Shown here piece after piece: positions 1 to 64,000 of a stretch of 64,000 nucleotides of DNA (within the stretch, counting starts at the first letter, position 1; each line of letters starts with the position of its first letter). The position numbers were made by a program, and so were the translations under genes. The stretch covers positions 23,124 through 87,123 of the forward strand of contig JADBKH010000013.1 of assembly GCA_014896485.1 (NCBI GenBank). Reading direction: 5' to 3'. The notes under the pieces are model-generated. The model ran no database searches, was not told the origin of the DNA, and was given only the letters and a program-made list of their open reading frames with translations. Source of the stretch: Bacillota bacterium (lineage in GTDB: Bacteria; Bacillota; Bacilli; Bu12).

Positions 1-324
1 ACGTAAGGATGGTGCCTGTTGGTCGCTTTCCCGGGCAGTCAAGCGGAGTTGTCCCGTACCTTGCCGACTCTGGCGTTCGACGATCCAAGATTGTCCGTCA
101 TCGGTTTGCAGGACGATGCGCCCGTGCAAGGGTTCATCCTCCGAGCGGCGATAGCGGCTCCCCTTTTTGGGAAAACCGAAGAGGACACTGCGCAGCAAGT
201 CCAACAGGGTAGATTTTCCAGCCTCGTTGGGGCCTTCTAGGAGCACCAGTCCGCTGCCTAGGCCCGTGAGCTGGAAGCGGCGCAGGGCGCCGAAATGCCG
301 TGTGGCCACCTCAACGATCTGCAT
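1..324 (-). CDS. YhaN-type AAA ATPase of DNA repair, N-terminal part (runs off window)
   Basis: This gene is absent from the ORF track. Reading the minus strand from the ATG at 324 gives MQIVEVATRHFGAL, then a Walker A motif GPNEAGKST near residue 36 and FGFPKKGSRYRR, typical of the N-terminal ATPase half of SbcC/RecN/YhaN-like proteins. It is open to the window edge, so the coiled coil and C-terminal ATPase half are not visible. Its ATG lies 14 nt before the stop of the upstream phosphoesterase gene, the translational coupling typical of the YhaO-YhaN pair. By family, the pair would act as a nuclease/ATPase on DNA ends. The role in this organism is inferred. Confidence 0.8.
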   Translation of the reverse strand, partial: MQIVEVATRHFGALRRFQLTGLGSGLVLLEGPNEAGKSTLLDLLRSVLFGFPKKGSRYRRSEDEPLHGRIVLQTDDGQSWIVERQSRQGTGQLRLTARESDQQAPSLR

Positions 325-1615
325 CGTCTTCCTCCAACAGCCGGCGCAGTGCACGCCGGGCGCTTTGTTGCAACCACGTTGGGGGCAAAGTAGCGATCAC
401 TTCTGGCAAGCGCTCGCGCAGCAAGCGCACATGCGCACTGCGGGTAGCGGTCAACTCGGCTGTGATCGCTTCCAGCAGGGCTGTACGTGCTTCTGGATCG
501 GCAGCGATCGCTTCGGCCATTTGCAGTAGGGCACCGCTAAAGCCATGGGGGTCGGGAGTGGCGAGCGCTTCGGGGCGCACGTTCGGCAGGATCTGCTCGA
601 TATAGACGAAGTCGGGGCGTTCTGCCTCGCCATCGCGCAACCACTGCAGCACTTCTGCTTGCACAGCTTCGTCCTGCAGGGCGGCGACTTCTGCCCCCCC
701 TTCGACGGTAAGGCGTGCCACGCATCCGCGGGTGCGTCTGTCTACTCCTGCCTGCCGGCGCAGGGCTTGCTTTGCAGCGAGCAGCGCCTCATTGAGACTG
801 GTCTCATCCGCCTGTCCCGGCAGGGTGATCCGTTCTTGCAGGAAGCGAACATCGTCGACTGCAACAAACGAGGGATGGGGAATTCCGGCTTCGTCGACAC
901 GGATCAGCAGGCAGCCCCGGTCCCCGCTCTCACCGAAGTCACGGCCTTGCGGATTGCCGGGGTAGCAGACCAGGGGAGCTGCCTCGTGCAGCGTGCGGTG
1001 GGCGTGGATGTGGCCGAGGGCCCAGCAGTCAAACGGCTCCCTGAGCAGATCGTCCAGCCGGCAGGGCGCGTCGTTCTCATGGGCCGGATCTCCACCGACG
1101 TTGGTATGCAGCAGAGCAACCGCAAAAGGGGCACTGTCTTGCCGGTGAAAACGAGACGCGTAATTGTCGGCGACAAAGCGACTGGGGTAGCTGATGCCGT
1201 AGATTTGAGCCAGCTCCCGTTGATCTAGCAGGACGGGGAAGCTGGCCACATGCCCACTGGGAAAGATCGTCAAGTTCTCGGGTGGCTTGAGGCGGGGACG
1301 TTGCGCATCGAGCGGGTCATGGTTGCCGGCGACAGCAAAGACAGGAATGCCCGCTTCTCCCAACCGATGTACCCCATCGTAGAAGCGCTGTTGCGCGATT
1401 AGGTTGCGATCGGCGGTGTCGAACAGATCCCCGCCCAAGGTGACGAAAGCGGCCTGGTGGGCGATGGCTAAGTCGACGATGCGCTCCCATGCGCGATAGG
1501 TTGCTTGTTGCAAACGTTCCATCAGCCAAGGTTGACGGAGGGCCAGCCAGCGAAAGGGAGTCCCCAGATGCAGGTCTGCCGCATGGACGAAGCAAAAGGG
1601 TTCCATACGCTTCAT
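311..1615 (-). CDS. YhaO-type (SbcD-like) metallophosphoesterase, putative DNA repair exonuclease
   Basis: About 434 residues. The calcineurin-like phosphoesterase motifs appear in order: ADLHLG near the N-terminus, GGDLFD, GNHDP, LLHTN and GHIHAHR, which together bind two metal ions. A C-terminal domain of about 200 residues follows, matching YhaO more than SbcD in layout. It overlaps by 14 nt the ATPase gene downstream on the same strand, so the two are probably one complex, a nuclease with its SMC-like ATPase. The ORF opens at 1630, but MKRMEP at 1615 or the ATG at 1606 is a more natural start. No strong ribosome binding site decides between them. Confidence 0.85.
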   Translation of the reverse strand: MKRMEPFCFVHAADLHLGTPFRWLALRQPWLMERLQQATYRAWERIVDLAIAHQAAFVTLGGDLFDTADRNLIAQQRFYDGVHRLGEAGIPVFAVAGNHDPLDAQRPRLKPPENLTIFPSGHVASFPVLLDQRELAQIYGISYPSRFVADNYASRFHRQDSAPFAVALLHTNVGGDPAHENDAPCRLDDLLREPFDCWALGHIHAHRTLHEAAPLVCYPGNPQGRDFGESGDRGCLLIRVDEAGIPHPSFVAVDDVRFLQERITLPGQADETSLNEALLAAKQALRRQAGVDRRTRGCVARLTVEGGAEVAALQDEAVQAEVLQWLRDGEAERPDFVYIEQILPNVRPEALATPDPHGFSGALLQMAEAIAADPEARTALLEAITAELTATRSAHVRLLRERLPEVIATLPPTWLQQSARRALRRLLEEDDADR

Positions 1616-1662
1616 CGTAACGCCGCACACGCGTGTTTTGAAGGGGCAGGCGGCAAGTTACC

Positions 1663-1691
1663 TTGACAGGAGCGGACCAGCATTGTATTGT
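1663..1691 (+). promoter_or_regulatory. Sigma-A promoter of tRNA-Tyr
   Basis: TTGACA (1663-1668), a 17-nt spacer and TATTGT (1686-1691). The tRNA begins at 1700, so transcription would start within about two bases of the mature 5' end. Confidence 0.7.
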
Positions 1692-1699
1692 AGCCGCTT

Positions 1700-1781
1700 G
1701 GAGAGGTTCCCGAGCGGCCAAAGGGGGCAGACTGTAAATCTGCTGGCGATGCCTTCGCTGGTTCGAATCCAGCCCTCTCCA
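1700..1781 (+). tRNA. tRNA-Tyr (GTA)
   Basis: Acceptor stem GGAGAGG/CCTCTCC with discriminator A. The anticodon loop CTGTAAA gives GTA. There is a long class II variable arm (around TGGCGATGCCTTCGCTG) and a TTCGAAT T loop. CCA is not encoded after the discriminator. The gene appears monocistronic, with its own promoter and a terminator downstream. Confidence 0.95.
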
Positions 1782-1793
1782 GTACATAAGGAG

Positions 1794-1829
1794 AAAAGCG
1801 CAACCTCCCCAAAGAGGTTGCGCTTTTCG
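1794..1829 (+). terminator. Intrinsic terminator after tRNA-Tyr, probably bidirectional
   Basis: A perfect 14-bp stem AAAAGCGCAACCTC / GAGGTTGCGCTTTT with a 6-nt loop, flanked by A and T runs. It can also end transcription of the convergent pirin gene, whose stop codon lies at 1845. Confidence 0.85.
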
Positions 1830-1844
1830 TCTTTCTCATGGCGT

Positions 1845-2840
1845 CTAGGGGGTATCGCCGTCGGTTGGGGTCGTGCCCTGCAGATGGGTGGCAGGGATAC
1901 GTCCCATCCGGCCGGTCTGGTAATCTTCGATGGCCTGGAGGATCTCTTCGCGTGTATTCATCACGAAAGGTCCCCACGTCACGATTGGCTCGCGGATCGG
2001 TGCACCACCCAGCAGCAGCACCTCGAAATAGGGGCTGTATTCAGTCTGTTGCTTGCGATCGGCCGTCAGGGTGATCGCTTCTCCCGGGCCAAAGAAGACC
2101 AGCTGACCATCGTGAAGGGGCACCTTATCGGGACCTGCAAAGCCACGCCCGACCAACACGTAGACGAGGGCATTGAAATCCTTGCGCCACGGCAAGCGCA
2201 GCTGGGCGCCTGGCAAGATCGAGGCGTGCAGGTAATCAATGGGCGTCCAGGTAACGCCGGGACCACGATAGCCGCCGATCTCCCCTGCAATGATGCGGAT
2301 CATCGCCGAGCCATCGGCGTTGGCAACCCTTTGTACCCGTTCTTTGGAAATTTCCTGGTAACGGGGAGGCGTCCATTTCAGGGCGCGGGGCAGGTTGACC
2401 CACAGCTGGGTGCCATGAAAAAGTCCTCCATGTTCATACAGCGACTGGGGTGGCACCTCGTCATGCAAAATGCCGCTGCCCGCCGTCATCCATTGGGTGT
2501 CTCCGTCACGGATGAGACCTCCGCCGTCGTTGGAGTCGGTGTGCTGGAAGGCACCGTCGAGGATATAGGTGACCGTCTCAAAGCCACGATGGGGATGCCA
2601 GGGGGCGCCCCGGGCCTCTTTCGGCCCCCAAAAGATCGGTCCGATGTGATCCAACAGCAGGAATGGATCGGTGTGTGTCAGGGAAATTTCTCCTGGAAAG
2701 GGCCGTCGGACGGGGAAACCCGCACCCTCCAGTTGGCGGTGTGCTGTGACAACTTGCAGAGGCAGGCGTTCAATAGCTGTCGGAGGCGGTGCAGTGACAC
2801 GCGGGAGGACCAGCAGTTGTTGTGTCTGCAGCGTTTGCAT
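1845..2840 (-). CDS. Pirin family protein
   Basis: About 331 residues, bicupin fold. The N-terminal cupin carries the pirin metal site: HPHRGFETVTY (two His), then GILHDE (His and Glu). Pirins bind iron, and some oxidise quercetin or act as redox-sensing regulators, so the exact role here cannot be read from sequence. The ORF extends to 2915, but MQTLQTQQ at 2840 is preferred because the upstream segment (MMGLPFPSGWT) looks like untranslated leader and overlaps the likely -10 element. It is convergent with tRNA-Tyr and divergent from the LacI-type regulator, and apparently monocistronic. Confidence 0.85.
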   Translation of the reverse strand: MQTLQTQQLLVLPRVTAPPPTAIERLPLQVVTAHRQLEGAGFPVRRPFPGEISLTHTDPFLLLDHIGPIFWGPKEARGAPWHPHRGFETVTYILDGAFQHTDSNDGGGLIRDGDTQWMTAGSGILHDEVPPQSLYEHGGLFHGTQLWVNLPRALKWTPPRYQEISKERVQRVANADGSAMIRIIAGEIGGYRGPGVTWTPIDYLHASILPGAQLRLPWRKDFNALVYVLVGRGFAGPDKVPLHDGQLVFFGPGEAITLTADRKQQTEYSPYFEVLLLGGAPIREPIVTWGPFVMNTREEILQAIEDYQTGRMGRIPATHLQGTTPTDGDTP

Positions 2841-2877
2841 CTTCACACCACTCTTCCTTTTCGTAAGTACCAGTTGC

Positions 2878-2907
2878 AGTATAGTCCATCCGGAAGGAAA
2901 GGGCAAA
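2878..2907 (-). promoter_or_regulatory. Candidate promoter of the pirin gene
   Basis: On the minus strand, TTTGCC, an 18-nt spacer and TATACT, about 38 nt upstream of the chosen start at 2840. The -10 box is good and the -35 box is weak. Confidence 0.4.
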
Positions 2908-2938
2908 CCCATCAAAGCGACTAGATCACTTTATGTAT

Positions 2939-2968
2939 TTGACATGAAGAGAAGCAGCACGGTATGCT
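2939..2968 (+). promoter_or_regulatory. Promoter of the LacI-type regulator and sugar ABC operon
   Basis: TTGACA (2939-2944), an 18-nt spacer and TATGCT (2963-2968), about 57 nt upstream of the regulator start. No clear palindromic LacI-family operator was found between the promoter and the gene. Confidence 0.6.
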
Positions 2969-3025
2969 TTTTCTGAAATCGGTACACAAAATTGTTTCAC
3001 ATCCCTGCCTACTGCCGGTTTCGAG

Positions 3026-4105
3026 GTGGATGCCGTGGAGCGCGTAACGATTCGTACCGTTGCTGCAGAGTCTGGGGTCTCCCCAGCGACGGTTTCTCGT
3101 GTACTGAACCGTCCCGAACGGGTTGAGGCGCATACGCGGGCCAAGGTCATTGCGGCCATGGAACGCTTGGGCTTTCAGCCAAGTGCGTTGGCACAAGGGT
3201 TGAGTCGCAAGGTGACACAGGCCATTGGCGTGCTCGTTCCCGGATTGGTGGATTTCTTCTTCCCAGAATGGTACGAAAGTGTCTCCCGTGCCGCAGAACG
3301 TTCGGGGCGTCGTCTCCTGCTGTTTGATGCCAAACACAGTGCGCAACGTACCGAAGAGGGATTTGCCTTTCTGGCGGCCCATCGGGTCGACGGTATCCTT
3401 TTTTGCAGTCGGCCGATCGATCCCTATCTTCCGCTGATTCGGCGTCTGAATGTCCCCGTGGTCTTGGCCCTGACCCAATCCGCTCGAGATCCGGTGACTG
3501 CCTTTAAGGTCGACGATGTAAAGGCGATGTTTGATGCGGTGGCATACCTGATCTCCCGTGGACACGAGCAGATTGCCTTGATCTCTGGACCACCACAGGA
3601 CAGTATTGCCGGAACGACGCGTCTGCAAGGTTATCGGCAGGCGCTGCGACATTTTCGCTTGCCGTTGCGCACCGAGTGGATTGGGTACGGGGGCTTTCGG
3701 TTTGAAGATGGCTATCGCGCGATGCAAGAACTGCTTTCAGCGGCTGTCCGGCCGGCCTTTACGGCTGTGGTTGCCGCAAGTGATGAAATGGCCCTCGGCG
3801 CCATCCGCTGCTTGCACGATCAGGGTCTTCGGGTCCCAGAAGATCTTTCCGTCATGGGATTTGACGACCTGCGCCTGGCGCGTATGACCACGCCGACGCT
3901 GACCACCGTCGCCCAGCCGTTTGCAGAGATCGGCGAACGGGCGACGGAAGCGCTGATTGCTGCCATCGATGCCGGCGAGAAATACACGACGGGAGGCATC
4001 CACTACTTACCCCACCGTATTGTACAGCGGGAGTCGGTCTTGCCTCAGGGAGTTAGCACACAGGGTGCCCTGACTCCTACAGCCAATGAAGGGAGCGAAT
4101 CATGA
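3026..4105 (+). CDS. LacI family transcriptional regulator
   Basis: 359 residues. An N-terminal helix-turn-helix (TIRTVAAESGVSPATVSRVLNRPERV) is followed by the hinge and a periplasmic-binding-protein-like effector domain (AIGVLVPGLVDFFFPEW, then VMGFDDLRLARM near the C-terminus). The GTG at 3026 is used; a GTG three codons later is equally possible. It overlaps the downstream binding-protein gene by 4 nt (ATGA), so it probably controls the adjacent sugar importer in response to a carbohydrate. The regulator reads through intact although all three transporter genes after it are broken. Confidence 0.9.
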   Translation: MDAVERVTIRTVAAESGVSPATVSRVLNRPERVEAHTRAKVIAAMERLGFQPSALAQGLSRKVTQAIGVLVPGLVDFFFPEWYESVSRAAERSGRRLLLFDAKHSAQRTEEGFAFLAAHRVDGILFCSRPIDPYLPLIRRLNVPVVLALTQSARDPVTAFKVDDVKAMFDAVAYLISRGHEQIALISGPPQDSIAGTTRLQGYRQALRHFRLPLRTEWIGYGGFRFEDGYRAMQELLSAAVRPAFTAVVAASDEMALGAIRCLHDQGLRVPEDLSVMGFDDLRLARMTTPTLTTVAQPFAEIGERATEALIAAIDAGEKYTTGGIHYLPHRIVQRESVLPQGVSTQGALTPTANEGSES

Positions 4106-5403
4106 GGAAACACAAGGCATTCGGGCTTTTTGGCGGTGCGCTGCTCGGTGCCGCGGTGCTGTTGGCCGGCTGCGGCAGCGGCAACGCGGCCAATCAACCG
4201 TATAGCTCCGGTGGAAATGCAACCCAGACAGCCGGTAGTGGTCCAGTCACCCTCAACGTCTACATGGACCGGGACCCATCGGGTACGTTGGAGAAGGTGG
4301 CCTAGGAATTCAACCAAAAGTACCAAGGCCAAATTCAGGTGAAGATGCAGCAGGCCCCGCCTTCGACCGATGACTACCATTCGATGGCGGTCCGTCAACT
4401 GCAGGCCAAAAGTCCGGAAGTCGATGTCTATGCGATTGACGTCATCTGGGTGCCAGAGTTTGCAGCAGCAGGGTGGGTCAAGGATCTGACCGACAAGCTC
4501 TCGCCGATGAAGGGTGATTACCTCGAGGGACCCATGAATGCAGTGACCTATCAAGGCAAGATGTATGCGGCCCCCTACCGCACCGACACAGGGGTGCTCT
4601 ACTACCGCTCGGATCTGGTCTCCGCGCCGCCAAAGACGTGGACCGATTTGGAAAACGATGCCAAGGCCGGCATGGCCAAAGGGGTGGCCAACGGCTTTGT
4701 CTGGCAGGGCAAACAGTATAAGGGCCTGATCTGCGATTTCCTGGAGTTTGTCTGGAGCAATGGCGGCGATGTCCTCGATGCGGACGGCAAGGTCGTGGTC
4801 AACCAGCCGCAGGCGGTCTAAGCATTGACTGAGATGAAAAAGCTTGTAGACAGTGGCATTTCCCCCAAGGGCGTACTCTCCTATCAAGAAGACGACGCGC
4901 AGAATGTCTTTCGTCAGGGCAACGCGGTCTTCATGCGCAACTGGCCGTATGCCTGGGCGCTCAACCAAGCGAGCAATTCCCCTGTCAAGGGCAAGATTGG
5001 AGTGGCGCCATTACCGACCGGTCCCAGCGGAACGACCCCTTACTCCTGCCTGGGTGGTTGGAACCTGGCAATCAACAGCTACAGCAAGCATCCCGATCAA
5101 GCTTGGACTTTCATCCAGTACATGATGAGCCCGCAAGTCCAGAAAGAGATCGCCCTTGGAGCGAGTTATGAAGGGACCTACAAGGCCATCTATCAAGATC
5201 CGGATGTGATCAAAGCCAATCCCTTCTTCAAAGATCTTTACAACGTTTTGGTCAACACCAAACCGCGTCCGGTAACGCCGTACTATCCGCAGATCAGCCA
5301 GTCCCTGCAAAACCACGTCTCGGCCGCGTTGGCCGGTTCAGAGACGCCCCAGCCGGCATTGGATGCAGCTGCAAACGAGATTCAGACCGCGATCAACCAG
5401 TAG
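4102..5403 (+). pseudogene. Sugar ABC transporter substrate-binding lipoprotein, two in-frame stop codons
   Basis: One continuous frame contains a lipoprotein signal with lipobox LLAGC, then the usual extracellular solute-binding protein family 1 fold (YAAPYRTDTGVLYYRSDL, CLGGWNLAINSYSKH). It is interrupted by TAG at 4303-4305 (between EKVA and EFNQKYQG) and TAA at 4819-4821 (between NQPQAV and ALTEMKKL). The frame does not change, so these look like single substitutions of Lys and Gln codons. The rebuilt protein would have about 433 residues, normal for the family. Stop suppression cannot be excluded, but the other lesions in this operon favour decay. Confidence 0.85.
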
Positions 5404-5479
5404 GAGCAATGCCGGGAAAAGTGGGCTGAGCGTCGTAAAAATGCGGCGCCGGGCTCCTTTTTTAGAGGGGAGGTTGGAG

Positions 5480-6412
5480 ATGGCGACAGACATGCCGACG
5501 TTGCAGGTACCGCCCCCGACGTCAGCGCAGCGAAGCCTATACGGCCTGGTGGATGGTAGCGCCTGCGCTGGTGGTCATCGCTGGGGTTGCTTTCTATCCT
5601 GTAGGGTATTCCATTTACCTCTCGCTGTTTAACATGCACCTGCAGTTTCCACAGTTGACCCATTTTTTGGAGCTTCGCAATTACATCCATCTTTTTTCGG
5701 GGAGCGAATTTTGGCTCGCGCTGCGTAACACGATCTTCTGCACGGCTGTTTCGATCTTGTTGGAAACAGCGCTGGGCCTGTGCTTTGCCCTACTGATGCA
5801 CAAGCGCTCTCCCATTCAGGGGGTTTTACGTGCGGCCATCTTGGTGCCTTGGGCCATTCCGGCGGTCGTTTCTTCCCAGGCATGGCGGCTGATGTTCAAT
5901 GACAGTGAAGGGGTGATCAACGATCTGTTGACCCGCCTGCACCTCCTTCCGCATTACATTGCCTGGCTGGGGCAACCGGGGACGGCAATGGTGGCGATCA
6001 TCACCACCGATGTATGGAAGACCACTCCTTTTATGGCCCTGCTGTTGTTGGCAGGGTTGCAGATGATCCCCGAAGATCTCAATGAAGCTGCGGCAGTCGA
6101 AGGCGCTAGCCCCTGGAAGCGCTTTTGGCGGATTACCTTTCCACTGCTGCAGCCCACCCTGGTCGTTGCGCTCATCTTCCGTACCCTCGATGCAGTGCGG
6201 GTCTTCGATGTGATCAACATCATGACCGGTGGTGGACCCGCCAACCAGACAGAGAGCCTTTCCATCTTTGCCTACAAGTACCTGTTCAACCAGCTCAACA
6301 TGGGCTTCGGATCGGCGATTGCCGTCCTTACGTTCCTCCTGGTCTTTCTGATCAGCCTAATCTAATCTACATCCGCGTACTGGGCAACCCTGCTGCCGAG
6401 GAGGTGCGCTGA
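5480..6412 (+). pseudogene. MalF/UgpA-type sugar ABC permease, two frameshifts
   Basis: The likely start is MATDMPTLQV at 5480, but the membrane domain lies one frame away (EAYTAWWMVAPALVV onward). Dropping one C from the C run at 5513-5517 would join them. Near the 3' end the pentamer TAATC is repeated in tandem (6358-6367), giving LISLI and a stop at 6365. Removing one copy restores SLIYIRVLGNPAAEEVR and a stop at 6412, overlapping the next ATG. The core carries the permease EAA loop (NEAAAVEGASPWKRFWRI). Without repair the product would lack its correct N- and C-termini. Confidence 0.85.
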
Positions 6413-7271
6413 TGGTCGCTTCCACGCCGAAGAGACGGCGATTCCGCGTGCGATGGGGGAAAGTGGGATATTGGGCTGCGGCGATCGCGACGATTGCCTT
6501 TGTTCTCTTTCCGTTTTACTGGCAGATCAACACGTCGCTTAAACCGCAGGCGATCCTGCATGCGGTCCCGGCCCATTGGTGGCCAGGTAGTCATCCTCAC
6601 TGGGGGAACTATCTCGATGTCTTTCGACTCCATCCGTTTGCCCGCTACCTGCTCGACAGCTTAGTCGTTTCGGTGATGACGACATTGCTGGCCTTGCTGT
6701 TTGCGGCCTTTGCCGGATATGCGCTCGGCCGGTTGCACTTTCGGGGCAAGGCTCCGACCCTTTTCGTGGTGCTGGCCGTCTCGATGTTTCCGCCCATTGC
6801 GATCATCAGTCCCCTCTACATCATGTTTTACCAAGCCGGCCTGCTCAGCAGCTATCCGGGCTGATCATCCCTTACCTGACGTTTGCGCTGCCTTTGGACA
6901 TGTGGAATTTGACCAACTTCTTCCGTCAAATCCCCAAGGAGATGGAAGAGGCGGCATTCGTCGACGGAGCCGGGAGGTTGCGGGCCTTTTGGCAAGTGGT
7001 GCTTCCCCTGGCCGGACCGGGGATGTTTACCACGGCCATCCTGACGTTTATCCAGGCTTGGAACGAATACATGATCGCTTTAACTTTCAATACTGCCGAT
7101 CAGCGGCGTACGGTACCCCCGGGCATTGCAATGTTTCAGGGGCAGTTTGACATTCCTTGGGATCAGATCTCAGCAGCTTCGGCGATCGTGACGATTCCGC
7201 TGGTCATCCTGGTGCTGATCCTGCAACGCCGTATCGTCGCGGGATTGACAGCTGGCGCAGTCAAAGGGTAA
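6412..7271 (+). pseudogene. MalG/UgpE-type sugar ABC permease, frameshifted
   Basis: The first part (MVASTPKRRRFRVRWG to LLSSYPG) ends at 6864 and the second continues in another frame from IIPYLTFALPLDMWNLTNFF. One missing C near 6860 (GGCTG where GGCCTG is expected) explains the shift exactly. The second part includes the EAA loop (EMEEAAFVDGAGRLRAFWQ) and the normal C-terminus. The rebuilt protein is about 286 residues, normal for the family. The gene overlaps the preceding permease stop (TGATG). No ATPase gene is present, as is common when a shared MsmX-type ATPase serves several importers. Confidence 0.85.
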
Positions 7272-7291
7272 CGGGATTCAGATAGGCTGTC

Positions 7292-7325
7292 TTGCCTGGG
7301 GGGAGAGGCGGGACGAGCCAGGCAA
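7292..7325. repeat. Inverted repeat after the ABC permease remnant
   Basis: TTGCCTGG (7292-7299) pairs with CCAGGCAA (7318-7325) across an 18-nt loop. There is no T run, so terminator function is uncertain. Confidence 0.35.
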
Positions 7326-7414
7326 AGATCGAGGGGTCATCGGATGGCGCAGTTATCAAAAGATGCCTATGCTTGGAAAGCATGGAGTCGAACGGCGAGG
7401 AGGCCAATACATCG

Positions 7415-10084
7415 ATGGAAGCAGCCGAAGAGGTCTTGTTGCGGGATGGACAGACGGCGATGGTGCGCACTGCTACGGAAACCGATCATGCGCTTGTCGC
7501 TGCATTTGTACGAGCATACACTGCAGAGCCACATCTGTTGGCGTTGTTTGGTGTGGACAGTCCGCTGGAGAGCCGTCTGCCAGGGCAGCGGCACACCCTG
7601 TTGGCCTACCAGGGGAGTGGGGAGGCGCTTCAACTGATCGGCGCAGCCGTGTGGGTGCGCCCAGAGGAGCAGGCGGAGACGGCCGAGGTTGGCTTTCTCG
7701 TCCATCCTGCCAAGCGCCGGCTGGGTTTGGCCTCGATCCTGTTGGAGCGGTTGGCGCTCTCCGCACTCCAGACCGGCATCCACGTCTTTGAAGCGCTTTT
7801 GGCACAGGAGAACCGGGAGATGCTTCAAGTGTTACAGGGCAGTGGCTTTGAGCTGCTTCCCCAAGAAGCCCCGCCGGGTTGGGTGCGCCTGCGCTTTGCC
7901 ATTCGGCCCAACCGCCGCAGCATCGAGATGTCCGAACGGCGAGAGCGGGTGGCGACCATCGCCTCTCTGGTGCCGTTTTTTCGTCCGAAAAGCGTCGCTG
8001 TCATCGGTGCTTCCCGCAACCCCGATGCGATTGGGCGGCGGATCTTCGATTACCTGATCTTCAATCGCTTTCAGGGGCCCGCCTACCCGGTCAACCCTTC
8101 TGCACAGGTGGTTGGCTCTGTGGTGGCCTACCCCAGTGTGAGCGCGATTCCGGGCCCGGTCGATCTGGCAGTGATCGCAGTGCCACGCGACGCGGTCTTG
8201 GGAGTGATCGAGGAATGTGGCAAGAAGGGCATCCGCGCGGCTGTCATCATTACGGCCGGTTTTTCGGAAACCGGCCGTGAAGGGCGGGCATTGCAGGCGC
8301 GGCTGGTCGAAGTGGCGCACAGCTACGGTATGCGCATTATCGGCCCCAACGGACTGGGCCTGATCAACACGGACCCCGCGATTCGTCTCAACGCCAGTTT
8401 TTCGCCGATCTTTCCGCCCCACGGGCATGTGGCGATGTCTTCGCAAAGTGGCGCACTCGGTTTAGCCATCCTGCAGTACGCCCAGCAGATGGAGCTGGGC
8501 CTTTCCAATTTTGTAAGTATTGGAAACAAAGCGGATGTTTCCGGCAACGATTTGATGGAGTACTGGGAGGAAGACCCCCAGACCGACGTGATCCTGCTCT
8601 ACCTGGAGTCGATTCGCAATCCGGTGCGCTTTGCCCGCGTCGCCCGGCGTGTCGGGTGCAAGAAACCCGTGATCGTCGTCAAAAGTGGGCGGACCTCTGC
8701 CGGACACCGTGCGGCGGGTTCCCACACGGCTGCACTGGCCGCCAACGAGAGCCTCGTCGACGCGCTCTTCGCCCAGTCCAGGGTGTTGCGGGTGGATACC
8801 TTGGAAGAAATGTTCGATCTGGCCGCGCTGCTGGCCGATCAGCCCTTGCCTGCCGGCCGACGGGTCGCTGTCGTCACCAACGCGGGTGGTCCTGGGATCT
8901 TGGCCACCGATGCCCTTGCATCAATGGGACTCGAGGTTTCCGAAACTCCAGAAGCGTTGCGTGAGCAGCTGCGTCCCTTCCTTCCGGCAGAAGCGAGCCT
9001 GCACAATCCGGTTGATATGATTGCTTCAGCAACCGCGGATCAGTTTCGACAGACCCTGGAAAAGATGCTCAGCGAGCCTGGGTACGATGCGGCGATGGCC
9101 ATCTTCATTCCAGTTGGGTTGACAGCGACTGCCGAAGTGGCCGAGGCGATTCGCCAGGCTGTTCGCGCGACACGGACTCGGGGGATCGTCAAGCCGGTGA
9201 TCGCTGTCCTGATGGATCAGCAGGCTCCTGCGACGATCGAGGTGGATGGCACCGTAGTGCCCAACTACCGTTTTCCCGAAAGTGCCGCCCGCGCTCTGGC
9301 ACGGGCCTATCAATATGCCCAGTGGCGCACCGAACCGGAGGGCAACATTCCCGATTTTCCCGATTTGGACATTGATAGAGCCCGAGCATTGGTTCGCGAG
9401 GCACAGGCAGAAGGGAAAGATTGGCTCTCTCCGGAAGAGATTGAACGTTTGTTTGCATGCTTCCACTTGCCTACGGTGACCAGCAGGGTGGTGCCTACAC
9501 CCGATGAAGCGGGGGCCGCTGCAGAGCAGCTCGGATTTCCGGTCGTCGTCAAGATGGTCTCGCAGACGTTGCAACATAAGTCCGAGTGGGGAGGCGTCGT
9601 TGTCGGCTTGCAAGAGGGTGCAGCTGTGCGTGACGCGTGTGCATCGATTGCTGCACGACTGCACGCTTCGGGGCATGCGGACGAGCTGGACGGCTTTCTT
9701 ATCCAACAGCAGGTTGTTGGCGGTATCGAGTTGATGGTCGGAATGACGCATGATCCGCAATTTGGCCCACTGGTGGCTTTTGGCTTGGGGGGCATCTATG
9801 TCGAGGTGCTGCGAGACGTGGTCTTTCGCATTACGCCACTGACGGATCGGAATGCCTACGAGATGGTACGCAGCATCCGCGGCTATCGGCTCTTGGAAGG
9901 CTTCCGGGGAACGCCTCCTGCCGATGTTGCTGCCATTGAAGAACTGTTGCTGCGCGTCTCCCGGATGGTCGAAGAACTACCTGAATTGGCCGAGCTGGAC
10001 CTCAATCCCGTCATCGCCTTGCCTCAGGGCGAAGGGTGTCGCATTGTCGATGCGCGGGTGCGTCTTCTCGGTTCCTTGACTTAG
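7415..10084 (+). CDS. GNAT acetyltransferase fused to ADP-forming acyl-CoA synthetase (Pat-like)
   Basis: About 889 residues. An N-terminal GNAT domain (about 15-155, VGFLVHPAKRRLGLASILLERL as the acetyl-CoA loop) precedes the synthetase. The CoA-binding Rossmann domain starts near 186 (SVAVIGASRNPDAIG), ligase-CoA domains follow with the phospho-His motif GSHTAALA near 435, and an ATP-grasp domain lies from about 700 (FPVVVKM to LAELDLNPV). Relatives either make acyl-CoA from acid, ATP and CoA or act as lysine acetyltransferases with a degenerate synthetase half. The ATG at 7415 is chosen for its upstream GAGGAGG; the ATG at 7382 is possible. It precedes the Mo-hydroxylase operon, which has its own promoter. 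Confidence 0.8.
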   Translation: MEAAEEVLLRDGQTAMVRTATETDHALVAAFVRAYTAEPHLLALFGVDSPLESRLPGQRHTLLAYQGSGEALQLIGAAVWVRPEEQAETAEVGFLVHPAKRRLGLASILLERLALSALQTGIHVFEALLAQENREMLQVLQGSGFELLPQEAPPGWVRLRFAIRPNRRSIEMSERRERVATIASLVPFFRPKSVAVIGASRNPDAIGRRIFDYLIFNRFQGPAYPVNPSAQVVGSVVAYPSVSAIPGPVDLAVIAVPRDAVLGVIEECGKKGIRAAVIITAGFSETGREGRALQARLVEVAHSYGMRIIGPNGLGLINTDPAIRLNASFSPIFPPHGHVAMSSQSGALGLAILQYAQQMELGLSNFVSIGNKADVSGNDLMEYWEEDPQTDVILLYLESIRNPVRFARVARRVGCKKPVIVVKSGRTSAGHRAAGSHTAALAANESLVDALFAQSRVLRVDTLEEMFDLAALLADQPLPAGRRVAVVTNAGGPGILATDALASMGLEVSETPEALREQLRPFLPAEASLHNPVDMIASATADQFRQTLEKMLSEPGYDAAMAIFIPVGLTATAEVAEAIRQAVRATRTRGIVKPVIAVLMDQQAPATIEVDGTVVPNYRFPESAARALARAYQYAQWRTEPEGNIPDFPDLDIDRARALVREAQAEGKDWLSPEEIERLFACFHLPTVTSRVVPTPDEAGAAAEQLGFPVVVKMVSQTLQHKSEWGGVVVGLQEGAAVRDACASIAARLHASGHADELDGFLIQQQVVGGIELMVGMTHDPQFGPLVAFGLGGIYVEVLRDVVFRITPLTDRNAYEMVRSIRGYRLLEGFRGTPPADVAAIEELLLRVSRMVEELPELAELDLNPVIALPQGEGCRIVDARVRLLGSLT

Positions 10085-10104
10085 CCCATGTGGGCCGCTA
10101 CACT
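10076..10104 (+). promoter_or_regulatory. Promoter of the Mo-hydroxylase operon with internal palindrome
   Basis: TTGACT (10076-10081), a 17-nt spacer and TACACT (10099-10104), beginning inside the last codons of the synthetase gene. The spacer holds the palindrome GCCCATGTGGGC (10084-10095), a good position for an operator. Confidence 0.65.
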
Positions 10105-10191
10105 AACGTAAGAAGCAATGTTCTTTATTTACTAAATGCCGCTTTATTTGAACGATAACTTTTTGAGCAGGTGAGATGGAGGGTTGTATCC

Positions 10192-10644
10192 ATGCAGATC
10201 AAGGGCGATCAGCTCTTGTCAGGACCTCCGGAAGTCGTCTACGAGCAGCTGATGGATCCCGAGATCTTGGCGAAGGCAATTCCAGGATGCAAAGCGCTGA
10301 ACAAGGTGGCTGAAAACAAGTATCAAGGCGAGCTGGAGTTGGGCGTGGCAGCCATCAAAGGACATTATGTCGGCGAAGTCGAAATCCGGGATCCTCAGCC
10401 GCCCAATCGCTATGTGATGGCGGTTTCAGGGCAGGGAGGTCCGGGCTTTGTCAATGCCGAGCTGAACTTTACCCTTACCCCCCACGGCAACGATACGAGC
10501 CTGTATTACGAAGGAGAGGCCCAAGTGGGGGGCAAAATCGCCGGCGTCGGCCAACGAATGTTGGGCGGTGTGGCCAAAATGATCGCCAAGCAATTTTTCT
10601 CGGCGATGTCGAAGGCGATCGCGGCACAAGAGAAGACCCAGTGA
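10192..10644 (+). CDS. CoxG-like SRPBCC family protein
   Basis: 150 residues of the carbon monoxide dehydrogenase subunit G family: lipid/ligand-binding START-like fold, with the typical opening MQIKGDQLLSGPPEVVYEQLMDPEILAKAIPGC. In Oligotropha, CoxG helps anchor the CO dehydrogenase to the membrane, and related proteins recruit other hydroxylases or carry quinone or lipid. The ATG at 10192 follows GGAGGG at good spacing. It is the first gene after the promoter at 10076-10104 and lies 49 nt before the FAD subunit. The long C-terminal tail of some CoxG proteins is absent. Confidence 0.85.
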   Translation: MQIKGDQLLSGPPEVVYEQLMDPEILAKAIPGCKALNKVAENKYQGELELGVAAIKGHYVGEVEIRDPQPPNRYVMAVSGQGGPGFVNAELNFTLTPHGNDTSLYYEGEAQVGGKIAGVGQRMLGGVAKMIAKQFFSAMSKAIAAQEKTQ

Positions 10645-10693
10645 TTTTCTTTGGGAAGTATGCAGTCCGAATGTACAAGGGGGAGGTGCCTCG

Positions 10694-11569
10694 GTGAAGC
10701 CAGCGACGTTTTCATATGCGGCACCACGTACGGTGGAAGAGGCGATCGAGCTGTTGGAAGCTTACGGGGACGACGCCAAGGTATTGGCTGGGGGTCAAAG
10801 TTTGGTGCCGCTGCTGAACATGCGGTTGGCACAGCCCAAAGTCTTGGTCGACATCAATGCGGTGGAAGGTTTTGACGAGATCGTCGAAGAGGAAGGTTTC
10901 GTCTATGTCCCGATGCGGGTGCGCCATGTGCAGGGCGAACGCTCGCCGTTGCTTCGGGAAAAGCTGCCGGTCGTCAGCGAAGCAGTGCACCAGATCGGCC
11001 ATCCCCAGATCCGCAATCGTGGGACCATGTGTGGAAGTGTGGCCCACGCCGATCCGGCGTCGGAATTGCCCGCCGTCTTGATGGCGCTGGACGGTCGGAT
11101 AGTGGTGAAAAGCGGGGACGGAGAGGAACAGATTACGCCAGAAGATTTCTTTTTAACTTATTTGACCACCTCCCTGCAGCCGGGACAGTTGGTGACCGCG
11201 TTGCGCTTTCCGCTTTTGCCGCCCAATAGCAGTGCTGCCTTTGTCGAATTTGCCCAACGTCCAGGGGACTTTGCCCTCTGTGGCGTGGCGGCCTACCTGC
11301 ATCTGGATGAGGGTGGGACGATTGCCGAGGCACGCCTGGCCCTGATGGGTGTCGGCGGCACGCCGTTTTGTGCAGAACAGGCTGAAGCAGTACTCCAGGG
11401 AGAGCGCCCTTCGGCAGCGTTGTTTGCCGAAGCGGCAGAGACAGTCAGCCAAGAGGTCGATCCGGATAGCGACATTCATGCCTCAGCCGAATACCGCCGC
11501 CACCTGGCCAAAGTACTTATCCCACAAGCGTTGGAAATGGCTGCAGCACGTCTTGGAGAGGAGCGGTGA
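10694..11569 (+). CDS. Mo-hydroxylase FAD-binding (medium, CoxM-like) subunit
   Basis: 291 residues of the FAD-binding PCMH type. The signature FAD motif AGGQSLVPLLNMR is near residue 33 and the second motif IRNRGTMCGSVAHADP near residue 105. The C-terminal CO-dehydrogenase flavoprotein domain follows. It passes electrons from the 2Fe-2S subunit to an external acceptor. The GTG start has GGGGGAGG upstream. It overlaps the small-subunit gene by 4 nt (GTGA), so the two are translationally coupled. The substrate of the complex cannot be told from this subunit. Confidence 0.9.
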   Translation: MKPATFSYAAPRTVEEAIELLEAYGDDAKVLAGGQSLVPLLNMRLAQPKVLVDINAVEGFDEIVEEEGFVYVPMRVRHVQGERSPLLREKLPVVSEAVHQIGHPQIRNRGTMCGSVAHADPASELPAVLMALDGRIVVKSGDGEEQITPEDFFLTYLTTSLQPGQLVTALRFPLLPPNSSAAFVEFAQRPGDFALCGVAAYLHLDEGGTIAEARLALMGVGGTPFCAEQAEAVLQGERPSAALFAEAAETVSQEVDPDSDIHASAEYRRHLAKVLIPQALEMAAARLGEER

Positions 11570-12090
11570 ACATGGTCATACCGGTAGAGACGGCAACGAT
11601 TACGGTGACGGTCGACGGCCGCCCTTATACAGCGACGGTCGAAGCGCGCAAGACACTGGCGGATTTCCTTCGGGAAGAGTGTGGGCTGACAGGCACCCAC
11701 CTGGGTTGCGAACACGGCGTCTGTGGGGCCTGTACGGTCTTGCTCAATGACAGCGCGGTGCGCTCCTGCCTGACCTTTGCCATCCAGGCGGACGGCCAAG
11801 AGGTGATGACCGTCGAGGGATTGGCAGCACCAGATGGCACCCTGCATCCCATCCAGCAGGCCTTCTGGGAGAATCACGCTCTCCAATGCGCCTTCTGTAC
11901 ATCGGGTTTTCTGATGACCACCTACGCCTTTTTGAAGGAAAACCCCAATCCGAGTGAGGAAGAGATCCGCGAGACGCTCACTGGAAACATCTGCCGCTGC
12001 ACGGGGTATCAGAATATTGTGGCGGCAGTCGCAGATGCGGCAGCCCGGTTACGTGGGGAGAAGCACACTCAACCGGTAGGGGGTGTGTGA
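11566..12090 (+). CDS. Mo-hydroxylase 2Fe-2S (small, CoxS-like) subunit
   Basis: 174 residues. The N-terminal plant-ferredoxin-like cluster uses CEHGVCGACTVLL, and the C-terminal four-helix cluster uses CAFCTSGF and CRCTGYQNIV. These are all the cysteines expected for the proximal and distal 2Fe-2S centres. It relays electrons from the molybdenum centre to FAD. It starts with GTG overlapping the FAD-subunit stop; the ATG two codons later is an alternative. It carries a slightly extended N-terminus (about ten residues before the ferredoxin strand) and ends immediately before the large-subunit ATG. Confidence 0.9.
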   Translation: MNMVIPVETATITVTVDGRPYTATVEARKTLADFLREECGLTGTHLGCEHGVCGACTVLLNDSAVRSCLTFAIQADGQEVMTVEGLAAPDGTLHPIQQAFWENHALQCAFCTSGFLMTTYAFLKENPNPSEEEIRETLTGNICRCTGYQNIVAAVADAAARLRGEKHTQPVGGV

Positions 12091-12091
12091 G

Positions 12092-14437
12092 ATGAGCGCG
12101 CCGATTGCCACTCGCCCCCAATTTGCCGGCCAACGGATCAAGCGCCTGGAAGATCCCCGTTTTCTGACCGGCCACGGACAGTATGTGGCCGATATCCAAC
12201 TGAGTGGAACCGTACATGTCGCCTTTGTGCGCAGCAATTATGCCCATGCCCACATCAAAGGGATCAACGCCGAGGAGGCACGGAAAGATCCCCGCTGTTT
12301 CGCTGTCTTGACCGGAGCGGAACTGGCCCAGGCGAAGGTCTTTTTGCCGGGCGCACAAAATGCCCCCTTGCCGGCGCTGGCGATCGACGAGGTCTGCTAC
12401 GTGGGCCAGCCGATCTGCGCCGTGGTGGCCACCGATCGCTATGCCGCCGAGGATTTGGCCGAGACGATCGAGGTAAATTACGATCCGTTGCCGGCGGTCG
12501 TCGATACCCTGGCGGCGACACAACCCAATGCGCCCAAGGCCAACCTGGCTTTCCCTACACCGGGAAACGTCTTTTTCCACATGGAGCACGCGACCGATGG
12601 GATCGACGATCTCTTCGCTGATCCACAGGTGGTGGTGGTTCGCCAAACCTTCCGCACGCAGCGACAGACCGGCATGCCCATGGAGACGCGTGGCATTGTG
12701 GCCAGCTGGGAGCCTGGGACCGCATCGTTGACCGTCTATGCAGCGACCCAGATGCCCCATGGACTACGGGACACCCTGGCGGCAGCCTTGCACCTCTCCC
12801 AGTCGAAAGTCCGGGTTATCTCGCCGGATGTCGGCGGGGGTTTCGGCATGAAAGCACCGGTCTATCCGGAAGACGTCGTCGTCAGCTTCTTGGCCCAGCA
12901 GTTGGGGCGGCCCGTCAAGTGGATCTCCGATCGGCGCGAAGGGATTCTCGCCGATACCCATGCCCGCGACGGCTTGCACATCGCCGAAGCGGCTTTCAGC
13001 AAGGATGGCCTCTTTTTGGGACTGCGTGACCACATGATCTCACCGGCTGGGGCGTACCCGCTTGGGCTCTCGGGTGCTGTGGCGGAGACCGTGCTGGCGA
13101 CCCTGGTGCTGCCTGGCCCCTACAAGGTGCAGCAATACGCCTGGCAGATCGATGGCGTACTGACCAATACCACGCCGACCGGCACCTATCGGGGCGTGTG
13201 GGGACCGGCGGCTACCTGGGTGCAGGAGGGCATGATCGAGCGCGCGGCCCGCCAGCTCGGGATCGATCGGGTGGAGATTCGCCTGAAGAACATGGTGCGG
13301 AAAGAGGAATTCCCCTATCACTCGGTCGCCGGTGTCGTCTATGATCCCGGCTCTTACCAGGAATCGCTGCAGTTGGCGATGGAGAAGATCGGCTACGCCG
13401 GTTTTGAAGAAGAACGTCGCCAGGCGGCGGCGCAAGGACGCACTTTGGGGTTGGGTATCGCCTGCTTCATCGAGCCGACGGCGATGGGGGTGATGGGTGA
13501 CGAACCGCTGACGGTTCCCAACGACGTCGCTTCGATTCGCATCGAGCCATCTGGCCAGGTGATCGCCCAGGTGGGGATCTCCAGCCATGGACAGGGGCAC
13601 GAGACGACCGTTGCCCAGCTCATCGCCGATCAGCTCGGCGTCGATGTGCAAAACGTGACGGTGCTCCACGGTGATACGGCAGCCGTGCCTTATGGCGGCG
13701 GCACAGGTGGCAGCCGCTCGATCACGATCGGTGGCGGTGCGGCTATTTTGGCGGCCCAAGAGTTGCGTCAGAAGGTGTTGCAGATTGCCGGTCACCTGCT
13801 GGAGGCGGCACCCGAAGATCTGGAGATCGCAGACAGCACCATCCAGGTCAAGGGCGTTCCGGGGCGTACGGTGACCCTTGCCCAAGTGGCTCAGACCGCC
13901 TATATGCTGCCGCAAAAGTTGCCGCAGGGAGTGGAACCGGGCTTGGAGGCCACCAAACGCTACACGCCACCCCCGATCACCTTCTCCAACGGTTGTCACG
14001 CTGCAGTTGTCGAGATCGACCGTGCGACCGGTGCAGTCAAGGTACTTCGCTATGTGGTGGTCGAAGATTGCGGCAAGATGGTCAACCCGATGATTGTCGA
14101 AGGGCAGATCACCGGCGGCGTCGCCCAAGGGGTGGGCAGTGCTTTTCTGGAGCAGCTGGTCTACGATGAGAACGGGCAGTTGATGACGACGACCTGGATG
14201 GATTACCTGATGCCGGAGAGTACCGACGCGCCAAAAGTGGATTTTGGGCATATCGAAACGCCAAGCCAAAACCCGGGTGGAATGAAAGGAATGGGGGAGT
14301 CGTCGCTGATCGCTTCGCCAACTGCGCTGGTAAGTGCTGTCGAAGATGCGCTGGGGGTTTGGGTGGGGGCGTTGCCCTTGACGCCACAGCGGGTACTTGC
14401 TTTGGCAGAAGGCCGGCAGGAGGATGCGGGGGCATAA
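12092..14437 (+). CDS. Mo-hydroxylase molybdopterin (large) subunit, xanthine dehydrogenase family, substrate unknown
   Basis: About 781 residues of the aldehyde oxidase/xanthine dehydrogenase large-subunit fold. The opening RIKRLEDPRFLTGHGQYVADI is CoxL-like; the molybdopterin-contacting GGGFGMKAP and the catalytic Glu region KGMGESSLIASP are present. The loop that in form I CO dehydrogenase reads AYxCSFR (Cys bound to copper) and in form II AYRGAGR reads TYRGVWGP here, without the cysteine. It is therefore not a classical CO dehydrogenase. It could oxidise an aromatic, N-heterocyclic or CoA-bound substrate; this is open. The ATG at 12092 follows GTAGGGGG. Confidence 0.85.
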   Translation: MSAPIATRPQFAGQRIKRLEDPRFLTGHGQYVADIQLSGTVHVAFVRSNYAHAHIKGINAEEARKDPRCFAVLTGAELAQAKVFLPGAQNAPLPALAIDEVCYVGQPICAVVATDRYAAEDLAETIEVNYDPLPAVVDTLAATQPNAPKANLAFPTPGNVFFHMEHATDGIDDLFADPQVVVVRQTFRTQRQTGMPMETRGIVASWEPGTASLTVYAATQMPHGLRDTLAAALHLSQSKVRVISPDVGGGFGMKAPVYPEDVVVSFLAQQLGRPVKWISDRREGILADTHARDGLHIAEAAFSKDGLFLGLRDHMISPAGAYPLGLSGAVAETVLATLVLPGPYKVQQYAWQIDGVLTNTTPTGTYRGVWGPAATWVQEGMIERAARQLGIDRVEIRLKNMVRKEEFPYHSVAGVVYDPGSYQESLQLAMEKIGYAGFEEERRQAAAQGRTLGLGIACFIEPTAMGVMGDEPLTVPNDVASIRIEPSGQVIAQVGISSHGQGHETTVAQLIADQLGVDVQNVTVLHGDTAAVPYGGGTGGSRSITIGGGAAILAAQELRQKVLQIAGHLLEAAPEDLEIADSTIQVKGVPGRTVTLAQVAQTAYMLPQKLPQGVEPGLEATKRYTPPPITFSNGCHAAVVEIDRATGAVKVLRYVVVEDCGKMVNPMIVEGQITGGVAQGVGSAFLEQLVYDENGQLMTTTWMDYLMPESTDAPKVDFGHIETPSQNPGGMKGMGESSLIASPTALVSAVEDALGVWVGALPLTPQRVLALAEGRQEDAGA

Positions 14438-14458
14438 CCGAACCTCCCGCAAAGTGGG

Positions 14459-15367
14459 ATGCAGAAGCGGGGGATGAGCGTCATCGAGGGATTGGATGCG
14501 GCAGCGATTCAACGTGCACTGCGCGAGCGGCACTACCTCGCCGAGATGTCGGTTGCAGTCGCTTTGCAGTTGGTGCTGACGCTGGAGAAGCCCTTGTTGA
14601 TCGAGGGGCCGGCTGGCGTCGGCAAAACAGAGATTGCCAAAACGCTGGCCGACGTGTTGCAAACGCGGCTGATTCGGCTGCAGTGCTACGAGGGATTGGA
14701 TGCGACAACAGCGCTGTATGAGTGGAACTATCCGAAGCAGATGCTGCACATTCGCTTGAGTGAACAATCTGACCAAAGCGTCGCCGAGCGCGAAGCCGAG
14801 ATCTTTGGCGAGTCGTTTTTGCTGCGGCGACCGCTGTTGGAAGCGATTAGCCAACCCGATGCTTCTCCCGTTCTACTCATCGATGAGATCGACCGTGCCG
14901 ATGAGGCATTTGAGGCTTTCTTGTTGGAGTTGCTCGGTGAGTTTCAGGTGACGATTCCAGAGTTGGGGACGATTAAGGCCAAGCATCGGCCCTATGTCCT
15001 CCTGACCAGCAACCGGACGCGGGAGCTCTCCGACGCGCTGCGGCGGCGCTGCCTGTATCAATGGATTCCTTATCCCGACAGGCAGAAAGAGCAAGAGATC
15101 CTCCAGGCCCGCGTGCCCGGCATCGACCAGCGTCTAGCTGCCGAGATCGCTGCATTCGTCGCTCAGTTGCGCGAACTGCCGTTGAGCAAGGTGCCGGGTG
15201 CTTCAGAGACCCTCGATTGGGCGAACGCGCTGATCCTGCTGCATCGGGATGCACTCGACGAGCAGACCGTGCGCGAGACCCTTTCCTGTCTGCTCAAGGA
15301 TCGGGAAGATGTGGAGATCCTCGAAAATTCCGGCGTGGCACAATTGCTGGCTACAGCAAAGAGGTGA
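14459..15367 (+). CDS. MoxR/CoxD-type AAA+ ATPase
   Basis: 302 residues. Walker A GPAGVGKTE is near residue 48, Walker B LLIDEIDRAD near 145, sensor 1 LTSNRTRELSDALRRRC near 185. CoxD of CO dehydrogenase operons is a partially unfolding chaperone that helps build the metal-sulfur active site. By position this protein should mature the large subunit encoded just upstream. The VWA partner (CoxE) usually encoded next to it is missing in this operon. The start at 14459 (MQKRGMSV) or the ATG at 14474 cannot be resolved. Confidence 0.85.
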   Translation: MQKRGMSVIEGLDAAAIQRALRERHYLAEMSVAVALQLVLTLEKPLLIEGPAGVGKTEIAKTLADVLQTRLIRLQCYEGLDATTALYEWNYPKQMLHIRLSEQSDQSVAEREAEIFGESFLLRRPLLEAISQPDASPVLLIDEIDRADEAFEAFLLELLGEFQVTIPELGTIKAKHRPYVLLTSNRTRELSDALRRRCLYQWIPYPDRQKEQEILQARVPGIDQRLAAEIAAFVAQLRELPLSKVPGASETLDWANALILLHRDALDEQTVRETLSCLLKDREDVEILENSGVAQLLATAKR

Positions 15368-15371
15368 GGAT

Positions 15372-15722
15372 ATGAGCGAGATGGATCAAGTCTTTGAGAC
15401 GATCGAAGAAGCAAGGCAAAAAGGAGAGCCTGTCGCCGTCGCGACCGTCGTGCGGGTAAACGGTTCTGCCTACCGGCGGGAGGGAGCCAAACTCGCCGTC
15501 GATGCTTCTGGCAATGTCCACGGTACGATCTCAGGGGGTTGTTTGGAACCAGACGTGGCAGAAGTGGCCAAAGAGGTCTTGCGCAGTGGTCAGCCGGCGC
15601 TGCGCCATTACGACTTGGATGAAGATACTGTCTTCAGCTTGGGACTGGGCTGCAGTGGGACCGTCGACGTCTACATCGAACCAGTCGTGTCGCAGACGCC
15701 GGAGGATTCGGAACATGCCTGA
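15372..15722 (+). CDS. XdhC-like protein, CoxI domain only
   Basis: 116 residues covering the N-terminal XdhC/CoxI domain. The conserved VATVVRVNGSAYRREGAKL and the cysteine motif GTISGGCLEPDV are present, then a short acidic tail and no Rossmann domain. XdhC proteins bind molybdenum cofactor, promote its sulfuration and insert it into xanthine dehydrogenase-type enzymes. ATG at 15372 with GAGGTGAGGA just upstream, four bases after the MoxR gene stop. It overlaps the next gene, a longer XdhC paralogue, by 8 nt, so the two may work as a pair. Confidence 0.8.
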   Translation: MSEMDQVFETIEEARQKGEPVAVATVVRVNGSAYRREGAKLAVDASGNVHGTISGGCLEPDVAEVAKEVLRSGQPALRHYDLDEDTVFSLGLGCSGTVDVYIEPVVSQTPEDSEHA

Positions 15723-16521
15723 AACGCCTTTCGACCACTGGGTGGCCGCCGCCACCCAAGGACGTGCGGCGGTGTTGGTGACCCTGTTGGAAGGCCCAGC
15801 TTCGCTGCAACCAGGGCGCAAACGTTTTGTCGGCGAAGACGGCCAATATATTGGGACGCTGGGGACAGAAGCGCTCGATGCCTTTGCAACGCAGGTGGCA
15901 CAGGAAAAGTTGGGAGAGCTTTACCCCAAAAGTGAGAGCCGCATCGTTCAGACACCGGAGGGAGAGGCCAGCCTCTTCTTTGATGTGACGATTCCGACTT
16001 CGCAGCTTGTCTTGTTTGGCGCTGGGCATGATGCCATTCCGCTGGCACAGTTGGGAAGCCAAGTTGGGTTTCGTGTTACAGTTGTCGACGGGCGGCCTGC
16101 CTATGCTACGCCGGAACGCTTTCCGACCGCACAAGTCCTTTTGGCCCGTCCGGAGGCGCTGTCCGATCACGTGCAGCTGGATCCGCGCAGCTACGCGGTG
16201 ATCATGAATCATCATCTGGAACGCGATCGGGAAAGCCTGCGCTTCACCCTCGATTCCCCTGCTGCCTATGTGGGGGTGCTGGGTCCGCGCAAGCGCTGTC
16301 AGCGCATGCTCGATGCACTGCAGCAGGCGGGCTTTACGCCTTCGGCGCAACAGATGGAAAAGATGCATTCTCCGGTCGGACTGGATATCGGAGCAGAGAG
16401 CCCCGAGGAGGTCGCCGTCAGCATCGTCGCGGAAGTGTTGGCGGTACGCAGTGGCCATCGGGGTGGCTTTCTGCGTGAACGGGAAGGTGCCATTCACGAG
16501 CGTGCCGGCACTCCTGCGTAA
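15715..16521 (+). CDS. XdhC family protein with Rossmann domain
   Basis: 268 residues. A degenerate CoxI-like N-terminal domain (RAAVLVTLLEGPASLQPGRKRF, with no GGC motif) precedes the XdhC_C Rossmann domain (LVLFGAGHDAIPLAQLGSQVGF, then VVDGRPAYATPERFP and IMNHHLERD). The C-terminus (GLDIGAESPEEVAVSIVAEVLAV) is canonical. Probably a molybdenum-cofactor carrier or sulfuration factor for the hydroxylase. The GGC cysteine is present in the short paralogue just upstream and missing here, which suggests divided labour between the two. The 3' end overlaps the following transferase gene. Confidence 0.8.
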   Translation: MPETPFDHWVAAATQGRAAVLVTLLEGPASLQPGRKRFVGEDGQYIGTLGTEALDAFATQVAQEKLGELYPKSESRIVQTPEGEASLFFDVTIPTSQLVLFGAGHDAIPLAQLGSQVGFRVTVVDGRPAYATPERFPTAQVLLARPEALSDHVQLDPRSYAVIMNHHLERDRESLRFTLDSPAAYVGVLGPRKRCQRMLDALQQAGFTPSAQQMEKMHSPVGLDIGAESPEEVAVSIVAEVLAVRSGHRGGFLREREGAIHERAGTPA

Positions 16522-17476
16522 AGGCAACGCCCTGTTGGCTGCAGGCCGCGCGACGCGCATGGGGGTACCCAAGCTACTCCTGCCCTATACGGCCGATCAG
16601 AGCTTGCTGACGCATGCGGTCGCCACACTGAGTCGCTGTGGGGAAGGTAGCGTGGCCGTCATCCTCGGGCACCAAGCAGCCTTGTTTCGTGAAGCGCTGC
16701 GTGGTGCCGCAAAAGACGGCCTCTTTGCTGCCAATGAGGTGCACTGCCTGTACAATGCCCAATATTGGCAAGGTTTGGCCACCTCTCTGGGGGTGGCCGT
16801 CTCTTGGGCGGAAGCACAGCAGTTTGACGGCCTGTTGTTGTTGGCTGCCGATCAGCCGTTTGTCGAAGTGCATCAATTGCGTCAACTGTGGGCAGTCTTC
16901 GAAAAGCGCCCTTCGGGAATCCACGCCGTGGCTGCTGCATGTGGCGGTCAGCTGCGCAATCCGGCTGTTGTCGATGCCACCTTTTTTGCACCTCTCTCCG
17001 CAAGCGAGGGGGATCGGGGAGCCCGTCCCTTTTTGGAGGCGCATGCCGACCAGGTGATCCCCGTCGAATGGGGGGAGGGCCCGTGGTTCGAAGACATCGA
17101 TGCGTGGCCTGCGTATGTGCAGTCCGTGCGTCGGGGTGGCTGGGGGGGGAAACCGCCTGAAGTGACGTGGCTGTCGGCACCTCCCCTTTCGTGGCTGCGT
17201 CAGGCCGATCGCTGTGTACACGCCGATCCTGCGCCCAGGTTGGCACCGGGGACGCTGCTGGTTGCTGTGCCCAAAGCGTGGCCCATTGCTGCGGAGACGC
17301 TTTATGGGGTGCGCCTCCCTGCGATGGCGCAACGGGTGCAGGCGTTGCCTGAAACGCGCGAATTGCTGCAGCAGGGAGTCGATACGTTGCTCTTCAGCGC
17401 TGCTCAAACGGCTGCCGAAAAATTGGCTTTTGTGCGTGCAGCAGCTTGTTGGGCGCTTTCTTTGCAGATCGGTTGA
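16487..17476 (+). CDS. MocA-like nucleotidyltransferase with C-terminal extension
   Basis: About 329 residues if the GTG at 16487 is used (GTG 16502 is an alternative). The nucleotide-binding motif ALLAAGRATRMGVPKLLLPY is close to the N-terminus and LLLAADQPFVE is the metal-binding strand. MocA proteins attach CMP to molybdopterin to make the dinucleotide cofactor used by CoxL-type enzymes, which fits the context. The family is usually about 200 residues; here about 120 more follow (from roughly VRRGGWGGKP), with no domain I recognise. The residues before ALLAAGR are unusual, so the start is uncertain. Confidence 0.7.
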   Translation: MPFTSVPALLRKGNALLAAGRATRMGVPKLLLPYTADQSLLTHAVATLSRCGEGSVAVILGHQAALFREALRGAAKDGLFAANEVHCLYNAQYWQGLATSLGVAVSWAEAQQFDGLLLLAADQPFVEVHQLRQLWAVFEKRPSGIHAVAAACGGQLRNPAVVDATFFAPLSASEGDRGARPFLEAHADQVIPVEWGEGPWFEDIDAWPAYVQSVRRGGWGGKPPEVTWLSAPPLSWLRQADRCVHADPAPRLAPGTLLVAVPKAWPIAAETLYGVRLPAMAQRVQALPETRELLQQGVDTLLFSAAQTAAEKLAFVRAAACWALSLQIG

Positions 17477-17501
17477 CAGCGCGGTGACGAGTGTGCATAA
17501 T
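17473..17501 (+). promoter_or_regulatory. Promoter of the tRNA-fMet/tRNA-Thr unit
   Basis: TTGACA (17473-17478) overlaps the stop codon of the MocA-like gene; a 17-nt spacer leads to CATAAT (17496-17501), 25 nt before the first tRNA. Confidence 0.7.
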
Positions 17502-17526
17502 AACGTGCGTACCCAAGAGGGAACGT

Positions 17527-17602
<76 letters not shown>

Positions 17603-17603
17603 T

Positions 17604-17679
17604 GCTCGGTTAGCTCAGCAGGTAGAGCGCATCCATGGTAAGGATGAGGTCGCCAGTTCGATCCTGGCACCGAGCTCCA
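17604..17679 (+). tRNA. tRNA-Thr (GGT)
   Basis: Acceptor GCTCGGT/ACCGAGC with discriminator T and encoded CCA. Anticodon stem CATCC/GGATG, loop ATGGTAA giving GGT. D loop AGCTCAGCAGGTAGAGC and T loop GTTCGAT are regular. Confidence 0.94.
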
Positions 17680-17725
17680 GATTACATACTCCTGTTGCGG
17701 CTTCACGGGAAGGCGCAATGCATCC

Positions 17726-17751
17726 AAGGGGTGCCGACGACGGTACCCCTT
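17726..17751 (+). terminator. Hairpin after the tRNA pair
   Basis: AAGGGGTGCCG pairs with CGGTACCCCTT over a 4-nt loop (one G-T wobble). Only a short pyrimidine tract TCTCT follows, so termination is likely but not certain. Confidence 0.5.
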
Positions 17752-17784
17752 CTCTGACGGTTTGGTACCAGGAGGAAAGGCAAG

Positions 17785-18231
17785 ATGCAGTTGGAAGTAC
17801 GGCGCTTACAGACGCTGGAAGATCAGCAGCGTGCGTTTGAACTCCGCCGGCGTGTCTTTGTGGAAGAACAAGGGGTCAGCGAAGCGGAAGAGTACGACGG
17901 CCTCGATGGCGCTTGTCACCATGTGCTTGTCTTGGCAGATGGACGTCCGACCGGAACGGGACGTTGGCGTCCACAGCCCGATGAGCCGGGCGTGGCACGG
18001 CTGGAGCGTATCGCTGTCCTGGCGGAACTGCGCGGCAACGGCGTGGGGACTTTGGTGACGCGCGAAATGATGCGCTGGGCCAGGGAAGAAGGCTATACCC
18101 AGGCTTATCTGCATGCGCAGGAGCACGCCTTGGGCTTCTACGCGAAGCTTGGCTTTGTCGCTGAAGGGGAGCGCTTTATGGATGCCAATATTCCCCATTT
18201 TTCCATGCGGGCTTCCCTTCAATCTGCTTGA
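17785..18231 (+). CDS. GNAT family N-acetyltransferase (YjcF/ElaA-like)
   Basis: 148 residues, single GNAT domain. FELRRRVFVEEQGVSEAEEYDGLD is the typical N-terminal block of the YjcF/ElaA group. RLERIAVLAELRGNGVGTLVTREMM is the acetyl-CoA pyrophosphate loop, and HAQEHALGFYAKLGFVAEGERFMDANIPHFSM the C-terminal block. The acceptor substrate is unknown. A strong AGGAGG lies upstream of ATG 17785. It sits between the tRNA pair and the promoter of rpmG-secE-nusG; that promoter's -35 box overlaps this gene's stop codon. Confidence 0.85.
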   Translation: MQLEVRRLQTLEDQQRAFELRRRVFVEEQGVSEAEEYDGLDGACHHVLVLADGRPTGTGRWRPQPDEPGVARLERIAVLAELRGNGVGTLVTREMMRWAREEGYTQAYLHAQEHALGFYAKLGFVAEGERFMDANIPHFSMRASLQSA

Positions 18232-18256
18232 CAAAAGGTTTGCAGGGTGATACGCT
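18228..18256 (+). promoter_or_regulatory. Promoter of rpmG-secE-nusG
   Basis: Consensus TTGACA (18228-18233), a 17-nt spacer and TACGCT (18251-18256), 60 nt before the rpmG start. Confidence 0.75.
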
Positions 18257-18315
18257 GCGCGCGCGGCTGACGAGAATGGGTCGTTTTTTTGTGGTTTGGG
18301 AAGGAGGTGGGGGCT

Positions 18316-18477
18316 GTGGCCCAAAGCGGAAGGCTGACCATTACGTTGGCTTGTACAGAGTGCAAGTCGCGCAATTACATGACAACCAAGAACAAGACCA
18401 AGACGCCGGCTCGCTTTGAAATTCGCAAGTACTGTCCGGTCTGTAACCGCCACACCCTCCATCGCGAGACGAGGTAG
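18316..18477 (+). CDS. rpmG: 50S ribosomal protein L33
   Basis: 53 residues beginning [17 protein letters not shown]. Two cysteine pairs, CTEC and CPVC, make it the zinc-binding form of L33. The GTG at 18316 has AAGGAGG eight bases upstream; the longer ORF-track start at 18289 is not supported. First gene of the rpmG-secE-nusG unit, as in most Bacillota. Confidence 0.93.
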
Positions 18478-18495
18478 GGCAAAGGTGGAGGGGCA

Positions 18496-18732
18496 GTGAA
18501 CTTCTTCCGGCGCATTGGACGGTGGTTTGCGCGTGCGTACCGGAGCATCGCGCAATTTTTCCGCGAAGTGGCGCATGAGCTGCGGCGTTCGCACTGGCCG
18601 ACGCGGCAGGAGCTGATCAACTACACCGCTGTGGTCGTCATTGCCGTCGTCGTGCTGGCAGTCGTCATCTTTGCCTTTGATACGGGCATCCGCGCTGGCT
18701 TAAACGCGCTGCACCCATCGTTGGGCGGATAA
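18496..18732 (+). CDS. secE: Preprotein translocase subunit SecE
   Basis: 78 residues. The amphipathic stretch REVAHELRRSHWPTRQELINYT is the conserved SecE signature and is followed by a single membrane helix (VVVIAVVVLAVVIFAF). It clamps SecY in the membrane channel. GTG start, 18 nt after rpmG, with GGAGGGG upstream. Single-TM short form typical of Gram-positives. SecY is encoded in the spc cluster further along this window. Confidence 0.93.
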   Translation: MNFFRRIGRWFARAYRSIAQFFREVAHELRRSHWPTRQELINYTAVVVIAVVVLAVVIFAFDTGIRAGLNALHPSLGG

Positions 18733-18777
18733 TCAGGATTCTTAGAAAGAAGAGGGTGGCGGGCAAACCCGAACGCC

Positions 18778-19314
18778 ATGGAGAAACAGTGGTACGTGGT
18801 GCATACCTATGCCGGTTACGAGAACAAGGTCAAGACGGACCTGGAACGTCGCGTGGCGTCGATGAACATGGAGGATAAGATTTTCCGGATCATCGTGCCG
18901 ACCCAGGAAGAGATCGAAGTCAAGGACGGCCAAAAGAAGACCGTTGAGCGGAAGGTCTTTCCGGGCTACGTGCTGGTCGAGATGATCATGGATGACGATT
19001 CGTGGTATGTCGTACGCAATACGCCTGGCGTGACCGGTTTTGTGGGATCCCATGGGGCAGGTTCAAAGCCGGTGCCCCTGCGCACCGACGAGATCCGCAA
19101 TATTCTCTTTCGCATGGGTGCCGATGAGCCGGAAGTGCGCATGGATCTGCACCCCGGAGATTCGGTACGCATTGTGGAAGGACCGTTTGCAGATTTTGTC
19201 GCAACTGTCGAATCGATCGATACAGAGCACCAAAAAGTACGCGTTGTCCTCTCCATGTTCGGACGGGAGACACCGATGCAGCTAAGTTTTGCTCAAGTAG
19301 AGAAGATGGACTGA
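18778..19314 (+). CDS. nusG: Transcription elongation/antitermination factor NusG
   Basis: 178 residues. The NGN domain opens with KQWYVVHTYAGYENKVKTDLE and contains RKVFPGYVLVEM; the KOW domain begins at GDSVRIVEGPFADFVATVESID. It binds the RNA polymerase clamp and modulates pausing and Rho action, and couples to S10. Normal length. It is followed by rplK after 23 nt, the order found in nearly all bacteria. The start MEKQWYVVHT at 18778 fits the conserved N-terminus. Confidence 0.95.
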   Translation: MEKQWYVVHTYAGYENKVKTDLERRVASMNMEDKIFRIIVPTQEEIEVKDGQKKTVERKVFPGYVLVEMIMDDDSWYVVRNTPGVTGFVGSHGAGSKPVPLRTDEIRNILFRMGADEPEVRMDLHPGDSVRIVEGPFADFVATVESIDTEHQKVRVVLSMFGRETPMQLSFAQVEKMD

Positions 19315-19337
19315 CAATCCTGCGAAGGAGGTGAAAC

Positions 19338-19766
19338 ATGCCGCGTAAAGTCGTGCGCGTGGTCAAGTTGCAGATACCGGCTGGCAAGGCGACACCTGCA
19401 CCCCCAGTGGGGCCGGCGTTGGGCCAGGCCCAGGTGAACATTATGGCCTTCTGTAAGGAGTTCAACGAGCGGACCGCTGCGCAGAGCGGGCTGATCATTC
19501 CGGTCGAAATCTCCGTCTTTGAAGATCGCTCGTTCACTTTCATCACCAAGACGCCGCCAGCGGCCATTCTGCTCAAGAAAGCAGCGGGTATCGAAAAAGG
19601 TTCGGGGGAGCCCAACCGCAAGAAAGTGGCTCGGGTCACCATGGATCAAGTGCGCGAGATCGCGCAGACCAAGATGCCTGACCTTAACGCCACCGATCTG
19701 GAAGGGGCCGTCCGGATGGTCATAGGTACGGCGAGGAGCATGGGGATCGAAGTGACCGGCGCATAA
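19338..19766 (+). CDS. rplK: 50S ribosomal protein L11
   Basis: 142 residues. The N-terminal domain has [20 protein letters not shown], the thiostrepton and stringent-factor region; the C-terminal rRNA-binding domain ends [13 protein letters not shown]. It forms the GTPase-associated centre with 23S rRNA. A perfect AAGGAGGTGA precedes ATG 19338. Cotranscription with rplA 53 nt downstream is likely. Confidence 0.96.
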
Positions 19767-19819
19767 GCGCTGCTGTGGGAGGACGAGACGTCCGCCAAAC
19801 CACACGAGGAGGTGGCCCG

Positions 19820-20524
19820 ATGGCCAAACACGGGAAAAAGTATCTGGAAGTCGCCAAACGCGTCGATCCGAACCGAATCTACTCACCGCAGGAAGCGGTG
19901 GCGTTGGTCCGACAATTGTCGATTACGCAGTTTGATGCGACCGTAGAGGCGGCGATCCGGTTGGGCGTCGATCCACGCCGTTCGGATCAGCAGGTGCGCG
20001 GTGCCGTCGTCCTGCCGAATGGCATCGGCAAGACGGTGCGCGTACTGGTCTTCGCCAAAGGCGACGCCGCCAAGGCGGCGGAAGCGGCAGGAGCGGAAAT
20101 CGTCGGTGACGAGGAGCTCGTGGCTGCAGTCGAAGGCGGGCAGATGGACTTTGATGTGGCCATTGCGACGCCGGACATGATGCCGATCGTCGGAAGGTTG
20201 GGACGTATCCTGGGTCCCCGGGGCCTCATGCCCAACCCCCGTACCGGTACGGTGACCGCTGACGTCGGGAAAGCCGTGCGCGAAGCGAAAGCGGGGCGCG
20301 TGGAATACCGTACGGATCGGGGGGGCGTCATCCATGCGCCCATTGGCAAGGTCTCGTTTAGCGAAGAGGCACTGCTTGAAAATTTGCGCGCACTGGTCGA
20401 CGCACTGATACGTGCCAAACCCGCTGGTCAAAAAGGCGTCTACCTGCGCAGTGGCGCCTTGGCGCCGACCATGGGTCCGTCGGTCACCTTTGACGTCAAT
20501 GCACTGTCGACGGTGGCTGCCTAA
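19820..20524 (+). CDS. rplA: 50S ribosomal protein L1
   Basis: 234 residues. [21 protein letters not shown] is the usual N-terminus, and the domain II motif [22 protein letters not shown] is complete. L1 builds the stalk at the E site and represses its own operon by binding a mimic site in the mRNA. The ATG at 19820 has GAGGAGGTGG upstream; the ORF-track start at 19775 is leader. The gap of 234 nt to rplJ holds an L10-leader-type element. Confidence 0.96.
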
Positions 20525-20559
20525 AGACCGAAAGAGGATCAGGGACAACAGGACAGGGT

Positions 20560-20757
20560 CATCAGGCCAAAGAAGCATGGTGTCTCTTTGGAGACGTAAT
20601 GGGATGGGTTTATCCCGCCTGCGGAGGCCGCACGGAAAGCAAGGTCAATCCCCGTGCGTCTTCGCAGTTACAGCGGAGGCGTTTTTCGCGTAGGAAAAGG
20701 ACCTGTCATGATGTGCAGTGGAAATGTCGGAAAACGATGGTCGAGGAGGTGAATCGC
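20560..20757 (+). promoter_or_regulatory. Putative ribosomal protein L10 leader
   Basis: The rplA-rplJ gap contains successive hairpins: CCAAAGA/TCTTTGG, GGGAT/ATCCC, then CCTGCGGAGG, close to the CCTGCCGAGG block of known Bacillota L10 leaders, and a CCGCACGG/CCGTGCG stem. By analogy, L10(L12)4 binds here to repress rplJ-rplL. Assigned from position and these motifs, not from a covariance search. Confidence 0.6.
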
Positions 20758-20758
20758 G

Positions 20759-21277
20759 TTGCCAGCCGAAGCCGTTTTGAAAGAGAAACAAGCCCAAGTC
20801 GCTCAGCTCGTCGATCGCATTCAACAGTCAAAGAGTGTCGTCTTGGCAGATTATCGCGGTCTTAGCGTCGCAGAGATCACGCAACTGCGCAAAGCGTTGC
20901 GCGAAGTAGGGGCCGAATTGCATGTGGTGAAAGATGGGATCATCTCCCGGGCTTTTGACGCCTTACAAATTACGTCGTTAACCGACGCCTTAACGGGACC
21001 GACAGCGCTTGCTTTTGCAGAAGACGAGACGAGCGCGGCACGCGTTCTTGTGGAGCAAGCGGAGCAGGGCAAGAGCATTGTGCTGAAGGGCGGCCTGGTC
21101 GACGGAAAGGCTTATGACCATGCCCAGATGGAGCAGATTGCAAAAATTCCACCACGGGAACAGCTTTTGGCGATGTTGGTCACATTGTTGCAGGCACCGA
21201 TACGCAACTTTGCCTATCTGCTGAGCCAGATCGCCGAAAAGGGGACAGGTCAGCCGTCGGCAGAAGCCTCCTCGTAG
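20759..21277 (+). CDS. rplJ: 50S ribosomal protein L10
   Basis: 172 residues. SKSVVLADYRGLSVAEITQLRKALRE is the conserved rRNA-binding part and the C-terminal helix LVTLLQAPIRNFAYLLSQIAE is where L12 dimers attach. Start is TTG at 20759, preceded by GAGGAGGTGAA. L10 anchors the stalk and, with L12, represses translation by binding the leader upstream. A weak TTG start may help keep it in ratio with L12. Confidence 0.95.
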   Translation: MPAEAVLKEKQAQVAQLVDRIQQSKSVVLADYRGLSVAEITQLRKALREVGAELHVVKDGIISRAFDALQITSLTDALTGPTALAFAEDETSAARVLVEQAEQGKSIVLKGGLVDGKAYDHAQMEQIAKIPPREQLLAMLVTLLQAPIRNFAYLLSQIAEKGTGQPSAEASS

Positions 21278-21351
21278 TCTAGCGGGAGCAGTAGGGTGGA
21301 CGCACTGGGTTGACGTATACTGAAAGCAATCTGAAGGAGGTCGGGCGTTTT

Positions 21352-21720
21352 ATGACGACGGAAGAAATCATCGAAGCTGTCGGCAAGATGAGTGTGATGG
21401 AGCTCAACGATTTGGTCCACAAGCTGGAAGAGACCTTTGGTGTCTCCGCTGCAGCGGTGGTGGCTGCAGGTCCGGCAGGGGGCGGTGCAGCGCCAGCAGA
21501 GGAAGAGCAGACCGAGTTTGACGTGATTCTCAACGCCCCCGGACAGGCCAAATTGCAAGTGATCAAAGCGGTACGCGAGATCACGGGGTTGGGACTGAAA
21601 GAGGCGAAAGAGCTGGTTGACAACGCGCCCAAGCCGATCAAGGAGAAAGTCTCCAAAGAAGAGGCGGAAGAGCTCAAGGCCAAACTGACCGAGGCTGGGG
21701 CAGAGGTCGAGGTCAAGTAG
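21352..21720 (+). CDS. rplL: 50S ribosomal protein L7/L12
   Basis: 122 residues. The N-terminal dimerisation domain ([30 protein letters not shown]), an Ala/Gly-rich hinge ([19 protein letters not shown]) and the C-terminal factor-binding domain ([36 protein letters not shown]) are all intact. It recruits EF-Tu, EF-G, IF2 and RF3. The ATG at 21352 has AAGGAGG upstream; the ORF-track start at 21310 is leader. A strong terminator hairpin follows the stop. Confidence 0.96.
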
Positions 21721-21750
21721 TTTTCCTAGGATTACTTTTGAGCGCGATCA

Positions 21751-21786
21751 AGGAGCGCTTCTCGAAAGAGAAGCGCTCCTTTCGAA
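21751..21786 (+). terminator. Intrinsic terminator after rplL
   Basis: A 13-bp stem AGGAGCGCTTCTC/GAGAAGCGCTCCT closed by a GAAA tetraloop, followed by TTTC. It separates rplL from the methyltransferase gene, so part of the transcripts should end here. Confidence 0.75.
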
Positions 21787-21799
21787 AGCAGGGAAGACG

Positions 21800-22420
21800 A
21801 TCACAGAACATTACTATTCCGCACATCCCACCAGCGCTTCGCATCCCCAGCAGATAGAAGCTGTCCTGCGCGGGAACAGGCTGCGCTTCTGGGTTGATCG
21901 GGGAACGTTTTCCACCCGTCGTGTCGATTTCGGGACGCGCTTGCTCATTGAGAGCTTGGCCTTGCCCGAGCGCGGCCGCTTTCTCGATCTGGGCTGCGGA
22001 TGGGGAGCTATCGCTGTGGCGGTAGCCAAGGCTTTTCCGCGTTTGCAGACCTACGCGGTCGACGTCAACGGCCGTGCTGTAGCACTCTGTCGTCGAAACG
22101 CACAGGAAAACGGCGTGGAGGTCACGGCGGCAGAAGGGGAAGGGATCGCCCCGTTTGAAGCGATCTGCTTTGACAGCATTGCGACCAATCCGCCGGTGCG
22201 GGCTGGAAAGGCCGTCGTCTTTCATCTTTTTGCCCAAGCAGCTGCACATTTGTCGCCCAATGGAACGCTGTGGGTGGTGATGCAGAAAAAACAAGGGGCC
22301 GGTTCTGCACGTGCAACGTTGCAACGTCTTTTTCAACAGGTCGACGAGGTTGCCCATAAAAGCGGGTATCATGTTTACCGTTGCGCAAATCCGCAAACAA
22401 TAAGTGCATGCGTACCTTAG
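21800..22420 (+). CDS. RsmC-like class I SAM methyltransferase (YbxB family), no standard start codon
   Basis: About 206 residues. The reading frame TEHYYSAHPTSASHPQ, RRVDFGTRLLIESL, the SAM-binding LDLGCGWGAIAVAVAKAFP and the catalytic SIATNPPVRAGK match the YbxB/RsmC family, which methylates guanine in small-subunit rRNA. The family usually begins MSEHYYS. Here the matching frame has ACG at 21797 and ATC at 21800 just before TEHYYS, and no in-frame ATG, GTG or TTG before 21941. TTG 21941 would lose the conserved N-terminal block. Located between rplL and rpoB, as in Bacillus. Either a non-standard start or a lost start. Confidence 0.75.
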   Translation: MTEHYYSAHPTSASHPQQIEAVLRGNRLRFWVDRGTFSTRRVDFGTRLLIESLALPERGRFLDLGCGWGAIAVAVAKAFPRLQTYAVDVNGRAVALCRRNAQENGVEVTAAEGEGIAPFEAICFDSIATNPPVRAGKAVVFHLFAQAAAHLSPNGTLWVVMQKKQGAGSARATLQRLFQQVDEVAHKSGYHVYRCANPQTISACVP

Positions 22421-22435
22421 GTGAACGCATGCACT
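22403..22435. repeat. Inverted repeat at the 3' end of the methyltransferase gene
   Basis: A perfect 11-bp stem AGTGCATGCGT/ACGCATGCACT with an 11-nt loop containing the stop codon. It could work as a terminator ahead of the rpoB promoter, but only CTTGT follows. Confidence 0.5.
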
Positions 22436-22458
22436 CTTGTGCGCACAAATCTATCTCC

Positions 22459-22487
22459 TTGCATACTGACAAACGGCGTGGTATGAT
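22459..22487 (+). promoter_or_regulatory. Promoter of rpoB-rpoC
   Basis: TTGCAT (22459-22464), a 17-nt spacer and TATGAT (22482-22487), giving an untranslated leader of about 125 nt before rpoB. Confidence 0.7.
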
Positions 22488-22618
22488 ACTCACTTGCCGT
22501 CAGTGCGTTGCCTCTCCTCTGGGAAGCAACCTTCGTCTATCTTCTGCAAACGAATATACAACATTGTTCTTCAATTGGGAAGCCCCAACAAGGTCCAGCA
22601 CAGAGTGGGAGTGATTGG

Positions 22619-25600
22619 GTGAGCCACGTGGTGCAGTACGGGCAACGCAAGCGCATCAGTTTTTCGCACATTCATGAGCCGATGGAGTTGCCCAACCTCA
22701 TCGCCATCCAGACGGATTCGTACCGATGGTTCCTGGAGAAGGGGCTGCGTCAAGTTTTTGATGAGATCTCCCCAATCGTCGATTTTGCAGGCAACCTGCG
22801 CCTCGAGTTTGGGGAGTATGGCTTTGACACCCCCAAATACACGATCGACGAGGCGCGTGAGCACGATGTGACCTACGCCGCACCGTTGCGGGTGAAGGCA
22901 CGCCTGCTCAACAAAGAGACCGGTGAAGTCAAGGAGCAGGAAGTCTTTATGGGGGATTTCCCACTGATGACCGAGACGGGTACCTTCATTATTAATGGCG
23001 CCGAACGTGTCATCGTCTCCCAGCTCGTGCGATCTCCGGGCATTTACTTCAATGCCAAGATGGACAAAAGTGGCAAGATGATTTATGGAGCCACCTTCAT
23101 CCCCAATCGTGGTGCCTGGTTGGAACTGGAGACCGACACCAAAGATGTCATCTATGCCCGCATCGATCGTACCCGCAAACTGCCGATGACCGCATTGTTG
23201 CGGGCACTGGGCCTGTCGAGCAACGATCAGATTCTCAGCTTCTACGGAGATGAACCCTACCTGCAGAATACCCTTGCCAAGGACAACACGGATTCTGCAG
23301 AAAAAGCCCTCTTGGAAATCTATGAGCGCTTGCGCCCAGGTGAACCTCCTGCCGTGGAATCGGCCAAACAACTGCTTTACGCCCGCTTTTTCGATCCAAA
23401 GCGTTACGATTTGGCGGCAGTAGGCCGTTACAAGGTCAACAAAAAGCTGAATATGCGCAGCCGTTTGCTTCATCAGCAACTGGCAGAAGACGTCGTCGAT
23501 CCCCAAACCGGTGAAATCGTGGCCCAGGCTGGCCAAACGGTCGATCGCCGGCTTTTTGAACAGATCTCCGAAGCGCTGGATCACGGTGCCAACAGCATAC
23601 GCATCCACACGCCGGGGAGTGCGACCGGAGAGGGTGAGCTCCACCTGCGTGCGGTAGAGATCGTCGCACCGGATGAGGAAGGGCGGCGGCTCCGCATCTT
23701 TGACAACGGGGCAGTTGAAGAGGACTGCCATTACATCACGGGTGCCGATATTTTGGCAGGGATTGGAGCGTTTCTCAATCTTTTGCACGGCGTCGGCCAG
23801 ACCGACGACATTGATCACCTCGGCAATCGCCGTTTGCGCTCTGTTGGTGAGCTGTTGCAGAACCAGTTTCGTGTGGGGCTCTCCCGTATGGAGCGGGTGG
23901 TGCGTGAGCGCATGTCCATTCAGGATCCGGCCACGGTGACGCCGCAGCAGTTGATCAACATCCGACCGGTCATTGCAGCGATCAAGGAGTTCTTTGGCTC
24001 TAGCCAGCTTTCTCAATTTATGGACCAGACCAACCCTTTGTCGGAACTGACCCATAAACGCCGCCTTTCTGCACTCGGGCCGGGCGGATTGACGCGGGAT
24101 CGGGCTGGATTTGAAGTGCGTGATGTCCACCACTCCCATTATGGACGGATGTGCCCCATCGAGACGCCGGAAGGCCCGAATATCGGCCTGATCAACTCCC
24201 TGGCCTGCTATGGGCGCATCAACGAGTACGGTTTCATCGAGACCCCGTATCGGCGCGTCGATCCGGATACGCATCGGGCAACGGATGAGATCGTCTACCT
24301 GACCGCCGACGAAGAAGACAACTATTACATCGCCCAGGCGAATACCCCGCTGGACGAAGAGGGCCGTTTTCTGACCGACGAGATCCTCTGCCGTTACCAG
24401 GATGACGTCTTGCCCCTTCCGCCAGAGCGGGTCGACTTCATGGATGTCTCCCCGAAGCAAGTTGTCTCTGTGGCGACGGCTTTGGTCCCGTTTTTGGAAA
24501 ATGACGACGCCAGCCGGGCGCTGATGGGCTCGAACATGCAGCGCCAGGCAGTGCCTTTGCTGACCACCGAGGCGCCTTACGTCGGCACCGGTTTAGAGTA
24601 CCGTACGGCGGTGGATGCCGGGGCAGCGATCGTTGCCAAACACGACGGAGTAATCGAAAAGGTGTGGGGAAATGAGATCGTCTTGCGCCGTTACGATGAA
24701 GTGGATGGCCGCCGTGTACGTGGAGAGGCAGAGCATTACAAGCTGTACAAGTTCATGCGCTCCAACCAAGGAACCTGCATCAACATGCGACCGGTGGTCC
24801 ACGAAGGCCAGCGGGTGAGGGCGGGCGAAGTGCTTGCCGACGGTCCCTCGACCGATCACGGCGAACTGGCCCTCGGGAAAAACGTCCTGGTCGCCTATAT
24901 GCCTTGGGAGGGCTATAACTACGAGGATGCCATCCTGATCAGCGAACGCCTCGTCAAGGACGACGTCTTTACCTCGGTGCATATCGAGGAATATGAGTGC
25001 GACAGTCGCGATACCAAGCTCGGCCCTGAGGAGATCACCCGCGACATTCCCAATGTCGGCGAAGAGGCACTGAAAAATCTGGACGATCGTGGCATCATTC
25101 GCATCGGTGCCGAAGTACATGCCCAGGATATTTTGGTCGGCAAAGTGACGCCCAAAGGGATGACGGAGCTTACTGCCGAGGAACGTCTGCTCCATGCCAT
25201 TTTTGGAGAAAAAGCGCGCGAAGTGCGCGACACCAGCCTGCGCGTTCCCCACGGCGTCTCTGGCATCGTCGTCGATGTGAAGCTTTTCTCCCGGGAGAAC
25301 TCCGATGAGCTTCCTCCTGGCGTCAATGAACTGGTCCGTGTCTATATCGCGCAGAAGCGCAAGCTCTCCCAAGGGGATAAGATGTCTGGACGCCATGGCA
25401 ACAAAGGGGTGGTCTCCCGGATCTTGCCAGTGGAAGATATGCCCTACTTGCCCGATGGAACGCCGGTTGATATCGTCCTAAATCCTTTGGGCGTTCCTTC
25501 ACGGATGAACATCGGGCAAATTCTGGAAGCCCACCTCAGCTTGGCCGCACAGCGGCTGGGCATCTATGTGGCCACCCCGGTTTTTGATGGGGCGACTGAA

Positions 25601-26155
25601 GCGGAGATCGATGACCTCCTCAAGCAAGCGGGCATCGATGCGGATGGCAAGACGGTCCTCTACGATGGACGTACGGGAGAGCCCTTCCACTCAAGGGTTA
25701 CGGTCGGATACGCCTATATGCTCAAACTGCACCACTTGGTCGACGATAAGATCCACGCCCGTTCCACCGGACCGTATTCGTTGGTGACGCAGCAACCGTT
25801 GGGCGGAAAAGCGCAGTTCGGCGGCCAGCGTTTTGGAGAGATGGAAGTGTGGGCATTGGAAGGTTATGGAGCTGCCTACATGCTGCAAGAGGTGCTGACC
25901 GTCAAGTCAGACGACGTCACGGGACGGGTCAAGACCTATGAGGCGATCGTCAAGGGCCACAACGTGCCAGAACCGGGCGTTCCGGAATCGTTTAAGGTAC
26001 TGGTCAAAGAGCTGCAGAGCCTGGCACTGGATGTACGCGTGATCAGTCCGGAAGGCCAGGAGGTCCAACTCAAAGAAATCGAGGATGAAGAGGACGATCA
26101 GCCAGGGCTCAACCTCAATCTCGAGGGGGCGGAGCGCGGCACAGACGAGGAGTGA
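22619..26155 (+). CDS. rpoB: DNA-directed RNA polymerase subunit beta
   Basis: About 1178 residues, complete. The N-terminus ([25 protein letters not shown]), the rifampicin pocket ([23 protein letters not shown] then LSALGPGG, with the His and Ser usually present in sensitive enzymes), [19 protein letters not shown] and the C-terminal [16 protein letters not shown] and ATPVFDGA are present. GTG 22619 is chosen because it gives the family N-terminus and has GGGAGTGA upstream. The track start at 22508 lies in the leader. rpoC follows after 75 nt. Confidence 0.95.
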
Positions 26156-26218
26156 ACGCAACCGTCTCGAACCGGATCTCTGCGGACAAGGTGAACGTGA
26201 GGATACGACGCCGAATGA

Positions 26219-29858
<3,640 letters not shown>

Positions 29859-29879
29859 GCAGAAGATGCTTTGGAACGC

Positions 29880-29908
29880 TTGACGTCTTTCGAGCACGAT
29901 GGTACACT
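29880..29908 (+). promoter_or_regulatory. Promoter before the L7Ae-like gene and str cluster
   Basis: TTGACG (29880-29885), a 17-nt spacer and TACACT (29903-29908), about 66 nt before the L7Ae-like start. Confidence 0.65.
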
Positions 29909-29974
29909 GCGTCGCGCGTGTGATCGGGGCAGATCGAGCTCTCCCAGTCGGCGAGTGGGCCGGGAGGTGTTCCT

Positions 29975-30235
29975 GTGCTGGATGTTTACCAGCAGGTACG
30001 AACAGCCAGCCACAAGGTGGCTGGGATACGCCAAGTGCAACGCGCCTTAAACCGGGATTCGGCCATTTTGCTGGTCGTAGCCGAAGATGCGGAAGCACGT
30101 CTGACAGCGCCATTGGTTCAGTTGGCAGAAAAGCGTCGGATCGCCGTACAGCGGGTGCCGTCGATGCGCCAGTTGGGCCGTGCCTGTCGGCTCGAAGTAG
30201 GTACCGCTGCCTGTCTCATCCTACAAAAGTCTTGA
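29975..30235 (+). CDS. Ribosomal L7Ae/L30e-like K-turn-binding protein (YbxF family)
   Basis: 86 residues, beginning MLDVYQQVRTASHKVAGIRQVQRAL, with the L7Ae-type helix-strand pattern and AILLVVAEDAEARLTAPLVQLAEKRRIAV. In Bacillus, YbxF binds RNA kink-turns; it sits between rpoC and rpsL there as here. GTG start with GGGAGGTG upstream. The stop is 21 nt before rpsL, so it is the first gene of the str cluster transcript. Confidence 0.85.
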   Translation: MLDVYQQVRTASHKVAGIRQVQRALNRDSAILLVVAEDAEARLTAPLVQLAEKRRIAVQRVPSMRQLGRACRLEVGTAACLILQKS

Positions 30236-30256
30236 TCAGAGAAAGGAGGCGAAGAG

Positions 30257-30683
30257 ATGCCTACCATCAACCAATTGGTACGCAAACCACGCAAGGCGGC
30301 CAAAGCGAAGTCGAAAAGCCCTGCCCTGCAGTATGGCTACAATTCGCTGAAGCGCAAGCAGACGGTCTTGCCAAAGGGCAACCCCCAAAAGCGTGGGGTC
30401 TGTACCCGTGTCGGGACGATGACGCCGAAGAAGCCGAACTCGGCCTTGCGCAAATATGCCCGTGTACGCTTGACCAACGGGATTGAGGTAACCGCCTATA
30501 TCCCGGGGATCGGGCACAACCTGCAGGAGCACTCGGTGGTGTTGGTCCGTGGCGGCCGTGTCAAGGACCTTCCGGGCGTTCGCTACCATATCGTGCGCGG
30601 CGCGCTCGATACAGCCGGGGTTGCCAACCGAATGCAAGGCCGTTCGCGCTACGGGGCAAAGCGACCCAAGAAAAAGTAAGAGG
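30257..30683 (+). CDS. rpsL: 30S ribosomal protein S12
   Basis: 140 residues ending ...YGAKRPKKK (stop within 30677-30679). [14 protein letters not shown], the decoding loop [17 protein letters not shown] and [14 protein letters not shown] are intact. The lysine that is mutated in streptomycin-resistant strains is unchanged (KPNSALRK). S12 sits at the decoding centre. AAAGGAGGCGAAG precedes ATG 30257. rpsG follows 45 nt after the stop. Confidence 0.95.
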
Positions 30684-30724
30684 GAGAAATGCACGAGTAA
30701 ATTAGAGGGAGGTGGTTGACGCAG

Positions 30725-31195
30725 ATGCCACGTAAAGGACCAGTACCGCAACGGGAAGTGGCCCCCGACGCGCGTTACCATAGCGATGTCATCACGCGGT
30801 TTATCAACAAGATCATGATCGATGGAAAGAAGAGCATCGCACAGCGGATCTGTTATGAGGCGCTTGACCGTGTCGGCGAGCAGACAGGGAGAAACCCACT
30901 GGAAGTGCTGGAGCAGGCCCTGCGCAATACGGCGCCGATGCTGGAAGTCCGGCCCAGGCGGGTGGGTGGCGCTACCTACCAGGTCCCCATGGAGGTGCGT
31001 CCCCAAAGGCGCTTGAGTCTTTCGATGCGCTGGATCGTCCGTTATGCGCGCGAGCGCGAAGGGCGTTCGATGATCGAAAAGCTCGCAGCTGAAATCATCG
31101 ATGCGGCAAACAATACTGGGGGAGCGGTGCGGCGCAAGGAAGAGGTCCACCGTATGGCGGAATCCAACCGTGCGTTTGCCCACTACCGCTGGTAG
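30725..31195 (+). CDS. rpsG: 30S ribosomal protein S7
   Basis: 156 residues, [30 protein letters not shown]7 nucleates the 30S head and contacts the E site; in Escherichia coli it also represses its own operon. The ATG at 30725 is preferred over the TTG at 30716 because MPRKG is the family N-terminus and the GGGAGGTGG motif is too close to the TTG. It lies 24 nt before fusA. Confidence 0.95.
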
Positions 31196-31219
31196 GAGAA
31201 GCAGAGGAAGAGGCTGTCT

Positions 31220-33295
31220 ATGACACGCGAATACCCATTGGCCAAGACCCGCAACATCGGGATCATGGCGCATATCGACGCTGGAAAGACGACGACCACA
31301 GAGCGTATCCTCTTTTACACCGGCCGCACCCATAAGATCGGTGAGGTGCATGAGGGTACGGCAGTGATGGACTGGATGGCCCAGGAGCAAGAGCGGGGCA
31401 TCACCATCACGTCAGCGGCGACCACCGCTTTCTGGCGTGATTGCCGCATCAACATCATTGATACGCCCGGACACGTGGATTTCACGGTCGAGGTTGAGCG
31501 CTCGCTACGTGTGTTGGATGGTGCCATCGCTGTTTTTGATGCGCGCAATGGCGTCGAGCCGCAGTCTGAAACCGTCTGGCGCCAAGCCGACAAGTACCAC
31601 GTGCCTCGCATCGCCTACATCAACAAGATGGATGTCATCGGTGCAGATTTCGCCTACTGCGTGCAGAATATCCGCGAACGGTTGGGGGCCAACGCAGTCG
31701 CGGTGCAGCTGCCCATCGGTGTGGAAGACTCCTTTGCAGGCGTGGTCGACTTGGTGGCGATGCACGCGCTCATCTATGACGAGGAGCTTGGCCAACATTT
31801 CGAAGTGGTCGAGATTCCCGAAGAGCTCCGTGACGCGGCACAGGAGCAGCGGCGCATCTTGTTGGAGGCTGCGGCAGAATTCGACGATGCCCTGATGGAG
31901 AAGTACCTGGCAGACGAGCCAATCACCGAAGCGGAGCTGCGGGCAGCCATCCACAAGGGAACCGTCTCCAATGCGTTGGTCCCTGTTTTTGCCGGCTCTT
32001 CATACCGGAACAAGGGGGTTCAGCCGCTGCTCGACGGAGTGGTCGATTACCTGCCGTCTCCGCTGGAAGTGCCGCCGGTGAGCGGTACGACCCCAGATGG
32101 CGAACCTACACAACGCCATGCCAGCGAAGACGAGCCGTTTTCGGCGCTTGCTTTCAAGATCATGAGTGATCCGTTTGTCGGCAAGCTCTGTTATTTCCGC
32201 GTCTATTCCGGAAAGCTTTCTGCCGGATCTTACGTTCTCAATGCGACCAAGGGACAACGGGAGCGCATCGGTCGTATCATGTTCATGCATGCCAACCACC
32301 GGGAAGAGGTGGAGGCGGTCTATGCGGGCGACATCGCTGCAGCAGTCGGATTGAAGAGTACGACGACTGGCGACACGCTCTGTGACGAGCAGCATTCGAT
32401 CATCCTCGAGTCGATGTCCTTTGCCGATCCGGTCATTCACATGGCCATCGAGCCCAAGACGAAGGCGGATCAGGACAAACTGGCGCAGGCGCTGCAGAAG
32501 CTGACCGAAGAGGATCCGACCTTCCACGCTTCCACGGATCCGGATACTGGGCAGACGATCATCTCCGGGATGGGCGAGCTCCATTTGGAGATCATGGTCG
32601 ATCGCATGCGCCGGGAATTCAAAGTCGATTGCAATGTCGGACGGCCACAGGTCGCGTATCGCGAGACCATCCGCAAGTCTGCCAAAGGCGAGGGCCGCTA
32701 CATCCGGCAGACAGGTGGCCGGGGTCAGTATGGTCACTGCTTTGTCGAGCTGGAACCCTTGCCCCGTGGCAGTGGATATGTCTTTGAGAACAAGATCGTT
32801 GGCGGTGTCATTCCCAAGGAGTATATTCCGGCGATCGATGCCGGCATTCGTGAGTCGATGCAGAACGGCGTGGTCGCAGGCTATCCAACGGTAGACATCA
32901 AAGCGACGGTCTATGACGGCTCGTACCATGAGGTCGACTCATCGGAGATGGCCTTCCACATTGCCGGCTCAATGGCGTTTCGCGCTGCGGCCCAAAAAGC
33001 CGATCCGGTCTTGCTCGAACCGGTCATGAAAGTCGAGGTGATCGTCCCGGAGGAGTTTATGGGCGACATCATCGGAGATCTGAATGCTCGCCGCGGCCGC
33101 ATTGAAGGCATGGAACCCCGGCCAGGAGGCGCGACGGCGATCCATGCGATGGTGCCGTTGGCGGAGATGTTCGGCTATGCCACGGATCTCCGCTCCCGGA
33201 CCCAAGGGCGCGGCACCTATACCATGGAGTTTGCCAGCTACGAAGAAGTGCCTGCCAACATCGCCGAACAAGTGGTGGAAAAGCAAGCGCGCTGA
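31220..33295 (+). CDS. fusA: Elongation factor G
   Basis: 691 residues. G domain: Walker [16 protein letters not shown], switch region [22 protein letters not shown] and NKMD. Domains II to V follow, with [15 protein letters not shown] in domain IV and [10 protein letters not shown]-like ([22 protein letters not shown]) in domain V. It catalyses translocation and, with RRF, ribosome recycling. Length is normal. It lies in the canonical rpsL-rpsG-fusA-tuf order and is 45 nt before tuf. Confidence 0.96.
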
Positions 33296-33340
33296 GGCGT
33301 ACCTGGCAGGTGCGCAAAGCAGATGAAGGAGTGAGCTTGG

Positions 33341-34543
33341 GTGGCGAAACAACATTTCGAGCGGACCAAACCGCATGTCAACATCGGTACGATCGGGCAC
33401 GTCGATCATGGCAAGACCACATTGACGGCTGCCATCACCCTGGTCCTTTCCAAGCAGGGGAAAGCACAGTATGTCGCTTATGATCAGATCGACAAAGCGC
33501 CGGAAGAGAAGGCTCGCGGCATCACCATCAACACCATGCACGTCGAGTACGAGACGGACAAGCGCCACTATGCCCACGTGGATTGCCCAGGGCATGCCGA
33601 CTACGTCAAGAACATGATCACGGGTGCTGCACAGATGGACGGTGCCATCTTGGTCGTTTCAGCTGCAGACGGTCCAATGCCGCAGACCCGTGAGCACGTG
33701 CTGCTGGCCCATCAGGTGAACGTGCCGTACATCGTGGTCTTCCTCAACAAGGTTGATCAGGTGGACGATCCGGAGTTACTCGAGCTGGTGGAGATGGAAG
33801 TACGCGACCTACTCAACGAGTACGAATTTCCGGGGGACGATGTGCCTGTCATTTCCGGTTCTGCGTTGAAGGCGCTGGAGTGCGGCTGTGGTCAGCGCGA
33901 ATGCCCCTGGTGCGGCAAGATCCTCGAGCTGATGGATGCCGTGGACAGTTACATTCCAACTCCAGAGCGTGAAGTCGACAAGCCGTTTTTGATGCCGATC
34001 GAAGATGTCTTCACCATCACCGGCCGTGGTACCGTGGTGACAGGCCGAGTCGAGCGTGGCAAGGTCAAAGTGGGCGACGAGGTCGAGCTGGTTGGCTTGC
34101 GGGAGCAGCCGCGCAAGACAGTTGTGACGGGTGTCGAGATGTTCCGCAAGACGCTGGACTATGCGGAAGCAGGCGACAATATCGGCTGCCTGCTGCGTGG
34201 CATAGAGCGCAAGGATGCAGAGCGTGGCATGGTGCTGGCCAAGCCTGGATCCATTCACCCACACACGAAGTTTGAATGTGAAGTGTACGTGCTGACCAAG
34301 GATGAAGGCGGACGCCATACTCCGTTTTTTGATGGGTATCGGCCCCAATTCTTCTTTCGGACCACCGATGTGACCGGTGTCGTCCATCTCCCGGAAGGCA
34401 CGGAGATGGTCATGCCCGGTGACAATGTGCGCCTTACCTGCGAGCTCATCTCTCCGGTGGCCATCGAGGAAGGTTCCCGCTTCGCTTTTCGTGAAGGCGG
34501 ACGGACAGTGGGCGCCGGCGTCGTCACGAAGGTCTTGGGCTAG
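33341..34543 (+). CDS. tuf: Elongation factor Tu
   Basis: 400 residues. [40 protein letters not shown] and NKVD are complete, and domains II and III are regular. Between NKVD and domain II there is a cysteine-rich insertion, [20 protein letters not shown], with two closely spaced cysteine pairs that could bind zinc. I recall similar variants from some Bacillota but cannot check. GTG start after AAGGAGTGAGCTTGG. A terminator follows the stop. Only one tuf copy is visible in this window. Confidence 0.95.
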
Positions 34544-34552
34544 TCTGCCTGC

Positions 34553-34596
34553 AGCGGGGTGCCGGCGTGCCCGACAGGTGGTACCCCGCTTTTTTA
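34553..34596 (+). terminator. Intrinsic terminator after tuf
   Basis: AGCGGGGT pairs with ACCCCGCT (34583-34590); the inner part can extend the stem. TTTTTT follows directly. It separates the str cluster from the S10 cluster. Confidence 0.8.
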
Positions 34597-34703
34597 TGCG
34601 TATGTGAAAGCAACGCAGTATCCCAGGGAGGTTGCCGCCCCTGACGGCACGGGTCGGGAAATTTTCTGGGGGATCTACGTCCACGAGACGAGGAGGAAAA
34701 GCC

Positions 34704-35015
34704 GTGGCAAAAGGGCAGAAGATCCGCATCCGCCTGAAAAGCTTTGATCACAATCTGCTGGATCAGTCGGCAGAGCGCATTGTAGAGACCGTCCGCCGCA
34801 GCGGTGCCCAACTTTCAGGCCCGGTACCCCTGCCGACCGAAAGGACCGTCTACACCGTGTTGCGGGCCCCGCACAAATATAAGGATTCGCGGGAACAATT
34901 CGAGATCCGGACGCACAAGCGCCTGATCGACATTCTCAACCCGACACAGGCGACGGTCGACGGTCTGATGCGCCTGGATCTGCCGGCAGGTGTCGATATT
35001 GAGATCAAGCTGTAG
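34704..35015 (+). CDS. rpsJ: 30S ribosomal protein S10
   Basis: 103 residues, [35 protein letters not shown], with the conserved loop [31 protein letters not shown]-like segment ([19 protein letters not shown]). S10 is the NusG partner at the 30S head. GTG 34704 has GAGGAGG upstream; the longer track ORF has no N-terminal match. It starts the S10 cluster after the tuf terminator, but no clear promoter was found in the 107-nt gap. Confidence 0.95.
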
Positions 35016-35084
35016 TGAGGGAAAAAGCGATGCCAGCGCTCACACCCAGGTGAGCCTACGGCGGGAAGACGAGGGAGGCAGAAG

Positions 35085-35738
35085 GTGCGTAAAGGGATTC
35101 TGGGTGAAAAGCTTGGGATGATGCAGCTTTTCACGGAAACCGGTGAGGCCAAGGCGGTGACGGTGGTCCAAGCGGGACCGTGCGTCGTCGTTTCGGTCAA
35201 GACACCGGAAAAAGACGGTTACAAAGCCGTCCAGCTGGGCTTTCAGCCGATGCCGGAAAAGCGGGCGACCAAGCCATATGCCGGCCAATTCAAAAAAATC
35301 GGCATCGCACCACAGCGCTTTCTACGTGAAGTTCGGGATATGGACATTGAGGCCTACCAACCAGGGCAAGAGATTCGGGTAGGTGACCTCTTTACCGCAG
35401 GTGAACGGGTCGACGTAATTGGCACCAGCAAGGGAAAGGGTTTTCAGGGCGTGATCAAGCGGTTCCACGGCCGACGTGGCCCCATGTCCCATGGATCGAT
35501 GTACCATCGCCGCCCCGGATCGATGGGGGCGACCGGTCCCAACCGCGTGCTCAAAGGCAAGCCGTTGCCGGGACACATGGGAGCCCAGCGCGTCACGGTG
35601 CAAAATCTTGAAGTCGTTCGCGTCGATGCCGATCGGAACCTGCTCTTTATCGCAGGAGGATTGCCCGGACCGCAAAAAGGCTTGCTGTTGATCCAAAATG
35701 CCGTCAAGAGCGCTGCCAGTGCGAAAGGAGGGGTCTGA
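35085..35738 (+). CDS. rplC: 50S ribosomal protein L3
   Basis: 217 residues: MRKGILGEKLGMMQLFTETGEAKAVTVVQAGPC, the GTSKGKGFQGVIKRFHGRRG segment and the extended loop reaching the peptidyl transferase centre (HRRPGSMGATGPNRVLKGK). GTG start preceded by GAGGCAGAAG. The glutamine methylated by PrmB-type enzymes in some bacteria lies in the GQ-containing loop region but its modification cannot be read here. The rplD GTG begins directly after the stop. Confidence 0.95.
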   Translation: MRKGILGEKLGMMQLFTETGEAKAVTVVQAGPCVVVSVKTPEKDGYKAVQLGFQPMPEKRATKPYAGQFKKIGIAPQRFLREVRDMDIEAYQPGQEIRVGDLFTAGERVDVIGTSKGKGFQGVIKRFHGRRGPMSHGSMYHRRPGSMGATGPNRVLKGKPLPGHMGAQRVTVQNLEVVRVDADRNLLFIAGGLPGPQKGLLLIQNAVKSAASAKGGV

Positions 35739-35739
35739 G

Positions 35740-36366
35740 GTGCCGACGGTGCCGATGTTTAACATGGCCGGCGAGCAAGTCGGCCAGATCGAGCTGCCGG
35801 ATGCCCTCTTCGGGCAACCCGTGCACGAAGCGGCCATCTATGCGGCGGTCGTGGGGCAGATGAAGGCCCGACGGGCCGGAAGCGCCTCGACCAAGACTCG
35901 GGCAGAAGTGCGGGGCGGCGGGCGCAAGCCTTGGCGGCAGAAGGGGACCGGTCGGGCACGCCAGGGTTCGATCCGCGCTCCCCAGTGGAAGGGCGGAGGT
36001 GTGGTCTTTGGACCCAAGCCGCGCGTCTTTGAGAACCGCGTGCCGAAGCGTGTCCGTCGATTGGCGTTGTTGAGCGCACTGTCGTCAAAAGTGCGCGATG
36101 GTGAAATCCTGGTCGTTGATCGTCTCGAAGTCAATGAACCCAAGACCAAGCAGATGGCAACAATCTTGCGCAACCTGAAATTGGATCGCAAGGTTTTGTT
36201 GGTGCAGCCGCAAGTCGACCGCAACCTCTACCTTTCTTCACGCAACTTGCCCGGTGTCCGGCTCAGCGAGGTGCGCAACATCAATGTCGTCGACGTGCTC
36301 GATTGCGACAAACTGGTCGTTACACCGCAATCGGTCGCCCGCATGCAGGAGGTGCTTGGCGAATGA
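35740..36366 (+). CDS. rplD: 50S ribosomal protein L4
   Basis: 208 residues: [25 protein letters not shown]. The exit-tunnel loop [37 protein letters not shown], which lines the macrolide tunnel, is intact. In proteobacteria L4 represses the S10 operon; that role is not shown here. GTG 35740 has AAAGGAGGGG upstream; the track start 35698 is inside rplC. Overlaps rplW by 4 nt. Confidence 0.95.
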
Positions 36367-36647
36367 CGGACCCGCATGATATCATCCTCCGTCCGCTGAT
36401 TACGGAGCAGGCGACAAGTGCGTGGGAAGAGAAAGTTTACACGTTTGAGGTGGCCCGCAAAGCCAACAAGGTCGAGATTCGCAAAGCGGTGGAAGCTATT
36501 TTTGGCGTACAAGTCAAATCCGTGCGAACGAGTCATGTGCGCGGCAAGCTCCGCAGGCAGGGAAAGAATCAGGGTTATACACGTAGCTGGAAGAAGGCAC
36601 GGGTCACCTTGACCGAAGCGAGCAAGCCCATCGAGATCTTGATCTAA
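36363..36647 (+). CDS. rplW: 50S ribosomal protein L23
   Basis: 94 residues: [49 protein letters not shown], ending with the conserved KKARVTL and a short tail. It forms the docking site for trigger factor and SRP at the exit tunnel. The ATG overlaps the rplD stop (ATGA), giving translational coupling. Confidence 0.95.
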
Positions 36648-36675
36648 TTCCTCGATGGGTGAGGAAAGGAGGGCA

Positions 36676-37512
36676 ATGGTGGGGGTTAAGAAATACAAAC
36701 CGACGTCACCGGGGCGGCGTTTCATGTCCGCGCTGACCTATGACGAGATCACAACCGATCGGCCGGAAAAGAAGCTGCTCGAGCCACTGAAAAAGTCAGG
36801 TGGCCGTAACAATCGGGGACGCGAGACGGCACGGCACCGCGGTGGCGGCCATAAGCGCATGTATCGCGTGATCGATTTTCGTCGGAATAAGGACGGCGTT
36901 CCGGCCAAGGTGCTGACCATTGAATACGATCCCAATCGCAGCGCCAACATCGCATTGGTGCGGTATGCGGACGGGGAAAAGCGCTACATCCTGGCTCCGA
37001 TTGGGCTGAAAGTCGGCGAGACCATTGCCAACGGCTCCCAGGCAGAGATTCGCGTGGGGAATGCGCTTCCGCTGGCGAACATCCCTGTCGGCACCACCAT
37101 CCACAACATTGAGCTCAAGCCCGGCAAGGGCGGACAAATGGTCCGCGCAGCCGGTGAGTCGGCCCAATTGGTTGCCAAAGAGGGCCGTTACGCCACCGTG
37201 CGCCTGCCTTCCGGAGAGATGCGCATGGTCTTGTTGACCTGCCGGGCAACCATCGGGCAGGTCGGCAACACCGATTGGGAAAACATCAACCTGGGGAAGG
37301 CGGGCCGTGCACGCCATCTGGGCATTCGTCCGCATGTGCGTGGCACGGTCATGAACCCTGTCGACCACCCGCATGGTGGTGGTGAAGGGCGAGCGCCGAT
37401 CGGACGCAAATCACCGATGACTCCTTGGGGCAAACCGACGTTGGGATACAAAACGCGCAAGAAACACAAGACGTCTGACAAGTTTATCGTCCGGCGCCGT
37501 GGTAAAAAGTGA
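36676..37512 (+). CDS. rplB: 50S ribosomal protein L2
   Basis: 278 residues: [25 protein letters not shown], the RNA-binding core, and the C-terminal [33 protein letters not shown], including the conserved histidine near the peptidyl transferase centre. The ATG at 36676 has AAAGGAGGG upstream; the track start 36655 has no site. rpsS follows after 15 nt. Confidence 0.96.
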
Positions 37513-37527
37513 GGAGGTGAGCGGTAG

Positions 37528-37812
37528 ATGGGTCGTTCGTTGAAGAAGGGGCCTTTTGCCGACGAATCCCTGTTGAAAAAGGTCCGAATGCTCAACGAGA
37601 CCAACGAAAAACGGGTGATCAAGACCTGGTCGCGGCGCTCGACCATCTTTCCCGAGATGGTGGGCCATACTATCGCGGTTCATGATGGTCGGAAGCATGT
37701 GCCGGTCTATATCACGGAAGACATGGTCGGGCACAAATTGGGCGAATTTGCACCGACACGGACCTTCCGTGGACACGTGGCCCGGGCAGAGCGTTCGACG
37801 GGACGCCGGTAA
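37528..37812 (+). CDS. rpsS: 30S ribosomal protein S19
   Basis: 94 residues: [19 protein letters not shown], with [48 protein letters not shown]. It sits in the 30S head near S13. GAGGAGGTGAG precedes the ATG. Tandem in the S10 cluster, 36 nt before rplV. Confidence 0.96.
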
Positions 37813-37848
37813 CGGCTTCTCTGAAGAGCCTAAGGAAGGGAGGTTTTC

Positions 37849-38334
37849 ATGGCACGGGAAGCAGCAACATCTGACAAGCAGGCACGTGCGGTTGCCCGGT
37901 TCGTCCGCATTGCACCGCGCAAAGCTCGGCTGTGCGTCGATCTTATCCGCGGAAAACAGGTCGATGAAGCGCTCGCCATCTTGCGGTTTACTCCCAAGGC
38001 AGCAGCGCCCATCGTCGCGGACGTCATCGCCTCGGCAGCGGCCAACGCCGAGCATAACCTCGGTTTGGATCGGCAACGTCTGGTGATCAAAACGGCTTAT
38101 GTCGATGGCGGTCCCAGTTTGAAACGCTATATTCCACGGGCGATGGGGCGCGCTTCACAGATTCTCAAACGCACCAGCCACATTACCGTGATCGTGGAAG
38201 AGAGTGCGCGCCTTCCTCGGCCGTCCGCTGCCCAGCGCAACCGCAGAACAGCACGTCGGACAGCTGCGGCAGCACCGGCAGAAACGGCAACTGTACCGTC
38301 CGAAAAGCCAGCCGAAGGGACCAATGAAGCGTAA
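37849..38334 (+). CDS. rplV: 50S ribosomal protein L22 with basic C-terminal tail
   Basis: 161 residues, longer than the usual 110 to 120. The core ([60 protein letters not shown]) contains the tunnel loop. About 40 extra residues follow, rich in Ala, Arg and Pro ([20 protein letters not shown], then [10 protein letters not shown]). Such tails occur in several high-GC lineages and probably stay on the ribosome surface. GAAGGGAGG precedes the ATG. Confidence 0.95.
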
Positions 38335-38376
38335 GTTGGGTTGCCTTGACAAGCAGAACAGGAAGGAGATGTTGTC

Positions 38377-39051
38377 TTGGGGCAGAAGATCCATCCAATC
38401 GGTTTCCGCATCGGCGTGATCCGCGATTGGGAATCCAAATGGTATGCGGATCAGGATTTTGACAAACTGCTGCAGGAAGACGAGCAGATTCGTACATTTA
38501 TCCGTAGTCGTCTGCGCGATGCCGCTGTCTCGACGATTGAGATCGAACGTGCCGCCGCCCGCGTCAATGTGGTGATTCACACGGCAAAACCGGGAATGGT
38601 GATCGGCAAGGGAGGCAGCGAGGTCGAGAATCTCCGCCGGGCGCTCTCTGAGCAGACCGGCAAACGGGTGCACATCGATATCGCGGAGATCCGCCACCCT
38701 GAATTGGATGCGCAGCTGGTTGCGGAAGGTATTGCCCAGCAGATCGAGCGCCGCGTTTCCTACCGCCGGGCCATGAAACAGGCGATCCAGCGGACAATCC
38801 GCGCTGGCGCGAAGGGCATCCGCACCAACGTGGCCGGACGGTTGGGTGGTGCCGAGATCGCCCGTCGCGAGTGGTACGTGGAGGGCACCGTTCCCATGCA
38901 GACACTGCGTGCCGACATCGATTTTGGTTTCGCGGAGGCACGTACGACGTACGGTCGGATTGGCGTCAAAGTGTGGATTTATCGCGGGGATGTCCTTCCG
39001 GAGCGCAAGGCGACAGCGGCTCGGCCTGCGGAAACGGAGGTCGTACAGTAA
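38377..39051 (+). CDS. rpsC: 30S ribosomal protein S3
   Basis: 224 residues: [25 protein letters not shown], the KH domain motif [19 protein letters not shown] and the C-terminal [13 protein letters not shown]. It forms part of the mRNA entry channel. The start is TTG at 38377 with GGAAGGAG upstream, which gives the conserved GQKIHPIG N-terminus. A TTG start here, like those of rplJ and rpoA, tunes down translation. Confidence 0.95.
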
Positions 39052-39053
39052 TC

Positions 39054-39485
39054 ATGTTGATGCCAAAGCGTACCAAGTACCGCAAGGTCCAGCGGGGGCG
39101 CATGAAAGGAAAGGCGAAGGCTGGAACAGAGATCAATTTTGGCGAGTGGGGCTTGATTGCGCTCGGAAGCGCCTGGATCACCAATCGCCAGATAGAAGCA
39201 GCGCGTATTGCCATCACCCGACACGTGCGTCGTGGGGGAAAGTTGTGGATTCGTATTTTTCCCGACAAGCCGATCACCAAAAAACCTGCCGAAACCCGGA
39301 TGGGCTCTGGAAAGGGCAATCCAGAAGGATGGGTTGCTGTGGTCAAACCGGGACGGGTGATGTTCGAGCTTGCCGGCGTTCCAGACGACGTGGCCAAGGA
39401 GGCCTTGCGGCTCGCTTCCCATAAGCTGCCGATCAAGTGCAAGATCGTCCAGCGCGAAGGAGTTGAGGAGGCTCATGAAGGTTAA
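39054..39485 (+). CDS. rplP: 50S ribosomal protein L16
   Basis: 143 residues: [33 protein letters not shown], ending with [15 protein letters not shown]. It shapes the A-site tRNA pocket. ATG 39054 or ATG 39060 (MPKRTKY) may start it; GGAGG inside rpsC supports either. It overlaps rpmC by 11 nt. The loop with the arginine hydroxylated in some bacteria ([18 protein letters not shown]) is intact. Confidence 0.95.
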
Positions 39486-39684
39486 AGCAGTGCTCGACGA
39501 ATTGCGCGAGCTGAGTGACGAGCAACTGGAGAAGCGCGTGAAGGATCTGAAGGAGGAACTCTTCAACCTTCGCTTCCAAGCCGCAACGGCCCAGTTGGAA
39601 AATCCAGCGCGGATTCGTCAAGTACGTAAGATGATTGCTCGGGTCCGTACGATTCAGACAGAGCGCAAGATGGGCATTCAGTAA
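39475..39684 (+). CDS. rpmC: 50S ribosomal protein L29
   Basis: 69 residues: [60 protein letters not shown]. Two-helix protein near the tunnel exit. It begins inside the rplP 3' end, with GTTGAGGAGG as the ribosome site. The start at 39475 is fixed by [11 protein letters not shown]; the ORF-track start 39370 is out of the protein family. Confidence 0.95.
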
Positions 39685-39693
39685 GGAGGGAAG

Positions 39694-39993
39694 ATGGTGG
39701 AGCAAGCCCAGGCAAGTGAGGGGGCGCAGCAAACGCCCAATCGCACGAACAAACGGCGGCAACTGATCGGAACTGTCGTCAGCGACAAGATGGAAAAGAC
39801 CGTCGTCGTGCGTGTGGAACGTTTAATCGAGCATTCGAAGTATCACAAGCGGTTGCGCCGCAGCAAGAAATACAAGGCCCATGATGAAAACAACCGCTGT
39901 CATGTCGGCGATCAGGTGCGGATCGAAGAGACACGCCCCTTGTCCAAGGAGAAGCGCTGGCGTGTCGTCGAGATTCTGCGGACATCCATCTAG
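39694..39993 (+). CDS. rpsQ: 30S ribosomal protein S17
   Basis: 99 residues. The first 20 ([20 protein letters not shown]) are an extension; the core is [42 protein letters not shown], ending [16 protein letters not shown]. It binds 16S rRNA helix 11. AAGGAGGGAAG precedes ATG 39694, ten bases after rpmC. Confidence 0.95.
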
Positions 39994-40007
39994 AGGGAGG
40001 TGACGCT

Positions 40008-40376
40008 GTGATTCAGCAAGAGACGCGCCTTCGCGCCGCAGACAACACAGGTGCGCGCGAACTCCTGTGTATCCGTGTGCTCGGTGGATCACGGCGCAAG
40101 TGGGGGAATATCGGCGATGTCATCATTGCCTCGGTGAAAAATGCTACGCCCGGAGGCGTTGTAAAAAAAGGCGATGTCGTACGTGCGGTTATCGTGCGGA
40201 CGAAAAGCGGTGTACGGCGAAAGGACGGTTCGTACATTTCCTTCGATGAAAATGCGGCAGTGTTGATCGGTGCAGACGGTACGCCCCGGGGCACCCGTAT
40301 CTTTGGCCCTGTCGCCCGCGAGTTGCGGGAACGCAACTTCATGAAGATCATCTCGTTGGCACCGGAAGTGCTTTAA
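40008..40376 (+). CDS. rplN: 50S ribosomal protein L14
   Basis: 122 residues: [66 protein letters not shown], complete to [12 protein letters not shown]. It contacts 16S rRNA at a bridge and is the target of RsfS. GTG start after GGGAGGTGACG. It is followed by rplX, the usual order. Confidence 0.96.
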
Positions 40377-40411
40377 AGCCAGCGGGGAATGCAGTGGAAG
40401 GGAGGGTGCCT

Positions 40412-40741
40412 GTGAAAGCGCGTCATCTGCACGTCCGCAAAGAGGATACGGTCGAAGTGATCTCGGGCAAAGATCGGGGCAAGCGAGGGCGTGTCTTGGT
40501 GGCCTATCCGGCCAAGGAACGTGTGCTGGTGGAAGGCGTCAACCAAATCAAACGCCATACCAAGCCCAACCCGGCTTATCCCAAGGGCGGTATCATTACC
40601 AAAGAGGCGCCGATCCACGTCTCCAACGTCATGATTGTCTGCAAGCACTGCAACCGGCGGACGCGGATTGCACACCGCTTCCTGGACGATGGCAAAAAGA
40701 TTCGGGTCTGTAAGCATTGTGGGCAGTCTTTAGACGACTAG
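40412..40741 (+). CDS. rplX: 50S ribosomal protein L24
   Basis: 109 residues: MKARHLHVRKEDTVEVISGKDRGKRGRVLVAYPAKERVLVEGVNQIKRHTKPN. KOW-type SH3 protein that initiates 50S assembly. It carries cysteines near the C-terminus (IVCKHCNRRTR and VCKHCGQS), the zinc-finger-like tail found in many bacterial L24 proteins. GTG 40412, six bases after GGGAGG, is preferred over the track start at 40394. Confidence 0.94.
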   Translation: MKARHLHVRKEDTVEVISGKDRGKRGRVLVAYPAKERVLVEGVNQIKRHTKPNPAYPKGGIITKEAPIHVSNVMIVCKHCNRRTRIAHRFLDDGKKIRVCKHCGQSLDD

Positions 40742-40767
40742 AAATTCCAATGGGGAGGTGAATGAGG

Positions 40768-41334
40768 GTGGCAGCAGTAGAAGAGAAACCTGAGCCAAGG
40801 CTGAAGCAACAGTATGAGCAGGCGGTGGTCCCTGCGCTGATGCAGCGTTTTAGCTACAAGAACCCGATGCAGGTGCCACGTCTCGAGAAGATCGTGATCA
40901 ACATGGGCGTTGGGGAAGCGGTCCAAACACCGAAGGCCCTGGATGCGGCGATGGAGCAACTGACTTTGATCGCCGCCCAAAAGCCGGTTGTCACCCGGGC
41001 ACGGAAATCGATTGCCGGCTTCCACCTGCGGGCAGGCATGCCGATTGGGCTGAAAGTTACCTTGCGCGGAGATCGTCTCTGGTATTTCATAGATAGGCTG
41101 ATCTCGGTGGCCATGCCTCGTATCCGCGATTTTCGTGGCGTTTCGCCGCGGGCTTTTGACGGACGTGGTAATTACACCATGGGATTGAAGGAGCAGCTCG
41201 TTTTTCCAGAGATCGACTACGACCAAATCGATCGCGTGCGTGGGATGGACATCATCTTTGTCACGACGGCCAAGACGGATGAAGAGGCCCGAGTGTTGCT
41301 AGAGCAGCTCGGTATTCCCTTCGCCGCGCGGTAA
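40768..41334 (+). CDS. rplE: 50S ribosomal protein L5
   Basis: 188 residues from GTG 40768 (GGAGG is 9 nt upstream; only 3 nt from ATG 40762, which is less likely). [42 protein letters not shown], and the conserved [18 protein letters not shown]-like block ([19 protein letters not shown]), with a regular C-terminus. It binds 5S rRNA and P-site tRNA. In most bacteria rpsN follows; here rpsH comes next. Confidence 0.94.
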
Positions 41335-41362
41335 ATCCAAACCAGGAAGGGAGGCTCTGATC

Positions 41363-41767
41363 ATGAACCTGTCGGATCCGATTGCCGATATGCTCACCCG
41401 TATTCGCAATGCCAATGCCGTTCGCCACGAAAACGTCGACATTCCCTACTCTAAGATCAAAGGTGCCATCGCTGAGATCCTCAAGCAGGAAGGTTTTGTC
41501 CGCGAGATCGAGGTGATGCCTGCCAAGCAAGGGGCGGGGAAGGTGATGCAGCTAAAGCTCAACTACGGACCCAACCGCGAGCAGGTCATTACGGGACTCA
41601 AGCGCATCTCCAAACCCGGGTTGCGTGTCTACGCGGGCAAAGACGAGCTTCCTCGCGTGCTGGGCGGCTTGGGTGTGGCCATTCTGTCCACTTCGCAAGG
41701 GATACTGACAGACAAAGAGTGCCGCAGGCGGGGTATCGGCGGAGAAGTGCTCTGCTACGTCTGGTAA
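41363..41767 (+). CDS. rpsH: 30S ribosomal protein S8
   Basis: 134 residues: [51 protein letters not shown], ending [34 protein letters not shown]. It organises the 30S platform and in many bacteria autoregulates the spc operon. AGGGAGGCTCTG precedes ATG 41363. It directly follows rplE, because rpsN has been moved downstream in this genome. Confidence 0.96.
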
Positions 41768-41784
41768 CCGAAAGGAGGTAAACC

Positions 41785-42324
41785 GTGTCACGTATTGGGC
41801 GACAACCCATTCCTCTGCCGCAAGGGGTTGAAGTGACCGTCGATGGTCACACCGTGACGGTCAAAGGACCAAAGGGAACCTTGACCCGCACTATCCACCC
41901 CAACATGCGCGTCTTTGTAGAAGATGGCACACTGCGGGTGGAACGGCCCAACGACGAACGTCAAAACCGGGCCCTGCACGGAACGAGCCGTGCGATCCTT
42001 GCCAACATGGTGCAAGGGGTCACACAAGGCTATCAGAAGAACCTCGAGTTGGTGGGCGTCGGCTATCGTGCAGCAAAAAATGGAAACACCATCACCCTTT
42101 CCGTCGGCTTTTCTCATCCAGTGGTCATTCCTGCGGAGGATGGGATCCAGTTCGATGTGCCCAATCCGACGCACATTACGGTCTCGGGGATCGACAAAGA
42201 GCAAGTCGGAGAGGTTTCGGCGAAGATACGCAGCGTACGGCCACCGGAACCGTATAAGGGCAAGGGTATCCGCTACGAGGGTGAGCACGTTCGGAGCAAA
42301 GTCGGCAAAACCGGCAAACGGTAA
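41785..42324 (+). CDS. rplF: 50S ribosomal protein L6
   Basis: 179 residues: [33 protein letters not shown], with the C-terminal [26 protein letters not shown]-like block ([23 protein letters not shown]). It supports the GTPase-centre region. GTG start with AAAGGAGGTAAACC upstream. rpsN follows 29 nt downstream in place of rplR. Confidence 0.95.
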
Positions 42325-42353
42325 GCAGAGATCATGGAAGGAGGTGCGCAGCG

Positions 42354-42539
42354 ATGGCCAAAAAGTCTTTGATCGTCAAAGCCCAGCGTCCCCCAAAATA
42401 TGCAGTGCGCAGCTATACGCGCTGCCAGCGGTGTGGACGTCCCCATTCGGTCTATCGCAAATTCGGGTTGTGTCGCATTTGCCTGCGTGAGCTGGCACAC
42501 CGGGGAGATATCCCGGGGATGACCAAATCATCGTGGTAA
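42354..42539 (+). CDS. rpsN: 30S ribosomal protein S14, type Z, displaced to after rplF
   Basis: 61 residues: [61 protein letters not shown]. The four cysteines CQRC and CRIC make it the zinc type. The fold and length are normal for Bacillota. In nearly all bacteria rpsN lies between rplE and rpsH; here it lies between rplF and rplR. GAAGGAGGTGC precedes the ATG. It is complete and looks functional, so this is a rearrangement rather than a pseudogene. Confidence 0.95.
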
Positions 42540-42555
42540 GAGAGGAGTGTAGGGT

Positions 42556-42924
42556 GTGATCAAGAAAGGAAGCCGCGAAGAGGCACGACAGCACAGGCAC
42601 CGGAGGGTGCGCAAGCGCGTCGTCGGCACACCTGAGCGCCCGCGCCTGTCGGTCTATCGCAGCAATGAACATATCTACGCCCAAATTATCGATGACGAAA
42701 GCAGCCGCACGCTGTGTGCCGCGTCGACGATCGACAGGGAGTTGCGCGGCAAGCTCGCATCTGGATCCAACGTGGATGCGGCGCGTGCCGTCGGGAACCT
42801 GTTGGCCCAGCGGGCGGTCGCCAAAGGAATTTCCAAGGTCGCTTTCGATCGTGGTGGGTATCTCTACCACGGACGGGTGGCCGCGTTGGCTGAGGCTGCG
42901 CGCGAGGGTGGCTTGGACTTTTAG
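42556..42924 (+). CDS. rplR: 50S ribosomal protein L18
   Basis: 122 residues: [53 protein letters not shown], with the C-terminus [24 protein letters not shown]. Binds 5S rRNA with L5. GTG start with GAGAGGAGTG upstream. The stop at 42924 is 34 nt before rpsE. Confidence 0.95.
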
Positions 42925-42958
42925 AGGAGCGTTCCAAAAAGCAAGCAAACTGAAAGGA

Positions 42959-43471
42959 GTGAGTGATCTGGCTCGCATCAATCCACAGGGGTTGGAACTG
43001 GAAGAGTTTGTGGTGAGCGTGAATCGTGTGGCGAAGGTCGTCAAGGGTGGAAAACGGTTCAGCTTCTCTGCGTTGGTTGTCGTTGGTGATCGGGCAGGGC
43101 ATGTCGGGTTGGGGCTGGGCAAAGCGAGTGAAGTGCCCGAAGCGATCCGCAAGGGCGCCGAAGTTGCCAAAAAGTCGTTGATCCGCGTGCCCTTGCGCGG
43201 TTCGACCATCCCGCACAACGTCATCGGACTCTTCGGATCTGCCCAGGTGCTACTCAAGCCGGCCTCTGAAGGTACGGGGCTGATCGCAGGAGGGGCTGCA
43301 CGTCTGGTGATGGAGGCGGCAGGGATCAAGGACGTTTTGACCAAGTCGCTCGGTTCGAGCAATCCGATCAATGTCGCACAAGCAGCGATGGATGGCCTGC
43401 GCCGCCTGAAGACACCTGATGAGGTGGCCAAACTGCGGGGCAAGACCCTGCAGGAAGTTTTGTTCGGCTGA
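42959..43471 (+). CDS. rpsE: 30S ribosomal protein S5, probably starting with CTG 42968
   Basis: Translation from GTG 42959 gives [31 protein letters not shown], and the rest ([37 protein letters not shown]) is a standard S5 C-terminus. Yet the SD AAAGGAG ends within the GTG, leaving no spacing. CTG 42968 lies 8 nt after the SD and gives an N-terminus ARINPQ that aligns with the family's RRIDP start. Coordinates use the GTG as a safe outer limit. Length 167 to 170 residues is normal. The next gene is rplO; rpmD, expected here, is missing. Confidence 0.93.
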
Positions 43472-43487
43472 AGGGAGGGTGGAGAAG

Positions 43488-43928
43488 ATGCGCCTGAATG
43501 AACTCCATGCACCGGAAGGCGCGCGTCATGCCAAAAAGCGTGTTGGCCGGGGAATCGGAAGTGGCCACGGGAAAACGGCGGGGCGCGGCACCAAAGGACA
43601 AGGTGCCCGCTCAGGCGGCAATGTGCGCCCGGGCTTTGAGGGCGGGCAGATGCCGATCACGCGCCGTTTGCCGAAACGGGGCTTCAAGAATCCCAACCAC
43701 AAGGAGTATGTTGCTGTCAATGTCGGCAGGCTCGAACGGTTTGATGCGGGTACGGTGGTAACCCCCCAACTGTTGTTGCAGGAGCGGGTAGTCAGTCGGT
43801 TGGCAGACGGCATCAAAATTCTTGGCGGTGGTGAAATTAGCAAGCCATTGACGGTGCAGGCGGCGGCTTTCTCAGAGACGGCCGCTGCAAAAATTGCGGC
43901 AGCCGGTGGCAAGGCTGAGGTGATCTGA
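43488..43928 (+). CDS. rplO: 50S ribosomal protein L15
   Basis: 146 residues: [44 protein letters not shown], ending GGKAEVI. The glycine-rich N-terminal arm penetrates the 50S. ATG 43488 follows GGAGGG. Only 16 nt separate it from the rpsE stop, which shows that rpmD (about 60 codons) is not between them. secY begins at the stop codon's neighbour, 43929. Confidence 0.95.
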
Positions 43929-45227
43929 GTGTGGGAGACCTTCGGCAACCTCTTTCGCGTTCCAGAACTGCGTAGACGGTTGTTGGCCACCCTGGGGCTG
44001 TTGGTCATCTTTCGGATCGGTTCCAACATCGCCGTGCCCAATGTCGATCCCTCGGTGATCGCCCAGGCATCGTCGCAAAACGGCGGCATTCTCGCCTTCA
44101 TGGATGCGCTTTCCGGTGGTGCGCTTTCGCGCATGTCAATCTTTGCCATGAGCGTCTATCCATACGTGACCGCCTCCATCATCGTGCAGCTGCTGTCGAT
44201 GGACGTCATCCCGACCTTGACCGAATGGGCACGTGAGGGGGAGGCGGGCCGGCGCCGGTTAACCCAGTTGACCCGTTACTTGACCGCTATCTTGGGAGCC
44301 GTTCAGGCAGCCGGCTTTACCTTCGGGTATTTTCGCACCCTGTTTGGCGCCAACATCGTCGTCGATCAGAGCGTCTTTGGTTACGCAGAAGTCATCCTGG
44401 CGTTGACGGCCGGAACGGTCTTGCTAATGTGGTTGGGCGAAATGATCACCGAATACGGCATTGGCAATGGCATCTCGATCGTGATCATGGCGGGTATCGT
44501 CTCCCGTGTACCCGCTTATTTGCAGTCGATCTACCAGACTTGGTACGCGGGCAACCAGCCGCAATTGGCCTTGCACATCGCTTTTGGCGTGATCTTGGTG
44601 GTCATTGCGGTCTTGGTTGTCGCCGGGGTCGTCTACATGCACGAGGGTGTGCGGCGTATCCCGGTACAATACAGTCGGCGTGTGGTCGGGCGCAGGATGT
44701 ATGCAGGACAGCAAACCCACATCCCAATCAAGGTGAATGCTTCCGGCGTTATCCCGATCATCTTTGCCTCGTCGTTGCTCTATGTGCCGGTGATCATTGC
44801 GGCCTTTTTCCCCAATCATGGCTGGGCGACTTGGATCGGCGCAAACTTAAACTTTCAAGGCGCGTTCTATAACGTGCTGTATGCCCTGCTCATCGTCGGG
44901 TTTACCTTTTTCTACACCTATGTGCAGATCAACCCGATGCAACTGGCCGACGACATGAAAAAGTACGGCGGATTTATCCCCGGGGTGCGACCGGGACGTC
45001 CGACGGAACAGTACATTACACGCATCATGAACCGTATCACCGTCGCCGGTGCCGTTTTTCTGGCAGTGATCGCCATTATCCCCTCCCTGTTCATCGGAGT
45101 GACCGGATTGACGGCGGTTTACTTTGGAGGCACTGCGCTGCTGATCATGGTGGGGGTCACGCTGGATACGATGAAGCAGTTGGAAGGCCAGCTCGTCATG
45201 CGCCACTACCACGGCTTCATCCGTTAG
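43929..45227 (+). CDS. secY: Protein translocase subunit SecY
   Basis: 432 residues with ten predicted membrane helices. VWETFGNLFRVPELRRRLLATLGLLVIFRIGSNIAVP opens helix 1, the plug region SGGALSRMSIFAMSVYPYVTASIIVQLL follows, and the cytosolic loop GVRRIPVQYSRR and C-terminal RPGRPTEQYITRIMNRITV are typical. It pairs with SecE (18496) and SecG, which is not in this window. GTG start abutting rplO. It precedes adk. Confidence 0.95.
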   Translation: MWETFGNLFRVPELRRRLLATLGLLVIFRIGSNIAVPNVDPSVIAQASSQNGGILAFMDALSGGALSRMSIFAMSVYPYVTASIIVQLLSMDVIPTLTEWAREGEAGRRRLTQLTRYLTAILGAVQAAGFTFGYFRTLFGANIVVDQSVFGYAEVILALTAGTVLLMWLGEMITEYGIGNGISIVIMAGIVSRVPAYLQSIYQTWYAGNQPQLALHIAFGVILVVIAVLVVAGVVYMHEGVRRIPVQYSRRVVGRRMYAGQQTHIPIKVNASGVIPIIFASSLLYVPVIIAAFFPNHGWATWIGANLNFQGAFYNVLYALLIVGFTFFYTYVQINPMQLADDMKKYGGFIPGVRPGRPTEQYITRIMNRITVAGAVFLAVIAIIPSLFIGVTGLTAVYFGGTALLIMVGVTLDTMKQLEGQLVMRHYHGFIR

Positions 45228-45281
45228 GGGTGTAGTGGACACGTGCGTGATGCGCGGATCGAACAGAAAGCGAGGTCGCCG

Positions 45282-45935
45282 ATGCAACTTGTGTTGATGG
45301 GACCACCGGGAGCGGGAAAAGGCACGCAGGGTCCATGGATTGCAGAAGCATACCAACTTCCGATCGTGGCAACCGGAGATATGTTCCGTGAAGCGGTGGC
45401 AGCAGGCACCGAGCTGGGAAAGCTCGCCAAGTCCTACATGGATCGCGGCGCCTATGTTCCGGACGAAGTAACGGTGGGCATTGTCCGGGAGCGCTTGTCA
45501 CAACCCGATTGTGCCAAAGGGTTTGTGCTCGACGGTTTTCCGAGGACGGCTGCTCAGGCCGAGGCGTTGGACCGTATCCTCGCAGAACAGCATCGTCAAC
45601 TGACGCTCGTGCTCTACTTTGACGTCCCCCAAGAAGCGCTGCTGGAAAGGCTTTCCGGTCGGTGGGTCTGCCGGCAGTGTGGGGCGACCTATCATGTGCG
45701 CTTCCATCCGCCGCAGCAAAGCGGACGCTGTGACAAGTGCGGAGGCGAACTCTACCAGCGCCCTGACGATACCCGTGAGACTGCGTTGCACCGGCTGGAG
45801 GTCTACGAGCAGGAAACCGCCTCACTGCGCTCACTCTACGAAGCACGCGGATTGTTGCGCCGCATCGATGCGGAAGCGCCGATCGAGCAAGTACGACAGC
45901 AGGTGCGCGACGTCCTGGAGGAGGTCGATCGTTGA
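45282..45935 (+). CDS. adk: Adenylate kinase, zinc-lid form
   Basis: 217 residues: the P-loop MGPPGAGKGTQ, TGDMFREAVAAGTELG, GFVLDGFPRT, and a lid with CRQCG and CDKCGG, the zinc-binding pairs found in many Gram-positive enzymes. It interconverts ATP, ADP and AMP. ATG 45282 is preferred over the track start 45243 because MQLVLMGPPG is the family start. Its last codon overlaps the TTG of map. Confidence 0.95.
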   Translation: MQLVLMGPPGAGKGTQGPWIAEAYQLPIVATGDMFREAVAAGTELGKLAKSYMDRGAYVPDEVTVGIVRERLSQPDCAKGFVLDGFPRTAAQAEALDRILAEQHRQLTLVLYFDVPQEALLERLSGRWVCRQCGATYHVRFHPPQQSGRCDKCGGELYQRPDDTRETALHRLEVYEQETASLRSLYEARGLLRRIDAEAPIEQVRQQVRDVLEEVDR

Positions 45936-46681
45936 TCATCCTCAAAACCGCCGAGGAGATCGAGAAGATGCGCAAAGCCGGGCGCGTGACCGCTGGAATG
46001 CTCGATGCAGTCGGGCGTGCCGTACGTCCCGGTATCACTACAGAAGAACTCGATGAAATTGCGGCAGATTTTCTGCGCGGTCAAGGTGCAAAACCTTCCT
46101 TTCTCGGCTTCGAAGGGTATCCCAAAACCATTTGCACCTCCGTCAATGAAGAAGTGGTTCACGGCATTCCGGGCCCCCGCGTCCTCCGCGAAGGCGACAT
46201 TGTCAGCGTCGATGCCGGTGCGATTGTCGATGGCTATCAGGGAGATGCAGCGCGTACTTTTGCCGTCGGTTTCATTGATCCCCAGGCACAGAAGTTGATT
46301 GAAGTCACCGAAAAGGCGATGTACATCGGCATCAGCCAAGCCAAACCCGGGGTCCATCTGGGAGACGTTGGGTACGCCATCCAGCAATACGTAGAAGCGC
46401 AGGGCTTTGGCGTGGTTCGGGAGTATGTGGGACATGGGATCGGCACGGAAATGCACGAAGATCCACCCGTTCCCAACTACGGCCGTCCGGGTCGGGGCCT
46501 GCGCTTGCGTGCTGGGATGTGTATCTGCATCGAACCGATGGTCACCGCAGGAGATCCAGCCGTGCGATTGTTGGCCGACGGTTGGACAGCGGTCACCCAA
46601 GATGGATCGTGGGCGGCACATTTCGAGCATTCGTTGGCCATTCTGCCAGAGGGCGCAGAGATTCTTACGCAGCTGACATGA
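45932..46681 (+). CDS. map: Methionine aminopeptidase, type I
   Basis: 249 residues. Metal ligands are visible: VDAGAIVDGYQGDAARTF (two Asp), VGHGIGTEMHEDP (His), MCICIEPM (Glu) and AHFEHSLAI (Glu). It removes the initiator methionine from new proteins. The TTG start at 45932 overlaps the adk stop (TTGA), implying coupled translation. A 322-nt gene-free gap with a promoter follows before infA. Confidence 0.95.
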   Translation: MIILKTAEEIEKMRKAGRVTAGMLDAVGRAVRPGITTEELDEIAADFLRGQGAKPSFLGFEGYPKTICTSVNEEVVHGIPGPRVLREGDIVSVDAGAIVDGYQGDAARTFAVGFIDPQAQKLIEVTEKAMYIGISQAKPGVHLGDVGYAIQQYVEAQGFGVVREYVGHGIGTEMHEDPPVPNYGRPGRGLRLRAGMCICIEPMVTAGDPAVRLLADGWTAVTQDGSWAAHFEHSLAILPEGAEILTQLT

Positions 46682-47003
46682 ACAGGCGAAAGTTCGGCCG
46701 ATGCGCTGTCAGGAGGCGCGCACAAGCCTGTTTGCGCTGTTTTGCTTGATTGCGTCAAGTGTGCTAAGATGGTCCACTGGTTTGTTGGGCCCTTCGACAG
46801 GGATGATGCGGCAAACAAAGAGCAGTGGAGCCACCTGCATTCCGGAGCAGATTCCTCCAGAGGAGCGGTGTAAGCTGTCAGCGCAAACGTCTGGCAGAAA
46901 GCTGAAAAAGGAATGCTTGAACGAATCGCCGATGGGAAGCAAGGGTGCATACCTACTCCGATGCAAGGCTGCCTGCCGCGGCGCGGGAGGAAGGTGAGGA
47001 AGA
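46682..47003 (+). promoter_or_regulatory. map-infA intergenic region: promoter and long infA leader
   Basis: No gene is visible here, including no KOW-domain gene like that found at this site in some Bacillus. TTGCTT (46742-46747), a 17-nt spacer and TAAGAT (46765-46770) make a good promoter. About 230 nt of untranslated leader follow before infA, with only short hairpins. The AGGTGA at 46992-46997 serves infA. Confidence 0.6.
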
Positions 47004-47222
47004 ACGGCCAAGGAAGATGCCATCGAAGTGCAGGGAAGGGTCATCGAGTCTCTACCCAATGCCATGTTTCGCGTCGAATTGGAGAATGGACACCAGATCT
47101 TGGCCCACGTTTCCGGAAAGATTCGGATGCACTACATTCGAATTCTTCCTGGGGATCGGGTCACGGTCGAGCTCTCTCCCTACGACTTGACGCGAGGCAG
47201 AATCACCTATCGGTTTAAATAG
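47004..47222 (+). CDS. infA: Translation initiation factor IF-1, apparently starting with ACG
   Basis: From the ACG at 47004 the frame reads (M)[41 protein letters not shown] and [21 protein letters not shown]: 72 residues, the exact family length, with an in-frame stop at 46995. The only standard start nearby is GTG 47028, which would drop the conserved AKEDAIE segment. AGGTGA at 46992-46997 gives a six-base spacing to the ACG. IF-1 binds the A site of the 30S subunit with IF2 and IF3. A T-to-C sequence error at the start cannot be excluded. The alternative GTG form would have 64 residues. Confidence 0.85.
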
Positions 47223-47245
47223 CGGTTGCGGTAAGGAGGTACGAG

Positions 47246-47359
47246 ATGAAGGTGCGCCCATCGGTGAAGCGTATCTGTGATAAATGTCAGATCATCAAAC
47301 GCCATGGTCGTGTGATGGTGATCTGTGAGAATCCGAAGCACAAACAACGGCAGGGGTAA
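47246..47359 (+). CDS. rpmJ: 50S ribosomal protein L36
   Basis: 37 residues, too short for the ORF track: [37 protein letters not shown]. Cysteines in CDKC and ICENPKH make it the zinc-binding form. GTAAGGAGGT precedes ATG 47246 (23 nt after infA). The stop is at 47357-47359. Always found between infA and rpsM in Bacillota. Confidence 0.95.
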
Positions 47360-47404
47360 GGTGGGGATGAGAGAAATCCTCGGAAAAGGTGAAGGGAGGA
47401 AAGG

Positions 47405-47773
47405 ATGCCGCGCATTGCAGGAGTCGATCTGCCCCGCGACAAGCGCATTGAGATCGCGCTGACGTACATCTATGGCATTGGCCTGCCGACTTCCCAGAAG
47501 ATTCTCCGGGAGACCGGCGTGGATCCAGCGACGCGGGTACGGGATTTGACAGAAGACGAGACCACGAAACTGCGCGACTACATCGAGAAGAATGTGCGCG
47601 TAGAAGGTGACTTGCGCCGGGACGTGGCGCTCAACATTCGTAGATTGACGGAAATTGGCTGCTACCGTGGAATCCGGCACCGCCGTGGGTTGCCCGTACG
47701 CGGACAGCGCACCCGGACCAATGCCCGCACACGCAAAGGGCCGCGCAAGACCGTTGCTGGCCACAGGAAGTAA
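47405..47773 (+). CDS. rpsM: 30S ribosomal protein S13
   Basis: 122 residues: [26 protein letters not shown], ending with the basic tail [24 protein letters not shown] that contacts P-site tRNA. AAGGGAGGAAAGG precedes the ATG. It leads the alpha cluster rpsM-rpsK-rpsD-rpoA-rplQ. Confidence 0.96.
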
Positions 47774-47815
47774 GCGTCTGTGACGGAATATCTGAGCTTT
47801 TGAAGGGAGAAATGC

Positions 47816-48238
47816 ATGCCTCCGGCAACACAACACCGGGGTGGATCGGCCAGGGCGAGTGCAGCCGCGCGTCGGCGTCGGGAACGGCGTCACGTCGATC
47901 GCGGAATCGCCCATATCTATTCCACCTTCAACAATACGATCATCACCATCACCGACATGCAGGGAAATGCGCTGGCGTGGTCCAGTGCAGGCAAAGAGGG
48001 CTTTAAGGGGTCGCGCAAAAGCACGCCCTTTGCGGCCCAGGTCGCGGCAGAGGCAGCGGCCAAGCAGGCTGCCGAAGCTGGCATGAGACAAGTGGAAGTC
48101 TACGTGAAAGGCCCGGGTGCAGGTCGCGAGGCAGCCATTCGCGCTTTACAGGCTGCCGGTCTAGAAGTGAACCTCATTCGGGATGTGACGCCGGTTCCAC
48201 ACAATGGCTGCCGGCCCCCCAAACGGCGGCGCGTCTGA
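47816..48238 (+). CDS. rpsK: 30S ribosomal protein S11
   Basis: 140 residues. The first 18 or so are an Arg/Ala-rich extension ([20 protein letters not shown]); the core [46 protein letters not shown] and the C-terminal [18 protein letters not shown] are intact. It forms the platform lining the E site. ATG 47816 after AAGGGAG. It is next to rpsD. Confidence 0.95.
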
Positions 48239-48306
48239 GTCGACACGAAAAAACGAACCGATTGAAGGCGATCGGGTTCAACGAGGAGAAAGGTGGAAAA
48301 ACTGAT

Positions 48307-48927
48307 ATGGCACGCTATACAGGGCCAAAGTGCCGCCTTTGCCGCCAGGCGGGGTTGAAGCTCTATCTGAAGGGCGAGAAATGTTACACCGACAAATGTC
48401 CGGTCGCTCGCCGTCCTTACCCCCCTGGCATGCATGGACAGGGCAGGCACCGCTCTTCTGAATACGGACGGCAGTTGCGCGAAAAGAACAAGGCCAGAAA
48501 CTTTTATATGGTGCTGGAGCGGCAGTTTACCCGGTATGTGGATGAAGCAGAACGCCGACAGGGCGTCAGCGGTGAGACGTTGTTGCAACTGCTCGAATCC
48601 CGGTTGGATGCGGTCTTGTGGCGCTTGGGGATTGCAGCGTCAAAGGCGCAAGCGAGACAGATGATCCGCCACGATCACATCGCCGTCAATGGACGTAAGG
48701 TCAACATCCCGTCGTTTCTGGTGCGTCCGGGCGACACTGTGACCGTTCGTGAAAAAAGTCGCTCGCTGGGCATCTTTGACGTCGAAGCGATCGCAGCACG
48801 GCCAGTCGCACCCTGGCTGCAGCGTCAGGAAGATCAGCTGGGTGGGAGCTTCTTGCGCCAGCCAGCTCGGGATGAGATCGACACACCGGTACAGGAATCG
48901 ATGATCATCGAGTACTACTCGCGTTGA
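48307..48927 (+). CDS. rpsD: 30S ribosomal protein S4, zinc type
   Basis: 206 residues: [45 protein letters not shown]. The four N-terminal cysteines match the zinc-binding S4. The S4 RNA-binding domain follows ([32 protein letters not shown]), then the C-terminus. S4 nucleates 30S assembly. In Bacillus subtilis rpsD is elsewhere; here it lies in the alpha cluster, as in most bacteria. GAGGAGAAAGG precedes the ATG. Confidence 0.96.
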
Positions 48928-48994
48928 TCGGTGTGGGCTTGCAGGGTGGATTCTCCGTTGTCTATCGCCGCTTGCGCGAGGAGGGTGAAAGCCT

Positions 48995-49939
48995 TTGGTA
49001 GAGTTGGAACGGCCGAAGGTCGCACGCGTCTCTTCGGACGGCAAATACGGGAAGTTTGTGGTAGAGCCCCTGGCTCAAGGCTACGGCACGACACTGGGCA
49101 ATGCGATGCGGCGCGTGCTGCTTTCCTCACTGCCTGGGGCAGCCGTGCGCCGGGTCAAGATCGAAGGGGTGCTCCACGAATTTTCTACGATTCCTGGCGT
49201 CTACGAAGATGTCACGGAAATCATTTTGAACCTCAAGCAGATCGCGCTGCGCATCTGGTCGGAGTCGGCAGATGAGGAGACGCTCATTCTCGATGCCGAA
49301 GGCCCCGCCGAGGTAAAGGCAGGGGATTTGCGTGTCGGGCCGGATGTGGAGATCATGAATCCCGATCTTCACCTGGCAACACTCTCTGCAGACGCGCACC
49401 TCTACATGGAGATCTCGGCAGGCAAAGGGCGAGGGTACCATTCTGCCGAGGCCAACAAGCTGGAAGGTCAGCCGATCGGGGTCATTCCCATCGATTCGCT
49501 GTACAGCCCTGTCACACGGGTCAATTATCAAGTGGAAAATGCCCGCGTGGGCCAGCAAACGAATTACGATCGGCTGATTCTTGAGGTGTGGACAGACGGC
49601 TCGTTGTTGCCGGCAGAAGCGGTCAGTGAGGCGGCCAAGATCCTCATTGACCAATTCCAGCTGTTCACCAAACTCCAGGCACAGGAGGCGCCTTCCGAAA
49701 CCGGGGATGCAGATGCAGCGGGCAGCGACAACAAGCTGCTGCAGATGCCTATTGAAGAGCTCGACATGTCCGTGCGCTCGTACAATTGTCTCAAACGCGC
49801 AGGTATCAATACGGTTGGAGATCTGACTTCGCGCACGGAGGAAGAGATGATGAAAGTGCGCAATCTGGGACGCAAGTCTCTGGATGAAGTGATCGCCAAG
49901 TTGGCTGAAATCGGACTTTCGTTGCGCAACGACGACTGA
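48995..49939 (+). CDS. rpoA: DNA-directed RNA polymerase subunit alpha
   Basis: 314 residues. N-terminal domain: [32 protein letters not shown] (dimer and assembly), EILVDQF-like part ([14 protein letters not shown]). C-terminal domain: [48 protein letters not shown], which contacts UP elements and regulators. The start is TTG 48995 with GAGGAGG upstream; the family N-terminus allows it. Length and domains are normal. Confidence 0.96.
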
Positions 49940-49953
49940 AGGGAGGCGAGCAG

Positions 49954-50400
49954 ATGCCGGCGAAGTACAAGGGCTATCGCAAACTGGGGCGTTCTACCGG
50001 GGAACGCCAAGCACTGTTGCGCAATTTGGTGAGCCAATTGATCATCCATGAATCGATCCAAACCACCGAGGCACGTGCCAAAGAGGCACGTTCCTTGGCT
50101 GAAAAAGCGATTACCCTGGCCAAAGCAGACAGTGTCAATGCCAGGCGGCAAGCCGTCCGGTTGGTCTACAACCATACTGTCGATGCACAGGCAAAGAAAG
50201 AGGCTTACAAGCAGGTTCGCAAGTCACGGGAGTACCTCAATTCGCAAGCTTTCAAAGAGGCGCAGCGTGACGTGGTCCAGAAACTCTTTGAAGAGATCGG
50301 TCCGCGTTACAAAGATCGTCCAGGGGGCTACACGCGCATCGTTCGTCTCGGACCTCGCAAGGGAGACGGGGCGCCCATCGTCCTGCTTCAATTGGTCTGA
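49954..50400 (+). CDS. rplQ: 50S ribosomal protein L17
   Basis: 148 residues: [46 protein letters not shown], and [27 protein letters not shown]. The middle ([28 protein letters not shown]) is longer than in Bacillus but not unusual. It lies at the tunnel exit. A terminator follows the stop, separating the alpha cluster from the ECF genes. Confidence 0.95.
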
Positions 50401-50412
50401 ACCGTCACACGG

Positions 50413-50445
50413 CACAAAGGGCGGGGCAACCCGTCCTTTGTGTTA
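50413..50445 (+). terminator. Intrinsic terminator after rplQ
   Basis: A 13-bp stem CACAAAGGGCGGG/CCCGTCCTTTGTG (one G-T pair) with a GCAA tetraloop, followed by TTATT. Confidence 0.75.
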
Positions 50446-50498
50446 TTGTGAGGGAGAACAGGGTGCTGTTTTGAGTCGTTGCAGCGGGGGGAAGAACA

Positions 50499-51320
50499 GT
50501 GCGACTGGAAGCACGGGGGCTCGGCTATACCTATCCGGCTGTCCCACAACCGGCGGTGCAGCCCTTCGATTTGACCGTGACGGAGCACAGCTGGATAAGT
50601 GTTATCGGGCCCAGTGGCTCCGGCAAATCGACCTTGGCCAAATTGTTGGCAGGTCTTCTGCCGCCGACAGAGGGCACGCTTTGGGTTGACGGGCTTTCCA
50701 CTACAGAGCCGGAAGGAGAGCGGCGCTTGCGCAGCCAGACGGCGGTGATCTTCTCCAACCCGCAAAATCAGTTTCTCGGTGCCTCTGTCGAAGAAGATAT
50801 TGCCTTTGGTCCAGAGAATCTGGGACTTTCGACAGCGGAGATCGCTGCCCGTGTCGATGCAGCCATCGCTGCACTACAGCTTGAGGAAGTACGGCACCGA
50901 GCTCCCCACGAGCTTTCCGGTGGACAGATGCAACGTGTGGCATTGGCGGGTGCGCTGGCGATGCAGTCGACGCTGTTGATTCTGGATGAACCGACTGCGA
51001 TGTTGGATCGCCAAGGGGCACAGGCATTGGTCGGAACAGTGGAACAGCTTTACACGCAAGGACATGGGATCGTCTGGGTGACGCATGACTTGATCGAAGC
51101 TGCCCATGCCCAATGCGTTTTGATCCTGGAAAGAGGAAAGCTGGTCGCGACAGGAGATCCGCAGAAGCTCCTCGTCGACGAAACGCTTCTCGCCCAGGTG
51201 GGTCTGTCCCTTCCGCCCGTTGCCCGCTTGGCGGCTGCGCTAGAGGGCGTCGGTTTTCCTCCGCTCGGCCGGCCCTTACAACCAGCGGCGTTGGTGGAGC
51301 GCATATGGGCCTGCAGGTAA
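50499..51320 (+). CDS. ecfA1: ECF transporter ATPase EcfA1
   Basis: 273 residues. Walker A GPSGSGKSTL, signature ELSGGQMQRVALA, Walker B LLILDEPTAMLD and the H-loop THD are all present. With the second ATPase and EcfT it forms the shared energising module that drives vitamin-binding S components encoded elsewhere. GTG start with GGGGGGAAG upstream. It overlaps ecfA2 by 16 nt. Order rplQ-ecfA1-ecfA2-ecfT-truA is standard for Bacillota. Confidence 0.93.
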   Translation: MRLEARGLGYTYPAVPQPAVQPFDLTVTEHSWISVIGPSGSGKSTLAKLLAGLLPPTEGTLWVDGLSTTEPEGERRLRSQTAVIFSNPQNQFLGASVEEDIAFGPENLGLSTAEIAARVDAAIAALQLEEVRHRAPHELSGGQMQRVALAGALAMQSTLLILDEPTAMLDRQGAQALVGTVEQLYTQGHGIVWVTHDLIEAAHAQCVLILERGKLVATGDPQKLLVDETLLAQVGLSLPPVARLAAALEGVGFPPLGRPLQPAALVERIWACR

Positions 51321-52231
51321 GCGATCTCCATTTCACCTATGACGAGGGTACGGAGCTGTTTCATGGCCTCTCTTTCGAAGTAGCCTCAGGGGAACGGATC
51401 GCCCTGATCGGGTCGAATGGTTCCGGCAAATCGACGCTTCTGCTGCTGATAGCTGGACTTTTGGTACCCTCTAAAGGGCGGGTGGTCCTCGATGGACGGA
51501 CGATCCATCCCTCCCGTACCCCGCTGGCGCAAGCCCGCGGTCACATCGGCTTGGCACTGCAGCAGCCAGAGCGGCAACTTTTTGCCAACACGGTTGCAGA
51601 AGACATCGCCTTTGGTCCCACGCAGATCGGGGTGCCCAAGGAAGAGGTGGCCGCTCGTGTGGAAGAAGCATCGGCATTGGTCGGCCTGTCGAAAGCGCTG
51701 TTACAGCGCTCGCCCTTTACACTCTCCAGCGGGGAAGCTCGTCGCGCAGCTTTGGCCGGGATTTTGGCCATGCATCCGCAACTGCTGTTGCTCGATGAGC
51801 CGACAGCAGGATTGGATGCCGGAATGACACAGCAGTTCATCCTGCAGGTCAACCACTTTGTCGCTTCCTTGGGATCGACCCTGCTGCTGGTCACGCATGA
51901 TCCCGAGGTTGCAGCAGCGCTCTGTCAGCGCGCAGTCGCCTTAGAGGCGGGACAGATCCGCTACGATGGACCCTTAGATGGTGCTGCAGCTGCAGGATGG
52001 CTGACGACCGCTGCCTGGTCCGTGACGGAAGAACTTGCACGTCGCGATCCTGCATGGGTGGCGCACGCCCGTCAAGATGAGGCAATTGCAGCGGCGGCGA
52101 TGTGGTTTCGGTCGAGACAGGGGGATGTGTCGGTCATGGCTACAACCCCTCGTTTCCCGCGCTTTAACGGCGCGCCCTTGGGTGGAGACAGGACCGAACC
52201 TTTATCCCAGTGGAAAGAAGGAGGCACATAA
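51305..52231 (+). CDS. ecfA2: ECF transporter ATPase EcfA2
   Basis: 308 residues. GSNGSGKSTL, signature TLSSGEARRAALAG (Ser in place of the usual second Gly), Walker B LLLLDEPTAGLD and THDPE are visible. About 60 residues after the ATPase core (roughly VTEELARRDPAWVAHARQDE to the end) make it longer than most EcfA2 proteins and contain no known domain. ATG 51305 overlaps the ecfA1 end. It needs EcfT, encoded immediately downstream. Confidence 0.92.
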   Translation: MGLQVSDLHFTYDEGTELFHGLSFEVASGERIALIGSNGSGKSTLLLLIAGLLVPSKGRVVLDGRTIHPSRTPLAQARGHIGLALQQPERQLFANTVAEDIAFGPTQIGVPKEEVAARVEEASALVGLSKALLQRSPFTLSSGEARRAALAGILAMHPQLLLLDEPTAGLDAGMTQQFILQVNHFVASLGSTLLLVTHDPEVAAALCQRAVALEAGQIRYDGPLDGAAAAGWLTTAAWSVTEELARRDPAWVAHARQDEAIAAAAMWFRSRQGDVSVMATTPRFPRFNGAPLGGDRTEPLSQWKEGGT

Positions 52232-53041
52232 GTGCAGCACGGGGTGGTGTCGGGCGCCTACATCGCCACAGGGAGCTGGCTGCACCGTATGGACCCACGG
52301 GCAAAATGGCTGGCTGTACTTGTCTGGATGGTCTCGGTGTTACTCGCTCGTCCGTTGTGGGGGTATCCAGTGGAAGCGGCAACCTTGGCAGTGGTTCTGG
52401 CAACCACACGACTTCCCCTCAGCGCTCTCTTTCGCGGACTGGGGGCGATCTGGTGGCTGTTGGGCCTTTCGGCCCTCTTGCAGCTGCTCTATCAGCACGG
52501 TGGGGTTGTGCTGGTTCGGTTGGGACCGATCGTCGTCACCAGCGTCGGGGTGCGCCTGGCGGTGGTCTATACCCTGCGCGTTGTCCTTTTGGTTGCCGGG
52601 GCAGCGCTGATGACAGCGTCTACGACACCGCTGGCGCTCAGCCGCGGCCTGGAAGGATTGATGCGACCCTTGCGGCGCTGGTTGCCGGTGGCCGATTTTG
52701 CGATGATGCTCTCCATCGCCTTGCGCTTCATTCCTACGTTGTTGGAAGAACTCCAGTCGCTGCGCTTTGCGCAGGCAGCCCGCGGTGCCCGCTTCGATGA
52801 AGGGCATCTTTGGCATCGTATGCGCGCGCTGTTGCCTCTGTTGATTCCCCTGCTGGTCCTTTCGCTGCGCCGGGCAGACGAGATCGCTCTGGCGATGGAA
52901 GCACGCGGCTATGGGGCGGCCTCCGAGCGCGGGGCCCTGCACCCCCTGCAGTGGCGTCGGGCCGATACGCTCGCGTTGGCAGGGGCGGTCGGCATAGGGC
53001 TCTCTGGCCTGCTGCCAGGGCCCGTCTTGGGTGCTGGATGA
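52232..53041 (+). CDS. ecfT: ECF transporter transmembrane protein EcfT
   Basis: 269 residues, five or six hydrophobic segments. The two coupling motifs AQAARGARFDEG and MEARGYGAASERG carry the conserved Ala-Arg-Gly that slots into the ATPases. It links EcfA1A2 to S components. GTG start abuts ecfA2; the stop overlaps the truA ATG (ATGA). Confidence 0.93.
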   Translation: MQHGVVSGAYIATGSWLHRMDPRAKWLAVLVWMVSVLLARPLWGYPVEAATLAVVLATTRLPLSALFRGLGAIWWLLGLSALLQLLYQHGGVVLVRLGPIVVTSVGVRLAVVYTLRVVLLVAGAALMTASTTPLALSRGLEGLMRPLRRWLPVADFAMMLSIALRFIPTLLEELQSLRFAQAARGARFDEGHLWHRMRALLPLLIPLLVLSLRRADEIALAMEARGYGAASERGALHPLQWRRADTLALAGAVGIGLSGLLPGPVLGAG

Positions 53042-53844
53042 GCGGGGGTTCGCCGCGCAAGATCCTCCTTTGGCTGAGCTATCGGGGAGACGGTTTCCAT
53101 GGTTTTGCCAAGCAACCGGGGCAAACAACCGTACAGGGGACCTTGGAGGCCGCGTTGGCCGACGTTGTCGGAGAAGCGGTTCCCGTCGTTGGTGCGTCCC
53201 GCACCGATGCTGGTGTACATGCCCGTCGCACGGCAGCACACTTTGTCACGGCGCAGCCGATCGCACCGCAGCGTTGGGCGGCAGTGCTCAACGCCCAATT
53301 GCCGCCTCAACTGCGCATTCTCTCCTCTCAACAGGTGCCTCTCGACTTTCACGCCCGCTACACCGCCATTGGTAAAGAGTACCGCTACTTTGTGCTGCAC
53401 AGCCGTGCCCCGTCGCCGCTTCTGGTGCCGTACGTATACCGGGTCCATCGCACACTCGATCTTGTCGCCATGCAGCAGGCCGTGCAGGCGTTACGGGGTA
53501 CCCACGATTTCACGAGTTTTGCCAAAGCCGAGGCTGGAGGAAGACGGGTGCGCACGCTTCGCCGGCTCGAACTTTACGTCGGTGATCCGCCTGCGCTGCA
53601 TGCATCCGACGGCCAGCTGCTCACCTTTGTCGTCGAAGGGCCCGGATTTCTCTACAACATGGTCCGGATTCTGGTCGGCACCCTGCTTGCGGTGGGCAAC
53701 CATCAGTTCGATCCAGAAGCGATCCCATCGATGCTAAAGGCACGGGATCGGCAGCAGGCTGGGCCGACTGCGCCGAGTCAGGGCTTGGTTTTGTGGGAAG
53801 TGCGCTATCCGACCATTCCCCTGCTCTTCGGCCGGTCGTGGTAA
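53038..53844 (+). CDS. truA: tRNA pseudouridine synthase A
   Basis: 268 residues. The catalytic Asp lies in GASRTDAGVHARRTAAHF (residue about 58), and YRYFVLHSRAPSPL and TLRRLELYVGD follow. It isomerises uridines 38 to 40 in the tRNA anticodon arm. It overlaps ecfT by 4 nt, as usual for Bacillota. Length normal. Confidence 0.93.
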   Translation: MSGGSPRKILLWLSYRGDGFHGFAKQPGQTTVQGTLEAALADVVGEAVPVVGASRTDAGVHARRTAAHFVTAQPIAPQRWAAVLNAQLPPQLRILSSQQVPLDFHARYTAIGKEYRYFVLHSRAPSPLLVPYVYRVHRTLDLVAMQQAVQALRGTHDFTSFAKAEAGGRRVRTLRRLELYVGDPPALHASDGQLLTFVVEGPGFLYNMVRILVGTLLAVGNHQFDPEAIPSMLKARDRQQAGPTAPSQGLVLWEVRYPTIPLLFGRSW

Positions 53845-53877
53845 GATAGGAGCAACGTCATACAAGGAGTTAGAAAG

Positions 53878-54222
53878 ATGAGCTCAGAAGAGAGACCGGT
53901 TTGCCGGGTCTTGCAACAAATTCCGGACGCTTTGCAAGCCTGGGTAGACCGGCATCAAGCGGAGCCAGGGGTCCATTTCTATGATGATGGCACACATCAG
54001 TACGTGCTCATCGCTTTGGGACAACGAAAGACGGGGGGCCACAGCGTCGCTATCGATGCTGTGGAATGGAACGGTGAAACGGTGCTGGTTCATTACCATG
54101 AGCGGCTCCCGGGACCCCACACGCTGGTCACCCAGGTGATCAGCTATCCAACGGTACTACTGGAAGTAGAAGAGAGACAGGCGCGGGTTCTGGCTGTGCA
54201 AGGTCCAGCCGTACCCGTCTGA
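53878..54222 (+). CDS. Small protein with PrcB-like C-terminal domain
   Basis: 114 residues, no signal peptide or membrane segment. The segment QYVLIALGQRKTGGHSVAIDAVEWNGETVLVHYHERLPGPHT resembles the PrcB_C domain (protease-complex subunit in spirochetes), which also appears as a stand-alone domain in Bacillota. The function here is unknown; the similarity is from pattern memory, not a search. An AAGGAGTTAGAAAG site precedes the ATG. It is followed after 15 nt by the PmbA/TldD-like gene, so they may act together. Confidence 0.6.
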   Translation: MSSEERPVCRVLQQIPDALQAWVDRHQAEPGVHFYDDGTHQYVLIALGQRKTGGHSVAIDAVEWNGETVLVHYHERLPGPHTLVTQVISYPTVLLEVEERQARVLAVQGPAVPV

Positions 54223-54237
54223 CCAAGGGGCGAGGGT

Positions 54238-55497
54238 GTGTTTGAGGAGATTCCGTGGTTACTGCAGAAAGAGCCCCTCGTTTGGGCCTGGGCGGTGACG
54301 TTGCACGAGCGATTTCAGGCTGCTGCGACGTACCGGAGTGGAAGCTGGCGGCCTTCTTCTGGAACAACGCGCTATACGCGGATCCGTCTGCTGCGCCGAC
54401 ACAACGACGAGCGGGTCGGCAGGGCAGCTTTTGAGTTCGGCGATGAGGCGCAAGGCGACTGGCAAGATGCCTTGCAACGGGCCCTCCAGGAGGCGGCGGA
54501 AGATCACCGGCTTGCTTACGAGATGCCCTCTGTAAGCCCATTTCCAGAGATTGCATTGGGAGAAGAGATCGATCCTCCAGCCTCGGTGGAGGCGCTGGTG
54601 CAGCGGTGCCAACAGGCTGTCGCGGCAGAAGGGATTCGCCTGCTCTACGGCCAAGTGATCGCTGCCAGAGAACATGTGGAACTGAAAAACAGCAGTGATG
54701 CCTGGGGTGGCTATGATCATGGACAGCTGCATGTGACGCTTCGCCTGGCATTGCCAGAGGGGCAGCAAACCTTCGATCTCTCTGCGCAACGTCGCCGCGC
54801 CGATGATCTGCCCATCGAAACGATGGTGCAGGGGGCTGCACGATGGTTGCGTGATCGGGAGGCTGCCGTAGCGTTGCCGCAAACACCGGTGCGGCTTTTT
54901 TTGGGAGGACCGTTGGTCCGAGAGGTGGCTTTGGGACTCCGCACCCCACTCTCTGCCCAAGCTGTCCTCGCCGGATGGCCCCATGCGATTCCGGGGGAAG
55001 CTTTTGTGCCAGGGGCAAAGGACGAGGGAATGACGGTGGCGAGCAATGGCGTGCTGCCGTATGGCACAGCATCGGCACCGTTTGATCCGGAAGGGCTTCC
55101 CCAGTGGCGTACGGTGCTGGTGGAGCGCAATCGGGTGATCCGCCTTGCAGCAGATAGTGGCGATGCAGTGGCGCTGGGCATCTCTCCGACAGGGTCTTTC
55201 GCCAATGTCGAACTCTCGCTGGGAAAAGTTCCACAAGATCAGCTGCAGGCAGAGGCCCAACTCCATCTGTGCGTTGGGCGGGTCCAGTGGAAGCCAGAGG
55301 AAGGGAGGTTCGTCTTGCGCTTTCCCCTCGGCTACCTACGGCAAGGCCACCGGTGGGATCCGGTTTCGGGCGGTGAGATCCAAGGGTCTTTTGCCGCATT
55401 GTGGTCCGGCGCTTGTCCGAGCGCAGAACGGCTCTTTTTGGGAGATTACGAGGGCCCCAGCGGATTGTTGACCGCTCCATTTTCCGTGACGGCATGA
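54238..55497 (+). CDS. PmbA/TldD-like protein (divergent)
   Basis: 419 residues. An N-terminal helical region gives way to a PmbA/TldD-type C-terminal domain: PYGTASAPFDPEGLPQWRTVLVERNRVIRLAADSGDAVALGISPTGSFANVELSLGKVP. TldD/PmbA proteins (MccB17-maturing TldD-TldE) are proteases in which the HExxxH motif is in TldD and absent in PmbA/TldE. No HExxxH occurs here, so this is the PmbA-like half, and no TldD partner is visible in the window. Cofactor or substrate unknown. It lies between the PrcB-like gene and pspA. Confidence 0.6.
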   Translation: MFEEIPWLLQKEPLVWAWAVTLHERFQAAATYRSGSWRPSSGTTRYTRIRLLRRHNDERVGRAAFEFGDEAQGDWQDALQRALQEAAEDHRLAYEMPSVSPFPEIALGEEIDPPASVEALVQRCQQAVAAEGIRLLYGQVIAAREHVELKNSSDAWGGYDHGQLHVTLRLALPEGQQTFDLSAQRRRADDLPIETMVQGAARWLRDREAAVALPQTPVRLFLGGPLVREVALGLRTPLSAQAVLAGWPHAIPGEAFVPGAKDEGMTVASNGVLPYGTASAPFDPEGLPQWRTVLVERNRVIRLAADSGDAVALGISPTGSFANVELSLGKVPQDQLQAEAQLHLCVGRVQWKPEEGRFVLRFPLGYLRQGHRWDPVSGGEIQGSFAALWSGACPSAERLFLGDYEGPSGLLTAPFSVTA

Positions 55498-55564
55498 CGC
55501 GCAGGACGAAAAGCGAACGAGAAGCCTTGTTGCACGTATAGGATACATGAGGGAGTGGATGAAG

Positions 55565-56227
55565 ATGGGACTTTTTCGACGCTTACGGGATTTGACGATG
55601 TCGAATATCAACGCCCTGATCGACCAGGCAGAAGACCCTGTCAAGATGACCGATCAATATCTTCGTGACATGGAAGAGGATATCGGGGATGCGGAAGCGG
55701 CAGTGGCGCGGCAGATTGCAGTGGCCAAGGGGCTTGAACAGCAACTCAAGCAGACCGAGGAGGCAGCAGAGAAGCGAGCCAAGCAGGCGGAAACGGCCGT
55801 TCTTAAGGGAGACGACGAGCTGGCCAAGGAACTGTTGACAGAGAAAAAGCGTCTGGAGCAGAAAGCCGATGAACTACGGCCACAGGTAGAGCAGAGTCGG
55901 GCACAGACCGCGACTTTGCGCGAGCAACTCGACGAGATGCGCGAGCAGTATCAGGAACTCAAGCGCAAGCGGGATACACTCGTCGCACGGGCCGAAGCGG
56001 CAAAGGCGCAAAAGCAGATTGCGGAAGCTTTTTCGGGCTTTTCCAGTGACGGTGCGACAAGGGGATTTGACCGCATGGAAGAGAAGGTTCGGCGGATGGA
56101 GGCTGAGGCCGAAGCCCGAACTGTGGTGGACAAAGAGAAGGATTTGGACGAACGCGTTGCGGCTTTGGAGACGGACACTGTCGACGATGAGCTGGCTGCG
56201 TTGAAAAAACGGCTCGGCAAAACCTGA
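55565..56227 (+). CDS. PspA/IM30 family membrane stress protein
   Basis: About 220 residues, almost entirely coiled coil. MGLFRRLRDLTMSNINALIDQAEDPVKMTDQYLRDMEEDIGDAE is the conserved N-terminal amphipathic helix and start of the coil. PspA proteins form membrane-associated ESCRT-III-like assemblies that repair or stabilise the envelope; in Bacillus, LiaH is one. GGGAG is nine bases before ATG 55565, which is preferred over the track start 55547. No known partner such as LiaI/LiaF is adjacent. Confidence 0.85.
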   Translation: MGLFRRLRDLTMSNINALIDQAEDPVKMTDQYLRDMEEDIGDAEAAVARQIAVAKGLEQQLKQTEEAAEKRAKQAETAVLKGDDELAKELLTEKKRLEQKADELRPQVEQSRAQTATLREQLDEMREQYQELKRKRDTLVARAEAAKAQKQIAEAFSGFSSDGATRGFDRMEEKVRRMEAEAEARTVVDKEKDLDERVAALETDTVDDELAALKKRLGKT

Positions 56228-56253
56228 GATCACCTGATTTTGCACGACAACCC

Positions 56254-56281
56254 TTGACTTTCAGAGCACTCGCGGTAAGCT
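56254..56281 (+). promoter_or_regulatory. Promoter of rplM-rpsI
   Basis: TTGACT (56254-56259), a 16-nt spacer and TAAGCT (56276-56281), about 108 nt before rplM. Confidence 0.6.
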
Positions 56282-56289
56282 AGAGAACG

Positions 56290-56388
56290 CTTCGTTGTGC
56301 CGTTGCCCCGTCCAAGCGCGGTAATGCTGCGTCAGTACCTCCTCTGCCGCAGCGAGAAGCAGCGAACTGAACGAGGAGGAGTATTTTC
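56290..56388 (+). promoter_or_regulatory. Putative L13-type leader with sequestered ribosome binding site
   Basis: Inside the rplM leader, CCTCCTC (56338-56344) can pair with GAGGAGG (56373-56379), the Shine-Dalgarno of rplM. Known Bacillota L13 leaders regulate rplM; this fits in position and layout. The match is by base pairing seen here, not by a covariance model. Confidence 0.55.
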
Positions 56389-56850
56389 ATGCGTCAAACG
56401 ACAATGCCGCGGGCCCTCAAAAACGCTGAGCGGCGATGGTTTGTCCTCGATGCAGCCGGAAAGCCGGTTGGTCGTGTAGCTGCAGAAGCTGTGCGTATCC
56501 TCAAGGGCAAATACCGTCCGACCTATCTTCCTTTTCTCGATATGGGAGACTATGTAATCGTCATCAATGCGGAGAAGGCCATCTTTACGGGCCGCAAATG
56601 GGAGCAAAAGTACTACTACCATCACTCGGGCTATGAAGGCGGCTTGCGCCTGACGCGGGCCAAAGATATGCTGCGGGAACATCCGACCCGGATTTTGGAG
56701 CATGCCATCAAGGGCATGTTGCCCAAAAATCCGCTCGGTCGACAGATGGGTCGCAAGCTCTTTGTCTATGCGGGACCAGATCATCCCCACGAAGCACAGC
56801 GGCCGGTCTTGTGGGAAGGGCCGCAGACGTTGCTCAAGGGAGGTGAGTGA
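56389..56850 (+). CDS. rplM: 50S ribosomal protein L13
   Basis: 153 residues: [49 protein letters not shown], ending [32 protein letters not shown] plus a short tail. Early 50S assembly protein. ATG 56389 follows GAGGAGGAG. Its ribosome site can pair with an upstream CCTCCTC, suggesting self-regulation. rpsI follows directly. Confidence 0.95.
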
Positions 56851-56851
56851 A

Positions 56852-57250
56852 GTGGCACAGGTACTGCAATATCGCGGTACGGGACGGCGTAAGGTTGCCA
56901 CGGCACGGGTGCGCCTGTTGCCAGGCAGTGGTCATATCGTCATCAATGGCCGTCCCTTGGAGGAGTACTTTCGGGGCATGGAGCACCTGCAGGAGATGGT
57001 GCGGCAGCCGTTGGTACTGACCGAGATGTTCGGCCGCTACGACGTGGTGGTCCGCGTTTCAGGCGGCGGACTCTCCGGTCAAGCGGGGGCGATCCGCCAC
57101 GGTATCGCCCGAGCGCTCAACGAGGCGGATCCGGAGTTGCGTGGTCCGTTGAAGAAAGCCGGCTTTTTGACTCGAAATGCTCGCATGAAAGAGCGCAAGA
57201 AGTACGGACTGAAAGCGGCCCGCCGGGCACCACAGTTCTCCAAACGATAG
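56852..57250 (+). CDS. rpsI: 30S ribosomal protein S9
   Basis: 132 residues: [40 protein letters not shown], ending [23 protein letters not shown], whose last Lys-Arg contacts P-site tRNA. GTG 56852 follows AAGGGAGGTGAGTG and replaces the track start 56702. It lies two bases after rplM. A strong terminator follows. Confidence 0.95.
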
Positions 57251-57288
57251 TCGGCCGACTGCCGGCAGCAGGATGCCAACACAGAGGG

Positions 57289-57313
57289 CGGGAGCGATGG
57301 CTCCCGTTTTTTT
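57289..57313 (+). terminator. Intrinsic terminator after rpsI
   Basis: CGGGAGC/GCTCCCG with a GATG loop and seven T residues. Ends the rplM-rpsI unit. Confidence 0.9.
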
Positions 57314-57381
57314 CGGCTTGCCTGCGGCTATACAGCGCCTCCTTTCGGACAGACTAGCGGTAGCGCGTCTGTCGGAGGGGT

Positions 57382-58152
57382 ATGGTGCGGCGCATACAGA
57401 TGCGGATTGCAGGAGTGACCGTCGCTTGCTTGGCTGCACTTTTTGCATGGGTGCTCCATCTTCCTGATACAGCCCAAGGCTCTGCCCGGGCGCCTTTACC
57501 TCAGCAGTCACGGCCTCCAGCGCAGACGCCGACCCCCAAAGGACCACTGCCCCTGTCGGGTACGGTGATTGTCATCGATCCGGGGCACGGAGGCGTCGAC
57601 CCTGGGGCAGTTGGCATCGATCAGGTGCTGGAAAAGGATCTTGCGTTGCAGCTTTCACAGCGGTTGAAACGGTTGCTTCAGTCCGGTGGCGCGCAGGTAT
57701 GGTTGACACGAACAGGGGATTACGATTTGGCCGATCCGAAAACCAAAGGCTACTCCCGCCGCAAGCGACAGGATCTTCCCCGAAGGGTACGCTTTGCCAA
57801 AGCCCACAACACCGATCTGTTTGTCAGCATCCACTTGGATTCCTTCGGCCGCCAGACAGCGTGGCAAGGTGGCCATGTGCTGTACAATCCCAATCGTCCG
57901 GAGGCACGACGTCTGGCCCTTTTGATCCAAGACGAACTCAATCGCCAGCTGGACGGGAAAAAACGCGCGATACCACGACGTGACCTGCTGGTGCTCAATG
58001 CCCAGACCATCCCAGCGGTACTGGTCGAAGCAGGGTTTCTCTCCAACCCACAAGAGGTTCGCTTGTTGCAGACCCCTGCGTATCAGGAGCAGATCGCAGC
58101 TTGTCTCTACCGCGGCATCGTCCGTTTTTACCTGGGAGAAACGCTTCCATGA
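57382..58152 (+). CDS. cwlD: N-acetylmuramoyl-L-alanine amidase CwlD, spore cortex
   Basis: 256 residues. A membrane anchor or signal (RIAGVTVACLAALFAWVLHLP), a Pro-rich linker, then an amidase_3 domain: VIDPGHGGVDPGAVG (His), LEKDLALQLSQRL (Glu), NTDLFVSIHLDSF (His) and VEAGFLSNPQEVRLL (Glu). In Bacillus CwlD makes muramic-delta-lactam with PdaA, which cortex-lytic enzymes need. Location beside rpsI and near gerD matches Bacillus. GTGCGG follows the ATG start at 57382. Confidence 0.9.
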   Translation: MVRRIQMRIAGVTVACLAALFAWVLHLPDTAQGSARAPLPQQSRPPAQTPTPKGPLPLSGTVIVIDPGHGGVDPGAVGIDQVLEKDLALQLSQRLKRLLQSGGAQVWLTRTGDYDLADPKTKGYSRRKRQDLPRRVRFAKAHNTDLFVSIHLDSFGRQTAWQGGHVLYNPNRPEARRLALLIQDELNRQLDGKKRAIPRRDLLVLNAQTIPAVLVEAGFLSNPQEVRLLQTPAYQEQIAACLYRGIVRFYLGETLP

Positions 58153-58182
58153 GTCTGGGGCACCCTCTTAAGACGCCCCGGA

Positions 58183-58842
58183 TTACCCCCCCATTCCACC
58201 CCCCATGGTTCCACCGCTGCCACCAGAAGTGCCCGAGGATCCTTCTTGCGTTGCGCTGCCTCCCCTTTGCCCGCCTTGGGTTGTACTCCCCTGGGATTGT
58301 ACCTGTTGAATCAGCTGGAGCAGCTGCTGGCGAAAGGAGGGGGTCTGCATTGCCTGCTGCATCAAGGATTGCACCTCTTGCCGATAGGTGGAAGAGCGCA
58401 GGGTCTGCAAGATCAACTGCTGAAAAGCAGGTTCGCTCATCACGCTCAACAGCGACTGTCGAAACTTGGGGTCATTCATGAGGGAGAGCATCAGCTGTTT
58501 TTGTTGTTGTTCCATCGCTTGGGCCATTGCCTGCTCGACCTTTGGATCCTGCAATAGCTTTTGCAATTCCTGCTGCTGTTTGGGATCGCGTAACGCTTCG
58601 GTGATGGCGGTACGCATCTCTTGAGAAGAGAGGATCAGCTTGCTGCGAAACGGCTCTTGGGAGAATAATGCCACCAGCTGATCTTCAAACTCCTTGGATT
58701 TCATCACATCGAGCACCATCTGGCGTGTGCTGCTGTAATTTTCACTGGGTGCCGGCTGTTGGGCTGCGCCGCTGCAGGAAGCCAACAGCAGTGTGAGCGT
58801 ACCTACACTGCCGCAATAACCCAACACATGTCGCCATCGCAC
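58183..58842 (-). CDS. gerD: Spore germination lipoprotein GerD
   Basis: 219 residues, lipoprotein signal with lipobox LLASC near the N-terminus, then GerD-type helices: STRQMVLDVMKSKEFEDQLVALFSQEPFRSKLILSSQEM and RDPKQQQELQKLLQDPKVEQAMAQAM, ending in a Gly/Ser/Thr-rich tail (QGSTTQGGQRGGSATQEGS). GerD clusters germinant receptors in the spore inner membrane. GTG 58842 has GGAGGAATGAGCC upstream. Antisense to cwlD and divergent from kbaA; in Bacillus salA lies between cwlD and gerD but is absent here. Confidence 0.9.
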   Translation of the reverse strand: MRWRHVLGYCGSVGTLTLLLASCSGAAQQPAPSENYSSTRQMVLDVMKSKEFEDQLVALFSQEPFRSKLILSSQEMRTAITEALRDPKQQQELQKLLQDPKVEQAMAQAMEQQQKQLMLSLMNDPKFRQSLLSVMSEPAFQQLILQTLRSSTYRQEVQSLMQQAMQTPSFRQQLLQLIQQVQSQGSTTQGGQRGGSATQEGSSGTSGGSGGTMGGGMGG

Positions 58843-58928
58843 GGCTCATTCCTCCTGTGCATAGCATGCCCGACTCGCTTCGCCTCACGCAGGAGAGGCG
58901 CCTGGGTCCGCAGCAGCTGGAGGTACGG

Positions 58929-58957
58929 TTGCCGGAAGCGTGGCATGAGGCTAAGAT
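58929..58957 (+). promoter_or_regulatory. Promoter of kbaA
   Basis: TTGCCG (58929-58934), a 17-nt spacer and TAAGAT (58952-58957), 35 nt before the chosen kbaA start. Confidence 0.55.
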
Positions 58958-58991
58958 GGGAGACGTCCCGGGAAGGAGATGGGGCGTAGAG

Positions 58992-59621
58992 ATGCATCTG
59001 ATGGAAGGTCTCTTGCTTTTTGCGGCTGGACTTGCCGCAGCGGCGCTGGTCGCAGCAGTTGATGCCCTCTTTTTGCCCCAGGGTATCGCTGCTTTCAATC
59101 CGTTTATTCTGGCATTGACCGATGCCGTGATCGCGTTGATCGGCTTTCTCATCTACCTCACCGTCAACTACTACGCGCGGCGTTTTTTTGACTGGCGGTT
59201 CTGGGCGATTGCACAGATTGTCATCGGCATCGGGCTGTGGTTCTACTTCTGGTATACCAATACAGCGGTCATGCACGGGCGCTACCTGACGACCTCTCAA
59301 AGCGATTGGATCTGGGGAACGCTCCTTGCGGCTTCGGTGGTCGGAGCGCTTATCGCTGTTGCGCTCTATACCCGTTACCACGCCATTCCGACTTTCTTCT
59401 TTCTTTCTGTCGCGAGCAGTCTCGAACTTTTCCCCTCGTTAAGTGCCCAGCAGAATGCCTTTGATGTCTCCTTGTTAGGAGAAGCGGCAATCCTAGCGAC
59501 CAATTTCACGTTGATCTTGCTCTATCCCTGGTTGCTGCAGCGCAGCGCCGCCCGGCACCGTGCGCCGCAAGAAAGGCCTGCGGGAGAACAAGACCGCTCC
59601 GCAAACGTTTCCCAGCGCTGA
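58992..59621 (+). CDS. kbaA: KinB-signalling pathway activator KbaA
   Basis: About 209 residues with five or six membrane helices (LLLFAAGLAAAALVAAVDALFLP, FILALTDAVIALIGFLIYL, FWAIAQIVIGIGLWFYFW, LLAASVVGALIAVALYT, AAILATNFTLILLYPWLL). Bacillus KbaA, encoded between gerD and pdaB, controls KinB kinase in sporulation; the same order here supports the call. The ORF-track start 58857 lies upstream of the promoter, so ATG 58992 is used. Function assigned by gene order and topology. Confidence 0.8.
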   Translation: MHLMEGLLLFAAGLAAAALVAAVDALFLPQGIAAFNPFILALTDAVIALIGFLIYLTVNYYARRFFDWRFWAIAQIVIGIGLWFYFWYTNTAVMHGRYLTTSQSDWIWGTLLAASVVGALIAVALYTRYHAIPTFFFLSVASSLELFPSLSAQQNAFDVSLLGEAAILATNFTLILLYPWLLQRSAARHRAPQERPAGEQDRSANVSQR

Positions 59622-59633
59622 GCCTGTTTATCC

Positions 59634-60404
59634 TCAGTGGTTTGCGCCGAGGGTCGGTACATTTTGCCCCGCTTGCAGCTGCAACAGTTGGCTGACGGAG
59701 ACGCACCGATATCCTTCGTCTTTCAGCACGGGGGCAAAAAGACGGATCGCTTCCGCCGTGCCCGTTGCGCTGTCAGAAGCATGGAGCAAGAAGATCGCAC
59801 CGGGGTGGGTCTGCTTGGCCACTGCGGTGGCGATCGTCCGGGGCTGTGGTTTCTTCCAATCCTGCGTATCTGCATCCCATTGGATTGCAGTCAAACCTTG
59901 GGCCCGGACCAAGCGCAGAAGCGTAGGGTTGTAGGCGCCGTTTGGAAAGCGAAAGAGCTTGGGGTGCTGGCCGGTGAGGGCCGTAAGCGTCTCAACGCCC
60001 TTTTCAATCTCCGCAGCAGCCTGATCTTCAGAGAGCTTTGTATAGGAACGATACGTGTAGCCTTCACTGCCGAGCTCATACCCTGCGGCAAGGATCGCTT
60101 GGACTTGTTGCGGATGGGCCTCGGCCCATTCTCCCGAGACGAAGAAGGTGGCTTGCGCAATCCCCTGGCTTTGCAGCGCAGACAGGACGTCTGTCACGAC
60201 ATGATCGCCCCAGGTGATGTCGAAAGTCAACGCCAGCGAGAGAGAAGAGGTCTGGACGCTGTAGACCGGTTCACCGCCTGAGGTGTTGCTCGCTGTCAGT
60301 GAGGGACGCTCGGCCCATAAAACGGAAACCGCGATCAGAGCGATCAGGGCAATCATCAGGGGACGGCGCAATTGTTTCAGGCTGAACGTCCAGATGGGAA
60401 ACAC
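59634..60404 (-). CDS. pdaB: PdaB-type polysaccharide deacetylase, sporulation
   Basis: 256 residues, signal anchor RPLMIALIALIAVSVLW. NodB homology domain: LALTFDITWGDHVVTDVLSALQSQGIAQATFFVSGEWAEAHPQQV and RFPNGAYNPTLLRLVRAQGLTAIQWDADTQDWKKP. The FDITWGD form fits PdaB rather than DD of typical deacetylases, and the usual HxxxH motif is replaced by SEGYTYRSY, so metal binding may differ. PdaB protects the spore during late development. GTG start with AAAGGGTGAG. Convergent with kbaA, as in Bacillus (ybaN). Confidence 0.85.
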   Translation of the reverse strand: MFPIWTFSLKQLRRPLMIALIALIAVSVLWAERPSLTASNTSGGEPVYSVQTSSLSLALTFDITWGDHVVTDVLSALQSQGIAQATFFVSGEWAEAHPQQVQAILAAGYELGSEGYTYRSYTKLSEDQAAAEIEKGVETLTALTGQHPKLFRFPNGAYNPTLLRLVRAQGLTAIQWDADTQDWKKPQPRTIATAVAKQTHPGAIFLLHASDSATGTAEAIRLFAPVLKDEGYRCVSVSQLLQLQAGQNVPTLGANH

Positions 60405-60510
60405 GCCGACTCACCCTTTCCCAGAGAGGATGGCATGGACGGCCTTTAGCCTGTCCAATGCTTTCATCCATGGGTATGGGCCAGGCGCTGGGAATATGCG
60501 TTCGCGATGC

Positions 60511-61278
60511 TCAATTGTGAATGACGACTTTGGTATGGGCCGGGAGATGGGTATAGAACCAGCGTGCGTCTGCGACGGTCAGCCGTAGGCAACCGTGGGA
60601 GGCCGGCTGACCGAGCTTGGCTGCCTCACGGGGAAGAACGCGATGCTGCTCGTCCATTGCGACGCTGTGAAAGAGGAATTCACCCCAATTGAGAAAGGAC
60701 GTCCAGTACATTGCACCTTCTTCTTCCGCATCGTTGTAGAACCAGGTTCCTCGGTTTTGCAGGTAGAACGTTCCCGTAGGTGTCGCCGTCTTTGGATTGC
60801 CTGGGATTCCTGACGAGGTGACCATGGTATACAACCGCTGCTTGCCGGAGAAAAGGATGACGCGCTGGGTGCTCAGATCGACGTCGACCCAAAGCGTTTG
60901 AGGATCGATTTTGGACAGATCGGGATAAGGACCGCCGGAAGGCTGGTACGGATCGATGCGATAGGTGACGCCGGCAGCTTTGGCTTCTGCTGCTGCCTTG
61001 GCAGAAAGGGGAGTGGACGGCAGGGGCGTCTCTTTCGAATGCGGTTTCGGGGCAGCGGTGGTCTGCTGTTGCGGTTGAGATCCCCTTTGTGGATGGCCAG
61101 TCTGGACACCCGCCAGCAGGGGACTGCCCTCATCGGAATGCGCTGTAGGGCGATCGCTGGTGCTGTCTGACGATGCATGCAGCGTTGCCAGCGGTTCGGC
61201 AGCGGAGATCCAACCGACCATTCCTCCCGCCACCAACGATATTCCCAAAAGGATCGGGATGAACAGCCACCGCCGCAT
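60511..61278 (-). CDS. L,D-transpeptidase (YkuD domain) secreted protein
   Basis: About 255 residues. N-terminal membrane helix (LFIPILLGISLVAGGMVGWI), a long Ser/Thr/Pro/Gln-rich linker (about 80), then a YkuD domain: WVDVDLSTQRVILFSGKQRLYTMVTSSGIPGNPKTATPTGTFYL and the catalytic LGQPASHGCLRLTVADARWFYTH (His, Ser-His-Gly-Cys). It would make 3-3 crosslinks or attach proteins in peptidoglycan. ATG 61278 after AGGGAGCAGG is preferred over the track start 61299. Its role in spores or growing cells is unknown. Confidence 0.85.
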   Translation of the reverse strand: MRRWLFIPILLGISLVAGGMVGWISAAEPLATLHASSDSTSDRPTAHSDEGSPLLAGVQTGHPQRGSQPQQQTTAAPKPHSKETPLPSTPLSAKAAAEAKAAGVTYRIDPYQPSGGPYPDLSKIDPQTLWVDVDLSTQRVILFSGKQRLYTMVTSSGIPGNPKTATPTGTFYLQNRGTWFYNDAEEEGAMYWTSFLNWGEFLFHSVAMDEQHRVLPREAAKLGQPASHGCLRLTVADARWFYTHLPAHTKVVIHN

Positions 61279-61413
61279 ACCTGCTCCCTTCTGCCACATT
61301 TTTTGCTTTTGCCAGTATACCGTACTCGCGAAGTTTCGACCAGGCGGATTTAGTGCCGATAATAAGCACCCAGTGTGATGGTGAGCACCGTTTGGCTGCC
61401 TTGGGAAATAGCG

Positions 61414-62190
61414 TCACATATACAGTTGCATATACAGGTTCCACAATGGCTGACCTAGAAAGAGTGCAAACAAGATGCCAAAAACGATGAAAGGTCCAAA
61501 GGGGATCAGCTTTTCCCCTTCCGGCAAAAAGGGCCGGGAGACAAATGCGAAGAGCAGGCCGCTGAGTGCGGCGACCAGCACCGCGACCAGTAGGATGGGC
61601 CAGCCGAGGAGAAAACCGGCCGTACCCATCAGCAGCACATCGGCACCGCCCAACGCCTCACGGCCGAGCAGGCGCCGCATCAGGCGTCCCAGCAAAGCGA
61701 AGAAAAGAAGACTGCCCAATCCAGTCAACAGCACGTTGAAGATCGCTGGCCAAAGCAGCAGGGTACGCCCAACCAGTGCAACACCCAGCGCGGAGAAAGT
61801 GAAAGTGTCGGGAATCTCCAGTGTGCGGGCATCGACCGTGGCAGAAAGGATCAGCAGGCCGCTTTCGACAAGCAGCAAGGCTGTCTCGGCCGTGATGCCA
61901 AAGTGCCAGACGATCAGGACGAACACGGCAGCTGTGAGCGCTTCGACCAAGGGATACTGTACCGAGATGTGCGCGTGACAATAGCGGCAGCGACCCCGCA
62001 GGGCAAGCCAGCTGAAGATCGGTACGAGATCCCAGGAACGAAGGGGATGTCCGCACTGCATGCAGCGGGATCCGGGCCACAGGATCGATTCCCCGCGTGG
62101 CAGACGGATGGCGACGACATTGAGGAAAGAACCGATGATCAGTCCAGCGATCGCTGTCACGATGCCCACTGTCCAACTCAGCCACACCAT
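61414..62190 (-). CDS. Prepilin leader peptidase/N-methyltransferase (PilD/ComC type)
   Basis: About 258 residues from 62190; the track ORF opens at 62301. The metal-binding-like CMQCGHPLRSWDLVPIFSWLALRGRCRYCHAHI has two Cys pairs of the methylase part, and the aspartyl protease motifs ATVDARTLEIPDTFT and GGADVLLMGTAGFLLGW are present. Seven or so membrane helices. It cleaves and methylates type IV pilin-like leaders. It lies downstream of pilT on the same strand. Start is uncertain (ATG 62190, GTG 62187 or ATG 62262). Confidence 0.82.
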   Translation of the reverse strand: MVWLSWTVGIVTAIAGLIIGSFLNVVAIRLPRGESILWPGSRCMQCGHPLRSWDLVPIFSWLALRGRCRYCHAHISVQYPLVEALTAAVFVLIVWHFGITAETALLLVESGLLILSATVDARTLEIPDTFTFSALGVALVGRTLLLWPAIFNVLLTGLGSLLFFALLGRLMRRLLGREALGGADVLLMGTAGFLLGWPILLVAVLVAALSGLLFAFVSRPFLPEGEKLIPFGPFIVFGILFALFLGQPLWNLYMQLYM

Positions 62191-62405
62191 CTCCTCCGGT
62201 TGCAGTTCGATAATGCCGCTTTGTGAGTAAAAACCGTTCTTACTGGATAGCCGTTCGCTCATTGTCTCTCTCATCGTACGGATCTGCCCTGGTTGCAGCA
62301 AGGCGTCAGTGAAGTTTTTAGATCGTCCAACACAGTTTCAAAGGTCGCTCGGATACCCTTTTATAGAAAAGGCTGCTAAATGGCCTTGTTGTCCGAATCG
62401 TATGC

Positions 62406-63497
62406 CTAATCGAACAGGTGCTCTGCCTCCTTTGCTTCGAGTTGCTTTGCTTCGATGGCCCGGCGGACCGCCTGGGCCATACTCTGCATGCCGTAGCGTG
62501 CACCCGTTTCAATGGTCGAAGGGATCTGAAAGATTTTCTGCTGGCGGATGAGGCTGGCGACTGCTGGAGTGTTGACAAGCACCTCTGCGACCGCGAGGCG
62601 GGCGCTGGGAACTTTGGGCAACAGGCGCTGGGCCACGATGCCCAACAGGACACCGGCCAACTGGGATCGCACCTGACCCTGTTGGGCCGCAGGGAAGCAG
62701 TCGACGATCCGGTCGATCGCTTGTGCGGCATCCGGAGTGTGCAACGTCGAAAAAACGAGATGCCCTGTCTCTGCGGCCGTCAGGGCCGTGGCAATGGTGA
62801 GGGGATCACGCATCTCGCCAACCAAAAGGACATCGGGGTCTTCGCGCAGCGCGGCCCGCAAGCCGCTCGGAAAGTCGGAGACGTCCCGGCCAATCTCACG
62901 CTGGGCGATCAAGGAGTGTTTGGGGGTATAGACGTACTCGATCGGATCTTCCAGCGTAATGATGTGTCGTGCCTCCCGTTGGTTGATGCGGTCGACCAAG
63001 GCAGCCAACGTGGTCGATTTGCCCGAGCCGGTCGGACCGGTGACCAAAAAAAGCCCTTGCGGTGCTTCCAAAAAGCGGGAGATCACTTCAGGGAGCCCGA
63101 GGCTTTCCAAAGCAGGAGGATCGGTCGGGATGAGCCGTAACGCAGCAGCCACTGTTTCACGCTGAAAGAAAACATTGATTCGAAACCGACCGATTCCTTT
63201 CACTTCAGCAGCCAGATCGACCTGACGTTCTTGCTGTAGCTGCCCCCGGTGCATGTCGTCGAGAAGGGAGAGCGTGAGCGCCTCGCTCTGCTGTGGGGTG
63301 AGCGGCTCGTCCCGTAACGGCTGCAACTTTCCGTCGACGCGCATAAGCGGAGGTGCGCCAGCCTGCAAATGCAGATCCGAAGCCCCCACCGTTTTTGCCT
63401 GGACGAGCAACAGGAGCAACGCCGTTTGTGGTGTGGCCAAGGCAGTGGATCGCGTTGCAGCAATTGCTCTCTCTTTGTTCCCAGATGGCGGTTCCAA
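62406..63497 (-). CDS. pilT: PilT-type twitching motility ATPase
   Basis: 363 residues. Domains: KTVGASDLHLQAGAPPLMRVDGKLQPL, the arginine finger region, Walker A VTGPTGSGKSTTLAALVDR, Asp box HIITLEDPIEYVY, Walker B LLVGEMRDPLTIATALTAAETGHLVFSTLHT, and the C-terminal helices. PilT hexamers retract type IV pili. Start is TTG 63497 with AAGGAGG eight bases upstream. No pilin or pilB gene is visible here; they may lie outside the window. Spacing to prepilin peptidase is about 216 nt with no other gene. Confidence 0.9.
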   Translation of the reverse strand: MEPPSGNKERAIAATRSTALATPQTALLLLLVQAKTVGASDLHLQAGAPPLMRVDGKLQPLRDEPLTPQQSEALTLSLLDDMHRGQLQQERQVDLAAEVKGIGRFRINVFFQRETVAAALRLIPTDPPALESLGLPEVISRFLEAPQGLFLVTGPTGSGKSTTLAALVDRINQREARHIITLEDPIEYVYTPKHSLIAQREIGRDVSDFPSGLRAALREDPDVLLVGEMRDPLTIATALTAAETGHLVFSTLHTPDAAQAIDRIVDCFPAAQQGQVRSQLAGVLLGIVAQRLLPKVPSARLAVAEVLVNTPAVASLIRQQKIFQIPSTIETGARYGMQSMAQAVRRAIEAKQLEAKEAEHLFD

Positions 63498-63547
63498 ACA
63501 TTTTGCCTCCTTGCCCTTTCAATTTACCCTTTGGGGATTTTCATCCG

Positions 63548-64000
63548 CTAATTTCCGAAAACTTTTTGCAGTGCGTAAAGACGAATTTGAAGATCCCCAG
63601 TGCCGGCAACGAGCAGGGAAACCTGAAAAGGTGCTTTTCCTTCCCAAAGTGTCGGATAGGCAGCCAGCACTGCATCACTGGCTGTTTCAACGAGGGGCTT
63701 TGGGACAAGAACAGCATCGACATAGGTTGTCGGATGGTGAAGTACTCGTTTAAAGTCTCGGTCGGACGTAATGACAAAACGCTTTGGGTTTGCGGTGCGC
63801 AGAAGGATCGGAAAAGCCGCTTCTTGGTCGCAAAGTACCCGCATTTGGGGATGTGCGTCCAAGTACGCAACGATCGCGTCATAGTTTTGCATCTCTAATA
63901 ACGGTTCGCTGCGCAATTGCCCCGGATAAAAAGCGGCACGATAGCTTTGTACGTTGGAAAAAAAGAGAAGGAGGAGCACGGCGATTGCCCCAAATATGCG
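63548..64000 (-). CDS. C-terminal part of a membrane-anchored protein, runs off window
   Basis: The reading frame is open to the window edge, so this is the C-terminal end of a larger gene. The visible part has a hydrophobic stretch (AIAVLLLLFFSNVQ) followed by about 140 mostly soluble residues: DAIVAYLDAHPQMRVLCDQEAAFPILLRTANPKRFVITSDRDFKRVL and ending LQIRLYALQKVFGN. The layout resembles the extracytoplasmic tail of a polytopic glycosyltransferase or O-antigen-type protein, but no definite family motif is seen. Function unknown. Confidence 0.55.
   Translation of the reverse strand, partial: RIFGAIAVLLLLFFSNVQSYRAAFYPGQLRSEPLLEMQNYDAIVAYLDAHPQMRVLCDQEAAFPILLRTANPKRFVITSDRDFKRVLHHPTTYVDAVLVPKPLVETASDAVLAAYPTLWEGKAPFQVSLLVAGTGDLQIRLYALQKVFGN

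Follow-up and report, generated by a model that had tools for sequence, protein, structure and literature searches.

A probably inactivated LacI-associated CUT1 sugar importer operon in a Bacillota genome

Gene content and layout of the operon

The window analysed here is a 64,000-nucleotide stretch (C5:23124-87123) of a 2.17 Mb assembly comprising 65 contigs, with 96% completeness and 0.9% contamination. All features of the locus described below lie on the + strand. The first of them is an intact gene for a LacI-family regulator (3026-4105; Pfam LacI and Peripla_BP_3), the product of which aligns with residues 5-332 of an intact homologue of 345 aa at 36% identity. Its stop codon overlaps the start (ATGA) of a gene for a CUT1 solute-binding lipoprotein (SBP; 4102-5403), which has an LLAGC lipobox, belongs to the SBP_bac_1 family (PF01547, 2.7e-45 with stops read as X), and is, as read, a pseudogene with two in-frame stops. 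The next gene, encoding permease 1 (MalF/UgpA-like; 5480-6412), starts with the ATG at 5480 and is expected to end at 6410-6412, overlapping the start of permease 2; it is broken near both ends, leaving an open part at 5553-6365. Permease 2 (MalG/UgpE-like; 6412-7271) is broken mid-gene, and both parts match one intact homologue. Permease 1 carries the BPD_transp_1 domain (PF00528), as does permease 2 in its C-terminal half. The lacI-SBP-permease-permease genes thus form a compact operon. The following gene (7292-10084), for an intact ADP-forming acyl-CoA synthetase with an N-terminal GNAT acetyltransferase domain, lies outside the importer.

The operon has no ATPase gene of its own. The only UgpC/MsmX-type ATPase of the genome above the NF008653 cut-off is intact and located at C25:43491-44579, and the ATPase for the importer would have been supplied from there. 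The operon is of the ordinary MsmX-dependent CUT1 (oligosaccharide) importer type. Such importers of Firmicutes include MdxEFG, AraNPQ, and GanSPQ of Bacillus subtilis (PMC7658222), with which it shares an SBP and two MalF/MalG-type permeases lacking their own ATPase, together with a single UgpC/MsmX-type ATPase encoded elsewhere. Unlike in the B. subtilis systems, all three genes of the operon are disrupted.

Farther along the window, positions 10171-16501 hold a cluster of the aerobic CO-dehydrogenase/aldehyde oxidoreductase type, in which all genes are intact: a coxG-like gene, those for the FAD, 2Fe-2S, and Mo subunits, and a CoxI/XdhC N-domain gene that overlaps a further one. An apparent break at 15288-16497 was rejected, since the CoxI/XdhC N-domain gene there simply overlaps the gene that follows it.

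Lesions and their homologues

An earlier note on this DNA had described five lesions in three adjacent genes, flanked by an intact lacI and an intact synthetase gene. All five are present in the sequence, within 3.17 kb, and intact homologues extend across each break point open to testing; the flanking lacI and synthetase genes (3.9 kb) are indeed free of lesions. The SBP gene is interrupted in frame by a TAG at 4303-4305 and a TAA at 4819-4821. In permease 1, the frame changes at a C-run (5513-5517), between codons ~10 and ~18, and near the other end a tandem CTAAT duplication (6357-6361/6362-6366) creates a TAA at 6363-6365. In permease 2, a 1-nt frame change at CCGGG (6856-6864) is followed by a TGA at 6862-6864. 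As read, the CUT1 importer operon is non-functional: the SBP would end after 67 residues and the permeases would likewise be truncated, so that no complete importer would be made.

The closest operon retrieved by the permease 1 search was that of a Thermoanaerobacteraceae MAG (locus L009, JASEJQ010000002.1). It is intact, showing 56% identity for permease 1, 46% over 429 residues for the SBP, and 63% for the C-terminal part of permease 2. Its intact 442-aa SBP flanks the TAA codon, matching with residues 84-248 on one side and 250-442 on the other, and the two parts of permease 2 align with a single intact protein of 284 aa, at residues 8-148 and 148-284, respectively. The TAA break of the SBP was seen against 101 homologues and the break of permease 2 against 111. 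No orthologue closer than 56% identity to permease 1 and no close relative was found among the genomes compared, which belong to the same class at nearest (rpoB ≤74%).

It is scarcely credible that the genes are expressed by recoding, that is, by stop readthrough and programmed frameshifting. No support for it was found; the five events differ from one another and involve TAG, TAA, and TGA codons as well as a 5-bp duplication. Moreover, translation under table 11 is normal for rpoB and the ribosomal genes, and no internal in-frame stops occur among 43 ABC ATPase domain matches of the genome.

Lesion frequency and sequencing error

The frequency of broken genes elsewhere in the genome was estimated with a coding model trained on the host genome and applied to 812 kb sampled by stretches, where only homologue-supported breaks were counted. 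The HMM frame-switch list alone was not used because it contained too many ambiguous gene overlaps. The first homology screen also gave antisense matches; these, like the tandem ABC ATPases on C28, were dismissed as artefacts, and matches at C9:5226-5583 and C65:18.6 kb were excluded from the count as doubtful ORFs. The control, a sample partly biased toward transporter contigs, covered 327 kb away from the three damaged sugar loci and consisted of 386 ORFs with homologue support. Three broken genes were detected in these 327 kb, namely rpoC, a frame-broken D-Ala-D-Ala carboxypeptidase gene (C25, 13712-14654), and a frame-broken APC-type permease gene (C9, 5720-7145) with an extra C in a run of five C. 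No nonsense break was found in the control genes by the homology screen. Outside the sample, a Pfam search revealed an acyl-CoA synthetase (AMP-binding) split over three frames (C45, 1608-3101); further possible breaks concern a few MFS matches on C12 and C32.

At the control rate, 0.03 breaks would be expected in 3.17 kb, versus the five lesions of the operon. The screen itself detects two of the five, since the remaining three are located close to gene ends or in a leader that is poorly conserved; counting just these two, P is ~4e-4, or 3e-3 at the upper 95% control rate. The occurrence of five lesions in 3.17 kb is not a matter of chance. Lesions scattered equally over many other genes had been named in advance as an observation that would speak against decay of the operon; other genes are indeed hit, but sparsely and not equally.

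The broken rpoC gene lies in the same window (26231-29858), 19 kb from the operon, and its frame is lost at a G-run (26490-26492). The part at 26231-26497 corresponds to RpoC residues 13-99 with 85% identity, and the part at 26493-29780 to residues 99-1193 with 72-73%; rpoB is present in a single copy. As no living cell would plausibly carry a broken rpoC, the break is almost certainly an assembly error. If the split were real, an RpoC divided after the N-terminal zinc-ribbon region would be remarkable. The G-run break of rpoC and the C-run break of the C9 permease show that the assembly does contain homopolymer indel errors, and the C-run of permease 1 is the same kind of context as that of the C9 permease. 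Two of the five operon lesions are located at C/G runs (the C-run of permease 1 and the G-run of permease 2), so one or two of the five may be assembly errors. Taken further, these observations would allow the operon to be intact in the organism, with all or nearly all lesions being assembly or sequencing errors in a poorly covered stretch, where locally reduced read depth could concentrate errors. Nevertheless, such an explanation is unlikely. The two nonsense substitutions and the 5-bp duplication do not belong to the class of homopolymer errors and speak more strongly for true decay, the control genes contain no nonsense break, and the flanking 3.9 kb are clean. In addition, other damaged loci fall into the same functional category and include a deletion of ~30 codons. 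The earlier view that sequencing error hardly explains the lesions is therefore not supported in the form given: in light of the rpoC and C9 breaks, the C-run and G-run lesions are suspect, and only the nonsense codons and the CTAAT duplication are of another class. In this draft assembly, pseudogene calls need to be separated from homopolymer indel errors, to which even rpoC is subject.

Damaged carbohydrate loci and probable loss of uptake

A second CUT1 operon (C4:8012-11108), which also has a lacI-type gene next to it, is damaged in all three genes: the SBP gene by a small deletion, permease 1 by a TAA, and permease 2 by the loss of ~30 codons. The neighbouring sulfatase gene (locus to 12620) is frame-broken at a C-run. 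A third locus (C64:1-4200) comprises an N-truncated SBP gene, a GH130 gene with an internal stop, and intact permease genes. Four CUT1 operons are full length and intact, on C65, C12, C64 (31.6-34.7 kb), and C59. The clustering of damage at carbohydrate loci supports a real loss of some carbohydrate uptake.

The truncated SBP/permease locus on C64 is foreign DNA by composition, its 1.3-4.2 kb part being atypical, with a lower G+C content, a GC3 of 0.42-0.46, and a coding score near 0. By analogy, the C5 operon could be decaying foreign DNA that was never functional in this host. This is very improbable, however, as the composition of the operon is native and it forms a single overlapping unit with lacI. 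The coding score of its broken genes is 0.05-0.10 per nt, compared with a median of 0.074, and their GC3 is 0.67-0.74. The retained native coding score and GC3 point to a recent inactivation. Permease 1 is changed at 7 of 54 near-invariant sites, which is a high fraction, but intact paralogues reach similar ones.

The L009 operon, although the closest relative, differs from the C5 operon in being intact, in adjoining genes for a GH65 enzyme and beta-phosphoglucomutase, and in having no lacI directly upstream. Judging from these neighbours, the substrate of the lost importer was probably an alpha-glucoside. No GH65 was found in the host genome, which encodes one intact cyclomaltodextrinase-like GH13.

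Most likely, the locus is what remains of an MsmX-dependent CUT1 oligosaccharide importer operon under LacI regulation that was genuinely and fairly recently inactivated. The clustering of lesions here, the damage at two other sugar loci, and the intact state of four CUT1 importers are best read as a genuine loss of carbohydrate uptake. At least three carbohydrate loci (C5, C4, and C64) would then be damaged, a pattern compatible with relaxed selection on part of the sugar-uptake routes, with the shared ATPase and four further CUT1 importers retained. Recent relaxed selection with loss of an uptake route had also been proposed in the earlier note. The identification of a CUT1 importer, non-functional as read, and the concentration of lesions at the operon and two sugar loci bear out this proposal in part, and what speaks for its recency is the retained coding composition and the conserved motifs.

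The locus is probably an ordinary pseudogene operon, a kind with many known parallels. Streptococcus thermophilus has 13% pseudogenes, among which carbohydrate transport and metabolism are prominent, and a remnant of a maltose/maltodextrin ABC transporter was described in two strains (PMC3231929). As in that species, sugar-importer pseudogenes occur here at several loci while some routes are intact. The decay in S. thermophilus is common to strains and fits the milk niche, whereas the decay of the C5 operon is known from one genome. More tentatively, and with rather low confidence, an otherwise unsampled lineage of approximately order level, equipped with genes of the aerobic CO-dehydrogenase type, might be losing several sugar importers in parallel (C5, C4, and C64) but retaining four importers along with the shared ATPase, which would indicate a shift away from oligosaccharide feeding. 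The locus documents a partial loss of carbohydrate uptake, on the best reading a genuine one, in a poorly sampled lineage.
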